Of a stretch of DNA of 64,000 bases, positions 1-64,000 are shown one piece after another (within the stretch, counting starts at the first letter, position 1; each line of letters starts with the position of its first letter). A program made the translations under genes and the position numbers. Below the pieces are notes generated by a model that had not been told where the DNA came from, made no database searches, and saw only the letters and a program-made list of their open reading frames with translations. The DNA lies in NCBI GenBank assembly GCA_014904845.1, contig MU119406.1, forward strand, positions 37,388 to 101,387. Reading direction: 5' to 3'. This DNA is from Acephala macrosclerotiorum. Lineage: Eukaryota; Ascomycota; Leotiomycetes; Helotiales; Mollisiaceae.

Positions 1-1799
1 GTACCTTCCCGAACAGCACCATCCTTGATCGGCTCTTTTTGCTTGACCCATTCTCTCATGATCTCCCAAATCACTTCCCACGGTGCATCGGTTTTGATGC
101 TTCCAGGCTTTGTGTGGCTTCTTGTGACTCGGTACCCGAGATATCGTAATGCTCCTCGGAAGGAATTCTCGACGGGAGTGATGCAGTGGATGACTTTTGA
201 GAGTGCTGACGGGATGAAGAGTAGAGGTGCAGGATCAATGGCAGCTGGGTCGAAGTCCTTTTTCGTTTTTGATGGAGCTGTTGGAGATGTGTCCGCTTCT
301 AAATCTGGCAGAACCTCTTCCAATGCCAAGGTGAGCATGCCTTCGATCCTGGCAGTTGTATGATATGTGTCCTTCGAAACACTCGGTAGCCCATCGAGAA
401 TCTTCTTGATGAACTCGGGAGAATGGATTGGACCAGCCCACATAGGACCTGCAATGTGTGTCTTGAATCCGCAATGTCTGCAAGAGTTGCTTACTGTAGG
501 ACCTTGGCTGAAGACATGTTTCCATTGCGGAGTGCCATTCTTATTCTCGGACACCTTGTTTCTGGCAACCATCTGTGTAGTCCAGGCCCCGCAGCCAGTA
601 TCGCAATTGTATACCATCATTGTCTTGCCAGCCAAGTATTTGACATCAGCGGGAGACTTATAGACGCGGACGAAGACTCGGGCGTAGAAATCGATCGAAA
701 GAGAGAGTAGGGGCTCGATTGCAACACCGTGTCGAGCGGCGGTGGTTGCGATAGAATGAAGAATGAGCCGGAGTCCGGCTTCGTGTGACATCTGACCCTT
801 CATTGGCACACCGCCATAGAGGGAATATGCCTTTTCAGGATAGCCATTGGAAGCCCATACTCCAGCATCTGTGCAGGTAACACAGAGAAGACCACCATCG
901 TCCCTCACAGCTTGGATGGCAGCATCCAAGAATGGAGCAGCAGTGCCGTATGGATCCAGGTCTATCACATCGTATTTCTTGCTCTTTCCGTCTTTCGCAT
1001 CTTCTCCAACCAAGCTATACATATGTGAAAGAGCATTGCCTGTTACCGCAGTGATCTTGCCCTCCAGCTTATTATGTTTTACATTCAACTCGATCGTCTT
1101 CGTTGCTTCTTTCAGCAAGTCATTTGCAGTTATGGAGGTTGTAAAAGGTATCTCTTGGGCATATCGAAGAGCTCGTAGACCAGTCGCAGAAAGTGCGTCC
1201 AGAATCGAGAAAGGGGGCGGAGGCCGTTCGGACGGTGGTGGGTAGTTGGCCTTGGAGAGCATTATGGTTGGTTCTCCTTCCCCATTGATCTCTTCCATCG
1301 CCGTGTCAGCAGCTGCTCCGCCATTGCTGGCAATCTGCTCCGTAGCAGCATCTTGGAATATTTCTGCCTTCTCTTCTGCAACATTGGGCACGGCCTCGGC
1401 TTCCACCGCGCCTACACCAGCTCTCTCCAGCTTTCCTGCCTTGTTCGAAGAGTCGCCATTCGCTCCATCGTCCCGTTTCCGCTTTTTGTTCTTGTGCTTG
1501 GCTTTGAATCTCTCGCTAGCTTTTTCTGCCTTCCTCCTCTTCGCCTCTACCGCTTCCTCGCCATATGCCTTGATTGCTAGAACACTCAAGTCTCGATTAA
1601 ATTGTTGGATCGGATTGTAGAAAACGGTTTGCTGGGAATTGTTGCCTCGTGGGGTGGTTTGAGGGACCGTCGGAGCAGACGCTGGTACGAGAATGTATGC
1701 AAGACCCTCCTTGATGGTCGTGTATTCTTTCTCTTCGTGAAGAATGTGCTGGTCGACAGCTGGGGTAGCCGTGATATCTGCAGCTTGATTTAAAGACAT
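1..1799 (-). CDS. TRM1: tRNA (guanine26-N2)-dimethyltransferase, 3' end outside window
   Basis: Methylates G26 of tRNAs using S-adenosylmethionine, in nucleus and mitochondria in the known family. The frame starts at the ATG at 1799 and stays open for 599 codons to the left edge, so the C-terminus is missing and no intron is needed. A Lys/Arg-rich low-complexity stretch (residues about 100-125, KHKNKKRKRD) is followed by the SAM-binding segment (DALSATGLRALRYA), the DLDPYGTA motif that corresponds to the family's DPFG-type catalytic motif, and a Cys-rich zinc site (YNCDTGCGAW ... SNSCRHCGFK, then GPMWAGPIH). These together are diagnostic of Trm1. Yeast Trm1 is about 570 residues; this one is longer because of an acidic/Ala-rich insert before the methyltransferase core. 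Single-copy housekeeping gene; no sign of decay. Confidence 0.95.
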   Translation of the reverse strand, partial: MSLNQAADITATPAVDQHILHEEKEYTTIKEGLAYILVPASAPTVPQTTPRGNNSQQTVFYNPIQQFNRDLSVLAIKAYGEEAVEAKRRKAEKASERFKAKHKNKKRKRDDGANGDSSNKAGKLERAGVGAVEAEAVPNVAEEKAEIFQDAATEQIASNGGAAADTAMEEINGEGEPTIMLSKANYPPPSERPPPPFSILDALSATGLRALRYAQEIPFTTSITANDLLKEATKTIELNVKHNKLEGKITAVTGNALSHMYSLVGEDAKDGKSKKYDVIDLDPYGTAAPFLDAAIQAVRDDGGLLCVTCTDAGVWASNGYPEKAYSLYGGVPMKGQMSHEAGLRLILHSIATTAARHGVAIEPLLSLSIDFYARVFVRVYKSPADVKYLAGKTMMVYNCDTGCGAWTTQMVARNKVSENKNGTPQWKHVFSQGPTVSNSCRHCGFKTHIAGPMWAGPIHSPEFIKKILDGLPSVSKDTYHTTARIEGMLTLALEEVLPDLEADTSPTAPSKTKKDFDPAAIDPAPLLFIPSALSKVIHCITPVENSFRGALRYLGYRVTRSHTKPGSIKTDAPWEVIWEIMREWVKQKEPIKDGAVREG

Positions 1800-2509
1800 T
1801 TTGGGTGAGGAGACGAAGGTCCGGATATGCAAGAACCCACCTAAGTGTTCATATCTTCGAAGACTCACCCTACAGATTCGGAGAAGCAGCTGCATGCGCA
1901 CCAAGAATTTCACAGTGAGCGCGAAATTGAAGAGTCAGATATGGCAGTGATATTTTTTGCTCGTGTTCTGCCGCAGCCTTGCTCAATATGGCTAGCTTCT
2001 TAGGGCGGTGTACGAAACTCCAACTACGTGGACTCGCTCTAATCCCCTTCGCATTCAAACCATCATCAGTTCCCCCTTCCCTTTTAATCAGGTAGAAGGG
2101 TATATAGCACACACTCAGCTTTATCGGTTGCCTCTTGACTGGTTGATTTATTGTAAGAGATGGCTTGCGCGGTCCTTCGATCTCGTGACCCCCCTGCGCC
2201 ATTTGCAAACAGCTTCGAGGTCGATGTATGCCAGCCCCTCCTCTATTTCATCTATCCCTAACCATACATCTAGTATACCATGACAACCAGCGATTGTTAC
2301 CATCATCAAATTCATTATAATTGGTTCTAGAAGCTCTTTCACAAAACCCCAAAAAACCTAGAGACCCAAAGGAAGACCCAAAAGAAACCTCAAAAACAGA
2401 AAGCAGGCCCAATATCCCTCTCAGCATCTATCTTCCTTTACCAAAAAAAAAACCAAACCAAACCAAAATTCTATGTCGGACAACCTGGCTCCAGAAGGGG
2501 AAGGATTAC
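1800..2509. other. intergenic, head of TRM1 to tail of next gene
   Basis: No convincing coding sequence. It holds the presumed promoter of TRM1 (minus strand) and A-rich and CCAAA-repeat tracts near 2340-2470. Short ORFs on both strands lack recognisable motifs. Confidence 0.5.
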
Positions 2510-3244
2510 TCAGGACTCGTCGCGGGAAAGATCGTCGAGGGCAAGAGCACCCTGGTTTTCATCCACTTGTCGCCGGGCCTCTTCATCTTGTGCTGGAGCG
2601 GCTGGAGCTTTTCGGACCTTTAGACCCTTCTCAAAGCAAAAGAAGTAGTCGTCGCAAAGCAAGCAAAATCCATCCAAAGCCACACAGACCCAAGCCCTCC
2701 AATTCACAATCTTCTTTTCCTCATTCTCATAAAAAGTAAGGTTTACACCAGCGAATACCATAGCAAAGAGAGTCATTACGACAAGAATTGCTGCAATGTC
2801 GTGATCTCGTTTGTCGTGATCTCGTTTGTCGTGATCCAGCTCCGCACGTTGGGAGCGCAGGCTGTGCAGAAGTTCGTCGAGAGATGGCACGCTGAGTTCC
2901 TTGAGCCTCTCGATATCCTCATTTAGAATCTTCTTCTTGCCGTCTTGAATGAACGAGAACGGGCCCCAGAGCAGGTTCGATCCGGCCTGCGCAATCAATG
3001 TTTAGAAACAGAAGTCACTTTGCAGCGGGTCGTGGTTTCTTACAGTTATGGTTCCGAAAATGTAGTAGTATGTGCGACATTGATTCAATTGCGCACTGAT
3101 AGTAGTATCCATCACAAGTGATGTGATGGAGAAGATGAGGAGGGCGAGGCCGAACATTTGGCGTGGGCCGAGATGGGCCCATCTCATCGTAGTCTGTAGC
3201 CTGCGATTGTCCCTGACCGATTGCATGATATTTGAGAGGTTCAT
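2510..3244 (-). CDS. small four-helix membrane protein, 225 aa
   Basis: Exons 3244..3044 and 2986..2510; the 57-nt intron (3043..2987) has GTAAG at the donor, a CTAAA branch-like site and CAG acceptor, and joins in phase 0. The product has four hydrophobic helices, two in the first exon and start of the second (around FGLALLIFSITSLVMD and YYYIFGTITAG), one after the repeat (AAILVVMTLFAMVFAGV) and one near the end (WVCVALDGFCLLCD). Between helices 2 and 3 lies a charged Asp-His-Asp-Lys-Arg repeat coded by a tandem DNA repeat. The layout resembles the many uncharacterised fungal multi-span proteins; function unknown. Acidic, polar C-terminal tail. The exon structure is convincing, the role is not known. 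Confidence 0.7.
2798..2836. repeat. 15-bp tandem repeat inside the membrane-protein gene
   Basis: Unit GTCGTGATCTCGTTT occurs twice in direct tandem, followed by the first 9 bases of a third copy. It codes on the minus strand for repeated DHDKR and does not break the frame, so copy number could vary between strains without loss of the protein. Confidence 0.85.
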
Positions 3245-4162
3245 TTCGATTGCTTGATATAATGACGTGAATGTGCGTATAGAGCTGAGATGTTGGATGA
3301 GCTGTGCTTGATCTTGATGTCTCTGATGCTTGATTGTTCAGTTCTCTTTCGCAGCATTCTTTACATAGGCAAGTGCCTGTACAGTTCCTTCTACTTCCAG
3401 GTGCTCAAGCTAGTCAAACTCTATTTTCATGAGAGCGATTGTACTCTCAAAACCAACCAGTCAACTCTCTGGCCACCCCCTACACGGATACACTCTCCCA
3501 CAGCTAATTACCAGTGAACTATGGATCTTCTAGCAGTTTTCTTTGCCATTGGAACTCACCTACAGCTTCGCAGGCTCCGGAAAGAGCAATGCCGTGTCGG
3601 AATATCCTGGAGTTTGGTCAAAGAGGATCAGCATCTGCGAGACACGAAAACTCGATCTGCGAGTCTGCCAACCATCGATAACGGAGTACTCGACCATGAT
3701 TCCAACAACCACATTAGATGTCATCGAAAAGACGAAGGCAATTCGAGATGCGTCGGGAAAAAGACGTCTCAGCGCTTCCAAACCCTACGCATCGAACCCG
3801 CCCAACGGCATCTCGAACTAGAATTATATTCGATATCCTTCGGCTAGAATCCTTACAACATGGTACGACAAGGCTTAACGTTCACGGTTCTGCTTTTCGA
3901 AATGCATTCTTCGGGAGGGATACGTTGAGGAGGGGAGTTGGTAGACGAAAGCGAAAATAGGAACTTCCTTAGAACGGCCTTGCAGCAAGAACACAACAGG
4001 ACAACAAAAACTCAGCAGGAGCTTATACATATCTATTTTACAAAGTTTTGGTATACCATGCTCCCTTTCTCCCTCTTCCTGTGATATTCAGTACCTGTGG
4101 CCTGGTTTTGCAACAGCGATCAGGACCCCTTCTCTTCAACTGTGCATTTTATGCCTGCTAGA
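3245..4162. other. intergenic with ambiguous open frames
   Basis: Between 3540 and 3825 both strands stay open (plus 3543..3821, 92 codons with a GSGKS string; minus 3781..3560, 73 codons). Neither has an identifiable domain or a supported neighbour exon, so no gene is called. The rest shows nothing recognisable. Confidence 0.4.
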
Positions 4163-4582
4163 TTAGAGGCTCATAGAAATCCCATCCGCGCTCATATACT
4201 TCGGGTTGAACCAGGATCTGTATTTTGATGCCTTCTTGCTAATCCGTTCCTCTTCAAGCTCCCGGATCCAACGAGCTTTGGCGCACTTCAACGCAAACGT
4301 AAAGGTGAACAACCAAAACCCCCCAAGTATCACTAAGACACCGAAGATGAATCCGGGCTTAACGCAAAAGCTGTCCCACGTTACAGTATTGGTACACGAT
4401 GTACCATTGAAATTGATCGTCGCATTGCTCAGTGAGCAATTGGTTCCGTCAGTAAATTCCTAGAGAGAGTAAGCTTCGTCTAACTAGTCTCGAAAGGACA
4501 ATGAGGAAAGACAAACCATTTCTCTGGACAATTCTGCTCTGAAGTGGGCTGCCAATGAATGTGGTTTGCGTATTGTAGAATT
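4163..4582 (-). CDS. C-terminal exons of a putative single-span membrane protein
   Basis: Two exons are supported: 4582..4517 and 4459..4163, joined by a 57-nt intron (4516..4460, GTTTGT...CTAG) in phase 0. The product begins NSTIRKPHSL, passes a Cys/Asn-rich stretch with N-glycosylation sites (NCS, NAT, NGT), then one hydrophobic helix (FIFGVLVILGGFWLFTFTF) and a basic cytoplasmic tail ending MSL. This gives an outside-glycosylated, inside-basic topology. A further 5' exon probably lies near 4625-4860 (donor GTAAGA at 4625, leaving a short 43-nt intron), but its reading is uncertain, so the start is not fixed. Function unknown. Confidence 0.45.
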
Positions 4583-5148
4583 CTGACGGCAAAAATAATT
4601 AACTCGATGGTGAAGAATTTCTTACGGAACTTGTGTGCGAGTCCAAGGCTATAAATACTGATACTACTTAGGGGAACTAGTCCAATTAGTCATAGTATCT
4701 ACTTTACTTACCTTTCTTACCAATGTTACTCTCATGTGGCTACGCTTCCTTAGTTCCCGCATTGAGAGAACTTCAACCTTCTAAAGAACGTTACTATGAC
4801 GCTTGTGAAAGACGAGAACAAGTAATAACAAAGGCCGATCATGCCCATTTTCTAGAAATTATTTGCAAAATAAGATATTGATACAGTTGTTTGAAGACGT
4901 AGATGAAACGAAAGAATTTAAAAAGCACAAAATCTAAGTCCTGATTTTACAGGGGCTATTGAGGGGGCAAAATATAAAATTTCAGCAAACAGTATTGTAG
5001 TACAGCACAGAATCACAGTCAATTCACCCAATGCCACCACTGCCATATTCCGGCAGCCAAAAAATAAGCAGAAACCCGAACTCCAGTGCAAACGCTCAGC
5101 TCGAGACCTTGCCCAAAACCGGAAAGTCAATGACCTCGTGAGGTTTCG

Positions 5149-5880
5149 TCAACCCCCCTTTAACTTGAAAATTTGTACAAGATTCAAGCCATCGGCCCTG
5201 AACGGACTGAAAGATTGAAGATTCTCCTTCTGCAGTTGCTCAACCAAAGGATCCGCCTCGTCTCCTATCAGAATGGCCACCATAAGCCGCGGCCTAGAGT
5301 AGTTGTGGCGATGAAGTATATCCTCACGTAAAGGAATGTGTCGGGGTATGCACAAAGCCTTCTTGCTTAAAGGAACACTCTGTGTTGCCGTCTTTTGGGA
5401 CCTCTCTTTAGAGTATCCTGCGGTCTCAGATGGCGAGTACTCGGAAGTCAATTCCAGTCCCAGGCTACCTACATTGGCTGAGGTTAATCTTACCTCTTCT
5501 GAGCTCTATTAGACAAAAAGCGATCTTACTTTCTGTAATATTCTCTCGTGCTTCAAAAGCACGCTGAAGTTAAGAGCTCAAGACTAACTTTTTTTCGTAG
5601 CTCCATTCACGTCATTGAAGAGAGGCTCTCCAGACTTCAATCCTGGATGCGGTCTCGGTGATGATGTTTATACGAATGTGAACGATGTGTTTGCCTGCTA
5701 TCGGTATCTCCCAGGTATTGATAGTAATTCTTGCAGAACTTCCAATCGCGACTTTACGGGCATGTGTGTCAGTGGATCGGCGAGAATCGGTGGGTTCGCA
5801 CAAGATGTCGGCCACCTCCTCTTCGCGGTACACCTACTCCTCGTTCCTCAAATACTCGTTGATGACCTTATGGTACTAAA
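5149..5880 (-). pseudogene. possible decayed multi-exon gene, unknown product
   Basis: Minus-strand open stretches (5833..5612 and 5451..5149) read like protein (ITINTWEIPIAGKHIVHIR; DILHRHNYSRPRLMVAILIG) and are separated by splice-like signals (GTAAG near 5530-5490). The upstream continuation of the first stretch is in frame but crosses a TAG between NEE and VYREEE. I could not build an uninterrupted model. It may be a broken gene or one with several small introns; no family recognised. Confidence 0.25.
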
Positions 5881-6253
5881 TTCGTTCCTCAGTTTCAGTG
5901 TGGCTTTTGCTGTCTTGTGGATCGGCTCCTGCACTCGTCCCCATCACGAGGTTGCTGGTAAGACAGCTCATGCTCAACTAGGACCGTACGTAGACAGCTA
6001 ATACAGCATCAGGGTTCGCACCTGTCGACGATAACGACGATCTCATCATTACCGATATGAATCAAGGGATAGGAATTATTGTCGAATGCCTCCTGTTTGA
6101 GGTGCGTTTCATGGCTCTCTGGCCTACATTATGACGAGCCCCTGATTCTAGTGGGGTGGCAATGTACTGTATGGTAAGTGACTTTTCACTTTTGTAAGCA
6201 GCGACACAGGAATACTACACGCAATTAAATGTGTTGAGCCTTTCGAGTCTTCG

Positions 6254-8019
6254 CTACAATCTAGGCTTGACTTGCAATTCCATCTTCTCAGCATCAGCTT
6301 TCGCCCATTCTCTCATCACCTTCCGCATGATCTTTCCACTGGCCAGTTTGGGAACCTCATCCACGAAGGTTACTCCACCTACGAGCCACTTATGTTTAGC
6401 TACTCTAGGCTTAATCCATTCCTGAATATCGGCTGTTCTTAACTTTTCCTTCGAATTTTCTTGCAGAGCGACATAAGCTCGCGGCCACTCTTCACCATGA
6501 AGCGTGATGCCCACCACAGCTGCATCAGCAATATGTTCATGCTCAAGCAATACAGCCTCCAACTCGGCTGGAGCTACTTGCATGGCATTGACCTTGATCA
6601 TTTCCTACTCGATGTTAGCATGCGATTCTCCTACACTCTCTGGAAGAGAACTTACCCTCTTCCTATCCACAATCCAAAACCACTCCCTCTCGTCCCTGAC
6701 CCCCACATCACCCGTCTTCAACCACCCATTAACTAACGTCTCTTTCGTTGCTTCCTCATTCCTCCAATACCCTAAACAAACTTGCGGGCCTCGGATCCAA
6801 ATTTCTCCTCTTTCCCCGACACCAACATCTTTCCCATCGTCGTCTCTCAAACGACATTCCGTGTTCGGAAGCAATTGTCCCACACTTCCCGAACCATCAT
6901 CTACACCTCCAGGAACCATCAAAGCACCGCACGTAACTTCGGTCATACCCCATCCGTTGTTGATCTGCACTCCGAATCTTTTGCATACATCGTTCCGGAG
7001 TTCGAGTGGCAAGGGAGCTGCGCCACAGAGGATGTCTTCCACTGTGCTGATATCGTACTTCGCTGTTTCGGGCCTCTTGCTCAGCATAACGAGAATGGGA
7101 GGCGCGATGTGGAGATGTGTGATCTTGAAGCGTTGGATGGCTGACAGGAAGTCTCCATAGACGAATTGCTTCATGACGTAGACTGGGACTTGTAACTTGA
7201 GCGCGATGAGGATAGTCCACAGCTGGCCGTATGCATGATAGAGGGGTAAGAAACCGATCCAACGTTCTGGTGGTCGGTCGGCAATGGAGAAGGGTTTCAT
7301 ATGGTATTTTATGAAGATTGTTTGTTCGATGTTGGCGAGGAGGTTGTGGTGGGAGACGCAGACGCCTTTTGGGAGACCTGTTGTTCCAGAGGAGTAGTTT
7401 ATTGTTGCTGTCGTGTTGATGGATTCTTTTAGGCTGAGTTCTGGCCATGAGTAGGCTTCTGCTTCTTGGGGCGTGCCGATTAGGTGTCGCCAGTCTTTGA
7501 CGCCATCGATTGTTGAGTTCTCTTCGTCTGAGAATTGGAATATGCAGCTCTTTGAGAAACCAGCTTGACTAGCAGCAGTGATGGCATTATTTACTAGATT
7601 GGGATATGTGAGGAGTATTCGAGCTTGTGTATCTTTGAGTTGATGTGCCAATTCTAGACAAGTTTCAGCCAGACTCCTCAGCCTCGAGAGACCACATACT
7701 CACCATTTGGAGTATACATAGGATTGGCACCACTGAAAGCAAACCCACCACCAACAATGCCCAGATACGCAGCAGGGACGAAGATATGATTTGGAGTGTA
7801 TATCAACACAACATCACCTCTCTTCAAACCCGCCATCGTCAAGCCAAACGCCAATCTTTTCACCCATTGCTTCAACTGAGCAGCAGACAACGAGATCTCC
7901 GTGTTTCTTGAGTCAATCCATATAGGATTCTCTGATGGTTTGCTTCCAGGAGGGAAGAGATGAGACAGGACGTTGCACTTTGGTATGTCGATGTCCGGGA
8001 AGGGGGATCGGAGGGCCAT
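6254..8019 (-). CDS. 4-coumarate-CoA ligase-like acyl-CoA synthetase
   Basis: Forms acyl- or aryl-CoA through an acyl-adenylate. Exons 8019..7704, 7653..6656 and 6604..6254; introns of 50 and 51 nt (GTGAGT...CTAG; GTAAGT...GTAG) give a 554-residue protein, the usual length of the class I adenylate-forming family. Visible motifs: YTPNELAHQLKD at the first junction, the P-loop-like YSSGTTGLPKGV, GWGMTEVTCG, the TGDVG motif, IVDRKREMIKV hinge, and the catalytic Lys in ASGKIMRK near the C-terminus. The last residues are PRL, a weak variant of the peroxisomal SKL signal. An in-frame ATG 73 codons upstream exists, but the downstream one (MALRSPFPD) matches the usual start of the family. Substrate not predictable from sequence alone. 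Confidence 0.92.
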
Positions 8020-8559
8020 CTTAAAAAATTTGGCAGCGTTCAAAAGACACGAAGTTGCAGAAACACCACGAGGCTGAGGAAGACATCTTGAAGGGCTGGT
8101 GTAGTTGCATATCCGAGGCTGTGTTGCTATGATGCCCCGGCGGGTTAGTGAGACCGGGGCATCTTTGAAGTGCGGGGTAGCTTCAACCCGAAAATCCGAG
8201 GCTAAGCCCTCCATGATGAAGACCATCTCCGAGCACATTAATAATTCTTGAATTCGTACAGGACTCCCGTTTCAATCACGAGGAACAAAAAAAAGTATTT
8301 GCTGTAAGTATCTTGAATTTTTCCAGGAAATGAACTTTTCCCTAGCCGAACTTACCCAGCATTGTACTAAGCATTTCAATGATGACCAGACCTATTATCC
8401 TTTGATTTGGCCAGAAAACAAACGAATAAGGGATTCTTTCACTTCTACAACATTGTGATCCGCTCCAAGATTAAGAATGATAAGCTTCGAAGCGTGCAAT
8501 GGATGGTTGAATATTACCTGCTGACTAGAGTCAAGCCATGTCCTTCCAGGGGCTACGCG

Positions 8560-8910
8560 ACGTTAAGCGAGGCGGGAAAGGCGGGGTTTTCATGCGAGCC
8601 AATATATAAAACTGCTGTTTCATATTTCTACTTGCCAGATTTTAATTTAAATCTCGCCTTTACATAGTTAAATATATTGATTATAAAATAATCAAAAACA
8701 AAGTAATAAAATTTGATTATAAAATAAATAATATTAAAAAAAAATTTAATTAATAAACTTTTATCGTTTTATAAATTATATAAATAATTTAATTTAACTT
8801 TAAATTATTATTTTATATAAAAGCTTAAAATTTTATAAGTTATTATAAAGCGGGGCCAGATTCTGAAAAACCGCCCTATGGGACCCTATAACGCAGTTTA
8901 CTTGAACGCT
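8560..8910. repeat. possible degraded inverted-repeat element
   Basis: GC-rich ends flank an AT-rich core. AAGGCGGGGTTTTCATG near 8579 resembles the reverse complement of the stretch near 8873-8889 (TAGGGCGGTTTTTCAGAA). The match is imperfect, so this is a guess at an old element mutated in its core. Confidence 0.3.
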
Positions 8911-9189
8911 TTTCTCACGGAATAACATCTCGTTTGTTCGTATAATTAAGCACTTTTTGTACCTACGAACTCCGGGAAGAGAGGGAGTAGTACGCTCTCT
9001 CGTGAGGCAGAACGAATGTGCATCGAGCCAGTTAGTATCTTGGCGTGATTGTGTGTCGGTTAAACACGGTCCTCAAGCCAGCTATACTTATTTTGCCCTC
9101 GCCCGGGCTCGGTGAGTTATTTGCGCGCTTTATGTTTCACACGGCATTTCATTGCATAGGATAGTGCTAAATACAGAGAAGGCAGACAC

Positions 9190-9459
9190 GTTACGAGCTG
9201 GGCTTTACGGGTCTGTGCGCTCAGGGTATTTTCGAAGAACATAAGGAATAAAATCTCGAATTATAAAAGATTAAAAAGTTAAAAACGCAATTCAATTAAA
9301 ATTAAACTTAAAGCTAAAATTGGAGATAAATTGAAAAAGTAGTGCTTATAAAGTTTTAAAGTAATAATCGTGATTTTTAGAATTTGTAAGTAAAAAAATA
9401 GCTCGCTAAAAGCGAAAAATGCCTTGTGGCGCACAGACCCGTGAAGCCTGGCTCGTTAC
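9190..9459. mobile_element. short TIR element (MITE-like), AT-eroded core
   Basis: The left end (9190..9220) and the reverse complement of the right end (9429..9459) match at 27 of 31 positions (GTTACGAGC... / GTAACGAGC..., both ending GGGTCTGTGCGC). Similarity continues inward for about 15 bases. Three of the four mismatches are C/T or G/A. The 170-bp core is almost pure A+T. No coding capacity and no clear target duplication, so family is unassigned. Confidence 0.65.
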
Positions 9460-9573
9460 ATCAGCCTAAATTGCCTCACCATAAATAATTCATGATCTCC
9501 CAACTAGTGCCGCATACTTAACCTCCAACTGCTACTTTGCCTTCATTTTCCTTACATTTATTAGGAAAGGAAG

Positions 9574-10923
9574 ATGAGGCGCTTCAAAAGTGTCTTTCGC
9601 AGCCACAGATTAAAAACGGTGCACCCGCAAGTTGCAGTCGAGGCTATTGGAATAATCGAACGACCAACCTCGCAGAATGCCACCAACCACTGTGTTGTAT
9701 CCAAATTATCGGATCAGCGACCTACAAATGAGATCGGAGATTCCGAGATAGTTATTCTGTACGTCCTCTCTCGCCTCACCCTATTCACGTTTTGCACCAC
9801 ACTCCCAATCTCCCAGCCTGAACCAATAAACCACTCAGGCCAAGATCGGTTGAGACACTGCATCCAGTTTAGCATCATGATACTGGCCAACGCAAGCTCC
9901 GAGTCATGGGGGGGGAAGCCAGGAAATTTCTAGGCAAAGCGGGGAGAATGAAAATGCTGAGTCTAACATTTCAAAGCGTAGTGGGCGTTGCGGGATCAGG
10001 CAAAAGCACCGTCAGGCCCCCTCTCCCTCCTCAACTCCGAACATCCACGAAAGTATACATATCAGTAAAACTAAACCTTCATTCAGTTAATACACCAAAT
10101 CCGAGGCCGCAAAACCCCAAAGACCGACTACCAGCCAGACTCCAAGCCTCTCGCTCACGAAATCCAAGTCTTTCCCTGGATCTACCAAACTCGTAACATC
10201 AGGTTCGTCGAGCTTCCCGGTTTCGACTCGAGGATTCTCTCCAACGTCAAGATATTCAAACAGATTGCTATCTTTTTGCAAGAGCTGTTTGTGGCCCCTT
10301 GCTCTCTCTACAACTTCCAGTCACTGACAAAAATTGTTAGCTATGAACGAAAAATCCCAATCTCTGCTATTCTGTACTGTCATCCATTCACCGTAACGGA
10401 ATCGATACGAACTTCAATCCTGCAACTGGAATTCGTGAAAGCTCTCATCGGACAAGCTAGCTTCAAGAACCTCATCTTCGTCTTAACGTACCCAGATAAG
10501 ATACCAAACGAAAACCAGCGTATCAACATTGTCTCAGGCCTGGAGAAGGACTACTGGTCCGAATTCAAAGCCCATGGTGCTCGAATTTCTACGCGGTCAG
10601 GGGGCGATCCACTCGAGAAGTCGGCTTTAGGGTCTATAACCACAAGCCACGACAACACGATTCTGGAATTACAGAGGGAATTAGTTGATCAGGAAAGGAC
10701 TTTGTTGAGGACCAGTGCTGGGAAAGTCATTCAGACAGCTATTGAAGAGGTGAAAGTGGGATTACTGGATGAAGTAATGGAGATTAGGGATGGCAGAGTC
10801 CGGTATATGGCTCCGAGCACCTTTCAGAGAGATGGAGAAGAGGAAAGGAGAACAGCTGATATTCGAGAATTGACGGCTGCATCCTTGTCCCTCAACTGGC
10901 CTGTTTCGAAATTGAAAGTCTGA
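9574..10923 (+). CDS. P-loop GTPase (AIG1/G-domain-like)
   Basis: Predicted GTP-binding protein of a type common and expanded in fungi. Best model: exons 9574..9758, 9977..10010, 10087..10286, 10341..10923, 333 residues. Introns of 218, 76 and 54 nt each have GT donor, CTAAC/CTGAC-like branch and AG acceptor. Splicing creates the G1 motif VVGVAGSGKSTLI, which no single open frame contains, and then VELPGFDSR (G3). LTYPDK is a plausible G4. The last intron (10287..10340) is a multiple of three without stops, so it also reads as protein; removing it gives a smoother QELYERKIPISAILY. The C-terminal third (LQRELVDQERTLLRTSAGKVIQ) is likely coiled coil. Cellular role unknown. Confidence 0.8.
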
Positions 10924-11763
10924 CAGGTGTTATGCTAGATCGAAACTCGAGAGATTGGAATGATGATTCTTCAAAAAGCGGTTCATCTGGCGAAGCTGAA
11001 AAGGTCACGGGGAACGTATTTTGGGCTCGGTAGACGCATCGTGAATCTCTTGACGCGGTGACGTGTTCTCGGGTTTATTCAAGATCGGAATTCTCGGGTT
11101 TCAAACCGCAACCTCCACCACAACACAACAACAACAACAACCTGAACGACTCGAAATAAGGCTCGGATCAAGAACCATGGCCGAGGATGGGAAGTCCTAG
11201 TAAAAGTGCGAGCTCGAGGAGGAGGAAGAGGTGACGTTGATAATAGTAAGGATTGAGAAGGTAAGCTTGCTCTCTCCAAAACTTCAAGAAAACTCATACT
11301 AATTCCCTGAATAGGAGAAGAAGATTCAGAAGAGGCTGACTGAAGAGAAACGCCAACGACAACTTTCGAGACGTCAATCGACGTCAATGAGCGCGTCTTC
11401 ATCGCGCCGTTACGAGAGCAGCTCTGCTGTACAACAACCCTACAAAGATCCCGCAATGATGAGCCTCAAATACCCAAATCCGACAAGACATGTGGAAACT
11501 GCCAACGCCAAGGTCACGAGGCTCAAGACTGCATAAAAGCAGATGACAACGGGCACATGATGAGCTGCCCCATTCACAACACCAGACATCACACTTTCCG
11601 AAAATGCTCTCAGCTCCCAAGGCTTTCCAACACCAGATTCAGAGTTTTGTTCTTGGTACTTAGGAACAACAAACCATAATATTCCTGGCATGAGAAAATC
11701 GGAGAAATGGATATCGCCTTGCAATCCAATCCTCCACTCTGACCTTAGAGTCGGGAATACACC
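10924..11763. other. possible coding remnant, plus strand
   Basis: An open stretch 11315..11536 (EKKIQKRLTEEKRQRQLSR, then Ser/Arg-rich) follows a good 54-nt intron (11261..11314, GTAAGC...CTAAT...ATAG). The upstream exon has no ATG in that frame and is closed by TAGTAA, so a complete gene cannot be built. A hydrophobic minus-strand ORF (11883..11440) overlaps and looks like a shadow. Confidence 0.3.
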
Positions 11764-12149
11764 ATGGCTAAGCAGAGGAACGATCCCGATTTCTGGCAGA
11801 AGTGGGGGTGCAAAGAGTCTCCGAGAGACGAGCAGACAGAGTATGATCCTGCTTGGGCCCACTACAGATCGATTCCAAATCAACCTGATCCTCGAATGCG
11901 GTCAGCCATGCAATATGACAGACGCCGTAGTGAAGTCCCCAACGACGACGCTCTCCATCGCCTCGTCCCGCGAGGAGAACACTCGATGAGGAGAGCATTA
12001 AGAGAGAGGAGGTCGATGATCATGGATATATGAAGATAAAGAATGAAGACGAAGAGGAGATCCCAATCTTCAATAACGAGGACTTCCAGAAGTTCCAGCA
12101 AGAGAGGCGAAAAGGGGGTGGTGTTCAGGAACGACTTTCAGGTCGTTGA
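11764..12149 (+). pseudogene. small acidic/Ser-Arg-rich protein, frameshifted
   Basis: The frame from ATG 11764 (MAKQRNDPDFWQKWG...) reads convincingly to about 11936. It then loses character, while the -1 frame becomes natural (QRRRSPSPRPARRTLDEE ... EEEIPIFNNEDFQKFQQERR) up to the TGA at 12149. The switch coincides with the CCCC run at 11937..11940; one extra C would join both halves into about 128 residues. This could be a real frameshift or a homopolymer sequencing error. The composition suggests a nuclear, RNA-binding-like protein, but no domain is recognised. Confidence 0.35.
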
Positions 12150-12466
12150 TTCTCGCACTTCTTCATTTCTCACACCTTTTGCTGGTTGTAGCATCTGCCC
12201 GTTGCGGTTCTGTTTGGGTGGTTCCAATGGGATTTTATGTCACGTTGAGTGGACCTAATTATACCATAGACAATTCTTGCAAAATAAACGCTACTTGCAA
12301 TATTTATACGGGTATAAAGGATATAATATGACTTATAACCAATATACCTTGAACTGCCTTCATAAGGAATTCCAGTACGGTCATCAATACTTGCCATGAG
12401 CATCAAAACAACACTTTTCAATCTCAATCTCCCACCTCACCCGGTTCATTCTCATACATCCTTACT

Positions 12467-13020
12467 ATGGCTTCTGCACAAGGAGAATTCTCGCAGTGTG
12501 AGATCGTGTATGTGCCTTATTTGGAGAAATATGTTCGCTGTAAGCCCTTCCCCTCCTTCTTTCCCCTCTCCTTCCTATCATTTAAATGCTGGGAGGAGAC
12601 AGAACAGGACGGGAAAGGGATCGATAAAAGATTGTAGATGAGGATGAATGTCAGCAATGCACAGACGATTTCTCCTCAGGCAAACGCCACATCGATATCT
12701 GGACCAGCTCATCGACTGTGAACAGCGTCCGGGAACAGATTAATTGTGAAGAAAGCCTCACTCCTTCTGGGGATGTGGTGTTGCGAGGAGTCCGGATAGT
12801 GCGTATGCTGTTGATACTGCACCGCTTTATCATAAGGTATGTGCTCTTGGGATGGTTTGAGATGAGAGGAGGGAGAAGAGAGGCCGATGAGTGGGCGGAT
12901 AGGGAACAAGCAATCCGGGCAGAACTAAACATGTTTACCCTGATCACATTTACTCCTCATAAATGGGTAGAAGTTGAGGCATGGCGAAGTGAAAGGGGGA
13001 GGAAAAGGAAAGAAAGATGA
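12467..13020 (+). CDS. small hypothetical protein with CxxC, 151 aa
   Basis: Exons 12467..12539 and 12638..13020; the 98-nt intron starts GTAAGC and ends TGTAG, and the join reads YLEKYVRYEDECQQCTDDF. The ATG (MASAQGEFSQCEIVYVP) has an A at -3 (ACT ATG G). The first part, with Cys-Gln-Gln-Cys and HIDIWTSSS, looks like a small conserved fungal protein. The last 45 residues are basic and less convincing, and another intron starting at the GTGCGT near 12798 cannot be excluded. No function assigned. Confidence 0.5.
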
Positions 13021-13307
13021 AATTGTACTTGAATTGAGATGAGATGGTGGATCAGAATGTATGTATCAGCAAGCCATCCAATCGCTTTAACTTTGAGTAA
13101 ACAAATTTGCCTGTTTGCTAAAATAACATGCACATCCGCGTCCCATAAGTACATCATAGAATATGACACAGAAGCAGTGACACCGCCACATGAACGATCA
13201 AATCAATTGGTATTTGCATCGCTATGCTCATGCTCACCCAAGATCCTATACCACCGAGCGCCAACTCCTAGTTTACAATATGCCACCTGAAATATCAATC
13301 ATGAATG
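13021..13307. other. intergenic, no feature seen
   Basis: Nothing supported beyond the presumed 3' region of the large minus-strand gene. Confidence 0.5.
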
Positions 13308-16300
13308 CTACACCTCCGGCTCTTGAACCGCGTACTTGTCCTTGCCCTTTGATTTCGCCTTCTCAGCCTTTCCCTTTCTCTTCTCCACACTAGCCTTCAG
13401 AACCCTCAGCTTTTCTTCGGTGACTCGGATAGCAGCATCTATTTCCCGCTCATCCATCTTCTCATCTTTGATCTTGTCTTGGAAAGCTTGAGCTTCGATG
13501 GGCATCTTACCCACGTCACGGAGACGATCTGTTCCGACGCGATCTTCGAGCCACTTCCAGAGCTCACTCTCCTCCCTTCTCCAGATCTCTTCGTAAGCAG
13601 CTACACGCTCAGGTGTGCCGAAATAGCTAAGACCCAGATCATTGTTTCCACGACCTTTGCCTGGAAAGCCAAATCCGAACCAACTCGCTACTAGCAAACC
13701 CACAAGAAGACCATAGAGGATATTGCCGGTTAACAGAGGCTTCACAATGTCTACAAGAGGTCCAAATATGCCGCGAACTTGTTCGAGCAGGCCCCAATCC
13801 TCTGTTGTAGATTTTGTCTCCGAAGCTCCGTCGGTTTGTTTAGCGAGGTTATTGGATTGTCGCCCTTTTCGTCCCTTCTTCTTGCCTTTGCCACCGACGG
13901 CAACTGCTGTACCACGGCGTGAGGAAACGGCAGCTTTGAGTGATGCGACAATATCTTTGGCATATTGAACTTGACCATCATTTGCACCCTTTTCGATTGG
14001 ACCTTAAACATGTCAGTGGTAAGCATACCTCAGGTCAAATCAGAAACATACCTTTCAGCCAACTCTTGCCTGTCCACTCGATGCCGCAATTCATCTGGAG
14101 CCTTGTGTTGTTTCCTTCTGCCCAAGACATACAGTACTTAGTCTTCACGCTGAAAACATTGCCACTGGGGACATCTGGTGTCTGTGTGGAAATTGTTACA
14201 GAAATTGCCTTCTCGAAGTCTAAAGAATCTAGGGTCTCGACGCATATGCACTTTGTCTGCTTGGGTCCGATGGCACCGTTGAGAGGCTTGATGTAGGTGT
14301 AATTCCGAACCTTGTTATCCAATCCGAGCGGTCGTTTGTCTTCCATGGTCAGCTCCAGACACTTCTGTTCAACAGTCAACCAATTCCGCATCCATGTCAC
14401 CGAAGCTGGACCAAACATGAGACTCCAGACTTTGCCAAGTGGCGCCGCAATGACATCGTCCCCAATGACCTTAGCATAGTGAGTCTCCTGGTCGGCACAA
14501 TCGGTAGGCGCGTGTGTTGTGGGGCCAGGGAAATCGCCAGCAGGACTTGTAGGACCGTCTGGCTGGCCCTTCTCGGTGGTCGTTCCATTTGGAACGACTG
14601 CCGCTGACGGCTTGCGGCTCACGACCTTCTCAGCAATGTCACTGCCGGCAACACTTCCTTCAGCTTGACTAAAACTCATGCCATCCTCGCCATCCTCATC
14701 TTCATCGTAGATCTCGTCGCCCTCTTCGCCTTCACTGTCAGATTCGGATCCACTTTGGCTTCCAGGTATCGGTACTCCATCATCCTTCTCTGTCTTGTCT
14801 CCGCCGCCTGTTTCCTCAATCCGAATACCATTGAGCGAGCTTCTGAGACTTGGGTGGCCCAACTTCCAGATACCGACAATAAGATCGTAAGTTGAGTCTC
14901 GACTGGTGAAACTAGCAAAAATGTTCTTTGCATGTAATGTAGATATCATTAATCCATTCTTGAATACCAATGCAGTGCTTCTTTTCTCAACTGAAACAAT
15001 CTCATCGAAGCTCATTACTAAAGTTGTGACCCAGCCGAAAATGTTGCTGCTGAAGCAGAGATGACCTTCAGAGACGTATAAACGCCCATGAGCCAGGATT
15101 TCTCGTTGCAACGCGCAGCTGTAGTCTTCGATCAAGTAGTCGTCATCAGGCACACTACGGAATAGCTGGTGGAAATCGCGATTCCGTTTCTTGCTTGCTA
15201 CTGCAAATCCAGTGATTTTGGGCGTGCCTGCATGTGGATTTGCAAGCGAAGTATTCGCAGCAGCAATGGCAGCTCCAATCGTTGTTCCTGTAGCTGCGGA
15301 ACTACCTCGCTTTCTACGATTGCCAATCGCGCTCCGTATGCTACCACTTCTATGAATGCCTGTCTTTCCCTCGAACACGCTGCCATTTGGTGGTGTCTGT
15401 TCTCCAGCTGCTGGCTCGTATACACTTCGAGGTCGTACAAGAGGTTGGATATCATCGACATCTACATTATCATTGGCCGATGCAGGCGCGGTCGCCATGG
15501 GTCGAGATTCATCGTTTGCATCGGATCTTCCCCGAGTCTCTTCCACCGGCTTCGCAGGGCTGTCGGTACCGCTACTGGGCTCAGAAATGCCTAGAGCACT
15601 CAGGCTTAAGTCCCCCATACCCAATGTCTTGACTGCAAGCTCTTTCTCCTCTGTTGGATCCTCCGACTCCGACTTCTCTGCAAATGTCTCCACCACTGGA
15701 CTCTCAATCTCTTTTATGTCCTGTGTGCCACTCTTACTTCTGTTCCCAGGCGCAACTGATGTGTTTGTAATACTATTGCTCAATGTATTTGCTGCGTTTT
15801 GTGCTGCAGAGAAGACAGTTGAAAAGAAACCTCCAGAGCTTGGTGTGGTTGCGCCGCTCTCTAGCGTGGGTGTTAAAGGAGCGGATGTAATATTTGACAA
15901 TTTACTTGGAACCAACGTATTTGATCCTGAGCGTATTCGTCGATGCGAAATCATGTTCCCCGATGGGGACGTAACAACATTGGTGTTTGTCTTGATCGGT
16001 TCTGGAGGGCCTCGGTCCCGATTGGAAGAAAATCGTGGAGAGCTCGTGTCCGTCGGAGTTGGAGGGGTATTAACAATTATCGGAGCAGGATTTTCAGTTG
16101 CAGGCGGTGTACTGGGTGGAGCGCTTGTGTCTATTGTCTGGATTTTAGCAGTCTGCGGTCGTTCAGGTGAGGATACCGCTGAAGGCTGTGGTGAAGCTTG
16201 CCGTTCAGCGAATATGTTCCCAACCCTTGATACAACACTTCCACGCCTACTTTCCACCGTCGAGGCCCTCTCCTTCTCCTTCAATCCCGCTGCCCCTCCC

Positions 16301-17430
16301 CCTCCAGCCTTCCGCTCCGGGCTTGTGTTGGGACTTGGACTAGGACCCCGCTTCGAGGTTAGAGCCTTCTTTAATCTGCCAACTGGCGATGGACTCCGGT
16401 GTGAAGAGCCGTTTGTGGGAGCTTGTAGGGTCGTGTCAACAAGTGACGGGGCTGATTCTGAGGCAGCCAGGTTGTCCAGATGTACTGGGAACGTCGAAGC
16501 TCGAGGTGTAGGCACGCCGTCGAGCTGGGCTTCGTGCAGGCTTATTTCTGGTACGGTCGTAGAATGAGCAAGGGGAGATGAGGTCGTGAGGTACCCAATG
16601 TGCGATGGGTGCGTTTGCAGAGGAGGTGTCTCGAGTGGTCTGGAGGTGACACTTGAGTTAGAACGAACGAATAGGGTACACGTAATTATCCAAGTCGGGC
16701 ATGGAGAGCGCCGCGATTAATGCAAAATATGTTCGGGGCATAGATTGGCGAATGAATATCACGCCGTATTATATCGATGGAAGGCATAAACCTTGCGGAA
16801 GTATGGATGGTGATGGAGAACAAAGGAGGACTTGGAGATGTGAGGATTGAAGCTGTCGGGAAGAAGCCTGCGATGGCCCATTCCGACCTTCGCTTCAGCT
16901 GTTGTGTGGCTGGAACATCCACTGCATCTTTGCTCTCGCGCCGCATGCGAATAAGATTATGATATGCCTGGACGAGGGCCAAATGATGCAAGCAGAAACG
17001 CAATAAGGAATACCAAGACTTACGATTCGGTTTCTGAATCATATGTGATCAGACTGCTGCCATCTCCCGAGCTGTGGTGCACAACACTTCCAGCATCATT
17101 CTCTAACGTCCCTCGCTCTGCAACACTCCTCCCACGAGCTGCATCCTCCGACAATTGTTGTTCTTCTTCTCGCTCTTGTTTCTTCTGTCGTCTCTTGGCT
17201 CCAATTCCCTTCGGCACAAGCTTCTTGATACCATTGGACTCGCCGTCATCGTCATTCACCTTCGGCTCATCGATGGCGTCCTCAATGGATGCTCGAACAC
17301 CGAGACCTTCGCTGCCGCTGCTCTTTGTCGAATTCGAATCCTTGCCTTTCCTATCTCGGCGCGACTTGGAGAACATCTGCGACAATCCATTCCTAGGAGG
17401 CGACTGTGATCTCTCCATGGTGAAGGACAT
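13308..17430 (-). CDS. LAM/Ltc-type sterol transfer protein (GRAM + VASt + anchor)
   Basis: Retrograde sterol transporter at ER-plasma membrane or other contact sites, by family knowledge (yeast Lam/Ysp2/Ltc1, animal GRAMD1). Proposed exons 17430..17024, 16639..14052, 14002..13308, total 1,229 residues. The second intron (50 nt, GTATGT...CTGAC...TTAAG) is firm. The first (384 nt, GTAAGT...CCAG) is inferred because the upstream exon ends on the donor in the phase required. Order: basic/acidic N-terminus (RSQSPPRNGLSQMF), long Ser/Pro-rich linker, GRAM domain about 625-727 (DYSCALQREILAHGRLYVSE), acidic stretch, VASt domain about 855-1010 (YAKVIGDDVIAAPLGKVW), Lys-rich segment, one transmembrane helix about 1085-1105 (NILYGLLVGLLVASWFG), and a cytosolic coiled-coil tail. 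A small alternative acceptor nine bases upstream is possible. Confidence 0.9.
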
Positions 17431-17568
17431 GGCTGATAGTTACTAATAACCTCAGAGGGCTACCTGAACGTCTGACGGATAATTCGACGGATCACGGACA
17501 TTAGGTTGCTATCAATGGTGACATGTGCTGCATACAGAATGCCAGACGCGCAGACTCGTAACAGACGC

Positions 17569-17799
17569 CTAGAGTATCTTTGTGCCTTGATTATAGTCGC
17601 AAACGTAGCTCCTTTGTCGCACGGTAGAGGGGTCCGGACCAGCTGAAATGAGTGCAGCCTCGTCGTAGTGCTCTCGAGTGGGCGCATACAGGAGAATCTT
17701 GTACGATACTTGAGAAGCAGTATCCGAACGCATAGAAATGCGACTGATGAGTTGATGTAGTGAAGCCATCAACAAATTCATGAAGTCGGCATCGCGCAC
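17569..17799 (-). CDS. small hypothetical protein, 76 aa
   Basis: Single-exon frame from ATG 17799 (MRDADFMNLLMASLHQLISR ...) to the TAG at 17569. Composition is protein-like (helical start, then SYKILLYAPTREHYDEAALI) and it lies head-to-head with the next gene, sharing about 180 bp. Its own 3' neighbour is the divergent start of the sterol-transfer gene region. No domain recognised; it could also be the main exon of a slightly longer gene. Confidence 0.45.
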   Translation of the reverse strand: MRDADFMNLLMASLHQLISRISMRSDTASQVSYKILLYAPTREHYDEAALISAGPDPSTVRQRSYVCDYNQGTKIL

Positions 17800-17982
17800 T
17801 GCCTCTCTACGGTGCTTGGGTGCTTCAGAGACGTCACGTCATTGGCCGGGAAGGAAGCGACCCCAGATTGACTAGCTCGTGATAGGTATGAACATACTCA
17901 AACATCGACGCTCCTTTGACGAAGCAACATAAGAGGATGCCAGAGCAACACCATAGCCCATATTGATACGACGACTTCAAAC
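17800..17982. promoter_or_regulatory. short divergent promoter region
   Basis: 183 bp between the 76-aa ORF (minus) and the coiled-coil protein gene (plus). The head-to-head arrangement implies a shared promoter; it includes GACGTCACGTCA near 17831, resembling a CRE/bZIP site. Regulation is inferred only from position. Confidence 0.35.
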
Positions 17983-19565
17983 ATGGAGTCTTCTCCTCTA
18001 ATACTCGTATGGCTCCTTCCCTAGAATTTTCGGCCTCGTGCTAACTATTGCAGGCGCACGATCATGCGAGAGCTGCCTCGGTGGCTACTCAAAGCTCCGA
18101 CACCACGGTCGCGATCAACGAGCATACTCTAGCAGCAGGAGAGTTCTCAAGGGCGGCATCAGGCACAGGAAGTGCGGAGGCTTTGAGGACACTGAGGCTT
18201 TTGGAGCAGCACCACCAGAGATTATCAGAACTCCTCCGATACCCCGCAGAGAACCCTCCGAACACAACAGCAGCAGAGGCAGAAGTCCAGACGGTTTCAG
18301 AGAAGCCTCTTTCCACATCTGCTGCTGTGGCAGAACTGCGCGCATCGAAATCCGACCTTGGACCACGTTCTTCATCGCCTCTGCGAAATCCTCCTAGCCT
18401 TCAGCACCCTCGTCGTTTACCGCCTCGAGATCTTAGTTCCTCTATCGCCAGCAATCTTGCTTCAGCGAGAGGTATACGTGCAAACTATACAAGACAACCG
18501 CTGTCGCCAAGTATATCTACTCAGCAGGCCCCTGGTAGCCTAGAGGCTCTGCCACGCAAGCGATCCAAAGTCCCTAGCATTCCGGAACATTCACAGCCCA
18601 GCTGGGTTCCGCCAAAGCCAGTCGTCCCGCAGAACCCACAGAATGTCGATACCCAGGTTGCGCTCTCCAGCGCTGTTGAAGCTGCGAATAGTGATGAAGG
18701 ATTCTCGAGATTCTATAATACATTCGAAAACATCCTCTCAAAATTGTCCGCTCCTCTTGCCTTTGCAGGATTGCCTCTGATTGCTGAAGAGGGCCCAGAG
18801 CCTACAGTCACAGAGCCCGTAAAGGCCCCAAGGAGAAGACCGCAAAGCAAGGAAAGGACTGATTCTGACCCGGATCTGACAAAGTACATCTCGCGAGCGG
18901 CATTGAGAGCCTCGAATCGAGATGGTCACTCCGGCAATGATTCGTTCTACGTGGTCCCTACATCAGGTCACACGGCATCATATGCACATATTTTATCCTT
19001 CGACCAGAAAGAAAAACGCAGGATCGCGGCTTCTATGCACAGCGAGAATGCAGACCTTTTTCCTGATCCTGAGGAGGATGACTTCGTCGATGCCCGCGAG
19101 ACCCCAATGCCCCCTACTCCCACCATGTCCCGGAAAACCAGCAGAAAGATTAGCGATCGGGACAGGATGCTTGAAAATAGGGTGGATGAATTGGATATAG
19201 AGAATAAGAGCTTGAAGGACTGTATAGACAAGCTCAGCAAGCGACTACACGCTTTCGAGTCGTCGGCTCAGCAGAGTACCATGGCTTTACAGGAAAGTAT
19301 GAGGTTCGCGCGAGCTATGAGTCCTGCGCGAGACCAACTTGGCCGAAGCAATGACAAGGCATTGAAACGTGAGATTCTTGACTTGAAAGAACAGCTCACT
19401 TTGAGTGGGAAAGAGATTACGAGGTTGGATCGAGAGAATACGAAGTTGAGAGATGTAGTGGAGCGATATAGAGAGAGATGGGAAAAGTTGAAGGCAGGTG
19501 CGAAGACAAGGAGAGATGGTGGAGCTGGGAAAGACTCTCCTTCGAAAGATTCATTAGGGAAGTGA
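17983..19565 (+). CDS. coiled-coil protein, possible MIT-like N-terminus
   Basis: Exons 17983..18006 and 18054..19565; the 47-nt intron (GTATGG...GCTAACTATTGCAG) joins MESSPLIL to AHDHARAASVATQ. The product is 511 residues. Residues 1-70 form a helical segment (EHTLAAGEFSRAASGTGS, then LRLLEQHHQRLSELL) that resembles a microtubule-interacting and transport (MIT) helix bundle. A long Ser/Pro-rich disordered middle follows, then a C-terminal coiled coil from about 375 (DRDRMLENRVDELDIENKSL; LKREILDLKEQLTLSGKEI). MIT-like proteins usually work with ESCRT/Vps4 or cytoskeleton; that role is inference. Confidence 0.8.
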
Positions 19566-21192
19566 GAGAGCCATCCCGGTGATGGTCGATTTGTTGTTGG
19601 TTGATATATCCTGCTTTTCCCCTCGTGTCAGAGGCATCTTCGTTGGCATATATGGGGATATTGCTCTGCAATGCCTCATTTTCACGATGTCACGATCTCG
19701 CCATATGTTTCAGTGGCTAGGATAATGGATGATAGTTTCTCGAGGTACCATTTCCTAAGATTATTCAAATGAGAATGCCTGCCTCTCTCGTCAACTTGAC
19801 TTTCTCCCCGACCCCTCCTCACCCTCATCGCGCGTATGATTCTGCACGTCATACCCAAATCACGACGAAATGCCCCTTTTCTGTCAATCTTCATCTGGCT
19901 AGTGCCAACCTTAAATGGGCGTTCAAGGCCCTTTTTGGAGATCTTGTGGGGACGATACACTGCCCTGCCCCAGAAAATTGCTTTTCCAATCGCCACCTGC
20001 ACAACACGTGGCTCGGAATGATCCCCTAACCAACCAACGAAGCCTCAATCGCAGGGTGTGACACCCTTTCAAAAAGTTCTTGACCTCCTTTTCTGTCAGC
20101 CGGATTGCTGGGGAGTCTGAAACAGGATGGAAGCTCAGCCACATATTGGGGCTCTTACGGGTTGCTTCACCGAACACCGTGATGTAGGACATAAATAGCC
20201 TTGAGTTCAAAGCGCCTATGACTGCTCACTGTTAGTGCTTGTAGCAAATTGTATTTACTGGCATTTTGGACACTCGTTTAACTGCTCCTCTTGTACGTAT
20301 CATAAGTTGTTCATAAGTTGTTCATAGTCTCTGGGGAGGGGGGGTTTGGTATGAATAATTGTATTCCTTGTCTTCCAAGCATGAAGTGGAATCGACTTTG
20401 GAGCGAATTCTTCTCAAGAAAACGGCCATGCACAGATGCGTTGTTTATGATAAGTTCTGGTCACTTTGATTGCTGATTTGTGGTCTAGCAAAACAATTCT
20501 CGAAGTCATGAACACCACCTCCAAAACAACCCATCATACAAGCACCATCTACCAGCGAAGCTTCGACTTCGACTTACGGAGCCATGGTGTCACATCGTCG
20601 CAACGGCTCTCTTCACGGGGCGAACCAAGGTCAAGGATCTCGAGGCGCGGCTAAGATTAATCGGCGTGGACGCGGATAAATCGACCGAATATCTGATTGG
20701 TAGAAATGCGCCAGTCTCAGATGCTGAAGCTGGGGTGAAGCGCCCCAGAGCCTTTATGAGGGACCGCTACTATTGGCTCTCTTCCAGCTTCCAATAGTCT
20801 GATCACAGAAGTGCCAGAGCAGACCCACCCGGCCGATTCTGGAGAGGCTGAAGCACATCAGCCAAAGAGAAGAGGATGTTTAAGTCAATTTATTTATCTC
20901 AACTGCTTGTATATCTGTATATGGAATTCTCTAAGTAGTTGGGGGCGTTCGTGAACGAACTACAGTCTTGTCGGATCAGAAAGCTCTAACGAGAGGCTCG
21001 GCAAGCAGATGGGGCGATGCTCAAGACTCGAATACTGTCTGGAATAGTGGAAAAAAGAATGTTCTATATTATGCCTAGTGAAGGAAACTCATTACTTTTG
21101 GACTCGTCGTTTGATCTCATCACCATTTCCGTTTACTTTACTCAAATCCACGCTCAAATACCACAACACCATCTCAACCAAACGACACGCCC
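19566..21192. other. gene-poor stretch with possible relics
   Basis: Minus strand 20230..19682 has several overlapping open frames (for example ITVFGEATRKSPNMWLSF and VQVAIGKAIFWGRAVYRPH) that cannot be joined without crossing stops; it may be an old gene. At 20575..20798 a plus frame (GRTKVKDLEARLRLIGVDAD) is open but has no start. A short direct repeat of CATAAGTTGTT sits near 20300. No gene is called. Confidence 0.3.
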
Positions 21193-21801
21193 TCATTCCT
21201 CACCACCATAATAGTACCCCTGCACCTGCTTGACCCCCACCGCACCCGCCAACCAATTCGGCCTATCCCTCACAAACTGCTCAACCCTCGGCCTCAATTT
21301 CGTCTCGTGCAAATTGAAATCATCCACCGTCCCAATCCTTAAGATACTCTTCTCAGGGAAGCCCGATCCTCGTCGATACATGAGAGTCCCACACGTCCTA
21401 CAAAAGAAGTTGGTCATAGTGTTGCCCTTGGTATAGACGGTCTTGGTTTGAGAATAAGTGGAGAGATTGGATTCTCCGCGGTTGTGTTTGAGGTAGGAAT
21501 CGGCGATTACGAAGTTGGAGGCGAAAATAGAGGCGGTGAATTTATGGCAGTCAGTGCAGTTGCAGAGGAAGCTGTCGACGAGGCCGGGGCCATTGACTGG
21601 CTGGTGGGTATGTTAGAAGGAGTTGTCAAGGGGAGAGAGAAGGGGACGAACGAATGCGAGTTGGATGGCGCCGCAGAAGCAGGTTGCGGTTGCTTCTTCG
21701 TCGTTGGAGTAGCCGTCTTCGGGGCCGTTGGCGAGAGGGATGTAGGGCTTGGATTTATCGGCATTGGCGAGTGAAGGAATATGGGTGGAAGGGGCTGCCA
21801 T
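21193..21801 (-). CDS. GFA/CENP-V domain zinc protein
   Basis: Member of the glutathione-dependent formaldehyde-activating (GFA)/CENP-V family; a carbon-sulfur lyase activity is known only for the founding member, so the reaction here is unproven. Exons 21801..21652 and 21600..21193 with a 51-nt intron (GTTCGT...CTAAC...CCAG), 185 residues. Zinc ligands are all present: C41-x-C43 (CFCGAIQ), C63-x-C65-x2-C68 (CNCTDCHKF) and C117-x2-C120 (FFCRTCG). An in-frame upstream ATG at 21936 would add 45 residues without recognisable sequence; the ATG at 21801 (MAAPSTHIPS) is preferred. Typical family length is 130-190 residues. Confidence 0.9.
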
Positions 21802-23367
21802 TGCTGATTCTATGGTTGCTGGTATGATTGATGATATGGTTGATTGTATGGATTGAGATGTGTTGTTCTTAAGGTGCTTTGAGGTTTGAAGTAGCCTTGA
21901 AAGTGTGTGATGATGGAGGATTTGCTCTTGGGACATGATGTTCTTATATACACAATTTCGATCACCTTGATGCAATAACAAACTTTCACCTGGAAGAAGT
22001 TTATAAGCAAGGAAGCAATTATTCCATGATGCTGAGTACTCGATGGCTCGAGAAGATGCACAACTCAGCTCTACTCGCAGATCTCCCTTCGCTTCCCTCG
22101 TTACGCTTGTATCAAATGCCTGCTGTTCGTCGCATTACAAGGTTTCCAATGCTGTTTGAGGAGAGAATCGACCAAAAGGGCAAATGCCAGAAAGTAAAAC
22201 AGCCGTTGGTGGCCGGGATGTTTGAAATCCTGCTTATAACAGTCGCGAAAAATCAAGATTTGTCGAGACTTCCGCTTTAGGAGAAAATGGCCGAAAATGG
22301 AAAGTGCCAAATGTGGGGTAGATCGCCGCTACTGCATGGCCCCTTGTCTGTCGCCTCTCCATTCTTTCTCCTCCACAAACAAACTCCTTTACAATATCTT
22401 CACAATCAATGTTGCAAATCTATGCTCTTCGCAATGTGCGAGTCGCGCACCCATCAAGAGATGATATCGGCTAGCCATCGAAGACATAGAGGTTGAGATA
22501 TCTCGTGATTCGAAACCGGAAGCATCCAAGTTAGATTCATATTTGATGGATAGGGGCAAATTGTATCATCACAAACATACGCTTCATCTCAAACAGCTCT
22601 CAAAGGCATGTTTCTTGTGCGTACGGTATCTATGGCCTGTGGTATATCCTTTTTCAAAGCTCATCACGTGCTTGTCAAAGTGTGTTTGGATCTTTTCGTG
22701 CTGAGGTTCCAGCCGATGCAGTACGGCTGGGCGCAATGTTATGACCCTGTGGACTGTGCTTTTATGCTTCTCACGAGCTAGAATTTTCATATCTGTATAA
22801 CTCTACCACTCATTTTCTTCTTAAAGTCTGATCTTAAGATGGGAAGGATGTGTTGAGAATGCGCGAGTCAAACGCTGGAAATCAATCCCGCGGCAGCTCA
22901 AACCACGTATCAAGATCATGCGTCCAAGTTCAAGCTGAATGACAAGAAAGTTTTCCGCTATTGTGACGGTGTCACGAAAATTGTAGCACGTTATCGAGCC
23001 ATTACCAGCAGTCTTGGTAACATGGCCACCGCTACCTAGGCATTTCTTCTTTCACACCCGACATTACGGGCTACTACCGGTCTTAAAAGCTACTTTCGAA
23101 ATAGGCAGAAAATGATGTTAGGATGCCTAGACCTTCTCAGCTGTATAGAGAGTCTGACTCTAGGAGCAGCCAAAATCCTCTAAAATCGCAAGTTAATTTC
23201 TCGCATTTCTATACCCTTCCTTCTATAATCAAACTTCAGATGCCTTTCATTTGCCGCTTCGCTGCTATCCGAGGTTACTGAGAGTTCCAGATTCTGCTGC
23301 CTCATTGGCCGTGAGGCTGTGTGGATGGTCCAATGCGTCGCAGCCATGCCCGATGTTTCCGCCCTTC
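21802..23367. other. gene-poor stretch
   Basis: Only short, mutually overlapping ORFs without motifs. It includes the promoter of the GFA gene. Nothing else recognised. Confidence 0.45.
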
Positions 23368-23763
23368 TTATAAATACCAAATGCCCTCCTGCACTTCGAA
23401 AAATGCCCCTTTTCGTCGTGCATTACTAGCCTTCAAATCTGAGCGATGGGTCGTCCTAAAGTTGAGCTCAAAGAACAACTCATCAAGAAGAAATATATTT
23501 GACAGAAGAAACTCGTCAGGATCCTGAGGAATCCCTTCTCGGAGCTTGATGGGACGAGGAACTTTCGGATTCAAGTATGCGCGACGGTTCGTAATACTTG
23601 AGACCGGAGCACAACCTAATTTAAGATAGTTGCGGTTGAATCGGTATACCATTATGATCCCGAAGACGTTGACGGAGGCAAGATCTGGAGGTCCTTTTTT
23701 GGTGGCGAATGCTAACGGTGACTGCAGCGCGAGATCAACGAGTTCTGCCTTTGAAGTCGACAT
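23368..23763 (-). CDS. hypothetical protein, 131 aa
   Basis: ATG 23763 (MSTSKAELVDLALQSPLAFA) to the TAA at 23368, single exon. Composition is plausible, with a hydrophobic patch (NVFGIIMVYRF) and a proline/charged middle (NPKVPRPIKLREGIPQDPDE). A potential donor (GTATTT) near the end might extend the gene leftward into 23180..23380. No domain recognised and no supporting neighbour, so it may be spurious. Confidence 0.35.
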   Translation of the reverse strand: MSTSKAELVDLALQSPLAFATKKGPPDLASVNVFGIIMVYRFNRNYLKLGCAPVSSITNRRAYLNPKVPRPIKLREGIPQDPDEFLLSNIFLLDELFFELNFRTTHRSDLKASNARRKGAFFEVQEGIWYL

Positions 23764-24199
23764 CTACCGCCTTACAGTATTGAATGAATTTATCACGATC
23801 GTCTGAGATACCCCATCTGAGCGCTTGGACAGCATGGCGTTGTTGGAACTATCGATGCTACGCGGACAGGAATGAAGGGACAGCCTGTTAAGATGCTAAA
23901 ATATTTGGTAATAAGCATACGTTCTCAAGATTAATATCTTGAAAAGCCTCGAACAAGCCATTTTCTGACGAGTAACCCTATTGCTTGCCTCAAACTCGCA
24001 TTCGGACTCTGCTTGAGCTCCAAGTCCAGGTGACCTCACATGCCTTGTCGAAAATGGTTCCACGAGTTGGCTTCAAAGTCTCATTTAGGCAAGTGGTGCC
24101 TGAGTCCCACGAAAAGTGTAGTTGGGCCTGAACATCACTAATATTATGCATTTAGAGGGCAGGTAAGTAGGAAGTGGTTCCCATGCAATTCTTGCAGAA
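23764..24199. other. intergenic, no feature seen
   Basis: No supported gene or repeat. Confidence 0.5.
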
Positions 24200-25752
24200 T
24201 TACAGAAACTGGCGTGTAAAGACTCCCTCAGGATCCCACGTCTTCTTCAACTCCCTCAATTTCTTCAATCGCTCTTCACCACGATATCTGTACTTGAGAT
24301 TATCCCCACGAGTGTGGTTTGGGAACAAAGCTTTCTCCTCGTCCTTTTGATCTTTCTGACAGAAGGCGACGAAGTCATATGCACTCTTCATAGCCACTGT
24401 GCTTGCCTCCGCTTCTGAGGCTGAAATAAATCCCATACTTTGACATGTTAGTAAAAGCTCGGACACCACGGAACGGAGATGCATACAACCACACCGGACA
24501 ATCCCTATGACTCCACGCCGTGCTTCCCTCTGGAATGCTCTTCAACACTTCGTTCGAATACCATCCGAACATCATCATTGTCCTCGCTACCCCCAGAACT
24601 TCCTCAATCATTTTCGTCCAGCTCTCAAGGCTTTGCTCGAACTGCTTCCCGTCGAACCTTTGCAAGCCGCATGATACAAGTGTGTTGTATCCTCCGTGCT
24701 TGGAAAGGGAATCACTGGCATCGGTTATTGAGGCCCAGAAGACTTCTCTTTTGATGTTTTGGGTGGGGTTGAGTGCTACGAGTGGGGCCATAACTTTCTC
24801 CGCTTCTGATTCGGGGCGGAAGTGTGTTATGCTGACGATGAGCATTGGCTACGCTCCTTCATCAGTATTAACTCCATTTATTCATCGGGAAGAGAAGGGA
24901 GCCTCACCTCCGTCTGTCCAGGCGGCGCCATAACAGCACACATCCCCGGACTCCTCTTATCGCATCCATCCACAACCCCCTCCAACACCTTAGAAACCGC
25001 CTCAACTTGTCCCGGCAAGAAAACCAAAGTCCAACTCATGATAGGATGTTCTAACCTATAAATTCTCATCGTCACCTCTGTCACAACCCCAAAAAACTGT
25101 CCTGCGCCCTTCAAAGCCCAAAAGAGATCAGGATTCTCGCTCGAAGAACAAGTTACGAGGCCTTTGGTAGCGGTTACTACTTTGGCGCTGAGGAGGGAGT
25201 CGACTGCCATTCCGTAAATTCCAGCCAGGTAGCTGGAGCCGCCGCCGGGCATGAAGCCGGTGTAAGATACTGCGGAACCGGAGGGCGACGGGATCACGAA
25301 ACCCTTGTTCGAGACGGCGACGTTGAGGGGTTTGGTGAGGACCCCGGCTTGGAGAGTTACCGTCTCGTTGGTACTGTCTACTTTGATATCTTGAAGCAAG
25401 GAGAGGTCGATGATCCATCCTTCAGGTTCAATGCTAGACCAGGGAGTGTTGCCGCCGGATTTGGGCACGAAGGGGATTTTGTTTTCAGTTGCTGTTTTCA
25501 CCTGTCGATTGTTAGTACGGCGTTACTCTCGGAGGGAAAGAGAGGGTGTACGATTTTCACGATATCGTCTTCTGTTGCAGGCTTGAATATCGCAGCTGGT
25601 GTTTTGGGGTCCTCGGAGCTCCATCTGCTCATTGAGGTTTTGAACCCCTCGCTTCGAGGCTCGAGTAGCAGTTCGCCGCTTTTTGACAATGAATTGTTCA
25701 ATTCTGTTGCTATATCGATAATAGGATTTGTTCTTGAACCCATCTTGATCAC
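24200..25752 (-). CDS. FAD-linked oxidoreductase (BBE-like)
   Basis: Flavin-dependent oxidase of the berberine-bridge-enzyme/PCMH type, a group that often acts in secondary or carbohydrate metabolism; substrate unknown. Exons 25752..25552, 25501..24908, 24848..24467, 24420..24200; introns 50, 59 and 46 nt all carry CTAAC- or GTTAAT-like branch sites; 465 residues. The FAD-binding half shows PAAIFKPATEDDIVKI, then FVPKSGGNTPWSS, GGGSSYLAGIYGMAVD and LFWALKGAGQFFGVVTEV. The BBE C-terminal segment is KTWDPEGVF near the end. Oddity: the usual SGGH, whose His carries covalent FAD, reads SGGN here. No signal peptide is visible although many relatives are secreted. Confidence 0.88.
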
Positions 25753-26743
25753 TATGGTGTTTTATTCGGGTTGAAGGTTTTGATGAAGGGGCATGTTGAA
25801 CTAAAGTCAGGGTCCAGAGCATTATATCTTCGGCTAGCGCTGACAGCTACAAGGATACTTTAGTACCCGAGAAAGGCGAGATGCCGATGTTAGCGCTGAT
25901 GAGGCTGACTGGATAGGGGTCGTCGGCTAGTCAGAGTTCGTGGGGAGGCCCTGAATTGTACGTTGCATTGGTTATGCATGAAGGTGTGATGGGCGGGGCA
26001 GCAAACTCTTGACAGCCGGTAGCGTTGGGAAACCTGGCGGCAGCGGAGGGACATTTGAGAGTAATGTGGCTGTGAAAGTATTCCTAATGTAGGGAGCTGT
26101 CGTGATATCTTCGGGCTTGGCGGCGTGATATCCATTATTGGACAAGGAGGTGTGGCCAGTGAGTATGTTATGCTACGAAAATTGAGCATGGACCACCGGC
26201 AGATGCACGTATCTACGAGGAAAGAACATAAGTCTCGTAGGGAGGGCTTCCATCGTCCCAAATGGTTTAAGAGGACGACTCCTTTTTCAACATGTTCTGA
26301 ATCATGATTATAATGCTTCAAATACGTTCTATTGCTCTGTGATTCATCGTCTGAATGTATCTGATGAAGAATGACGCAATGCAATTTATTATGAATCTGC
26401 AAAACAAATTTTCTGTTGGACGACATGGGTATCATTTCCATTACTCCCAAAGCTCCCCTCCACACAACAAGCTCCTTTCCATCTCACAAATTCAAATACA
26501 AGCCCCGGACACAAAATTTGCAGAATATACCCTCAGTGCTTCAAACTGTCTCGGACAAATTCCCTCCTTGAAAGTTCGTTAAGTGTTGCACGCGACGCCG
26601 CTTCAGTTGCCGTGCCGAGAAGTCTAGCAAGCTGCAGAAGATATGGAGCTAGTCACTCAATTTAGTTCAAATCCTAATTTGTATCTGTCCATTACATACC
26701 TTCTGACATCTTCAAGTCTTGAAGTACTTTTCACAGCAGCCTT
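25753..26743. other. intergenic
   Basis: Promoter side of the FAD oxidase gene. A minus-strand ORF of 191 codons (26465..25890) has compositional features of chance translation (many Cys/His/Ser, no hydrophobic core) and is not called. Confidence 0.45.
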
Positions 26744-27007
26744 TTACTGCGACCTCGAGTCCCTGGAATCCCCCCCAGACCTCTCTCTCATCTGCTCGCT
26801 CCATCGAAGAATTGCATTCTCTCGTTCCTCTTCCTCCTTTTGCTGCTGATCTACGACTTTCTCGTAGTATGGTGGTAATTGTTGATTCGATCTTGGTCCA
26901 TCGCTCCTCCTGTCGAAAAAGTCTCTTGGTCCGTCGCTCGACTTTCCCGGATATTCCACAACCCAACCCGTGGAAATCGTGTTCCAGAATTTCTTGAGAG
27001 CAGCCAT
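26744..27007 (-). CDS. small hypothetical protein, 87 aa
   Basis: ATG 27007 gives MAALKKFWNTISTGWVVEYP, followed by Asp/Arg-rich and Gln/Glu-rich helical sequence (PPYYEKVVDQQQKEEEERE) ending in an Arg/Ser tail. The strongly charged helix suggests a real product; an alternative start three codons upstream (MTIM) exists. No family recognised. Confidence 0.45.
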   Translation of the reverse strand: MAALKKFWNTISTGWVVEYPGKSSDGPRDFFDRRSDGPRSNQQLPPYYEKVVDQQQKEEEERENAILRWSEQMRERSGGDSRDSRSQ

Positions 27008-27068
27008 GATTGTCATGAATGTTTGGATATTTGAGAGATAATGATTAAGTATACATAAAAACATTTCA

Positions 27069-27667
27069 TCAGGAGATCATGAACGATATATATTGTATCA
27101 AGACCCTTGCTTGAAGCCAACACGTGACCAGCGAGTTTGCTCCGAAACAGCATCCCGAAGACTGCCGAAAAATTTGCATCGAGAAAATATCATCATAAAC
27201 CACCATCTGGCCTGTTCCATCGACAAAGGACCATGCCACTGGGCTGAAAGGAGGCGTTAGAGGCTGAAAGCCGAGGGAGAAGTTCGTATGAAGCTCTCCG
27301 GATTGGACCGCTATGGACTGATTGCTGCTATCCTGGTGAGGCAGAGACCGAACCGGAGACTGTGCGGTTGAGTAACCTCGGATCTGTTGCAGATGGGCGT
27401 TTTCTGCTCGTAACTTATTCGTGCGCTTGGAAGAGATCTGCGTTTGGGACTCTGCCGGCATATGTTTGAAAGCCGTTCTCTTTTTGTGGCGTCCCGTCCT
27501 TGCAGATATACTTCAAGTCCCGTGGCAAGTGGTTCGAAAGACGACTGATTCGATATTGATTTTGTGTTGTTGCTTGTTGTTCTCTGAATATATTCATGTA
27601 GTGTCAGTCGTTTAGTTGCTTCTTGTTCGTGGGAGTCCAGGTTGTTTGAGCATGGCGCTATAGTCAT
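27069..27667 (-). pseudogene. possible frameshifted hypothetical gene
   Basis: Two overlapping minus-strand frames: 27667..27311 (MTIAPCSNNLDSHEQEATKR ...) and 27461..27069 (SKRTNKLRAENAHLQQIRGY, then FQPLTPPFSPVAWSFVDGTG). The second has a leucine-zipper-like flavour at its start. Joining needs a frame change between 27440 and 27500 with no clear intron. Either a broken gene or two chance ORFs. Confidence 0.25.
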
Positions 27668-28618
27668 GTGATACTTCTTCGGATATCAAAGTATGCCTCA
27701 TCAAATCTACAGAATCATTTGCTGAATTATCACATGATGTACGAGTCTCAGTTTACTCATACCTGGTCTGATTCTACGTTCCCTCTCTGCAACTTTAAGC
27801 ATAGATTTCAGGGCTCGTCACGTGTACCGTTCTTGTGCTATGCCTCTTTTTGGGTCTTCATGCCTCCATTCCTAACCTGTTCCATTTCAAAAGAAGACAA
27901 TCATACAGACGTAATACTCTAGACGTCGTAATAGTACTCACCGGTCCGTTACTCCCCAGTAGGAATTTGGCAGCCAAAAAAGCCACGACCTGCGAACAGT
28001 TGCGGGAGTGAATTCCGCCATACACAACATAATAAGGTTGTGGGAGTTCATCATGACATTTGTATTTTCAGCACTCAATTGTAATATATCAAGTGATCTG
28101 ATGTTCACATTGGGGCAGTTGATTCCTGTCCTGGCAGAGACGTACATTCAGGCACAAGCGTTCATCTACGTCCACCGGCTGCTCTCCATCTTCCGAGACA
28201 ACAATCCCTACGCCTTTCAATGTTTCATGTACTCGCATAAAGGCGATATACTCTGCCGACGCATGATCACTGGCTTATGGAGTATAGAAAGTTCTTCCCC
28301 GCAAAATCTTTCGGCAACCCCGCTACACCCCCGAGTTCGCTTGTGGAAATCGTTGTTTGAAACTGCCTAGTGAGGGTTTAGACGAACACAATTTATATTC
28401 TCAAGACGGGACGAGAAATGGATAAACGTATCTTACTGTCCTAAAAGAGCTTCCGGAAAATGGATACCTAGCCTAAAGTATAATTCGGACAACATTACTT
28501 TCATATATTCAAGCAATACCCCTCTACAAATTTTCAGTTGTCACTCTCGATTTGTTTCGCACTTGTTGACTTCCATTATCTTCTTTTCTTGCGTTCTGAA
28601 AATTAGAACAGGATCAAC
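27668..28618. other. intergenic upstream of the xylanase relic
   Basis: An ORF 28008..28370 (LGQLIPVLAETYIQAQAFIY) is open but has no motif. The stretch before 28619 would be the former promoter of the xylanase gene. Confidence 0.4.
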
Positions 28619-29944
28619 ATGCGCAGCTCAATCATTTCTACGTTGTTAATTGCCCCAATAATCAGGTCTCTCGCAGCACCAACAGTCGAGAAGCTTGACA
28701 CTAGACATCCCTTCAATCAAGTAGACTGGGAGACAGAGCTCCTTAGACGAAGGACGACAATAGTCTCGAGAAATGCGCTCGATCGGAGAAAAGTATTGAT
28801 GAGATTTTCAAAGGTCTAGAGAAGCTTTATTTGGTATATGTGCAGATGCGGGGTCTTTGGCGAAGGCGGACAATGAGGCTCTCACCAAAGCAGATTTTGG
28901 TCAAGTCACCATAGAGAACAAGTACTTCCACACATTTCGACACGGCGACACCCACAGACAATGCTGATCTACTTCTAGTGGTAAATGGGATACGACCGAA
29001 GCTTCTCAAGGCAAATTCAACTTCGCGGGTCTTGACACGCTCGTGAATTAGGCGCAGACGAACAAGTTGGTTCGTGGACATACTACTGTTTGGTACTCAC
29101 AGCTACCATCTTGGGTATCTGCAATCAGCAGCAAGGATACTCTCACCACTGTCATCCAATCCCATGTCACGACAGAGATTGGCAGGTACGCTTGCAAGAT
29201 CCTACAGTGGGTAAGTCCAGAATTCCGTCTCTCAGCCTTTACCTTTCTGATATCATTCTAGGATGTTGTCAACGAAATGTTCGACGAAAGTGGTGGTCTC
29301 CGACAATCAGTCTTCGCAAAGGTCCTCGGAGAGGACTTCGTTCGCATCACATTCGAGGCGGCCAAGAAGGCTGATCCAGCTGCAAAACGCTTCATCAACG
29401 ACTACAAATACGTCACCCTACTTCCTCGCTCTCCATTCCCACCATACCGACAATTTCAACAGCACTGTCGAGAAGGGATCCACCTACGCAAAGACTACCG
29501 GCATGATCAAATACGTCAAGAAATGGATCGCAGCCGGCGTCCCCATCGATGGTATTGGAGCTCAAGCTCATCTCATGGCCGGAGAAGCCAAGAACGTCCC
29601 CGCCTCGCTTACTGCCCTCTGCGCCGCTGCACCTCAATGTGCCCTTACTGAAGTCGACATCGTGAATGCTGCGCCTGGCGACTATGTCACGACCATCAAA
29701 GCATGTGTCGATATCCCGAACTGTGTCGGAGTTACTGTTTGGGGTGTGCGTGATCCTGATAGTTGGAGAGCGTCCAACAACCCGTTGCTCTTTGATTCTG
29801 GTATGAACTGAACTCTCAACTCCCTGAAACAAACACGTACCGGTACTGATTCATCACCTAGCGTATGCGACGAAGCCAGCGTATGCTGCTTTGGTTTCGA
29901 CATTGGGTGCACTACCAACCGCCACTGCTAAGCCGACTTTGTGA
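28619..29944 (+). pseudogene. GH10 endo-1,4-beta-xylanase, broken
   Basis: Family 10 secreted xylanase (hydrolyses plant xylan). Visible pieces: signal peptide [68 protein letters not shown] with the acid/base Glu, ALTEVDI with the nucleophile Glu, VTVWGVRDPDSWRASNNPL, and a C-terminal YATKPAYAALV after an intron at about 29803-29862. Lesions: loss of frame near 28790, a one-base loss near 28833, a TAG at 29049 where a Trp is normal in LVNWA, loss of residues before LVRGH, and an intron near 29409 whose donor reads ATACGT instead of GTACGT. Good introns remain at about 28922-28979 and 29211-29262. Both active-site residues survive, so the loss looks recent. Confidence 0.85.
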
Positions 29945-30558
29945 AGGGTGGAATTAAGTTGATGTTGTGCTCGTGAGCAGGTGATTGCCTCTGAGTTTCT
30001 GCAGTATTCAATTAATTTTTTTCACTGCCATTGCTCTGATGCTTCTTATTTTTGCACATACTTATACCCTCATTTGAATATTTTGGAGATTTTCCTGACT
30101 CCACTGCATGCCGTACATACTCTCAAAATTTGGTGCTCAGATATGAATGACTGCCGCCCCCGTTCCCGTCGCTTGCTGGAGTGCGGCGCGGACCTTCTCG
30201 AATGGTGCTAAAACTTGACACGCAATACGCGTATTGTCCTGAAGCAGGTGATACGCTTATTCGCAAGATACAGTTTTCCGCATCCCTCTGTGAGCCAATC
30301 ATGTCTTCTCCATCGAGACTTGTAAGATTGTCAATGGGTGAGGATAACCGCTCACGATTAGCTTTCAATTCTATTAATTGAGGAAGTACGTTTGGCAAGT
30401 TTCTTGCTCACTTCTTCGACCCCGATCTCTGGTCCTTATTTATGATTGTCTCGGATTGTGCTCGGGCGGTGCATGGCTTTGCTATATATCACCTCAACTT
30501 TCTTCCGTTTATATTCTTGTCAATATATTCATACCTCTCTGTAGACTGTCAATGAAAA
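29945..30558. other. intergenic, no feature seen
   Basis: Lies between two pseudogenes on the same strand; no supported gene. Confidence 0.5.
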
Positions 30559-32086
30559 ATGTCTATTATCCACAAAAAATTAGTCAAAGGTTTGGGTGCT
30601 GGCATCGGCCTCGCGTCCGAAAGAATCAAAGTTCGCAAGGCCCACAGATCCCAGAATAGACTTCAGAGAGAGGGCTACAATGGCACCTCAATTCCACCGC
30701 AAAGCCATCCTGAAGGAAATACACCGAATTCGACAAACCCCAACATTGTTCAAGAAGCAGCACCGCCTCCCTTAAACCAAGACAACGAACAATGGGCACT
30801 CGACGATGCCCAAGATCAAATCGCTCCCATCACGGAATCCAGGGAAGAAAAAAAAAAGTCAAAGAACATCCAAGATTTCCTCGTCAAACATCCTGCCCCT
30901 CAATGCGGGTCACCAAGTGACGTCCCCAGGATCCGCATGCACGCCATCCTTCCCCAACGAAGACCGAAAGACCGCTCGAGAGGGTTCGTACGCGCATATG
31001 CACCTCTCCTTCAAGAATGCGGTATCGATCAGGCCGTGTTCCTCGGTTTCCTAGACACATTCAATAAAGCTACCTAAGCAAGTCCCTGGATAAGATCAAC
31101 GACGAGTTCTACCGTCCCCGAGGTCTCTATACTTTCATCCTCGCATGGAATCCAGAAGATGGCGCAATCCACCAAACCCTCGACATAATCAACATCCTCT
31201 CCCGAGCCTCTAACGGGGCCGGCGCATCCAAGTCTTCTCTTGCCAAGAAACTTGCTACGGGTTCAGGATCTACCCCCGGCACTTTCGAGTTCCCCGAAAC
31301 TGCACCATTGGTTTTTCCGGTGTTGGATGATATCATGACGATGGATGAGAAGGGACGAGAGAAGACGAAAATTACTTTTTTTGCAGATTACTTAGATAGA
31401 GGGCGAGAGCTGCTTATGTTAGTCTTCATTAACTTTCATGTTTCTTTGAGATGATTTTTAGAACAGGTTCTAATGGATATTCAATACCAGCAAGCAGAAC
31501 ATCCAGAATCAATTTTGTCCCAAGGCCCAAAGATAATTTCAGTTCTCGCTACGCAGACCCAAATCACCCCGCCAATAGTGGCAGCACGATCTCGCTCGTT
31601 ACCGGTGGTTACATCAATCCTCCACCTTTGGGGAGAGCTGCGGAAGGGCTCGCGGGTATTGGAGGTAGAGCACGAGTTAGTGATAGATCTAGTAGGGTGC
31701 TTGGTAGACTTGTAGGACTTTTAGAGGGTGGTCTGTCTGGTGGACATCGTGGAATGCTGGGAGTTGGAGTTAGTCGTGGCCTTGATAGGACACTACAACG
31801 GCAACTACCAGGGTCAAGTATATCAAATGAGAATGCTAATGGGAGTTTTGATGAAGAAAGAGATCCCAGGACACAAATGCATCAACGAGGTGCCGGTAAA
31901 TGGCCACGGAATGGCATTGCGAGAGGTCGTGGCTCTGGCCTGATAGGAGAGGTTACTAATGGGCTTGGGGACGGAGGTATCAATCTGTTAGCCAAGGGTG
32001 CTAAAAAGATACTGGGAAAAGTCGGGCACGAAGCAAGTCCAACTGACGGGGAGCTGTGGAAATCAAAGCAGTGTGAACGAGGTTAG
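30559..32086 (+). pseudogene. conserved fungal protein of unknown function, internal deletion
   Basis: Frame 1 (30559..31077) reads MSIIHKKLVKGLGAGIGLAS ... RPKDRSRGFVRAYAPLLQEC ... FLGFLDTFNKAT and stops. Frame 3 takes over at once from 31071 with YLSKSLDKINDEFYRPRGLY, runs through TFILAWNPED to about 31417, and is spliced by a 44-nt intron (GTTAGT...TTTTTAG, 31418..31461) to 31462..32086 (SSRYADPNHPANSGSTISLV). From memory of this widespread family, relatives have a hydrophobic segment between LDTFNKA and the LDKIN region; it seems deleted here with a frame change. Biochemical role unknown; database names such as 'FAD-binding domain protein' are not supported by motifs here. Confidence 0.6.
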
Positions 32087-32687
32087 GCCCCAGAACAATT
32101 GAAATCCAGAATATTAGAATGTTCGAGTCCGGAGTCACGTTAGTTTGTACCATACATGTCATCGTATATCGCCAAATTCTGAAGTGTCGAGCTTGCTGGA
32201 CACTCAAGGTGGCTGAGTCCCTTCAGAAGTCCTCTTGTCAGTTTCGAAGTTCCATTGCTCAAATAAGTGGGCCTCTTAAAGCGACCTTCCAGTCGCATCA
32301 GTCCTTTGTAACTAGGTTCGGATTTCGTCTCATGTCGGATCTTGGTACCGAAGATTATGAGGGCTAGCGAGTTTGAAAAGTTGGGACGACTTCACATCCA
32401 AACTTTATTTACGCCCCGAAAAGTAGACTTAAAGTTAAGATGAGGACAATTCGAAACCTCGGCATAGAAATAAGAGTCCGATGCACGAGCTAGTTTCGAA
32501 TCTGGATATGTGTGATTTTCATTGCAAGTGTGCTGTATAAGCAGCCCATATCACGAGCCTCACTAGATATAAGCTGCAATGCTCTCACTTCTCACTTCTC
32601 CGCCAACGCCTTAGAGATTTCCGTTGATCGTCTATCAGATTCGTCTTCAACTACATTCTTTACTCTCGATACCAACGCTTCAGCACA
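32087..32687. other. intergenic, promoter of the LysM gene
   Basis: No coding sequence supported. The 60 bp before 32688 are CT-rich and carry a CAACGCTTCAGCACA leader typical of fungal 5' ends. Confidence 0.45.
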
Positions 32688-33290
32688 ATGCGTCTCCAGT
32701 CATTTCTCCTAGTAGTCGTTGCCGCAACCCTCCCAATCGTCCTCGCGGCATCGAATACCACAGCAGCAATCGGAACAAACTGCAACATCGTCTCCAACCA
32801 CACTGTAATAGCAGGAGACAATCTCGCCAACATTGCGACAGCAGCAAACGTCACTCTCGACCAAATCCGATTCGTCAACACGCAAATATCGAACCCTAGA
32901 CTCATTAACGTTGGAGACAACATTCAAATCCCAAACTCGAAATGCGTCGCTCCAATAAACCCTCCACTAGCTGAGCCGACCGCAACATGTTCGAACGGTA
33001 CCGAGTCGACGACCAAAGTTGTTGCGGGAGATAGTCTGATCATCATTGCGAAAGAGAAGTTGGGAATTACTTTGCCGGCACTGTTGGCTGCAAACCACCA
33101 AATAGTAGATCCAAACAAGATCAATGTTGGAGATGTGATTAATGTACCGCTTTGCAAGACAGGTGGTAATGCTACGACTGGGGCGACAAATGGGACAACA
33201 AATGCTGGCAGCGAGAATGGGAAGAAGAACGTAGAAGCGAGGAAGGAGGGGATAAAAAGGAGATACAAGACCTCGGAGATCTTATGGTGA
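32688..33290 (+). CDS. secreted LysM-domain protein, 200 aa
   Basis: Small secreted protein that should bind chitin-type oligosaccharides in the wall or apoplast. A clear signal peptide (MRLQSFLLVVVAATLPIVLA) is followed by two LysM modules: residues about 36-84 (HTVIAGDNLANIATAANVTL ... INVGDNIQIP) and about 103-155 (KVVAGDSLIIIAKEKLGITL ... INVGDVINVP). Cysteines flank the modules and several N-glycosylation sites occur. The Lys/Arg-rich tail (KNVEARKEGIKRRYK) may be processed by a Kex2-like protease. Single exon. In plant-associated fungi such proteins often hide chitin from host receptors; that role is inference by family. Confidence 0.9.
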   Translation: MRLQSFLLVVVAATLPIVLAASNTTAAIGTNCNIVSNHTVIAGDNLANIATAANVTLDQIRFVNTQISNPRLINVGDNIQIPNSKCVAPINPPLAEPTATCSNGTESTTKVVAGDSLIIIAKEKLGITLPALLAANHQIVDPNKINVGDVINVPLCKTGGNATTGATNGTTNAGSENGKKNVEARKEGIKRRYKTSEILW

Positions 33291-33914
33291 TGTGAGACAT
33301 TGTTCGGTGGCATGGCCAGAAGTATGTTTTTCTCGTGCCTGGAGCCTACATAGATGATGCCGGAAATCAGACTCATAGTAATTAGACATACTTTTCGAAG
33401 AGGGAGGACATGTTCTCAATTGCAAAGAAAGATACCATTCAGTCCAATAGTGTATAACGCGAATATGTTACAAAAGTTTATTGTGTTTTGCGCTCACAGA
33501 GTAGGTGATTAGATGCTCGCTTAGAGAATTAAGGGGGGGGCGAGTGAATGATAGGGGCGCAACCGAAAGCCCACACACACCCTGAAGGCCTTTTAGAAGA
33601 AAGGTAACGAACCTCCAATTTACAATAATCTGTACTTCCGCTGCTCAGATCCGAGCATCCAGCCGGACTTACCCAAACTCCATCCGATGAATTTGTAAGA
33701 TTTTCAATATCTTTAAGGTCGGAATATCGTTTTTCCTTCGTCCAGAAAGATCCGGGTCCCAAAACTGACCAATCGGACATAACATCAGATACATATACTG
33801 CTCCAAGTCCTCAAGCAACAGAAGAACAATCATCTTCTCTTTTAAACCCATCATTCAGACAATCAAATAAGGTCTTCTTGTTCATCAACTCAAAGCTCCT
33901 AACCAGCCGCCAAA
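33291..33914. other. intergenic with one exon-like ORF
   Basis: Minus strand 33780..33669 encodes MSDWSVLGPGSFWTKEKRYS and then meets a perfect donor GTAAGT, but no partner exon was found. A G7 run sits near 33534. Confidence 0.3.
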
Positions 33915-35165
33915 ATGGTCGACTTCAACATCAACACTGAAGGCATCGAGGTCGTCAAGGCTTTCCCAACCCAAGTATCAGGGAAGACATTCCTGATCAC
34001 TGGCCCTTCTGAAGGCGGTGTCGGTGCTGAGACAGCCCGTAAGTGTTCTCTGATTGAAGTCTACAAGTCTTTCCTCATTTCGCTCGCCTCTCATCAACTC
34101 TCGCGAGAATGCACACTTCACACACTTACAACTAATCATGGACTTATCTGCCCTCCAGTCTCCTTAGCACGCGGCTCCCCCTCAAACCTTCTTCTCCTCG
34201 GTCGGGACATCGCCAAGATCCAACCTATCATCGACGCCATCGCCAAGCTCAACTCCTCCGTCGCCGCGAAATTCGTCCCCATCGACCTCACCTCCTTCTC
34301 ATCCGTCCGCACCGCTGCCAGCACCATCCTCTCCGACGCCAGCATCCCCAAAATCGACTACCTAATCAACAATGCGGCCATCATGGCAGCACCTTACTCT
34401 CTCACCACCGACGGTTTCGAATCCCACCTCCAAACCAACCACCTCTCTCACTTCCTCCTCACCAACCTCCTCCTCTCAGGTTCAAAACTCTCCCCTGACG
34501 CAAAAATCATCAACGTATCTTCTGCCGGACACATGAGCTCCGATATCCGTTACGAGAGTACTGATTTCGAGAAAGGGGAGAAATATGTTCAGTGGTATGC
34601 TTATGGACAGAGTAAGACTGCTAATCTGCTTTTCACGACGGAGTTGAACAAGAGGTTCAAGGAGAAGGGGTTGGGGATGAAGGCTTTTTCGCCGACGCCG
34701 GGAGCGGTGGATAGTAAGTTGCAGAGATTTGTGACAGAGGAGATGAGGGAGCAGGGGATGAAAGCTTGGTTGGCTGCTGGGAGGGGCCCGATGATTAGGA
34801 AGAGGTGAGATATTACCCCGCTCTGTATTCCCTTAATGGTGGAGTTCGGCTGGGGGTATTCGACTTCAAGGCGAGCGATGATAGCTGACATGTTTGTATA
34901 GTTTGCAGCAAGGTTGTGCCTGCTACCTCAGAGCTGCGCTTGACCCGAGTCTGCTTGAGCAGGACTTGGTTTTCATCGATAATTGCCAGCCTGTTGGTGT
35001 CAGCCCCACCGAGCTCTCGGCATATGCAGTTGACGAGGAGAATGCGAAGAAGTTGTGGGCTTTGAGTGAGGAGATGGTGGGGGAGAAGTTCGAGTAAGTG
35101 ATAATGGAACTTAACACTCAAGTCAAAAACAGGCATTGACTGACGTCCTGGTCTTCAGAATCTAA
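33915..35165 (+). CDS. short-chain dehydrogenase/reductase
   Basis: NAD(P)-dependent oxidoreductase of the retinol-dehydrogenase-like SDR type; substrate unknown. Exons 33915..34038, 34159..34804, 34902..35096 plus a final 7-base exon 35159..35165 if the GTAAGT at 35094 is used (ending KFEI); otherwise the TAA at 35097 ends the protein after KFE, giving 321 residues either way within one residue. Introns of 120 and 97 nt fit in phase. Motifs: TGPSEGGVG at 29-37 (modified TGxxxGxG), NNAAIMA, the catalytic Ser in INVSSAGHMS and YAYGQSKTAN (YxxxK). The glycine motif is unusual but seen in fungal members. It is convergent with the CoA ligase 200 bp downstream. Confidence 0.9.
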
Positions 35166-35369
35166 GTCTACTCCCAGTTTGCACCGCCTGTGATGCTCAG
35201 ACCCGAGACAGTTTCTCAATTAGACGAGAATGTCCACGCAAAGCTCGAACTTTGAGAACGCTAGTTCTCATACCTCTTCCTGCACATCACAAGGCCTGGC
35301 AGCGGGCTTCAGATTAAAAATTTCATTGTTCTCATACTACGCTAGCAATACAACATGCATCTCCACTCT

Positions 35370-37281
35370 TTACAACTTCGCCTTAATCTTAAACCTATCC
35401 CTCATCTTCTCCTTCAATACCCTCCTCAATATCTTCCCACTAGCACTCTTCGGCACCTCCTCAATCCAAACAACCCCACCCCTCAACCTCTTATGCCCCG
35501 CCACCCTCTCCCCAAGCCAACTAACAATCTCCCTCTCCAGCCCCTCATCCTCCTTAACCTCCTCCCTCAACACCACACAAGCAAGCGGAACTTCTGTTGC
35601 TCTCTCCTTGTCCTCAACTCCTATTACCGCAACATCGGCAATCATCTCATGACTAGCCAATATGCCCTCCAACTCCGCTGGCGCGACCTGGAATCCTTTG
35701 TACTTGATTAGTTCTTTGACGCGGTCTGTGATATACATATTCCCCTCCTCATCTTCATACCCAATATCCCCGGTCTTAAAAAAGCCGTCATGTGTTTTGC
35801 AAGCAGCGGTTGCTTCGGGGTTATTGTGGTACCCGAGGAAGACGTTGGGACCTGAGATCCAGAGTTCGCCTTCTTTTCCGGGAGAGACTTCGTGACCATC
35901 TGGGGACATGAATTTGCATATTTGGTTGGGGAGAGCGGGACCATTGGAACCGAGGCCGACGTTCCATTTTAGTTGCATATAGGTTACGGGTGACGTTTCG
36001 CTGAGGCCGTAGGCTTGCTTTACTTCTGTTCCGAGACGGCCATGGACAGCATGGATGAGTTCCTTCGTGAGCGGTGCCGCTCCAGATATGATCATTCGGA
36101 GAGAAGAGAGGTCATAGTTTGATACTATAGGGGATTTGGCCAAGTGGAGCACGACGGGAGGTGCGACAAACGTGTAGGTTATCTTGTGGTTCTGTTTTTG
36201 AGTGAGCCAGATGTCCCTCATGCTTGGGACAACCTGAAGAGATTCGGAGCTTACCTGTATGATCTCGCAAAACTTCTTCAGATCGAAGGAAGGCATAACA
36301 AGAGTCGGCAACCCAGCATACGCTGGCCAATGAACCAAGCACTGAAGTCCTGTCCAACCCGTCAGCAAATGCTCTTCCTCATCCCCATCTCTCATCCCCT
36401 CTTTCTATCATTTTAGAGCCCCGCCTTCTAATTTCGTTCTCATAGAAAGAATACATACCATAAATATGATAATAAGGCAAAACACTCAACACCCTATCAT
36501 CCCTCCACCCCAAAATCTGCCCCTCATTACTATCCACCATAAACAAATCACTAACAACATTCAAATGACTCAACATAACCCTCTTCGGCAACCCCGTGGT
36601 CCCACTCGAATAAACCAAAAACGCCAAATCCTCCTTTGGAATTAGCTTATCCCTCTCACCCCTTACATCTTCATCCAGCAGTTCTTCAAAATGTAGGAAA
36701 TTCGAATCATGTTCATCACCGATTAACACAATCCTTTCTTTTGGAATACCAACTTCAGAACATGCCTTAACAGCGACTGGCAAGAGGTGTTTTTGTGTGA
36801 ATAAAGCTTTGGTACCCGAGTCGTGGAGGTGATGAGCGAGTTCCCTAACCCCATATCCCGGATTCGCAGGACTCACGACCACACCCGCCCAGTGCGCACC
36901 CCACGTTATCGCAGGCGTGTCGATACAATTCTGACTGAAGATCGCGAGGACGTCGCCTTTTTTCCAGGACCATTTTGAGCGTAATCCGGAACCAAACTTC
37001 TCTGTGGCTGTTTTTAATTGTGAAAATGTATAATGGCGGGAGGTGTAAGGGTCTTGGTAAATAACTTTGAATAGTTAGATTTTGATTTTAAAAGGAGAGG
37101 GGATGAATGAAGGGGGGGCTGGGGACTGGGGATGGGGGATGAGCGGGGGAGGGGAGGAAAGAAAGGCAGGGGAGGAAAGAGAGATACCTTGAGAATCTGG
37201 GAATGGCTTCTCTTTCCTGTCGAAGAGGACGGTCCAGAGATCCGTGTGTGGAATATCTATCTTGGGAACTTCACGCGGCAT
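35370..37281 (-). CDS. 4-coumarate-CoA ligase-like enzyme, peroxisomal signal AKL
   Basis: Adenylate-forming acyl/aryl-CoA ligase. Exons 37281..37188, 37064..36459, 36349..36255, 36191..35370; introns 123, 109 and 63 nt; 538 residues. The 63-nt intron (GTAAGC...CTCAC...ACAG) is a multiple of three and stop-free, so it reads through; removing it restores CEIIQNHKITYTFVAPP. Motifs: YSSGTTGLPKRV (A3), VLPYYHIYG, QAYGLSETSPV, FFKTGDIGY, ITDRVKELIKYKG hinge and the catalytic Lys of SASGKILRR. The final AKL is a canonical PTS1, so action in peroxisomes is expected. Oddity: Arg replaces the near-invariant Gly after PK in the A3 loop. Only about 32% of the next adenylating gene's features differ in order; the two are paralogs in architecture, not a tandem copy. 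Confidence 0.92.
37107..37156 (+). other. G-quadruplex-prone G-run cluster in intron 1 of the ligase gene
   Basis: At least five runs of four or more G separated by 2-6 bases on the plus strand (the template strand of the ligase gene), inside its first intron. The purine tract continues to about 37183. Confidence 0.7.
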
Positions 37282-38381
37282 CTTAGATTCCTTCTCCTTG
37301 AATCCCTCTCACTCTGTACAGATATTCGTCCTGTTATCGGGTTTCAATTTCGAAAAATGCACCTCTCATCTCTGTTGTCGTCAAGCTCGAAGATGGGGAA
37401 GAGCACAAATGCGGGGTAATTTTCCGGCGACAATCACCGGCGGGAGGGATCTCATAAAACATGCATCGTGAAGAATACAAATGAAAGATAAACTCTCAAC
37501 CGAGGTCCATGCATGCATAGCACCTAGGAAATAAAATAACGCCGGAATGACATCAGATCGATCTAGACGCGGATTGAAGGAACTTAAATCATGCACCCCA
37601 GCCCCTATCCAGACCTCGGCTCCCTATTTTTAATGCCGAGAGATCTCCCTATCAAAGCCGTCCGAAGCTTAAGCAACGGAAAACCATTGAAATCAACTTG
37701 GAATTGAGAACAATTTGAGGACCTGACAACAAGAACCTGTAAGACGAAGCTCAACCATCATCTCATTCCACGTCGTAGTAACAGCTATTCTTCACCTCAA
37801 GATGTCTCGGTGAACGTCCAACATTGAGCACCAGGACCGTATCGCGTCGTCTCCAACAATCCCCATCTGTCATCCGCAGCCTTGAAAGCGTTGTTTGCTT
37901 GACGCCTTTCGTTGACGAAAGATCGTTTTTATATTTTTCTAAATCGGCGAAGACAAGGGTTCGAAAAGGGTACAGATGACTCCCATACGTCGTCTGGAAA
38001 GGTGAGAGTGAATCCCGAAGACAATTTCACTCTTTCATACAAGTAACCATAAAGCCTGTTCGTAGTTCTCGTGAGTATACATTGCATACCAGTCCTTGGA
38101 AAGATGGACAACTAAAAGAGCGTCGAGCCGGCTCAACTTCCTACGTCTGACTTTGCTTGCGTGACAACTGGCTGGCTCTGTAGAATCTCCTCCAGACTTA
38201 CACTCCTGATACTTGCTTGAAATATGACCTGGACTTTTCTTTTTTTTGCCAACTCCACTCTCCGCTGTCAACTTCATTCTTTGCAATCAACTTGTTTGCC
38301 ACTGATTTCATTCTTCGCTATCAACTCCCTTCTCATCCTTATCTTCTTCAATTTTCGCACGACATCCTCTCCTCTCTCATA
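37282..38381. other. intergenic, promoter of the ligase gene
   Basis: Only short ORFs without motifs. It ends at the left inverted repeat of the transposon. Confidence 0.5.
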
Positions 38382-38407
38382 CAGCGGTATGATTAACTAG
38401 TGCGAAA
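38382..38407 (+). repeat. left terminal inverted repeat of the 3.6-kb transposon
   Basis: Identical over 26 bases to the reverse complement of 41968..41993; TA target duplication directly outside. Confidence 0.93.
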
Positions 38408-38536
38408 CCCCGTGATTTAGCGAGAACACCAAAAATGGTCGCACAGTCCGATTATTCCGAACCAGCATTCCCATCAACTCGAATAACTCAACCATTTTCT
38501 TATAGAATAGCTTGAAATTGATAATTCGAACGAATC

Positions 38537-40426
38537 ATGGGTAGTGGAGAGCGTCACTCTAGGCGCTTAGCAAAGGAAAAGGCTATTGAGGATGAAATTC
38601 CCGCCAAACGGACCCGCACCACGAACACAAAGACATTGGCTGCTTTCAGCCAGCAGCAACCACCAATCGCAAAGGCCTTTAAGAGAAAGAGAGCAAAGAC
38701 AATCTCAAAGACCAATGGGCCATCTGATCCACTTCTTGTGACACCGAAAAAGCTCGCAGACCAATTGGCAAATCAACTGAATACTGCCCCACTAGATGCC
38801 CCGAGTCTCTCTAACTCGAGCTCCCACCAGCATTCTCCACTCGCGAAGCGGTCGAAACCCATTGAGTCAAAGGCTAAAGTGGAATCATTCAACTCAAATC
38901 TGCTCGGTCCAAATTCTTATCATATGATCTTCAAGCTCATTCCTGTCATTGATAGTGTTTCGAAGCGTGTAATGCTCAAAACGGCTGATATCAATAGCTC
39001 ATTCTTCGAAGGTCTAGACGAGATTATTTCTTTTATTGAAAGAGGATATATATTCGATTGGGCAAACAAAAGAACTCTTCGAGGGGGTGATCGGCCGACA
39101 AGAAGGCCATTTGATTTTACTATTGGCAGCCTGAAAAGCAATAGTTTTCAAGCTAGAGTGCAAGATCCAGTGGAGTTTGAAAGCGTTCTTGCATATGTTC
39201 GACAAGCCTTTCATGGCGGGGACAAGAAGAACAGCGGGGTTCTGATTGTTAATTGTCATTACGTTACTTTCAACAGGCAGCGAACTCTTTTTATGATAAA
39301 CGTAAATAGAAAGCAGATCAAAACTCAGAAAACCAGCAAATCGACTCCACTTTACATCTCATTTGACGCAGTACCAACAAGCGAAGCAAAAGATGATAAG
39401 AGTGACAGTACCTCTCTTTCTATTAAAAAGCCTGGAAAGTCTCGAGACTCCGTTACTTAACGTTCTCTCGCGGCCATTAAAGCTAACTCTTTAATTGATA
39501 CCGATATTCAAGCCATTCGAAAACAAATCTTTAAGTTTTACTAATACTATAAAGAACGTTGTTTTAATCACAAGCAATGTTGCTTCAAACTAAAGAGCTT
39601 CAAAACTCACTATCGAGTATCTATTGCTGAATAGAAAGAGTGGGCAGGCCTGATCTGCGCTCGAGTCGATAATATCGATTTAGAAACTCTTTCTGGCGAA
39701 TGGATTGCTAAGTACGAAAAAGGTTGGAATCAGACAGAGATTAAAAGGATCGGCAATCGCAAGAAAGAACTCTCGGCCAAGAATGAGATTGAGCCAGCGC
39801 TTATTATTATACAGAACTATATGCAGACTTCAGCTGTTGGCGCTATTTCTATTTCATCAACTGATGTTCAACTTTTCTCCGACTATGTTTTTCAAGTCCC
39901 GGGGTACCTGCCTCAATATCAAGTTCCACACTATAAACAATATATTCACTCTCGAAAACTACAGTCGACAATGTCTCGTGACGTACTTTTTGCATCTTCT
40001 TTTATTCGAGTTGCATTAGAGAGTGAAGATGTCATAATACAATTCAAGGCCTATTGTTTAAATGGTGAGATTTTGCTTTTTCGAGTCAAAGCTATTAATA
40101 AGGTTCTAAATCTTGTTAAGCAGTATATGATAGACTTTGAGCAATTGAAATCCTCTAAGATTATCAAGCAATTAATCGAGCTAAGTGCTTTAGCGGGAAT
40201 AGCAAATTTGATACAGAAAAGAGTCTCTGCTTTTAAGAACGATTATAAGAAAGTGCAAGTAGTAGCTCAAAGAGTACTAGCTTTAAAGAACGCTCGTTCT
40301 TTTGACTTCTTCGCAGTAGATCTTCGTCGTCAAATAGGTGGAGACTATGATACAAGTGCGAAGTACGAAGGTGCGAAGTATAATAGAAAGAAGTTTGATG
40401 ATATAGACTACTATAATGAGTACTGA
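38537..40426 (+). pseudogene. transposon-borne gene of unknown function, three in-frame stops
   Basis: One continuous frame of 630 codons with exactly three internal stops: TAA 39458, TAA 39542, TAG 39632; it ends with TGA. Protein-like sequence crosses each stop (SKRSKPIESKAK ... RRPFDFTIGSLKSNSFQARV ... SLAAIKANSLIDTDIQAIRK ... SGEWIAKYEKGWNQTEIKRI ... LQSTMSRDVLFASSFIRVAL). The first 110 residues are Lys/Arg/Ser-rich and look nuclear (AKRTRT, KRKRAK). No DDE, helicase or zinc-finger motif is seen. All stops are one C-to-T change from Gln codons (CpA to TpA). Its place between the repeats suggests an accessory protein of the element; I recall related unnamed proteins in other fungi but cannot verify this here. 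Confidence 0.75.
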
Positions 40427-40774
40427 TAAACGTTCAGAGCTGTAAAGCGTTGAAAGAATTGATCTTCTATTGAAAAAACACAAAAACACTATAAAACTTT
40501 TATAGTAAAAGCACAAAAACACTTGAAAAATCATGTCATGATATTGCATTATGTAGTGAAAATGAACATACTCTCAATGACTTAGTATTTATTATTACAT
40601 GTGTTCACATATAAATATAAGCGAAGAGTAATATAAAAGTAATAATCATATTGTGCTTATATCTAAAATCAATGTTAGAAGCACTACAATAATGAATGCT
40701 AATGCGGTAGAACCACAATAGTAAATGTATGAATTATGAAAATATATAAAATGCATCGCCGGCAATGTTCGGGC

Positions 40775-41803
40775 TCAAGCAATTAAACACTAATTAGAAG
40801 GGACATCTTGCACTTTTGCATGCCTGAAATGTGCTCTTGCTCTCCGAGCGGCATCTGCACCTGTACCTACCTTTATGATAGCCCATTCGAAGAATAGTTG
40901 GTAGATAGAGAACCTTCTTCTTTCCCTTCGATAATAGCATCGAATATATGCCTTGAAATCTCCAAAACTCTCCTCAATAGGATTGAAATCCGGAGAATAA
41001 AAAGGTAAAAAGCGGATCCAGACTCCTTTAGCTCGACATACTCTTCTTATACTATCGATATTCGAATAATGAATAAACGCGTTGTCCAAAACAAAAACAA
41101 ATCTAGAACTAAAATAAGCGTTGCAAAAAGAAAGCAACTCATCCACAATAAAATCTTCAACTAATTGACTAGTTCCCGTGCCTTCGAAAATTGTAATTGC
41201 AATGTATCCGTCCAAAGTATAGACTAGAAAGCAAGAGACCCTAGTTCGACTTGCAAACCATCTTTGAATAATAGCTCTAACTCCTTCGTCTGCCCAACCA
41301 AATTGCCGGTCCCCTGTTCTATCATCACTCTCTAATTCATCAAAAAAGACCAACTACTCTACTCTAAACTCTTAAAGCTCATTCTACCAATGTGTCCGTA
41401 AATCCTAGTTCCGTTGGACGGCCTCTACTCGAAGCTTCTTCCTTGTGACTTTAACTCGCTTTAGAGATCTTGAAATGGCCGATTAAATAACGTCGACGTC
41501 GAACATATCGAGTAAAAAGGTTTGTAGTTCGTCTTAATACATCTATAGCCTTTTGTCCAAAATGGACTTCATTGCCTGCTCCATTCTCCATATAATAACT
41601 TTTCTAGAATCTCTCGAACGCAAAACAACTAATATGCCAACTTCTACTCGTGTTTTATATCGATATATAATCGATATATGGCATTCGTAGTTCTCAACTA
41701 GCTGCTTACAATAAAAGTAGTCGACTAATACAGCTAAATCGAGAAGCGATCCCTCGATGGCAGTCACAACGCTATAAACCAACCGAACAAGCATACTAGA
41801 CAA
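40775..41803 (-). pseudogene. Tc1/mariner (IS630-like) DDE transposase, degraded
   Basis: Cut-and-paste transposase. Reading from 41803 in one frame, the helix-turn-helix part (DELQTFLLDMFDVDV ... ISRSLKRVKVTRKKL) leads into the catalytic domain: LVFFDE (first Asp), VLDNAFIHYSN (second Asp), FLPFYSPDFNPIEESFGDFK (third acidic residue). The frame is interrupted between 41543 and 41353 by seven TAA/TAG codons, each at a place where Gln fits, plus one TAG at 40790 followed by TGA at 40775. Several residues typical for the family as Pro, Ser or Ala are Phe, Leu or Val (for example FLPFYSP for FLPPYSP), all explained by C-to-T on this strand. The N-terminal exon beyond 41803 was not resolved. Confidence 0.85.
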
Positions 41804-41967
41804 TTAAAATTATTATCCATTAATAGATTAACTTTCTTTCTATCTTTTGAGCTACTCACCTTGTAGATCAAAGATGGAATAATGAAGTTGTAACGCGCCT
41901 CATTATTATGGTAAATCGCGTTGCGAGTCTCAATCACTAAAAAGTTCGACTCGACTATTTTTAAGGT

Positions 41968-41993
41968 TTTCGCACTAGTTAATCATACCGCTG
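41968..41993 (-). repeat. right terminal inverted repeat of the 3.6-kb transposon
   Basis: Reverse complement identical to 38382..38407; inner continuation is weakly similar (AAACC / AAAACC). Confidence 0.93.
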
Positions 41994-43131
41994 TAAGCAC
42001 AAAAAATCAAAGGCAGCCACACTCCTTCGCGCCCCACCCCACTGCTCGGTATTCCCCCCACAACCTCCAACCTCCAACCCCAACCCAACCCACTTCCCAA
42101 ACCCTGCCCCCCTCCCCCAAAAAACAAACTCTCAAACTCAAACTCAAAACCCCCAAGATCGGATCCAGAGCCTCAAATCCCTTTCAAAGCCCGCCCGAAA
42201 CTCAAACCCCAATTGAATCGACTCGCCGCACCTTACTGGCTCCATATCCGCCCTCCGCAATTCTATTTTAAACCTCCCCTCAAACCCTTACCCAAAACTT
42301 TCAGTCCTGATTCAGAGGCATGGTACTTCTTGTCCACTTGAAATTTCTTCTTTCTGTGAAAAGTTTTATCGGTAGTGAGAACCTAGGTCAAGGTAAGAAG
42401 ATGGGTAATATACCGCGCATGGAGGGACATTTCGTGCATGAACTTCTCCAACACTTGGCAAACTTTGCGGACCCTGCCGAGATTTCATGACTCTTGCTTT
42501 CTGGGCGGTAGATAAGTACCGGTGATATGAGACGACCCGATGTGTGAAAGTTGAGGACAGGCGTTGTTATGAGACGGCGTGGACACTTCGTAATGCAACG
42601 CGAGCTGATGTCTGAACATTGGTAAGGTTTCTGAACTGTTCGATGACTGACTTGATTGGGTATATACGGCAAGGTAGAACTGTAAACAAACATCCCCCCC
42701 TTCTTCCCCTCCTCCCTCCCCCCTCCCCAAATCCTAATGCAGGACATGTCTCATCCCAAACTCAAGTTCCCATGATGTGCTGCACAATAGTGTGCTATGA
42801 CTGTAGCTAGATTAAACCCTCCCAAAAGCAAACCCATACAGATGATGAATGCAGCGATCTAAATGTAGAAAATGCCCTTGAAGTACCCTAACAGATACCA
42901 AGTATACAATAAGCCAACCAAGATGCCGCTATGCACCCTCAATAATGTGCGCCATGCTAATCCCATACAAAACCATCTTCAGAAAAGAACTAACATTCAA
43001 AGTAGTGTAATGTCGTGAGACCCGAGATTATATGTACTGTGCTTTGCTATGCACTGAAATTTGAAGCAATGATCGGACGTTCGTGATAATCGTATAAGTC
43101 GTAAAAATGAAATGTTGACCCGACCCGAGAC
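41994..43131. other. intergenic with C-rich low-complexity tract
   Basis: 42040..42125 is a C-rich, CCAAC-type tract. No gene supported; a minus ORF at 42747..42388 has no motif. Confidence 0.45.
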
Positions 43132-45222
43132 CTATTCCGTGACAGCCTCCAGACCTTCGTCTTCCTTTGGTGCCAAGCTTGGCCATTCGACTGGAGCCAT
43201 CGGCGCAAACTTGACCTTCTTCTCGAGTTCAAGTTTCTTCCTCTCGATTTCCTCCTTCATGACCCACCGCTTCCTCAAGCGCTTTCGTCTCTCCTCAAAA
43301 ACTTTGCCGAAAACCTCCTCTTCAGCACCGAAACTCTCTTCAAGCGCTTCGATCTCCAGAGCCTGCTTGTTAGACAGCCTTTCCAGCTCCTCGTCTTGGC
43401 GTACCAAGAGCTGTTCCATTTGCTTGGCTTGCTTGTCTCGCATGACGTTGATCTTGCTCTGGTGCAAACGATCCAAGTCGTCTCGCAGATTGTACTGTTG
43501 ACCCAGCTCCCTCAGATCACGTTCTGTGACAATTCTTGCTGGAGCCTCACTACTGCCATTCCGTCCTAAACCATCGCAGTATGCTTCCATATGCCTCAGG
43601 CGAATTCGAACGCTTCTTTCCGCTTGCTTGAGGGTTGACCTGAGCTCCATCTCTGCTGCAACTTGGCGATCCTCAAGATGGGTAGCGGTCCGATTGTGTC
43701 GTTCTCTCATCTTCATCTGAAGATCATCGTAGCGTTCAAGAGTGTCGATCTTGGACTGACCATGCCGTGTCCACATGATCCATTTCTGCTTCCTTTCAAA
43801 CGCCGCGAACCGGTCTCGTTCGTTGATTTGTCGAGCCCGAAGCGCATTCAGTTCCAAGCTCTCCAATGTCCGTTTCTCGGCAGCAACCTTCTCTGCTGCT
43901 TCCAGCCGTTCTGCTTCTTCTTGTGCCGCTTTCTCGGCCTCTTCTTCAGCAATCCTTGCTTCCTCTTCTATGCGCCGTCGTTCTAGTTCTTCCTCCCCAT
44001 TGCAGTAATTCGGACATCCAACAACAGGATCCCAAACTGCCCCACATATATAACAGAACTGCGCTTTACATCGACAAGTAATATGGCTGCATCCTTGGGT
44101 CAGTTCCACCAAATTCCTACACTTGTAACAGCGTCGCCACCCAGACTTCTCTCCCATCTGCAGTACCGCATCGAGCTCCCAATCCGCCGGACAATCGTGA
44201 CCAAACGCATGCGCTGCCCTCTTGCATATCGAACATGCTCTCGTCCGACATTTGCGACATACCACCTCAAATGGGTGCTTCGGATCAATCCTCTTGCGCT
44301 TCGGAATAAATTCGCCACATGCAGGATTCGGACAAAATATTCGAGATTCCCATGGTGTACTGAATTGAAGGACCGCTTTCATGAAAAGAAGTTGTTCATC
44401 CTTGGTCAACACTGACTTGATTATCGTCCCAGGTATGGCTCTTGTGCAACATCGTGGAGGCATCTTCGATTCGTCATTCGTAGCTTGAGTGATAAGAATT
44501 CGAAGGCAGGCATCGCAATAATTGTGTCCGCATGGGAGGGTCTGCAACGATTTGCTCTTCTTGAAATCATCTCGACAGCATATGCAGGAACTAGAACGTT
44601 AGCCAATAATTCCTGCCAAGCCTCAGGAAACTTACTTGACATCCTCCTGAGCTGATTTGGATCGTCGCAACCTGAATCTCTTTGCGAAGGCGTTCTTGAC
44701 GCTGTTGTATGATTTCCGAGTTGATACCGAGAACAGTGAAGGCGCTAGTTCAGCGGCTATTGGGGGCGGATATATTGGTTTGGTGATATCTTGAGCCTCA
44801 TGCTGTTCCAAATACCTCTCGTACTCTGAAAACGACAAATTCCTCCTCGCCGATGCTCGTTTGTTGGAAATGGTCGACTGATCCGATTGTTCATTTGACG
44901 GTCTCGACGTCATGCTGGTCGAAGCGCTCCCATTCGAACTCGAAGATGTGGTCCTGACATGATGCGACGCCACCGTTATTGCAGAATTGGACATGGACAT
45001 GTGCGTCTCATGATTATTCTCCGGTGTCGAGGGTCTCGATATCGTTATCCCCAGCTTCTCAGCCTCCTGCACAAGGTCCTCGTCGAGCAGAGCCTCGGTC
45101 TTCCCATTATCGAGCTGCAGCACCTCCCGCACGTAGTCGTCGTCATTGTATTCAGCATGCATTGCTCCACCGGTGCTCTGCATGTCGGACAGCGAACGCT
45201 TTCGTGTGACGGGAACCATCAT
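43132..45222 (-). CDS. RBR-type E3 ubiquitin ligase
   Basis: RING-IBR-RING ligase that passes ubiquitin through a catalytic Cys. Exons 45222..44636 and 44590..43132; the 45-nt intron (GTAAGT...GCTAAC...TCTAG) joins VNSCICCRDDFK, building the first zinc pair of RING1. Total 681 residues. Residues 1-195 are a Ser/Thr-rich regulatory region; RING1 (CGHNYCDACL) starts near 198; the IBR has CPNPACGEF and CRKCRTRACSICK; RING2 is RCYKCRNLVELTQGCSHITC, whose GCSHITC holds the expected active Cys, then FCYICGAVWD. The last 300 residues are Glu/Arg-rich coiled coil (AEEEAEKAAQEEAERLEAAE). It resembles the fungal IBR family members; targets unknown. Confidence 0.93.
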
Positions 45223-46925
45223 CAGGCTGTAGAACTCAGGTCGCGCAGAGGGGTGGTCAATCGTGCCATTCGAACGGCGGTATCACTGAGTGGGTGTGGG
45301 GTCCATCGACGACAAGGATTCTGGCGAGCGAGCGATGGCGATGAGCGAATGTAGATGTAGGAAGGAAGCTGTTGATGATTGTTGGCCCTGAGTCAGTAAT
45401 GGCAACGCATCATTCATTGTTGGAGGAGGATCGAAAGTAGGACAACGACGACGATCAGCTGGCATGCGATGGGATGGATGGGATGCAAGTGAAGGTTGGT
45501 TTTCCGACTAGAAGCTTTTTTGGTAAGAGTGCCCGAGAGCAATGCTGCAACGCCAGCAGACACCGCACCTCCCAATCAGCTGCCGGTCCCACGCCAACAA
45601 CTCCACGCCCAATGGCATAAGATTTCGGCTTCACGCAACAGGTGGACCAGCAAGACGATCAGCAGCCAAAAGTGTGCACTTTGAAGAGAAAAGTGGACAG
45701 GCGCCTTTTTATATGAGAAAGGATACCGCGATGTCACGCCATTAACTCCGATCATATTGCAATGTCTCTCGTCTCCTCATATCGTATGTTTCTCTTCTCA
45801 TATCTGACACATCTCCCGTTCCCCGGACGATCTCGTTCGATTTGCGGTTTATCCCCTACTCTTGTAATTTCTCTAGGAGAATTTCGATCTCCCGCAGCCC
45901 TCCCGTCGTTAATCTCACTCTCGCCTGTATGATTGACTTTGTCCCGTCCCAGGGATGCAATCCCCAAAATCCTCAGCCAGATCAATCCGGAAAAGCGCCT
46001 GCAGAAGGTTACACTCAGCTCAGCAGGCAATCCATGACTGACAAATACGCCTCCGGCTGCGTGCATAAAGGTCGAGACCCTCCTTACATGCTTCCTCACC
46101 ATCGGCACAGACAGACTCGGAAACATGAGGAGCCGCTGCAAGGGAAATCCGATCTTCTCCGCCTCTCGAGCTCCAATATTCGAAACATCGGCATACACTT
46201 ATGAACATTCAATGAACATTCAAAGTTGGATATCGAGAGTGAACTCGAGGGGCATGAGATCGGCGGCCAGTCGTTGCGACCGAGAAAAGAACCCCAGATT
46301 GATGCGATGCGATTGGGCGAACCCTAGCTCCTCTGGGGTTTCCCAGAAAGTCTCAGCCTGGGAATATGAAGCCTCATCCAGACGCTCAGACCGTGTCAGA
46401 AAAGCTACCAACAGATTTCTATTGTGATCACGCAAGGGACGATTGATAAGGATGAAGCCATGTCTGAGGGCGCATATAAAAGTCCGTGATTGTGAGATTC
46501 CCGCAACTTAACCGTTAGGTCGGAGAAACAAGTGCTTATATCAGATGAGGGCTTGGGTTTCTAGAAGGGGGCGATGCGAGTCACTTCTGACTTCTGTGTT
46601 TTTGTGACTAGAGCATTGTTCTATGTTTCAAGGGAGAGTCGCTCGATAGGTCGAAATGATGAGGTTATTCCTTCAGGGCATGCGATGAAGGTTGTCACTT
46701 TCGATATGCATCACATGACTATGTCACGTGCCTTGATTCAAGTTCGACCCTTCGATGTACCTCCACTTTCTAGACCTTATCAGCACTAAGCTGAGATACC
46801 ATCTTCAGTCTTGAAGCATCAACAAGCTCACCGACATCAGTTTTCGCACAGAGAAGCTGGGTCCAGAAAGTTCCGCAAAGCTGGGACATTGAAGAGGACT
46901 TCTGCTGCTGTCTATCTCAACTTTA
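45223..46925. other. intergenic, promoter of the RBR gene
   Basis: The two strands show overlapping ORFs of 60-150 codons (for example 46198..45752 minus, 45842..46204 plus) without motifs; none is called. It ends at the small TIR element. Confidence 0.4.
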
Positions 46926-47050
46926 CGCAGGTGCCAGACCTACGTAATGGCTCACCGCCTTGGTTCTGCCACCAACTAAATCATTTTGCCCATACAAATT
47001 AATCCCTGTGAGCGAAGGCGGTGAGCCATTACTTAGGTCTGGCACCTGCG
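46926..47050. mobile_element. 125-bp MITE with TA target duplication
   Basis: Inverted repeats of about 37 bp with a single mismatch (start CGCAGGTGCCAGACCTA; left 46926..46962, right 47014..47050), flanked by TA at 46924-46925 and 47051-47052. The central 50 bp are unique. No coding capacity. The TA duplication points to mobilisation by a Tc1/mariner-type transposase, although its ends differ from those of the 3.6-kb element here. Near-perfect arms imply a young insertion. Confidence 0.9.
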
Positions 47051-47189
47051 TACGAAAGCACGCTCCAGGCTTTTATACAAAAAAATTGGTGAGAGCACAG
47101 ACTTTTAATAACGCCTTCTCATTGGGTGGTCTTATTTGCGACTGGGTCTGCCAAGAAAATGTAGAAATTGAAGCTTCGCAGCGGTCGCA

Positions 47190-50100
47190 ATAATAATCGT
47201 ATTTTTTTAAATTTTTTTTAATTTTTTTTTTTTTTTTATATTTTTTATATATATTATATTTACGTATAAAATTTTATTTAAAATAAATTTTTAATTTTAA
47301 AATAATTATTTATTTAATTTAAAAATTAATATTAATTTTTTTATATATATATAATATTAAAAATTTTTATAATAAACGATTTTATTTAAATTTAAATAAT
47401 TTATTTAAAAATTTTACGATTTTATAATTTCGAATTAATATATAATCGATTTAATAAAAAATATTAAAAATTTATAATTATAATTAATTTATAATTTTTA
47501 ATTATTTATTAATTTAAATCGTATAAAATTTATAAATAAATTAAAATTTAATTAAATATATTTAAATTTTAAATTTTAAATAATTTTATTAATTCGTTAT
47601 TAAATAAATTAATAAAATATAATTGTATTTAATTAAAATAATAATTTTAAAATTTTTTAAATATATTTTTATTTTAAATATTAAATATTTTTATAATTAT
47701 ATAATTTTTAAAAAAAGTTTTAAATTTTTTTTTTTGAAATTATAAATTAAATAAAATAATTTATATTAATTAAATCGATTATAATATTTTAATATAAAAT
47801 TTTATAATAAATATATTTTTATTTAAAATATTAAAATATTTAAATATTAAATATTTTTATAATTATATAATTTTTAAAAAAAAAAAATATAATTTTTTTT
47901 TTTAAAATTATATATTAAATAAAATAATTTAAATCGATTATAATAATTAAATATAAAATAAAAATTTTAATAATTTTTTTTTTAATAATAAAATTTCGTA
48001 ATAATTAAAATTTTATTAATTTATCGTTTAATAAAATTTAAAATTTTATTTTAATAATTATATTAATTTTAAATATTTATAAAACGTTTAAATTTTTAAT
48101 TTTTAATTTAAAATCGAAAATTTTATAATTTTTTTATAAAAATTTTTTTATGAAATTTACGAAATAAAATATATATTAAATAAAATTTTTTTTTTTATTC
48201 GTTATTAATTCGTTTACGAATTATTAAACGAGTTTCTTTTTTAAAATAAAAAAATTTTAATTTTTTTTATTTTCGTTTTTTTAATATTAATATTTAAAAA
48301 AATATATTTAAAATATATTTAATAATTTTTTTATAATCAATTAAAATATTTTAAAAATATTTCAAAAAATAAAAACTTTTATAAATATTTAAAATTTTTT
48401 TAAATAATTTTAATATTATATAAAATATATAAAAAATTTTTTTTTATATAATTTTAAAATTATTATAATAATTTAAAATAAATATTTATTATTATTTTAT
48501 ATTTAAATAAATTAATTAAAATTAATTTTTAATATAAAAAAACGTTTATTTATTATTTTATTATTTTATTTTTTATAAAATAATAAATAATATTATATTA
48601 AATTTAAACGTTATATATAATAACGTGTTATAATATTAATTTATAAAAAATTTAATTTGAAAAAATTTAATAAAATAAAAAATAAAAAAATAAAAATTCT
48701 TTTTTTATATAATTTAATTTTCGAATATACGTTATATTAAATACGAAATATTAATCGTTTTTTTTAAAAAAATAAAAATAAAAATTTTTAATTTGAAAAA
48801 TTTAAAATAAAATTAAAAAATTAAATATATTATTTCTAAATTATTTTATTAATAAAATTTGAAAATTTTTTTTTTTTTTAATATTAAATTTTCTTTATTT
48901 TAATAAATAAAATTTAAATAAATATTAATTTATTTAAATATTTAAATATTATAATTTTTTTTATTATAAAAAGATTTTTATTGATTAATTTTATAAAATA
49001 ATTATTTTAATTATTTTTTTTTATTAAATTAATTATAAATATAATTTACATTTAAAAAATATATAAATATTTAAACGTTTTTTTTATAGTTCGAAATTTT
49101 AAATTACGAATAAATCGTATAAAAAAAAATATTTATTACGATAACGAATAACGATATATACAAATAAACTTTTATTAAAAAAATAAAAAAACGAAAAATT
49201 TTTTTAATAAATTTTCGAAATAAAAATAAAAATTAAATAAATTTATTATTATTTTTTTTTTAAATAAAAAAACGAAAAAAATAAAAATATATTTTTAATA
49301 TATTATTAATATTAAAATTTTATTTTTTATTTTAAATTATTTTATTTAATATATTAATTTTATAATTTTCGTATTTTAAATTTTATTTTTTACAAACTTT
49401 TTAATAAATTTATTTCAAATTTTATAAATAATTTAAATTAATTATAAAATATAAATATATTAAAAAAAACTTTTAATTAATATTTATTATAATTATAAAA
49501 AAAATAATTATATATTAAATTTAAAAAAATTATAATATTTAAAAATCAATTTTTTAAAATTAAATATATAATTACATTTTAATAAAAAAAATAAAAAAAA
49601 ATTAAATAAAAACTTTTATTAAACGTATTTTAAAAATAAAAAAAAATATATAAATTTTTTTTAAATAAAATTTTATTTTTAAAATTTAAAAATAAATTAT
49701 AATTAATTTTATTCGTATTAATAATATTATAATATTTCGAATATTAATTTAATTATATATTACGAATTATATATTTTATAATAATATATTTTTATTTTTT
49801 AATAAAAATTTTAAATTAAATAATTAAAATTTAAAAAAAAAACGTAAAATAATAATTAATTTAAAGTAAAAAGTTTCGCTTTAATATAGTATTTTAATTA
49901 CGTGTTTAAATTATTTTCTTTGTCGTTTTTAATGCGAGTCTGCGCAAATGCTTCTTTTCAGATCGCGGTTGGCCCAAACCCACTAGTAGAGAAATTGAAA
50001 ATCGTTTAATAACTTGCGATTCTATGGACTTTGTACTCGCTTATTCCGTGATCCACATTTGGGAAATCGTTCTCTTTCAAAGGATAGCTGAAGGCGCACC

Positions 50101-53100
50101 TAGGTGCCATTCACTTCTCAACCTATTCAAAAACTTGGTAAAGGGAATTTTCTCGTTCTTCATTTCTTCACCTCTCAAGTTTTCCATCAGTCCAGTCACT
50201 ATATATACGCACCTCTGGGGTAACCAAGACCCTATAGCAGACGACGGATCGATACTTCGCGAAGATTGGTGTGCGTGGCTTTTGTTATGCTATTTGACCC
50301 AAGATTGTCAAATCGCAGTTCCCAATTCCCTCTTTACTGGAGTCCAGGGCTGTTCAGTGTGATCAGCCTCTTCGAAGGCAAGCAGAGCATTCCGCTCCGA
50401 TTCTATTCGTGGCTTTCTGCATCGCCTGATCCGAGATAAATGATAGGCCAAAGGGCAGCCACGGAACTTGCCTGTGTAACGTAATATAATAGTCCTCACC
50501 GCAAGATGTACCACGGTCTCAGCGTAGTAAGTCTTGTCTGGAAAGTCTGTGTGTATTGGTGCGTCTAAAGAGAGAAAGTCTTAAGAGAGAGAAACTATCT
50601 AAGGTAAAATACTAAACTAAATTAATACTAATCCACGTAACCACTCCAATATCCCCTTTCCCAAAGAGTTCTCTCCGAGAAGCAACTAATTACTAATCGC
50701 TTGCAACTAAAACAACAGTACTATCAACGTTCTCAGTGAGCCAGGTAATAGTCTATTTTTGACTAGTACTATTTCCTTCATTTTCTCTATTTTCTCTATA
50801 TTTTCCATTTTTTTCATTTTCTCCATTTCTTTCATTTCCCTGGCTATTTCCCCAGTCCGTATTTCTCCAATTTGCGTTATTTCTCTCGATTACAACATTT
50901 CTATTAGTTGTATTATTTTCCTTTTCAATCTCAGTATTTCTCCATCTTTGATTACTATTTTACTCATTCTCGTTTTCTATAGAAGTAGTAATCTCGACGA
51001 TAAAATCTACGAATTGATTATAAGAGATCAAGTATTAAATTTAAAACTTTTCGAAAAATTAATAATTATAATAGTTTTTTTCGAAGTTCGTACAATAAAT
51101 TAAAGCGTTTTATAATGTGAATTTGTTATTATTACGATTATACTATTAAACGTTGAACTTGTAAAAAAATTTAAATAATTAAACGATAATTTTTTTAAAA
51201 AATATTATATTAAATTTATAATCGTAATCGTAAATAAAAATAATATAAATTTTTATAATTATATTATTATTAGTATTAAAAACTTTACAATTAGCGATGA
51301 TTAATAATATGTTTTTAGATTTTAGTAAAAGAGAAATAAATAAAATTTAAAAATATTTTAATTCGAATTTTAAAATTTTTTTTTAGAGATTTTTTTGAAT
51401 TGAACGTTATTAAAAATTTGATTAATAATAATAAGTTTTTTAATTAATAAATTAGAATCTTGAAAATAAATTTTTAATAATTCGATAATATAATAAATTT
51501 ATATTTTTTCTTATAATTAAAATAATAAGAAATTCTTTTTAAAAAAAATCGTAATAATTTTAATAGTTTTTACTATAAAATAATTGCTCGATTTATTTTC
51601 TATTACGAAATTCTTATAAACGATAATAAATTGATCGATTATAAAACGATTAAAAAAAATTGCGCGATTTTCAATGATTTTATAATAATAAAAATTGTAA
51701 TTTTTATTACATTTTAAATACGATTTTTTTTTTAAATATAAATAAATTTTATATATTTTTTTCTCGTTATAAATTTTGTATTTATTTTTCGAACATATTT
51801 TGTTTTTATTGTATTTATAGATTTTATAAATTTTATAATTAATATATTCGAAATATAAATAATCGTTAGTATTATAAATATCGTACAATTTATTATTTTT
51901 ATTTTTATTATTCTCGTTTTTTTAAAATAGTCGAAATTTGAAAAATTTGAATTGAAAAACGAGTAAAAAATATTTATTCTTTGTATATTTATATTCGTAA
52001 TATTCGAAATAAACAAAAGTGAAATATTAATTTATAAAAATTTAATAATCGAACTTTTTATAATTTTCTTAATCGTATTAAAAACATTTTTAAAAAACGA
52101 TAATATTAATTTCTATTAAAACGTTTTTTATTTTAATAAAATCGATTAAAAATTTTAAAAAATCGATTTCGAATTTTAAAATTTTTTAATCGTTTTTAAA
52201 AAAATAATTCGCGAAATTAAAAACTTTTTTAAAAATAACAAATATAAATTTGTATTTATATTTTAAAATTTAAATTAAATAATAATATTTATTATTAATA
52301 AACTTAAAAAATAATTTAATATTTAATATAAAAATAATAATAATATTTCGATTAATACTTTAAACGATTTTAATTATAAAAAACTCGAAATTGAAATTGT
52401 AAAACGAATTGAATTCAAATTAAATTATTATAATTTTTATTTTATAAACGTAAATTAAAATAATTAATAAATTTTTTTTAATAAAAAATTTTATAAATAA
52501 TAATTTTTTTTAAATTTTAATAAATATTTATAAAATAATTTATTAAATAATAAAATTGTAAATCGAAATATTAATATTTTTTTTTGTTTTTATTATTAAA
52601 AATAAATACGATTTTGAAATTATTATTAATATTAAAAAATTTATAAAAAAATTTATAAAAAAACGTAATTTTTAAAAGTATTAATTTATTAATATTATTA
52701 TTTATTATTATATTTTTATAATATTTAAAAAAGAGTTATTAAATCAAATTTAAAATATATATTTTATATTATTTATTTAAATATAACGTAAAACGTTGAA
52801 AATAAATTAAATATTTTAAAATAAAATATATTAAAACTTTGAATTATATATTGTACGAGTAAATAAATTTATTTAATAAATATTTCTATTATTAATCAAA
52901 AATTAAAACGAGAAAACACTAATAAAAACGTAGATTATAATAAAAAAATATTTCGTATTTTCGTCGAAAAATAAAATTGAGAAAATAAAAACAATTTATT
53001 AAAAAAAAAATTTAATTATTTATATCGATATAATTACGATAATATTTATTATACGTAAAATATTTTATATTAATAATTTTTAAAAAACGTTAAATTCGAT

Positions 53101-56100
53101 TATTTTTTTTTTGTTTATAATATTATTTAAATTACGTTTAATATAATTTATAATAGTTTATAAAATTTTATACTATTTATTATTATTTTTTTTAACGCGA
53201 AATTTATTTTATATAATTTCGTATAAAATTATATTTTTAATTTTAAACGTAAATTTTTTATTATTACGTTTATAGATTTTTTTTATTAGTTTAATTTTAT
53301 TATATATATATTTTTTCGATATAAATATTAGAATTTTATCGATTTTTTTAATAAAATTCTCGCGAAATTTTATTAAAAGTTTTTTAACGTTAAAATAAAA
53401 AATTTTAATAAATAAAAAATTAAATTTAATACTAATTAATATTAAATTATTAACGTTTTTATTAGTTTTTTAAATAAATAAAATCGTATAATAATACTCG
53501 AGATTAGTAATAATTAAAATAACGATTAAAATTAATATGTAAAATTTCGTAAAAATTATATAATTTTAAATAAAAATATAATTATAAATAATATTTTTAA
53601 AATTTTTTATAAAAGTTTTTTTTTAATATAAAGTAAATTTATTATAATACTTTTTTTAATTTATTATTATTATATGTTTAAAGAAATTTATAATAAAAAA
53701 TTCGAGAATATTATTAAAATTTACGAAATATTCGATTAAATATAAAAATAAATATATTTAAACGTTTTTTTTTTTTAAATTCTAATAAAAATTCAAGTTT
53801 TTAATCGTATTTTTGTAAGTTTTATTAAAATATAAAAATTTGAAAACAATATTTTTAATTTTAAAGATTTTTAAAAACTTTTATTAAAAGCGTTTAAAAT
53901 TACAAAATTTTACGTTGTAAAAAAATAATACGATATTAATACGATATTTAAAATTTTCGAGAGTATAATAACGAAAATTAAAACAGTAAAAAATAATAAT
54001 AGAAATTGTATCGAGTAAAATTAATTTATAGAAATATTAAACGATATTATTTTAAGTTTAAAATTGTTATTACTTGTTATTATAAGTTTTTTAAAACGCG
54101 TTTTATTATATTAGTCGTTTATTTATAATATTAATAAATTTTATAAAATTTATAATCTCGTTATAATTTTTATTATTATCGTAATAAATATTATTTTCGT
54201 TTTAATTTTTATCGTTTTTAAAATCGTTAACGTTATAAAAAAACTTAAAATTTAATTTAATATATTTTAAATATTTAAAAATTAAAAAAAAAAAAAAATA
54301 CAATTTTTATTTAATTATCGATTTATAAACGAACGACGATTTAATTTTTCCAATTTATATATATTAAATATATTTTAAAGAGATTATTATTAAATTCGTA
54401 TATTTTAAAAAAAAAATTTAATATAATAATAAAAATAATAATAAAACGTTATATTTTTTATTTTAATTAATAATTTTTAAAATATTATAAATAATATAAA
54501 TATATTACTCGAATTTATTTTAATATACGAATTTTTTTATAATTATTTAATTTTTATATAATAATAAAAATTATTTGTAAATTATAAAAATATTATTAAT
54601 TATAAATTATTAAATAATAAATGAATTTTTAATTTAATTTTATTAAAAATAAATTTATTTTTAAATATATTTAATTAAATATTATTATTTTTAAATTACG
54701 AAATAATAATAAAAAAAAAATTAAATTATTATTTTTTTTGAAATTAATAAAATCGTATATAAATAATTTAAAAATAATAAAAATAATGTTTTTTTTAAGT
54801 TTAAAAATTTTAAAATTAAATATTTAATAATCGAATTTAATAAATAATAAAAATTTTTAAAAATTAAAAATTTTAAAATTATTAATTTGAAAAAAATTTA
54901 ATATAATACGAAATATATAAAAATTTTTATTTATTTTATTATATCGTTTTAAAAACTTTATTTTTATAAAATTTTAAATATATTTAATTTCGTATATAAA
55001 TTATATTTTAATTATAAAAAAATAAAATAATTATTATTTTATAAATTAATTTAATAAAAACGAAAATAAATTTTATCGTCGATTTTAAAATAAATAATTA
55101 TATTACGAAAAATTTTAAATACGAAAAAATAAATTTTAAATATATTAAATTTAATATTTATAAACTCGTTAATAAATTCGTTAATAAATTTCGTAATTTT
55201 AATAAATATTTATTATTTTTATATAAAAATTTTTTAAATATTTTTAATTTTATATATTTATATAAATATTTTTTATTTATTAAATATATAATTTTAATTT
55301 TTTACGATATTGAAAATTTTTATAATAAATAATTTCGTAGAAATTGTATTTTATATAATTAATTTAATTTTAATAATTTTTAAAAAATCGTATTCGATAA
55401 ACGTAAAAATAAAAATTATTAATTAAAAAACGAATATAATTTCGATTAAAATAAAACGAGATCGAACGATTTTAAAACGCGAAATAAAACGAATTTTAAT
55501 AAAAAAGCGTATTAAAATCGTAAAACGAAATTGAATAATTGTAATAATATAAAAAAATCGAAAATAATACGTAAATTAATAATAATAATTTCGATTTTAA
55601 TAAATTAAAGAATTTGAGTATAAAAAACGCTTAAAATAATAAATTTATTATACGTATTATAATAAATTATAAGGATTACGATTTTAATTATAATAAAATC
55701 GTTATAAGTAAAAATTTTTATTTTAAAAAAAATAATAATTTTAAAATCGTCGATTTCGATTATTTTATTAGAAATTAAAAATATTTTATTAATAATTTTA
55801 AAATACTTATAAATTTGTATTTTAAAATTTTAATTATTTATTTAATACGTGCGATTATAAATTGTAAAAAAAATAAATCGAAAAAATTATTTAAGAATTT
55901 ATATATAAAATTTTTTTCGTATTTATAAAATTTTTATTTATTGTATATAATTTCGATTAAAGAATTTTTTAACGTAAAAATAATAATATATTATTATATA
56001 TAATAAAATACGTAATCGAGTAAAAACGAATTATAAATAAATAAACGTATATATATTTAAATATAGATCGAGAAATTCATAGATTTTTTTTGAAATTCGA

Positions 56101-59100
56101 TATTAAATTATTTTAAAATACGATTATTTGTATTTTAATATTATTATAAACGAGAAATTACTTTTTTAAAAATAGTTTATTATATAGTAACGTATATAGA
56201 AAATTTAATAATAATATAAATATTATTTGATTTCGAATTTTTTAATTATTAATAAAAATTTTTTTTTTAAATTTTTTATTAATTTTTAAATAATATTATA
56301 ATAATTTTATTATTTAATTTAATAAAAAAAAAATTTTATTTTATCAATAAAACGCATTTTTTTAATTAAAATTTCTTTGATAATATAACGTTTTTTATTA
56401 TCGATTATAATCGAATTTAATTTCGATTAAAAACGTTTATAAAATTTTTTAAATATTAATTTAAAATATTCGATTAAAATAATAAAATAAATATTAATAA
56501 ATTACGAGAAAAATTTAAACTCGTAAAAGAAATTATTTTTAAATAAATCGTTTTTTTTACGTTTAATTTTAAAAAAAATATTTTTTTTTAATATTTTTTA
56601 TTAATTATAAAATATATATAATTATTGAAATTTAAAAAAAAATAATATTAATTATAATATATTTTTATTTTCGTTTATATAAATTTTATTATATTTATAA
56701 TTTTTTTATATAAATTTTCTCAATATTCGACGTAATTTAAATCGATTATAAAATTAAAAAAAGTAATTTTAGTAATTTTATTATATAGTAATTCGTAAAA
56801 AATAAAATCGATAAATATATTTATAAAATTAAATATATAATAATAATTTCTTTTAATTAAATTAATTATATTTGCTTTTTAAAATATAATAAAAAGTATA
56901 TATAAAAATTTAAATTATTTGTTTTATTTGTTTATTTATAAAAAAATAATACGCGATCGTAAAAATTAATTTAATTTATATTCAAAAAAAAATTTAATTT
57001 AAAAATTAAATATAAATTTAAAATTATAATTTAAAATTAAAATATTAAAAAATTTTTAATTATTTTAAATATTTTCGAAATATATAATTATTTAATTTTT
57101 TATAATTTAAATTTTTTTTTTCGATTAAATATCGAGTATATTTAATAGTTTTATAAATGAAAATAAAAATTATATTATTATTTTCTTTTAAAATTAATAA
57201 ACTTTTTATAAAATTTATATAAATTATTAAAAATTTTTTTACAAAATATTTAATTAATTATAAAATTCTTTATAATAAAATACGTTTTAATTTAATTTTA
57301 AAATAAATAAAATAATTTAAAATATATTTTAAAAAATATATTTTATTTTAAAAAAAAAACGTATTTTCATAAAATGTAATAAATTTTATTAATATTAATA
57401 TAAATTATATCGTCGTATATTATTTTAAAAAATTGAAAAAAATATTTTTAAAAAATATAAAAATTTTTACGATTTTTATTTTAAAAAAAAAATAATTTAA
57501 ATTTTATATTACGATAAAAATAATATAAAATTATAAAAAAATTATTTAAATTATTTTTCGTACGTTTATAAATTTTTATTAATTTTTTATAAATTTTAAA
57601 AAAAAACGAATTTAAAAAAAAGTTTTTAATAACGAATTTAAAAAAATTCGAATAAATATATAAAATTAAAATTAAAACGTAATAATTATTAAATAATTAA
57701 ATTTAATATATTATAAGAAATTTTAATAAAATATTTTCGATTTTAAATAGAGAAATTAATAAAATTATTATAATTATTTAAAAAATTAATAAAATATTTT
57801 TGAAATTTAATAAAAAAAATAAAAAAAATTTAATTTAATAAACTTTTTTTGAGATAAAACGTTTAATTTATTAAAATTTATTAAAAGTTTAAATATTGAA
57901 ATTTTTAAAATTAATTATATTACGATAATTTTCGAACGAATTTGTATTGAATAAACGTCGACGTATTATATATAAATTGGTTTTTTATATAATAAATTGT
58001 AAGTTTAAATATATTAAATTTAAATAAAATTTTATTTAAAAATTAAAAAACGCTAAAAAGAGAATATAATAATTTGAAATTTAAAAAAAATGTTTTTAAT
58101 TATTTACGATAATATATTAATATTAATATATAATTTTTTTAATCAATAAATAATTTGTATACAATTTTAATATTTAAAAAAAGAAATAATTATTAATTTA
58201 CGAATTTATTTAAACGTTTTAAAAATTTAAAATTATTGTTTTTAAACGTATTAATAATCGTATTATAATCAATATAAACGATTACATTATTATTATTTAA
58301 AAAATGTAATAAATTTAAATAAATTTAAATAAATATATTTGTTTTTAATTTCGTAAATTAATAATTTTATTTAATAAAATTCAAATTTTTCGAAAAAAAT
58401 AAAATTAAACGATTAATATTATTTTTATTTATTTAATATAATACGACGTTAAATTTTATTTTTTTATTATTATTTACGTATAAAATAAAAAAATTTCGAA
58501 ATTAAAAAAAATTAATTAAAAATATTTGTATAAACAGTTTTATAACGTTTTTTATATATATTTAATATTATTTAATAATAGATTTTTTAATTTGTTTATA
58601 AACTCGATTAAATACTTTTTAGTATAACGAATTTAATTCGATTTTTAAATAGAAAAAATTTTAAAATCGCGTATTTTTAAAATTTAAAACGATTTAAAAA
58701 TTGTAATAAAATATAAAACGAATTTTTAATAATAATCGAAAAAATCGAATTCGTATTTAAATTGTTTTAAAATAATAAAAAATTATAAAATTTTAATTAT
58801 TTCAATTTTTTTTTTATTATATTTAATTTAAAATAATTAATTTAATAATTTAATATTTTTAATTTGAATTACGTAAAGTAATATTTAATAAAAGAAAATA
58901 TTACGTCGATTTATAAAGTAAATTAAAATAAATAAATAATTAATTAATATAAAATTTAATATTTTTAAAAAAAATAATAATATTATTAATATAAATAAAT
59001 ACGATTTTTTAAAAATATTTATTAAAAATTTATTTTATTCGATAGTAAAAAAAAATTAAAAAAGTAATTAAACTTATAATATTAATTATAAATTATTTAT

Positions 59101-62100
59101 ATTTATAATAAAAAATTATAAAAACAATTTTTTAATAATTTTTAAAACGAATTTTCTATTAAAATAAAAAAAAATATCGTTTTATTTCGATAAAAAATAA
59201 ATATTTAAAAATATTTTAATATTTATACGTTTAAAATCAATAATTAATTTAAATTTATTATTTCGTTAAATTAAAAAAATAAAAAAAGTAATTAATAAAA
59301 ACTTTTTTAACGACGTTAATTTTATTAAAAAAATCGAAAATTTTATTCGTTTTAATATAATTCCTTTTTAATATTTTAAAAAAAAATTATTTTAAATTAT
59401 TAAAATCGACGTTTTTTTTTAAAAAAAATCGATATTTTTATTTTATTATTAAAATTACTTAAATTAAATTTAAAAAAACGTGTATTTTTTTTAAAAATTT
59501 AAATAATACGAATATAATATTTATCGTTTTAAATTATAAATATATTTATTTAAAAAAAATTTAATAAAATTTTTTTAAATAAAATAATAAAATAAAAATA
59601 TTTATTTAATTTTTTTTTTTTATATTTTTAATTATTAAAAATAAATTTTAAAATATTTTAATAAATTCGAAATAAATATTAATATTATTAATACTATTAA
59701 AAATTTTATTAAAACGATTTAATATATTTAAACTTTAATAAATAATTATTCGAAATTAATATAAAAAAATAATTTTATTTATTTATTAAAAATTTTAATT
59801 ATTAAATTTTTAAAAATATTACGTGTAATATTAATTTATAAAAAAATATTAATAAAATAATTTAAAATATAAATTAAAAATTGTTTATATTATATTTTTA
59901 TATTAGTTTTTTAGTTTAAATTAATAATTATCGTTTTAACGATATAAATTTAAACGCGAAATTTTTTTTTTTTTATTAAAATAAAAATTTAAATTTTTTT
60001 TTTTAGTATTTTAATCGATCGAAATTAATAACGTATTTCGTTTATATAATATTTAAATAATTATTTTTAAATATAGCGTTTAATAAAAAAATAATATAAT
60101 CGAGAAATTTTATAATGTAAAACTCGATTATAAATTAAAAAAATTTAACGTTTATTATTAAAAATTAAATAAATAAATAAACGAAATTATTTATTTACGA
60201 TTTAAAATTTATATTAAAAAAATTAATAATTTTAAGACTTTTATATAATACGACGTTAAAATAAAAAATATAAAATATATTTTTAATTATAAACGAAATA
60301 TTAATATTAGTATTTAAATATTTTTTAAAGATTTTTTTTTTCTCGTTATATAATACAATTTTCGTATTTATATAATAAATATATATTTTATTATTTACGT
60401 AATATACGTTTTATTTATTTTTAATTACGAAAATTTTTTTTTTTAAATCGATTAAAAAAGTAATTAATAAATATAAACGATAATTACAATAAAAAATAAT
60501 TATTATTAATAATTTTAATAATAATTAATTTTTTATTAGTATTTTTAATTGTTAACAAAAATAAATATTATATTAATATTATTCGCATTATAAAAAGAAT
60601 TAAATAAATTAGTAATAAATATAAAAATTAAAAATAAAAAAATAAAAAATTGAATATTTTTTATTATTTTATAATTTTTAATTATTTTTAAATTTTTAAT
60701 AATATTAATTAATAATATTAATTTTAAATCGTTTTATTATATGATTATAATAATAAAACGAGTAATATAAAAAATATTTAAAATAATAATAATAAAAACT
60801 TTATTAAAATACTTTAATAATAAATTATTATTTTTAAATAATTATTCGATTTATTTTTCAAATTAAAACTCGATATAAAAATCGTAGAAATTACGTTTTT
60901 TATTTAATACGAATTATAAAAATTTTATTAAATTAAATAAATATATTAATATATTTAATAAAACGATTTATTAATTAAAATTAAATCGTACGAATACGTA
61001 TCGTTTTTTGAGAATTTATTATTTATATAATAAATTAAAACGATTAATTTTAAAGTATTAATAAAAATCAATAAAATAAATAAAAAAAATCGAATAATTT
61101 TTTTATTTTTATTATTATTTTTAAAATTATATAAATATTAAAAACCCATATAATTTGAATCGTAATAAATAATATAAAAATAACGAGATTTAAAAAATGT
61201 AATTAAAATTATTATAATAAAAATTTAAATCGAAAATTAAATATTTAAAAAATATTTAATAATTTTTCGCGAAATATAATATAAAAATTTAAAAAAAACG
61301 AAAATTTTTAAAGTTTCAAAAATTAGAAATTTAAAAATCAAATTTTATTAAAATTATTAATAACGAGTTTTTTTATTATAATTAATTTAAATTTCGCGTT
61401 TATAATTTTTTTCGTAATAAACGAATATTTGAAAATACGTATTATATTAATTTTAAATAATAAACTTCGTAAAATAAATTTTAATTATAAATTAATTTAA
61501 CGTATTATATTTATTTAAAATAATAATTAATTTAAAAATAAAATTTAAATTTTCGTAAAATCGTCGAATAATAAAATTTTTTTTTTTTTTTTTCGATTTT
61601 TATATATAAAATTTATTTCGTAATTAAATATTTTTAAATTATAAATTTAAATTTATCGTTAAAAATATATTTTATAGTATTTATTTTTTATAGAATCGTA
61701 AATAAATTATTATACAAACGTATTATTAATTTAATAATTTAAAAATTAAAATTTTAATTTATAATTATACGAATTTTAAAAAAAATATTATTAAATTAAA
61801 TGTAAATTTTACTTTTTATAGTAATAAATAAAATTAATAAAACGATTTTTTTATTATAAATTTAAAATATATAATCGAAATAATTAATATAAAAAAATTT
61901 TTTTTTTAATATTATTATATTTAATATTTTGAAATTTTAATTTAATAATTTAAAAAATATAAATTTTAAATTGTTTTTCGATTTTTTATTATTTATTTTT
62001 ATTTATAAATAATATAAATAAAAAAAATCTCGTTTATTTTAAAATAATAAATTATATTTAAAACGTTCGAAAAATTAACGATTATTTTCTCGTTATTTAA

Positions 62101-62850
62101 TTAATAATATATATTATTAATTTAAATTTTTTTAAAAACGAATTAAAAATTATATAAAAATTAATCTTATAAATAAAATATATTAAAAAAAAATATTAAT
62201 AATTATTTTTATTTCGTATAAAATTCGAATTTTAAATTTAACGATTTATAAAATAATATTAATTATATTTTTATCGTTTTTTAATAAAACATTTTTTATA
62301 TTTTAATATAAATTATTTTTATATATTTTTTTTATATAATTTTAACGAGAATTATATTTTTCGTTTATTATTTTATTATATATAATTATATTTTAAATAA
62401 ATTAAAAATAATTATTTTAAATATTAAAATTTAAATTTTTTTATTATTTAAAAAATTTAATAAATAAATCGTTTATTTATAAAAAGTAATTTTTAAAAAA
62501 TTTAATAATTCGATAATATTTTAAAATTATTAAAAATTTCATAAAAATTCGCGTTTAAAAAAATTAAAAATTTAAAAATAATTAAAAAATAATAATAATT
62601 AAAATAAATTTTTAAAATATTTTAAACGTTCGAATAAATTATTAATAAAATCGAAAATTGAAAATTGTAAAATTCGTTTTAATAAAAAGTTTTACGTTAT
62701 TTATATAAATATAATTTTTAAATTAAATAATATACTCGATTTTATCGAATTCGATATAAAATTTTTTTAAATAAAATTTATTTCAAATAATTCATTTTTT
62801 TATTTTTATAATATTAATAAAGTATTTAAATTAAATCGATAAAATAGAAG
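47190..62850. repeat. 15.7-kb extremely AT-rich, RIP-eroded block
   Basis: Composition drops sharply to roughly 85-95% A+T within a few bases at 47190 and recovers at 62850. The sequence is made of A/T runs without any coding frame of protein-like character; open frames here are Ile/Lys/Asn/Tyr-rich artefacts. Most remaining C lies in CpG (for example all 13 C in 55441-55620). This is the expected end state of repeated C-to-T mutation in a stack of transposons; no individual element can be recognised except the island at 49.9-51.1 kb. Confidence 0.9.
49905..51110. other. less eroded island inside the AT block
   Basis: About 1.2 kb of near-normal base composition between AT-rich arms. ORF 50024..50362 (MDFVLAYSVIHIWEIVLFQR) and an Ile/Phe/Ser-rich, pyrimidine-tract ORF 50759..51103 are open but without motifs. 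It may be a single-copy relic spared from mutation or a fragment of a retroelement; no terminal repeats were found by eye. Confidence 0.4.
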
Positions 62851-62852
62851 TA

Positions 62853-64000
62853 CAGTCAAACCTCGCCATAAGGATGGCCTTCGGAGACAATAAAATTAAG
62901 GATATATTGAGGTATTCTTATATCAAAAATGATGTAATCAAAGTTTCATTTTTCTACAAAAAAAGAGTCCAAGTTTCCCTGAATCTTACTATTAATCCGC
63001 AACGCCATAAGATCTCTTGTAAGATCATCTAACGCCCGAATACTCCTTGATTCATCTGCTCTAGTAAGCTCAAATCGTTGTAACGTTTCAAGAGCTCGAA
63101 TAGCTTCAGCAATAGAAGGTAAAGGCTCTTCCTCCTTCTCCTCTTCCTCCTCGTTCTCATCCTCATCTGCTCCGTATATTTCTATGATTGCTTCCATTAT
63201 ATTCTCGTCTTTATCAATTACTTGTTCTTCCAGTGGTAAAACAAATTCGTCAATCGTTAATGCGTCTGCAATCTCCGAAAGCTTTGCAATTTGTACTCGA
63301 AGTGCTTCTCGCTCTACTATACTCTCATTAATCGTAGAGTCGATATCAGAAGGTTTCTTTGTAATAATTGATTTCCAAAAGCAACGAGAAATAGTTGCAT
63401 TTGTAATACAATCATTCCAAGCAATTCGCGTCCATTGTATAGCCTTCAAAAGTGTAACCGTCTTCTTTGGATCTTTATTAATCTGCAATTGCCGTAGAAT
63501 ATATTCAATCCATTGCCGTCGATAATTGAGCTTGAAACATGCAATTATTCCTTGATCGAGAGGCTGCCAAAGAGAAGTTGTATTCGGAGGAAGCCATCGA
63601 ATCTTAACATTAGATAATGCATTTAATCCACCGACTTTTTCAACTCCTAATTCATGGCCAGAGAAATTATCGAGCAAAAGAATAACCGTACGCCCATGCA
63701 TCTTATTATTGAACCACTGTAGAAACCTCTCACAAATTATGCCTGTCATCCATTTCGACTTGTTATATTCGTAGATAATTCGAAGGTTTTGGCGGTTTAT
63801 ATGCTTAAAACAACGAGGATTCTTCGAGCGTCCAATAATCCAAGGGTCCAACTTCTCACTTCCATCCGCATTTGTACACAAAGCAACCGTAATTCTGTCT
63901 TTGCTTCTCTTTCCACCAGCTGTTTGTTCGGTAGCTAATGAGCGGTCTGGTTGAAGCTTCCAAAAGAGCCCTGTCTCGTCCATATTGAAAATATCGCGGG
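62853..64000. mobile_element. pogo/Tigger-like DNA transposon, one end in window
   Basis: The terminus begins CAGTCAAACCTCGCCATAAG directly after a TA (62851-62852), a Tigger/pogo-type end with TA target site. The intact transposase begins 93 bp inside. The other end lies beyond the right edge. Base composition is normal and the frame is unbroken, in sharp contrast to the adjoining block. Confidence 0.85.
62946..64000 (-). CDS. pogo/Fot1-type DDE transposase, 5' part outside window
   Basis: Cut-and-paste transposase with a DDD catalytic triad. The frame runs from beyond the right edge (DIFNMDETGLFWKLQPD) to the TGA at 62946, so at least 351 codons are present. Catalytic motifs: NMDETGLF (first Asp), LLLDNFSGHE (second Asp), LPPNTTSLWQPLDQGII (third Asp). 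The C-terminal region is acidic (GADEDENEEEEEKEEE) with a helical tail. The N-terminal DNA-binding (CENP-B-like) domain would lie to the right. No stops or obvious C-to-T lesions, so this copy may be active. Confidence 0.93.
   Translation of the reverse strand, partial: RDIFNMDETGLFWKLQPDRSLATEQTAGGKRSKDRITVALCTNADGSEKLDPWIIGRSKNPRCFKHINRQNLRIIYEYNKSKWMTGIICERFLQWFNNKMHGRTVILLLDNFSGHELGVEKVGGLNALSNVKIRWLPPNTTSLWQPLDQGIIACFKLNYRRQWIEYILRQLQINKDPKKTVTLLKAIQWTRIAWNDCITNATISRCFWKSIITKKPSDIDSTINESIVEREALRVQIAKLSEIADALTIDEFVLPLEEQVIDKDENIMEAIIEIYGADEDENEEEEEKEEEPLPSIAEAIRALETLQRFELTRADESRSIRALDDLTRDLMALRINSKIQGNLDSFFVEK

Follow-up and report, generated by a model that had tools for sequence, protein, structure and literature searches.

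The window analysed here, a 64,000-nucleotide stretch of contig MU119406.1 of the ascomycete Acephala macrosclerotiorum, contains a decayed Tc1/mariner-type transposon in which the gene for a DD36E-type transposase is accompanied by a second, convergent gene that is probably a real part of the element. We hold, at about even confidence, that this was a cut-and-paste transposon whose accessory product acted as a nuclear, zinc-motif DNA- or chromatin-binding partner of the transposase.

The element occupies positions 38382-41993 (3,612 bp) inside perfect 26-bp inverted repeats and TA duplications, as the first-pass annotation of this DNA had described for a 3.6-kb stretch, and both a comparison of its arms and a genome scan with a control bear that description out. 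The inverted arms at 38380-38410 and 41965-41995 (31 nt, 97% complementary) include the TA duplications and the perfect 26-bp repeat. A scan of the whole genome for the 26-mer, with up to 3 mismatches, found eight places, two of which are the window's own ends, whereas a backwards control pattern found none, and chance is therefore a poor explanation for the repeat. The TA target duplication, the terminal inverted repeats and a transposase of DDE_3 type together mark the element as a member of Tc1/mariner, and it presumably moved by cut-and-paste. Its features are as follows:

38380..38381, no strand: left TA target duplication
38382..38407, plus strand: left 26-bp terminal inverted repeat
38537..40426, plus strand: accessory gene frame (629 codons and a final stop; 3 internal stops)
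38537..38701, plus strand: conserved basic N-terminus of the accessory protein, with blocks like GERHSRRLAKEK and TLAAFSxxQPPIxKAxKRKR
39557..39619, plus strand: candidate Cys/His motif of the accessory protein, possibly a zinc site (RC-x5-CC-F-x7-HYRV)
40427..40789, no strand: intergenic space between the 3' ends of the convergent genes
40790..41794, minus strand: DD36E-type transposase frame (334 codons and a final stop; 7 internal stops)
41968..41993, minus strand: right 26-bp terminal inverted repeat
41994..41995, no strand: right TA target duplication

The initial description of a transposase with a second gene convergent to it likewise stands, the DDE_3 match lying on the minus strand and the second frame (38537-40426) on the plus strand. 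The genes also start near opposite termini, as had been said, with the accessory frame beginning 155 bp inside the left element end and the transposase about 200 bp inside the right end. A 33-nt unit is repeated in tandem at 40464-40529, in the space that separates the convergent 3' ends (two copies, 82% alike).

Both genes are dead in this copy. The accessory gene had been put at 630 codons, and its frame does have that length with the final stop included, but it is not open: internal stops lie at 39458, 39542 and 39632, and the longest ATG-to-stop piece within it has 307 codons. The initial description mentions neither these three stops in the accessory frame nor the seven in that of the transposase, and any impression of an intact copy has to be given up. 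All 10 internal stops are TAA or TAG. A gene split by introns was considered for the accessory protein and rejected; because a single frame carries isolated stops and aligns with two other copies with gaps of at most about 11 residues, we read the breaks as point breaks. Nor do we assign the stops of this copy to repeat-induced point mutation, since the dinucleotide ratios of the element (0.89 and 1.18) are close to those of the whole window (0.82 and 1.19), unlike those of the related copies of subfamily B described below (0.98-1.07 and 0.69-0.91).

Related copies and the place of the second gene

The genome surveyed comprises 69.66 Mb in 778 contigs, and a search of it with the entire element found no near copy of the whole. 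The best other matches are 65-66% identical over the transposase region and lie on contigs C42, C419, C92, C24, C273 (two) and C66. These places hold seven full-length elements of about 3,593 bp, here called subfamily B, which are TA-flanked and have a different 26-bp repeat. Both ends of L032-L036 come from a pattern scan with up to 9 mismatches, while the left ends of L037 and L038 are more degraded and were read by eye. With stops read as X, the match of all seven copies extends at least from position 4 to 616 in the accessory profile of 616 positions and at least from 2 to 332 in the transposase profile of 334; L032 and L033 are themselves in both profiles. The distance from the left end to the accessory start is about 161 bp and that from the right end to the transposase start 199 bp, each read in five of the seven copies. 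The same convergent gene pair is found in the window element and in all seven.

Stops occur in at least one gene in all eight full-length copies. Transitions account for 99-100% of the differences in each of the 21 pairs of subfamily-B copies, and GC is as low as 0.23 in L036 among the five copies measured; this bias and the low GC are the pattern that repeat-induced point mutation would leave, and together with the size of the genome such mutation suggests a filamentous fungus. On contig C273, two full-length subfamily-B elements (L036 4240-7832 and L037 from about 2035, that is C273:53439-57031 and 57034 onward) adjoin each other in opposite orientations, separated by no more than TA, an arrangement that insertion of one into the other's TA duplication would give.

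The first-pass annotation had argued that the second gene belongs to the element and did not arrive later as a nested insertion, and in this genome the argument is supported by seven further copies that share the convergent layout between their own repeats and TA flanks. We rejected a nested insertion on the strength of this common structure and of the lack of inner terminal repeats: besides the element's own ends, no inverted pair within the element encloses the accessory frame, and no accessory gene with terminal repeats of its own was found inside it. Two other inverted pairs do enclose the frame (14-15 nt, 86-87% complementary), with the left arm outside the element. As far as this genome allows a judgement, the accessory gene is also not missing from most copies. 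Short TA-flanked elements of 441-496 bp with window-like inverted repeats are present (L042 4961-5453; L043 4735-5175; L045 4512-4952; L046 4465-4960); they have no room for either gene and look like deletion derivatives, probably non-autonomous ones and not transposase-only elements.

With the window's longest transposase piece as query, the genome gave 15 matches at E 0.001 or better, the window included, in searches for transposase and accessory sequences that score best candidates only. It had been proposed to check whether the accessory gene lies beside the same transposase between the repeats; a second gene accompanies 14 of the 15 matches, the seven other full-length copies among them, and is of the long type seen in the window in nine and, in five, of a shorter type (~385 aa) whose homology to it is plausible only. 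This count covers the neighbourhood of this transposase, 100 DDE_3 matches being listed in the genome and 13 of them being among the 15. Eight of the 15 are the window and the seven subfamily-B copies. In C2, the ninth long-type match, the accessory sequence adjoins the transposase in two parts about 7 kb apart, and was probably split by an insertion. In C329, C141, C51, C300 and C508 a gene of the ~385-aa type converges on the transposase from the other strand; that of C508 is interrupted and lies at a distance of 2.9 kb, that of C300 survives as a fragment only and that of C51 is broken over two frames. The fifteenth match, C73, leaves only about 700 bp before a contig start, which is not enough sequence to judge by.

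Some sequences fall outside this pairing. C458 has accessory sequence with no detectable transposase within 10 kb, which counts against the accessory protein being a conserved partner, and C62 and C289 have fragments of the short accessory type. DDE_3 matches also occur in the first ~170 bases of contigs C633, C19, C24, C246, C160, C285, C343 and C12, which suggests assembly breaks inside another repeated transposon.

Transposase relatives and the accessory protein

A 187-aa piece of the transposase (41353-40793) matches Pfam DDE_3 with an E value of 7.6e-22. Its second D and its E are separated by 36 residues (DD36E type), and among 16 database relatives, once aligned, neither D column varies and the E column is conserved in at least 90%. 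In the protein collection 39 proteins match the transposase profile; identity to L032 is 45-60% for 31 of these, and 11 of the 39 have a length of exactly 334 aa. A tree of 39 rows was built from the 27 of these proteins that reach 300 aa (the other 12 being shorter), nine sequences from this genome (including two of the seven subfamily-B copies) and three viral-contig rows. In this tree, whose details are unsure because several rows are long or decayed, the four long-accessory rows and C73 form one group (100/98), and the four short-accessory rows form another with the distant database proteins P0036, P0038 and P0039 (100/99). A scan of viral contigs gave 16 relatives of the transposase; 15 of these, all except L067, were scanned with the accessory profiles and gave no match, and the ORF lists of L057 and L062 were inspected.

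The accessory protein had been said to show no known domain, and this holds across Pfam, NCBIfam, PHROGs and PDB sequences. It has no Pfam match above the cut-off and none in NCBIfam or PHROGs, and the L032 copy has none in Pfam. Two Pfam matches below the cut-off, to DUF6849 (E 0.11) and YdaS_toxin (E 0.14), were judged to be due to chance, and the one PDB sequence that matched the accessory profile, AvtR (E 0.051), was likewise put down to chance. No homologue was found among 7,993 candidates scored from the protein database, which is weak evidence of absence, and neither accessory type was found in viral contigs or in scans of bacterial and archaeal genomes. The predicted model of the window accessory protein alone has a mean pLDDT of 33 and is unusable.

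End to end, the accessory proteins of the window and of L032 are 38% identical. At codon positions 1, 2 and 3, respectively, the two copies share 0.52, 0.62 and 0.39 of the accessory gene and 0.65, 0.73 and 0.45 of the transposase gene, and the figures for L033 are nearly the same. The intergenic stretch is 0.52 identical (168 of 323 aligned bases in a gapped alignment), a value that does not fall below the accessory average; identities are inflated when AT-rich DNA is aligned with gaps and decay adds noise to all these figures, and only the contrast between positions counts. Since second positions are the most and third positions the least conserved, this contrast suggests that both the accessory protein and the transposase have been under protein-level constraint. 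The best conserved accessory regions include the N-terminal blocks GERHSRRLAKEK and TLAAFSxxQPPIxKAxKRKR together with parts of the C-terminal third, and degraded versions of the basic N-terminus are recognizable in the C458 and C2 copies. The TLAAF-S of this N-terminus has a possible likeness to a degenerate PCNA-binding motif.

The motif RC-x5-CC-F-x7-HYRV of the window protein resembles RC-x4-C-x5-C-W-x7-HYKL of the short accessory protein of L050. A core pattern chosen after it was seen, C[WFY]-x7-[HY]Y[KR][LVI], occurs three times when 26 partly overlapping sources are translated in six frames (519,556 residues), each time in an accessory frame (window, L050 and L070); L068 does not have it, nor does L048, whose spacing is shorter by one residue. 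In four subfamily-B copies and the C458 copy most of the Cys/His positions read Tyr, which may reflect G-to-A or C-to-T decay, or may mean that the motif is dispensable. When the long and short types were compared by hhalign, the similarity was weak, with probabilities of 0.3% and 0.7% (P 0.18 and 0.078), and the alignment landed on the Cys/His motif; 3 of 200 locally shuffled controls reach the long-versus-short profile score, and hmmsearch gave no link (best E 2.1). Homology of the two types is no more than plausible from these sequence comparisons.

In L050 (2930-4084) and L048 (3615-4763) the short-type accessory frame is open over 385 and 383 codons, respectively, although the adjoining transposase has no full-length open frame; a search for TA-flanked inverted repeats around the gene pairs of C141 and C329 found none. 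These open frames may be old relics or, possibly, genes that the host has retained. What may be a miniature element of unrelated origin lies at 5246-5438 of L048, where 31-bp inverted arms with 90% complementarity flank 131 nt.

Possible roles of the second gene

In the mechanism that we propose, the DD36E transposase would cut and paste at TA, while the accessory protein, with its basic N-terminus and possible zinc site, would enter the nucleus and bind element DNA or nearby chromatin. There it may help the transposase, through assembly of the ends or recruitment of a target or host factor, and such help would keep both genes together. We favour a conserved partner because of the gene pair in the window and seven copies, the co-retention in 14 of the 15 best matches, the codon-position contrast, the conserved N-terminus and Cys/His motif, and the grouping in the tree. 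Against the DNA-binding part of this reading, family and PDB searches gave nothing usable and the structural model reached a mean pLDDT of only 33. A broader proposal would be that of a fungal Tc1/mariner lineage with an obligatory second protein of a new family, whose long and short forms have a common Cys/His motif and which has accompanied two transposase clades since before their split; we put it forward tentatively, with the balance of probability somewhat against it.

Accessory proteins of Arabidopsis VANDAL elements counter host defences, and the protein described here could similarly be an anti-silencing factor that lets the transposase be expressed under methylation or quelling and has no part in the reaction itself. 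It is long, basic at its N-terminus, element-borne and conserved, and its host mutates repeats, as the transitions among subfamily-B copies (99-100% in 21 of 21 pairs) would indicate. We nevertheless think this role unlikely, given that all eight full-length copies still have stops in at least one gene and that no chromatin or enzyme domain was found in the protein. The same conservation would also suit a self-regulator that represses or tunes transposition, for example by binding the ends or the transposase, and a convergent layout could set two transcripts or products against each other. A pure repressor, however, would readily be lost by a selfish element, and with a second gene in 14 of the 15 best matches this function appears quite improbable.

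Transposons sometimes catch genes, and a host gene or another element might have been caught once in an ancestor and carried since as a passenger without function, in agreement with the accessory sequence that persists in C458 without a detectable transposase. We give this explanation little credence: codon positions are unequally conserved at 38% protein identity, the convergent arrangement is constant, and another transposase clade likewise has a second gene so arranged. A Fanzor/TnpB-type RNA-guided nuclease, a candidate in so far as PMC3627910 places Fanzor1 proteins in Mariner elements and Fanzor proteins in fungi, was rejected as barely credible. Only two cysteines follow C349 in the window protein, which thus lacks the C-terminal C4 zinc finger, with RD after it, that belongs to the published pattern; Pfam searched up to E 1 yielded neither OrfB nor a zinc ribbon, and a search of PDB sequences up to E 10 yielded no Fanzor chain.

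If the accessory protein is indeed an obligatory partner of the transposase, the element would represent a two-component Tc1/mariner system, as opposed to the textbook mariner that needs its transposase alone. Tc1/mariner elements are the standard self-sufficient transposons, in which one protein suffices to jump in many hosts. Retention of a second gene in one lineage hints at a mechanism with two components, a novel regulator or a means of countering host defence. The accessory family may also give context to anonymous proteins in fungal genomes, and the database relatives of the transposase make the two-gene question testable beyond this genome.

Comparison with known transposons

The fungal Tc1/mariner elements include impala. 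No published fungal Tc1/mariner element with this second gene came up in searches of the open-licence literature; Repbase and subscription papers lie outside that scope and may well list multi-gene fungal mariners. Fot1 (PMC7325037) and Flipper (PMC3158057) resemble the window element in their TA duplications, short inverted repeats and DDE-type transposase. Typical Tc1/mariner elements measure 1.3-2.5 kb according to PMC8533490. Window-type elements differ from these fungal relatives in their 3.6-kb length and in their extra convergent gene of about 616-629 codons.

Incomer (DD36E), described from animals (PMC6875036), has the same 36-residue spacing between D and E as the window transposase, a likeness of spacing alone that implies no kinship. 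The Fanzor-bearing Mariner of PMC3627910 also combines a Mariner transposase with an accessory protein within TA-flanked inverted repeats, the window accessory protein being without the Fanzor pattern. The ciliate Tec and TBE elements are likewise multi-gene elements of Tc1/mariner type; according to PMC7325037 they differ in having three ORFs and other accessory proteins, a recombinase in Tec and a zinc finger protein in TBE. The Nuwa-group Harbinger elements (PMC12730594) pair a transposase with a separate DNA-binding protein. They differ from the window element in belonging to another transposase superfamily, in their 3-bp duplications and in the Myb/SANT nature of the partner, but it is on their combination of a transposase and a Myb/SANT protein that the putative partner role of the accessory protein is modelled, and they may serve as a working analogy for the gene pair in the window.
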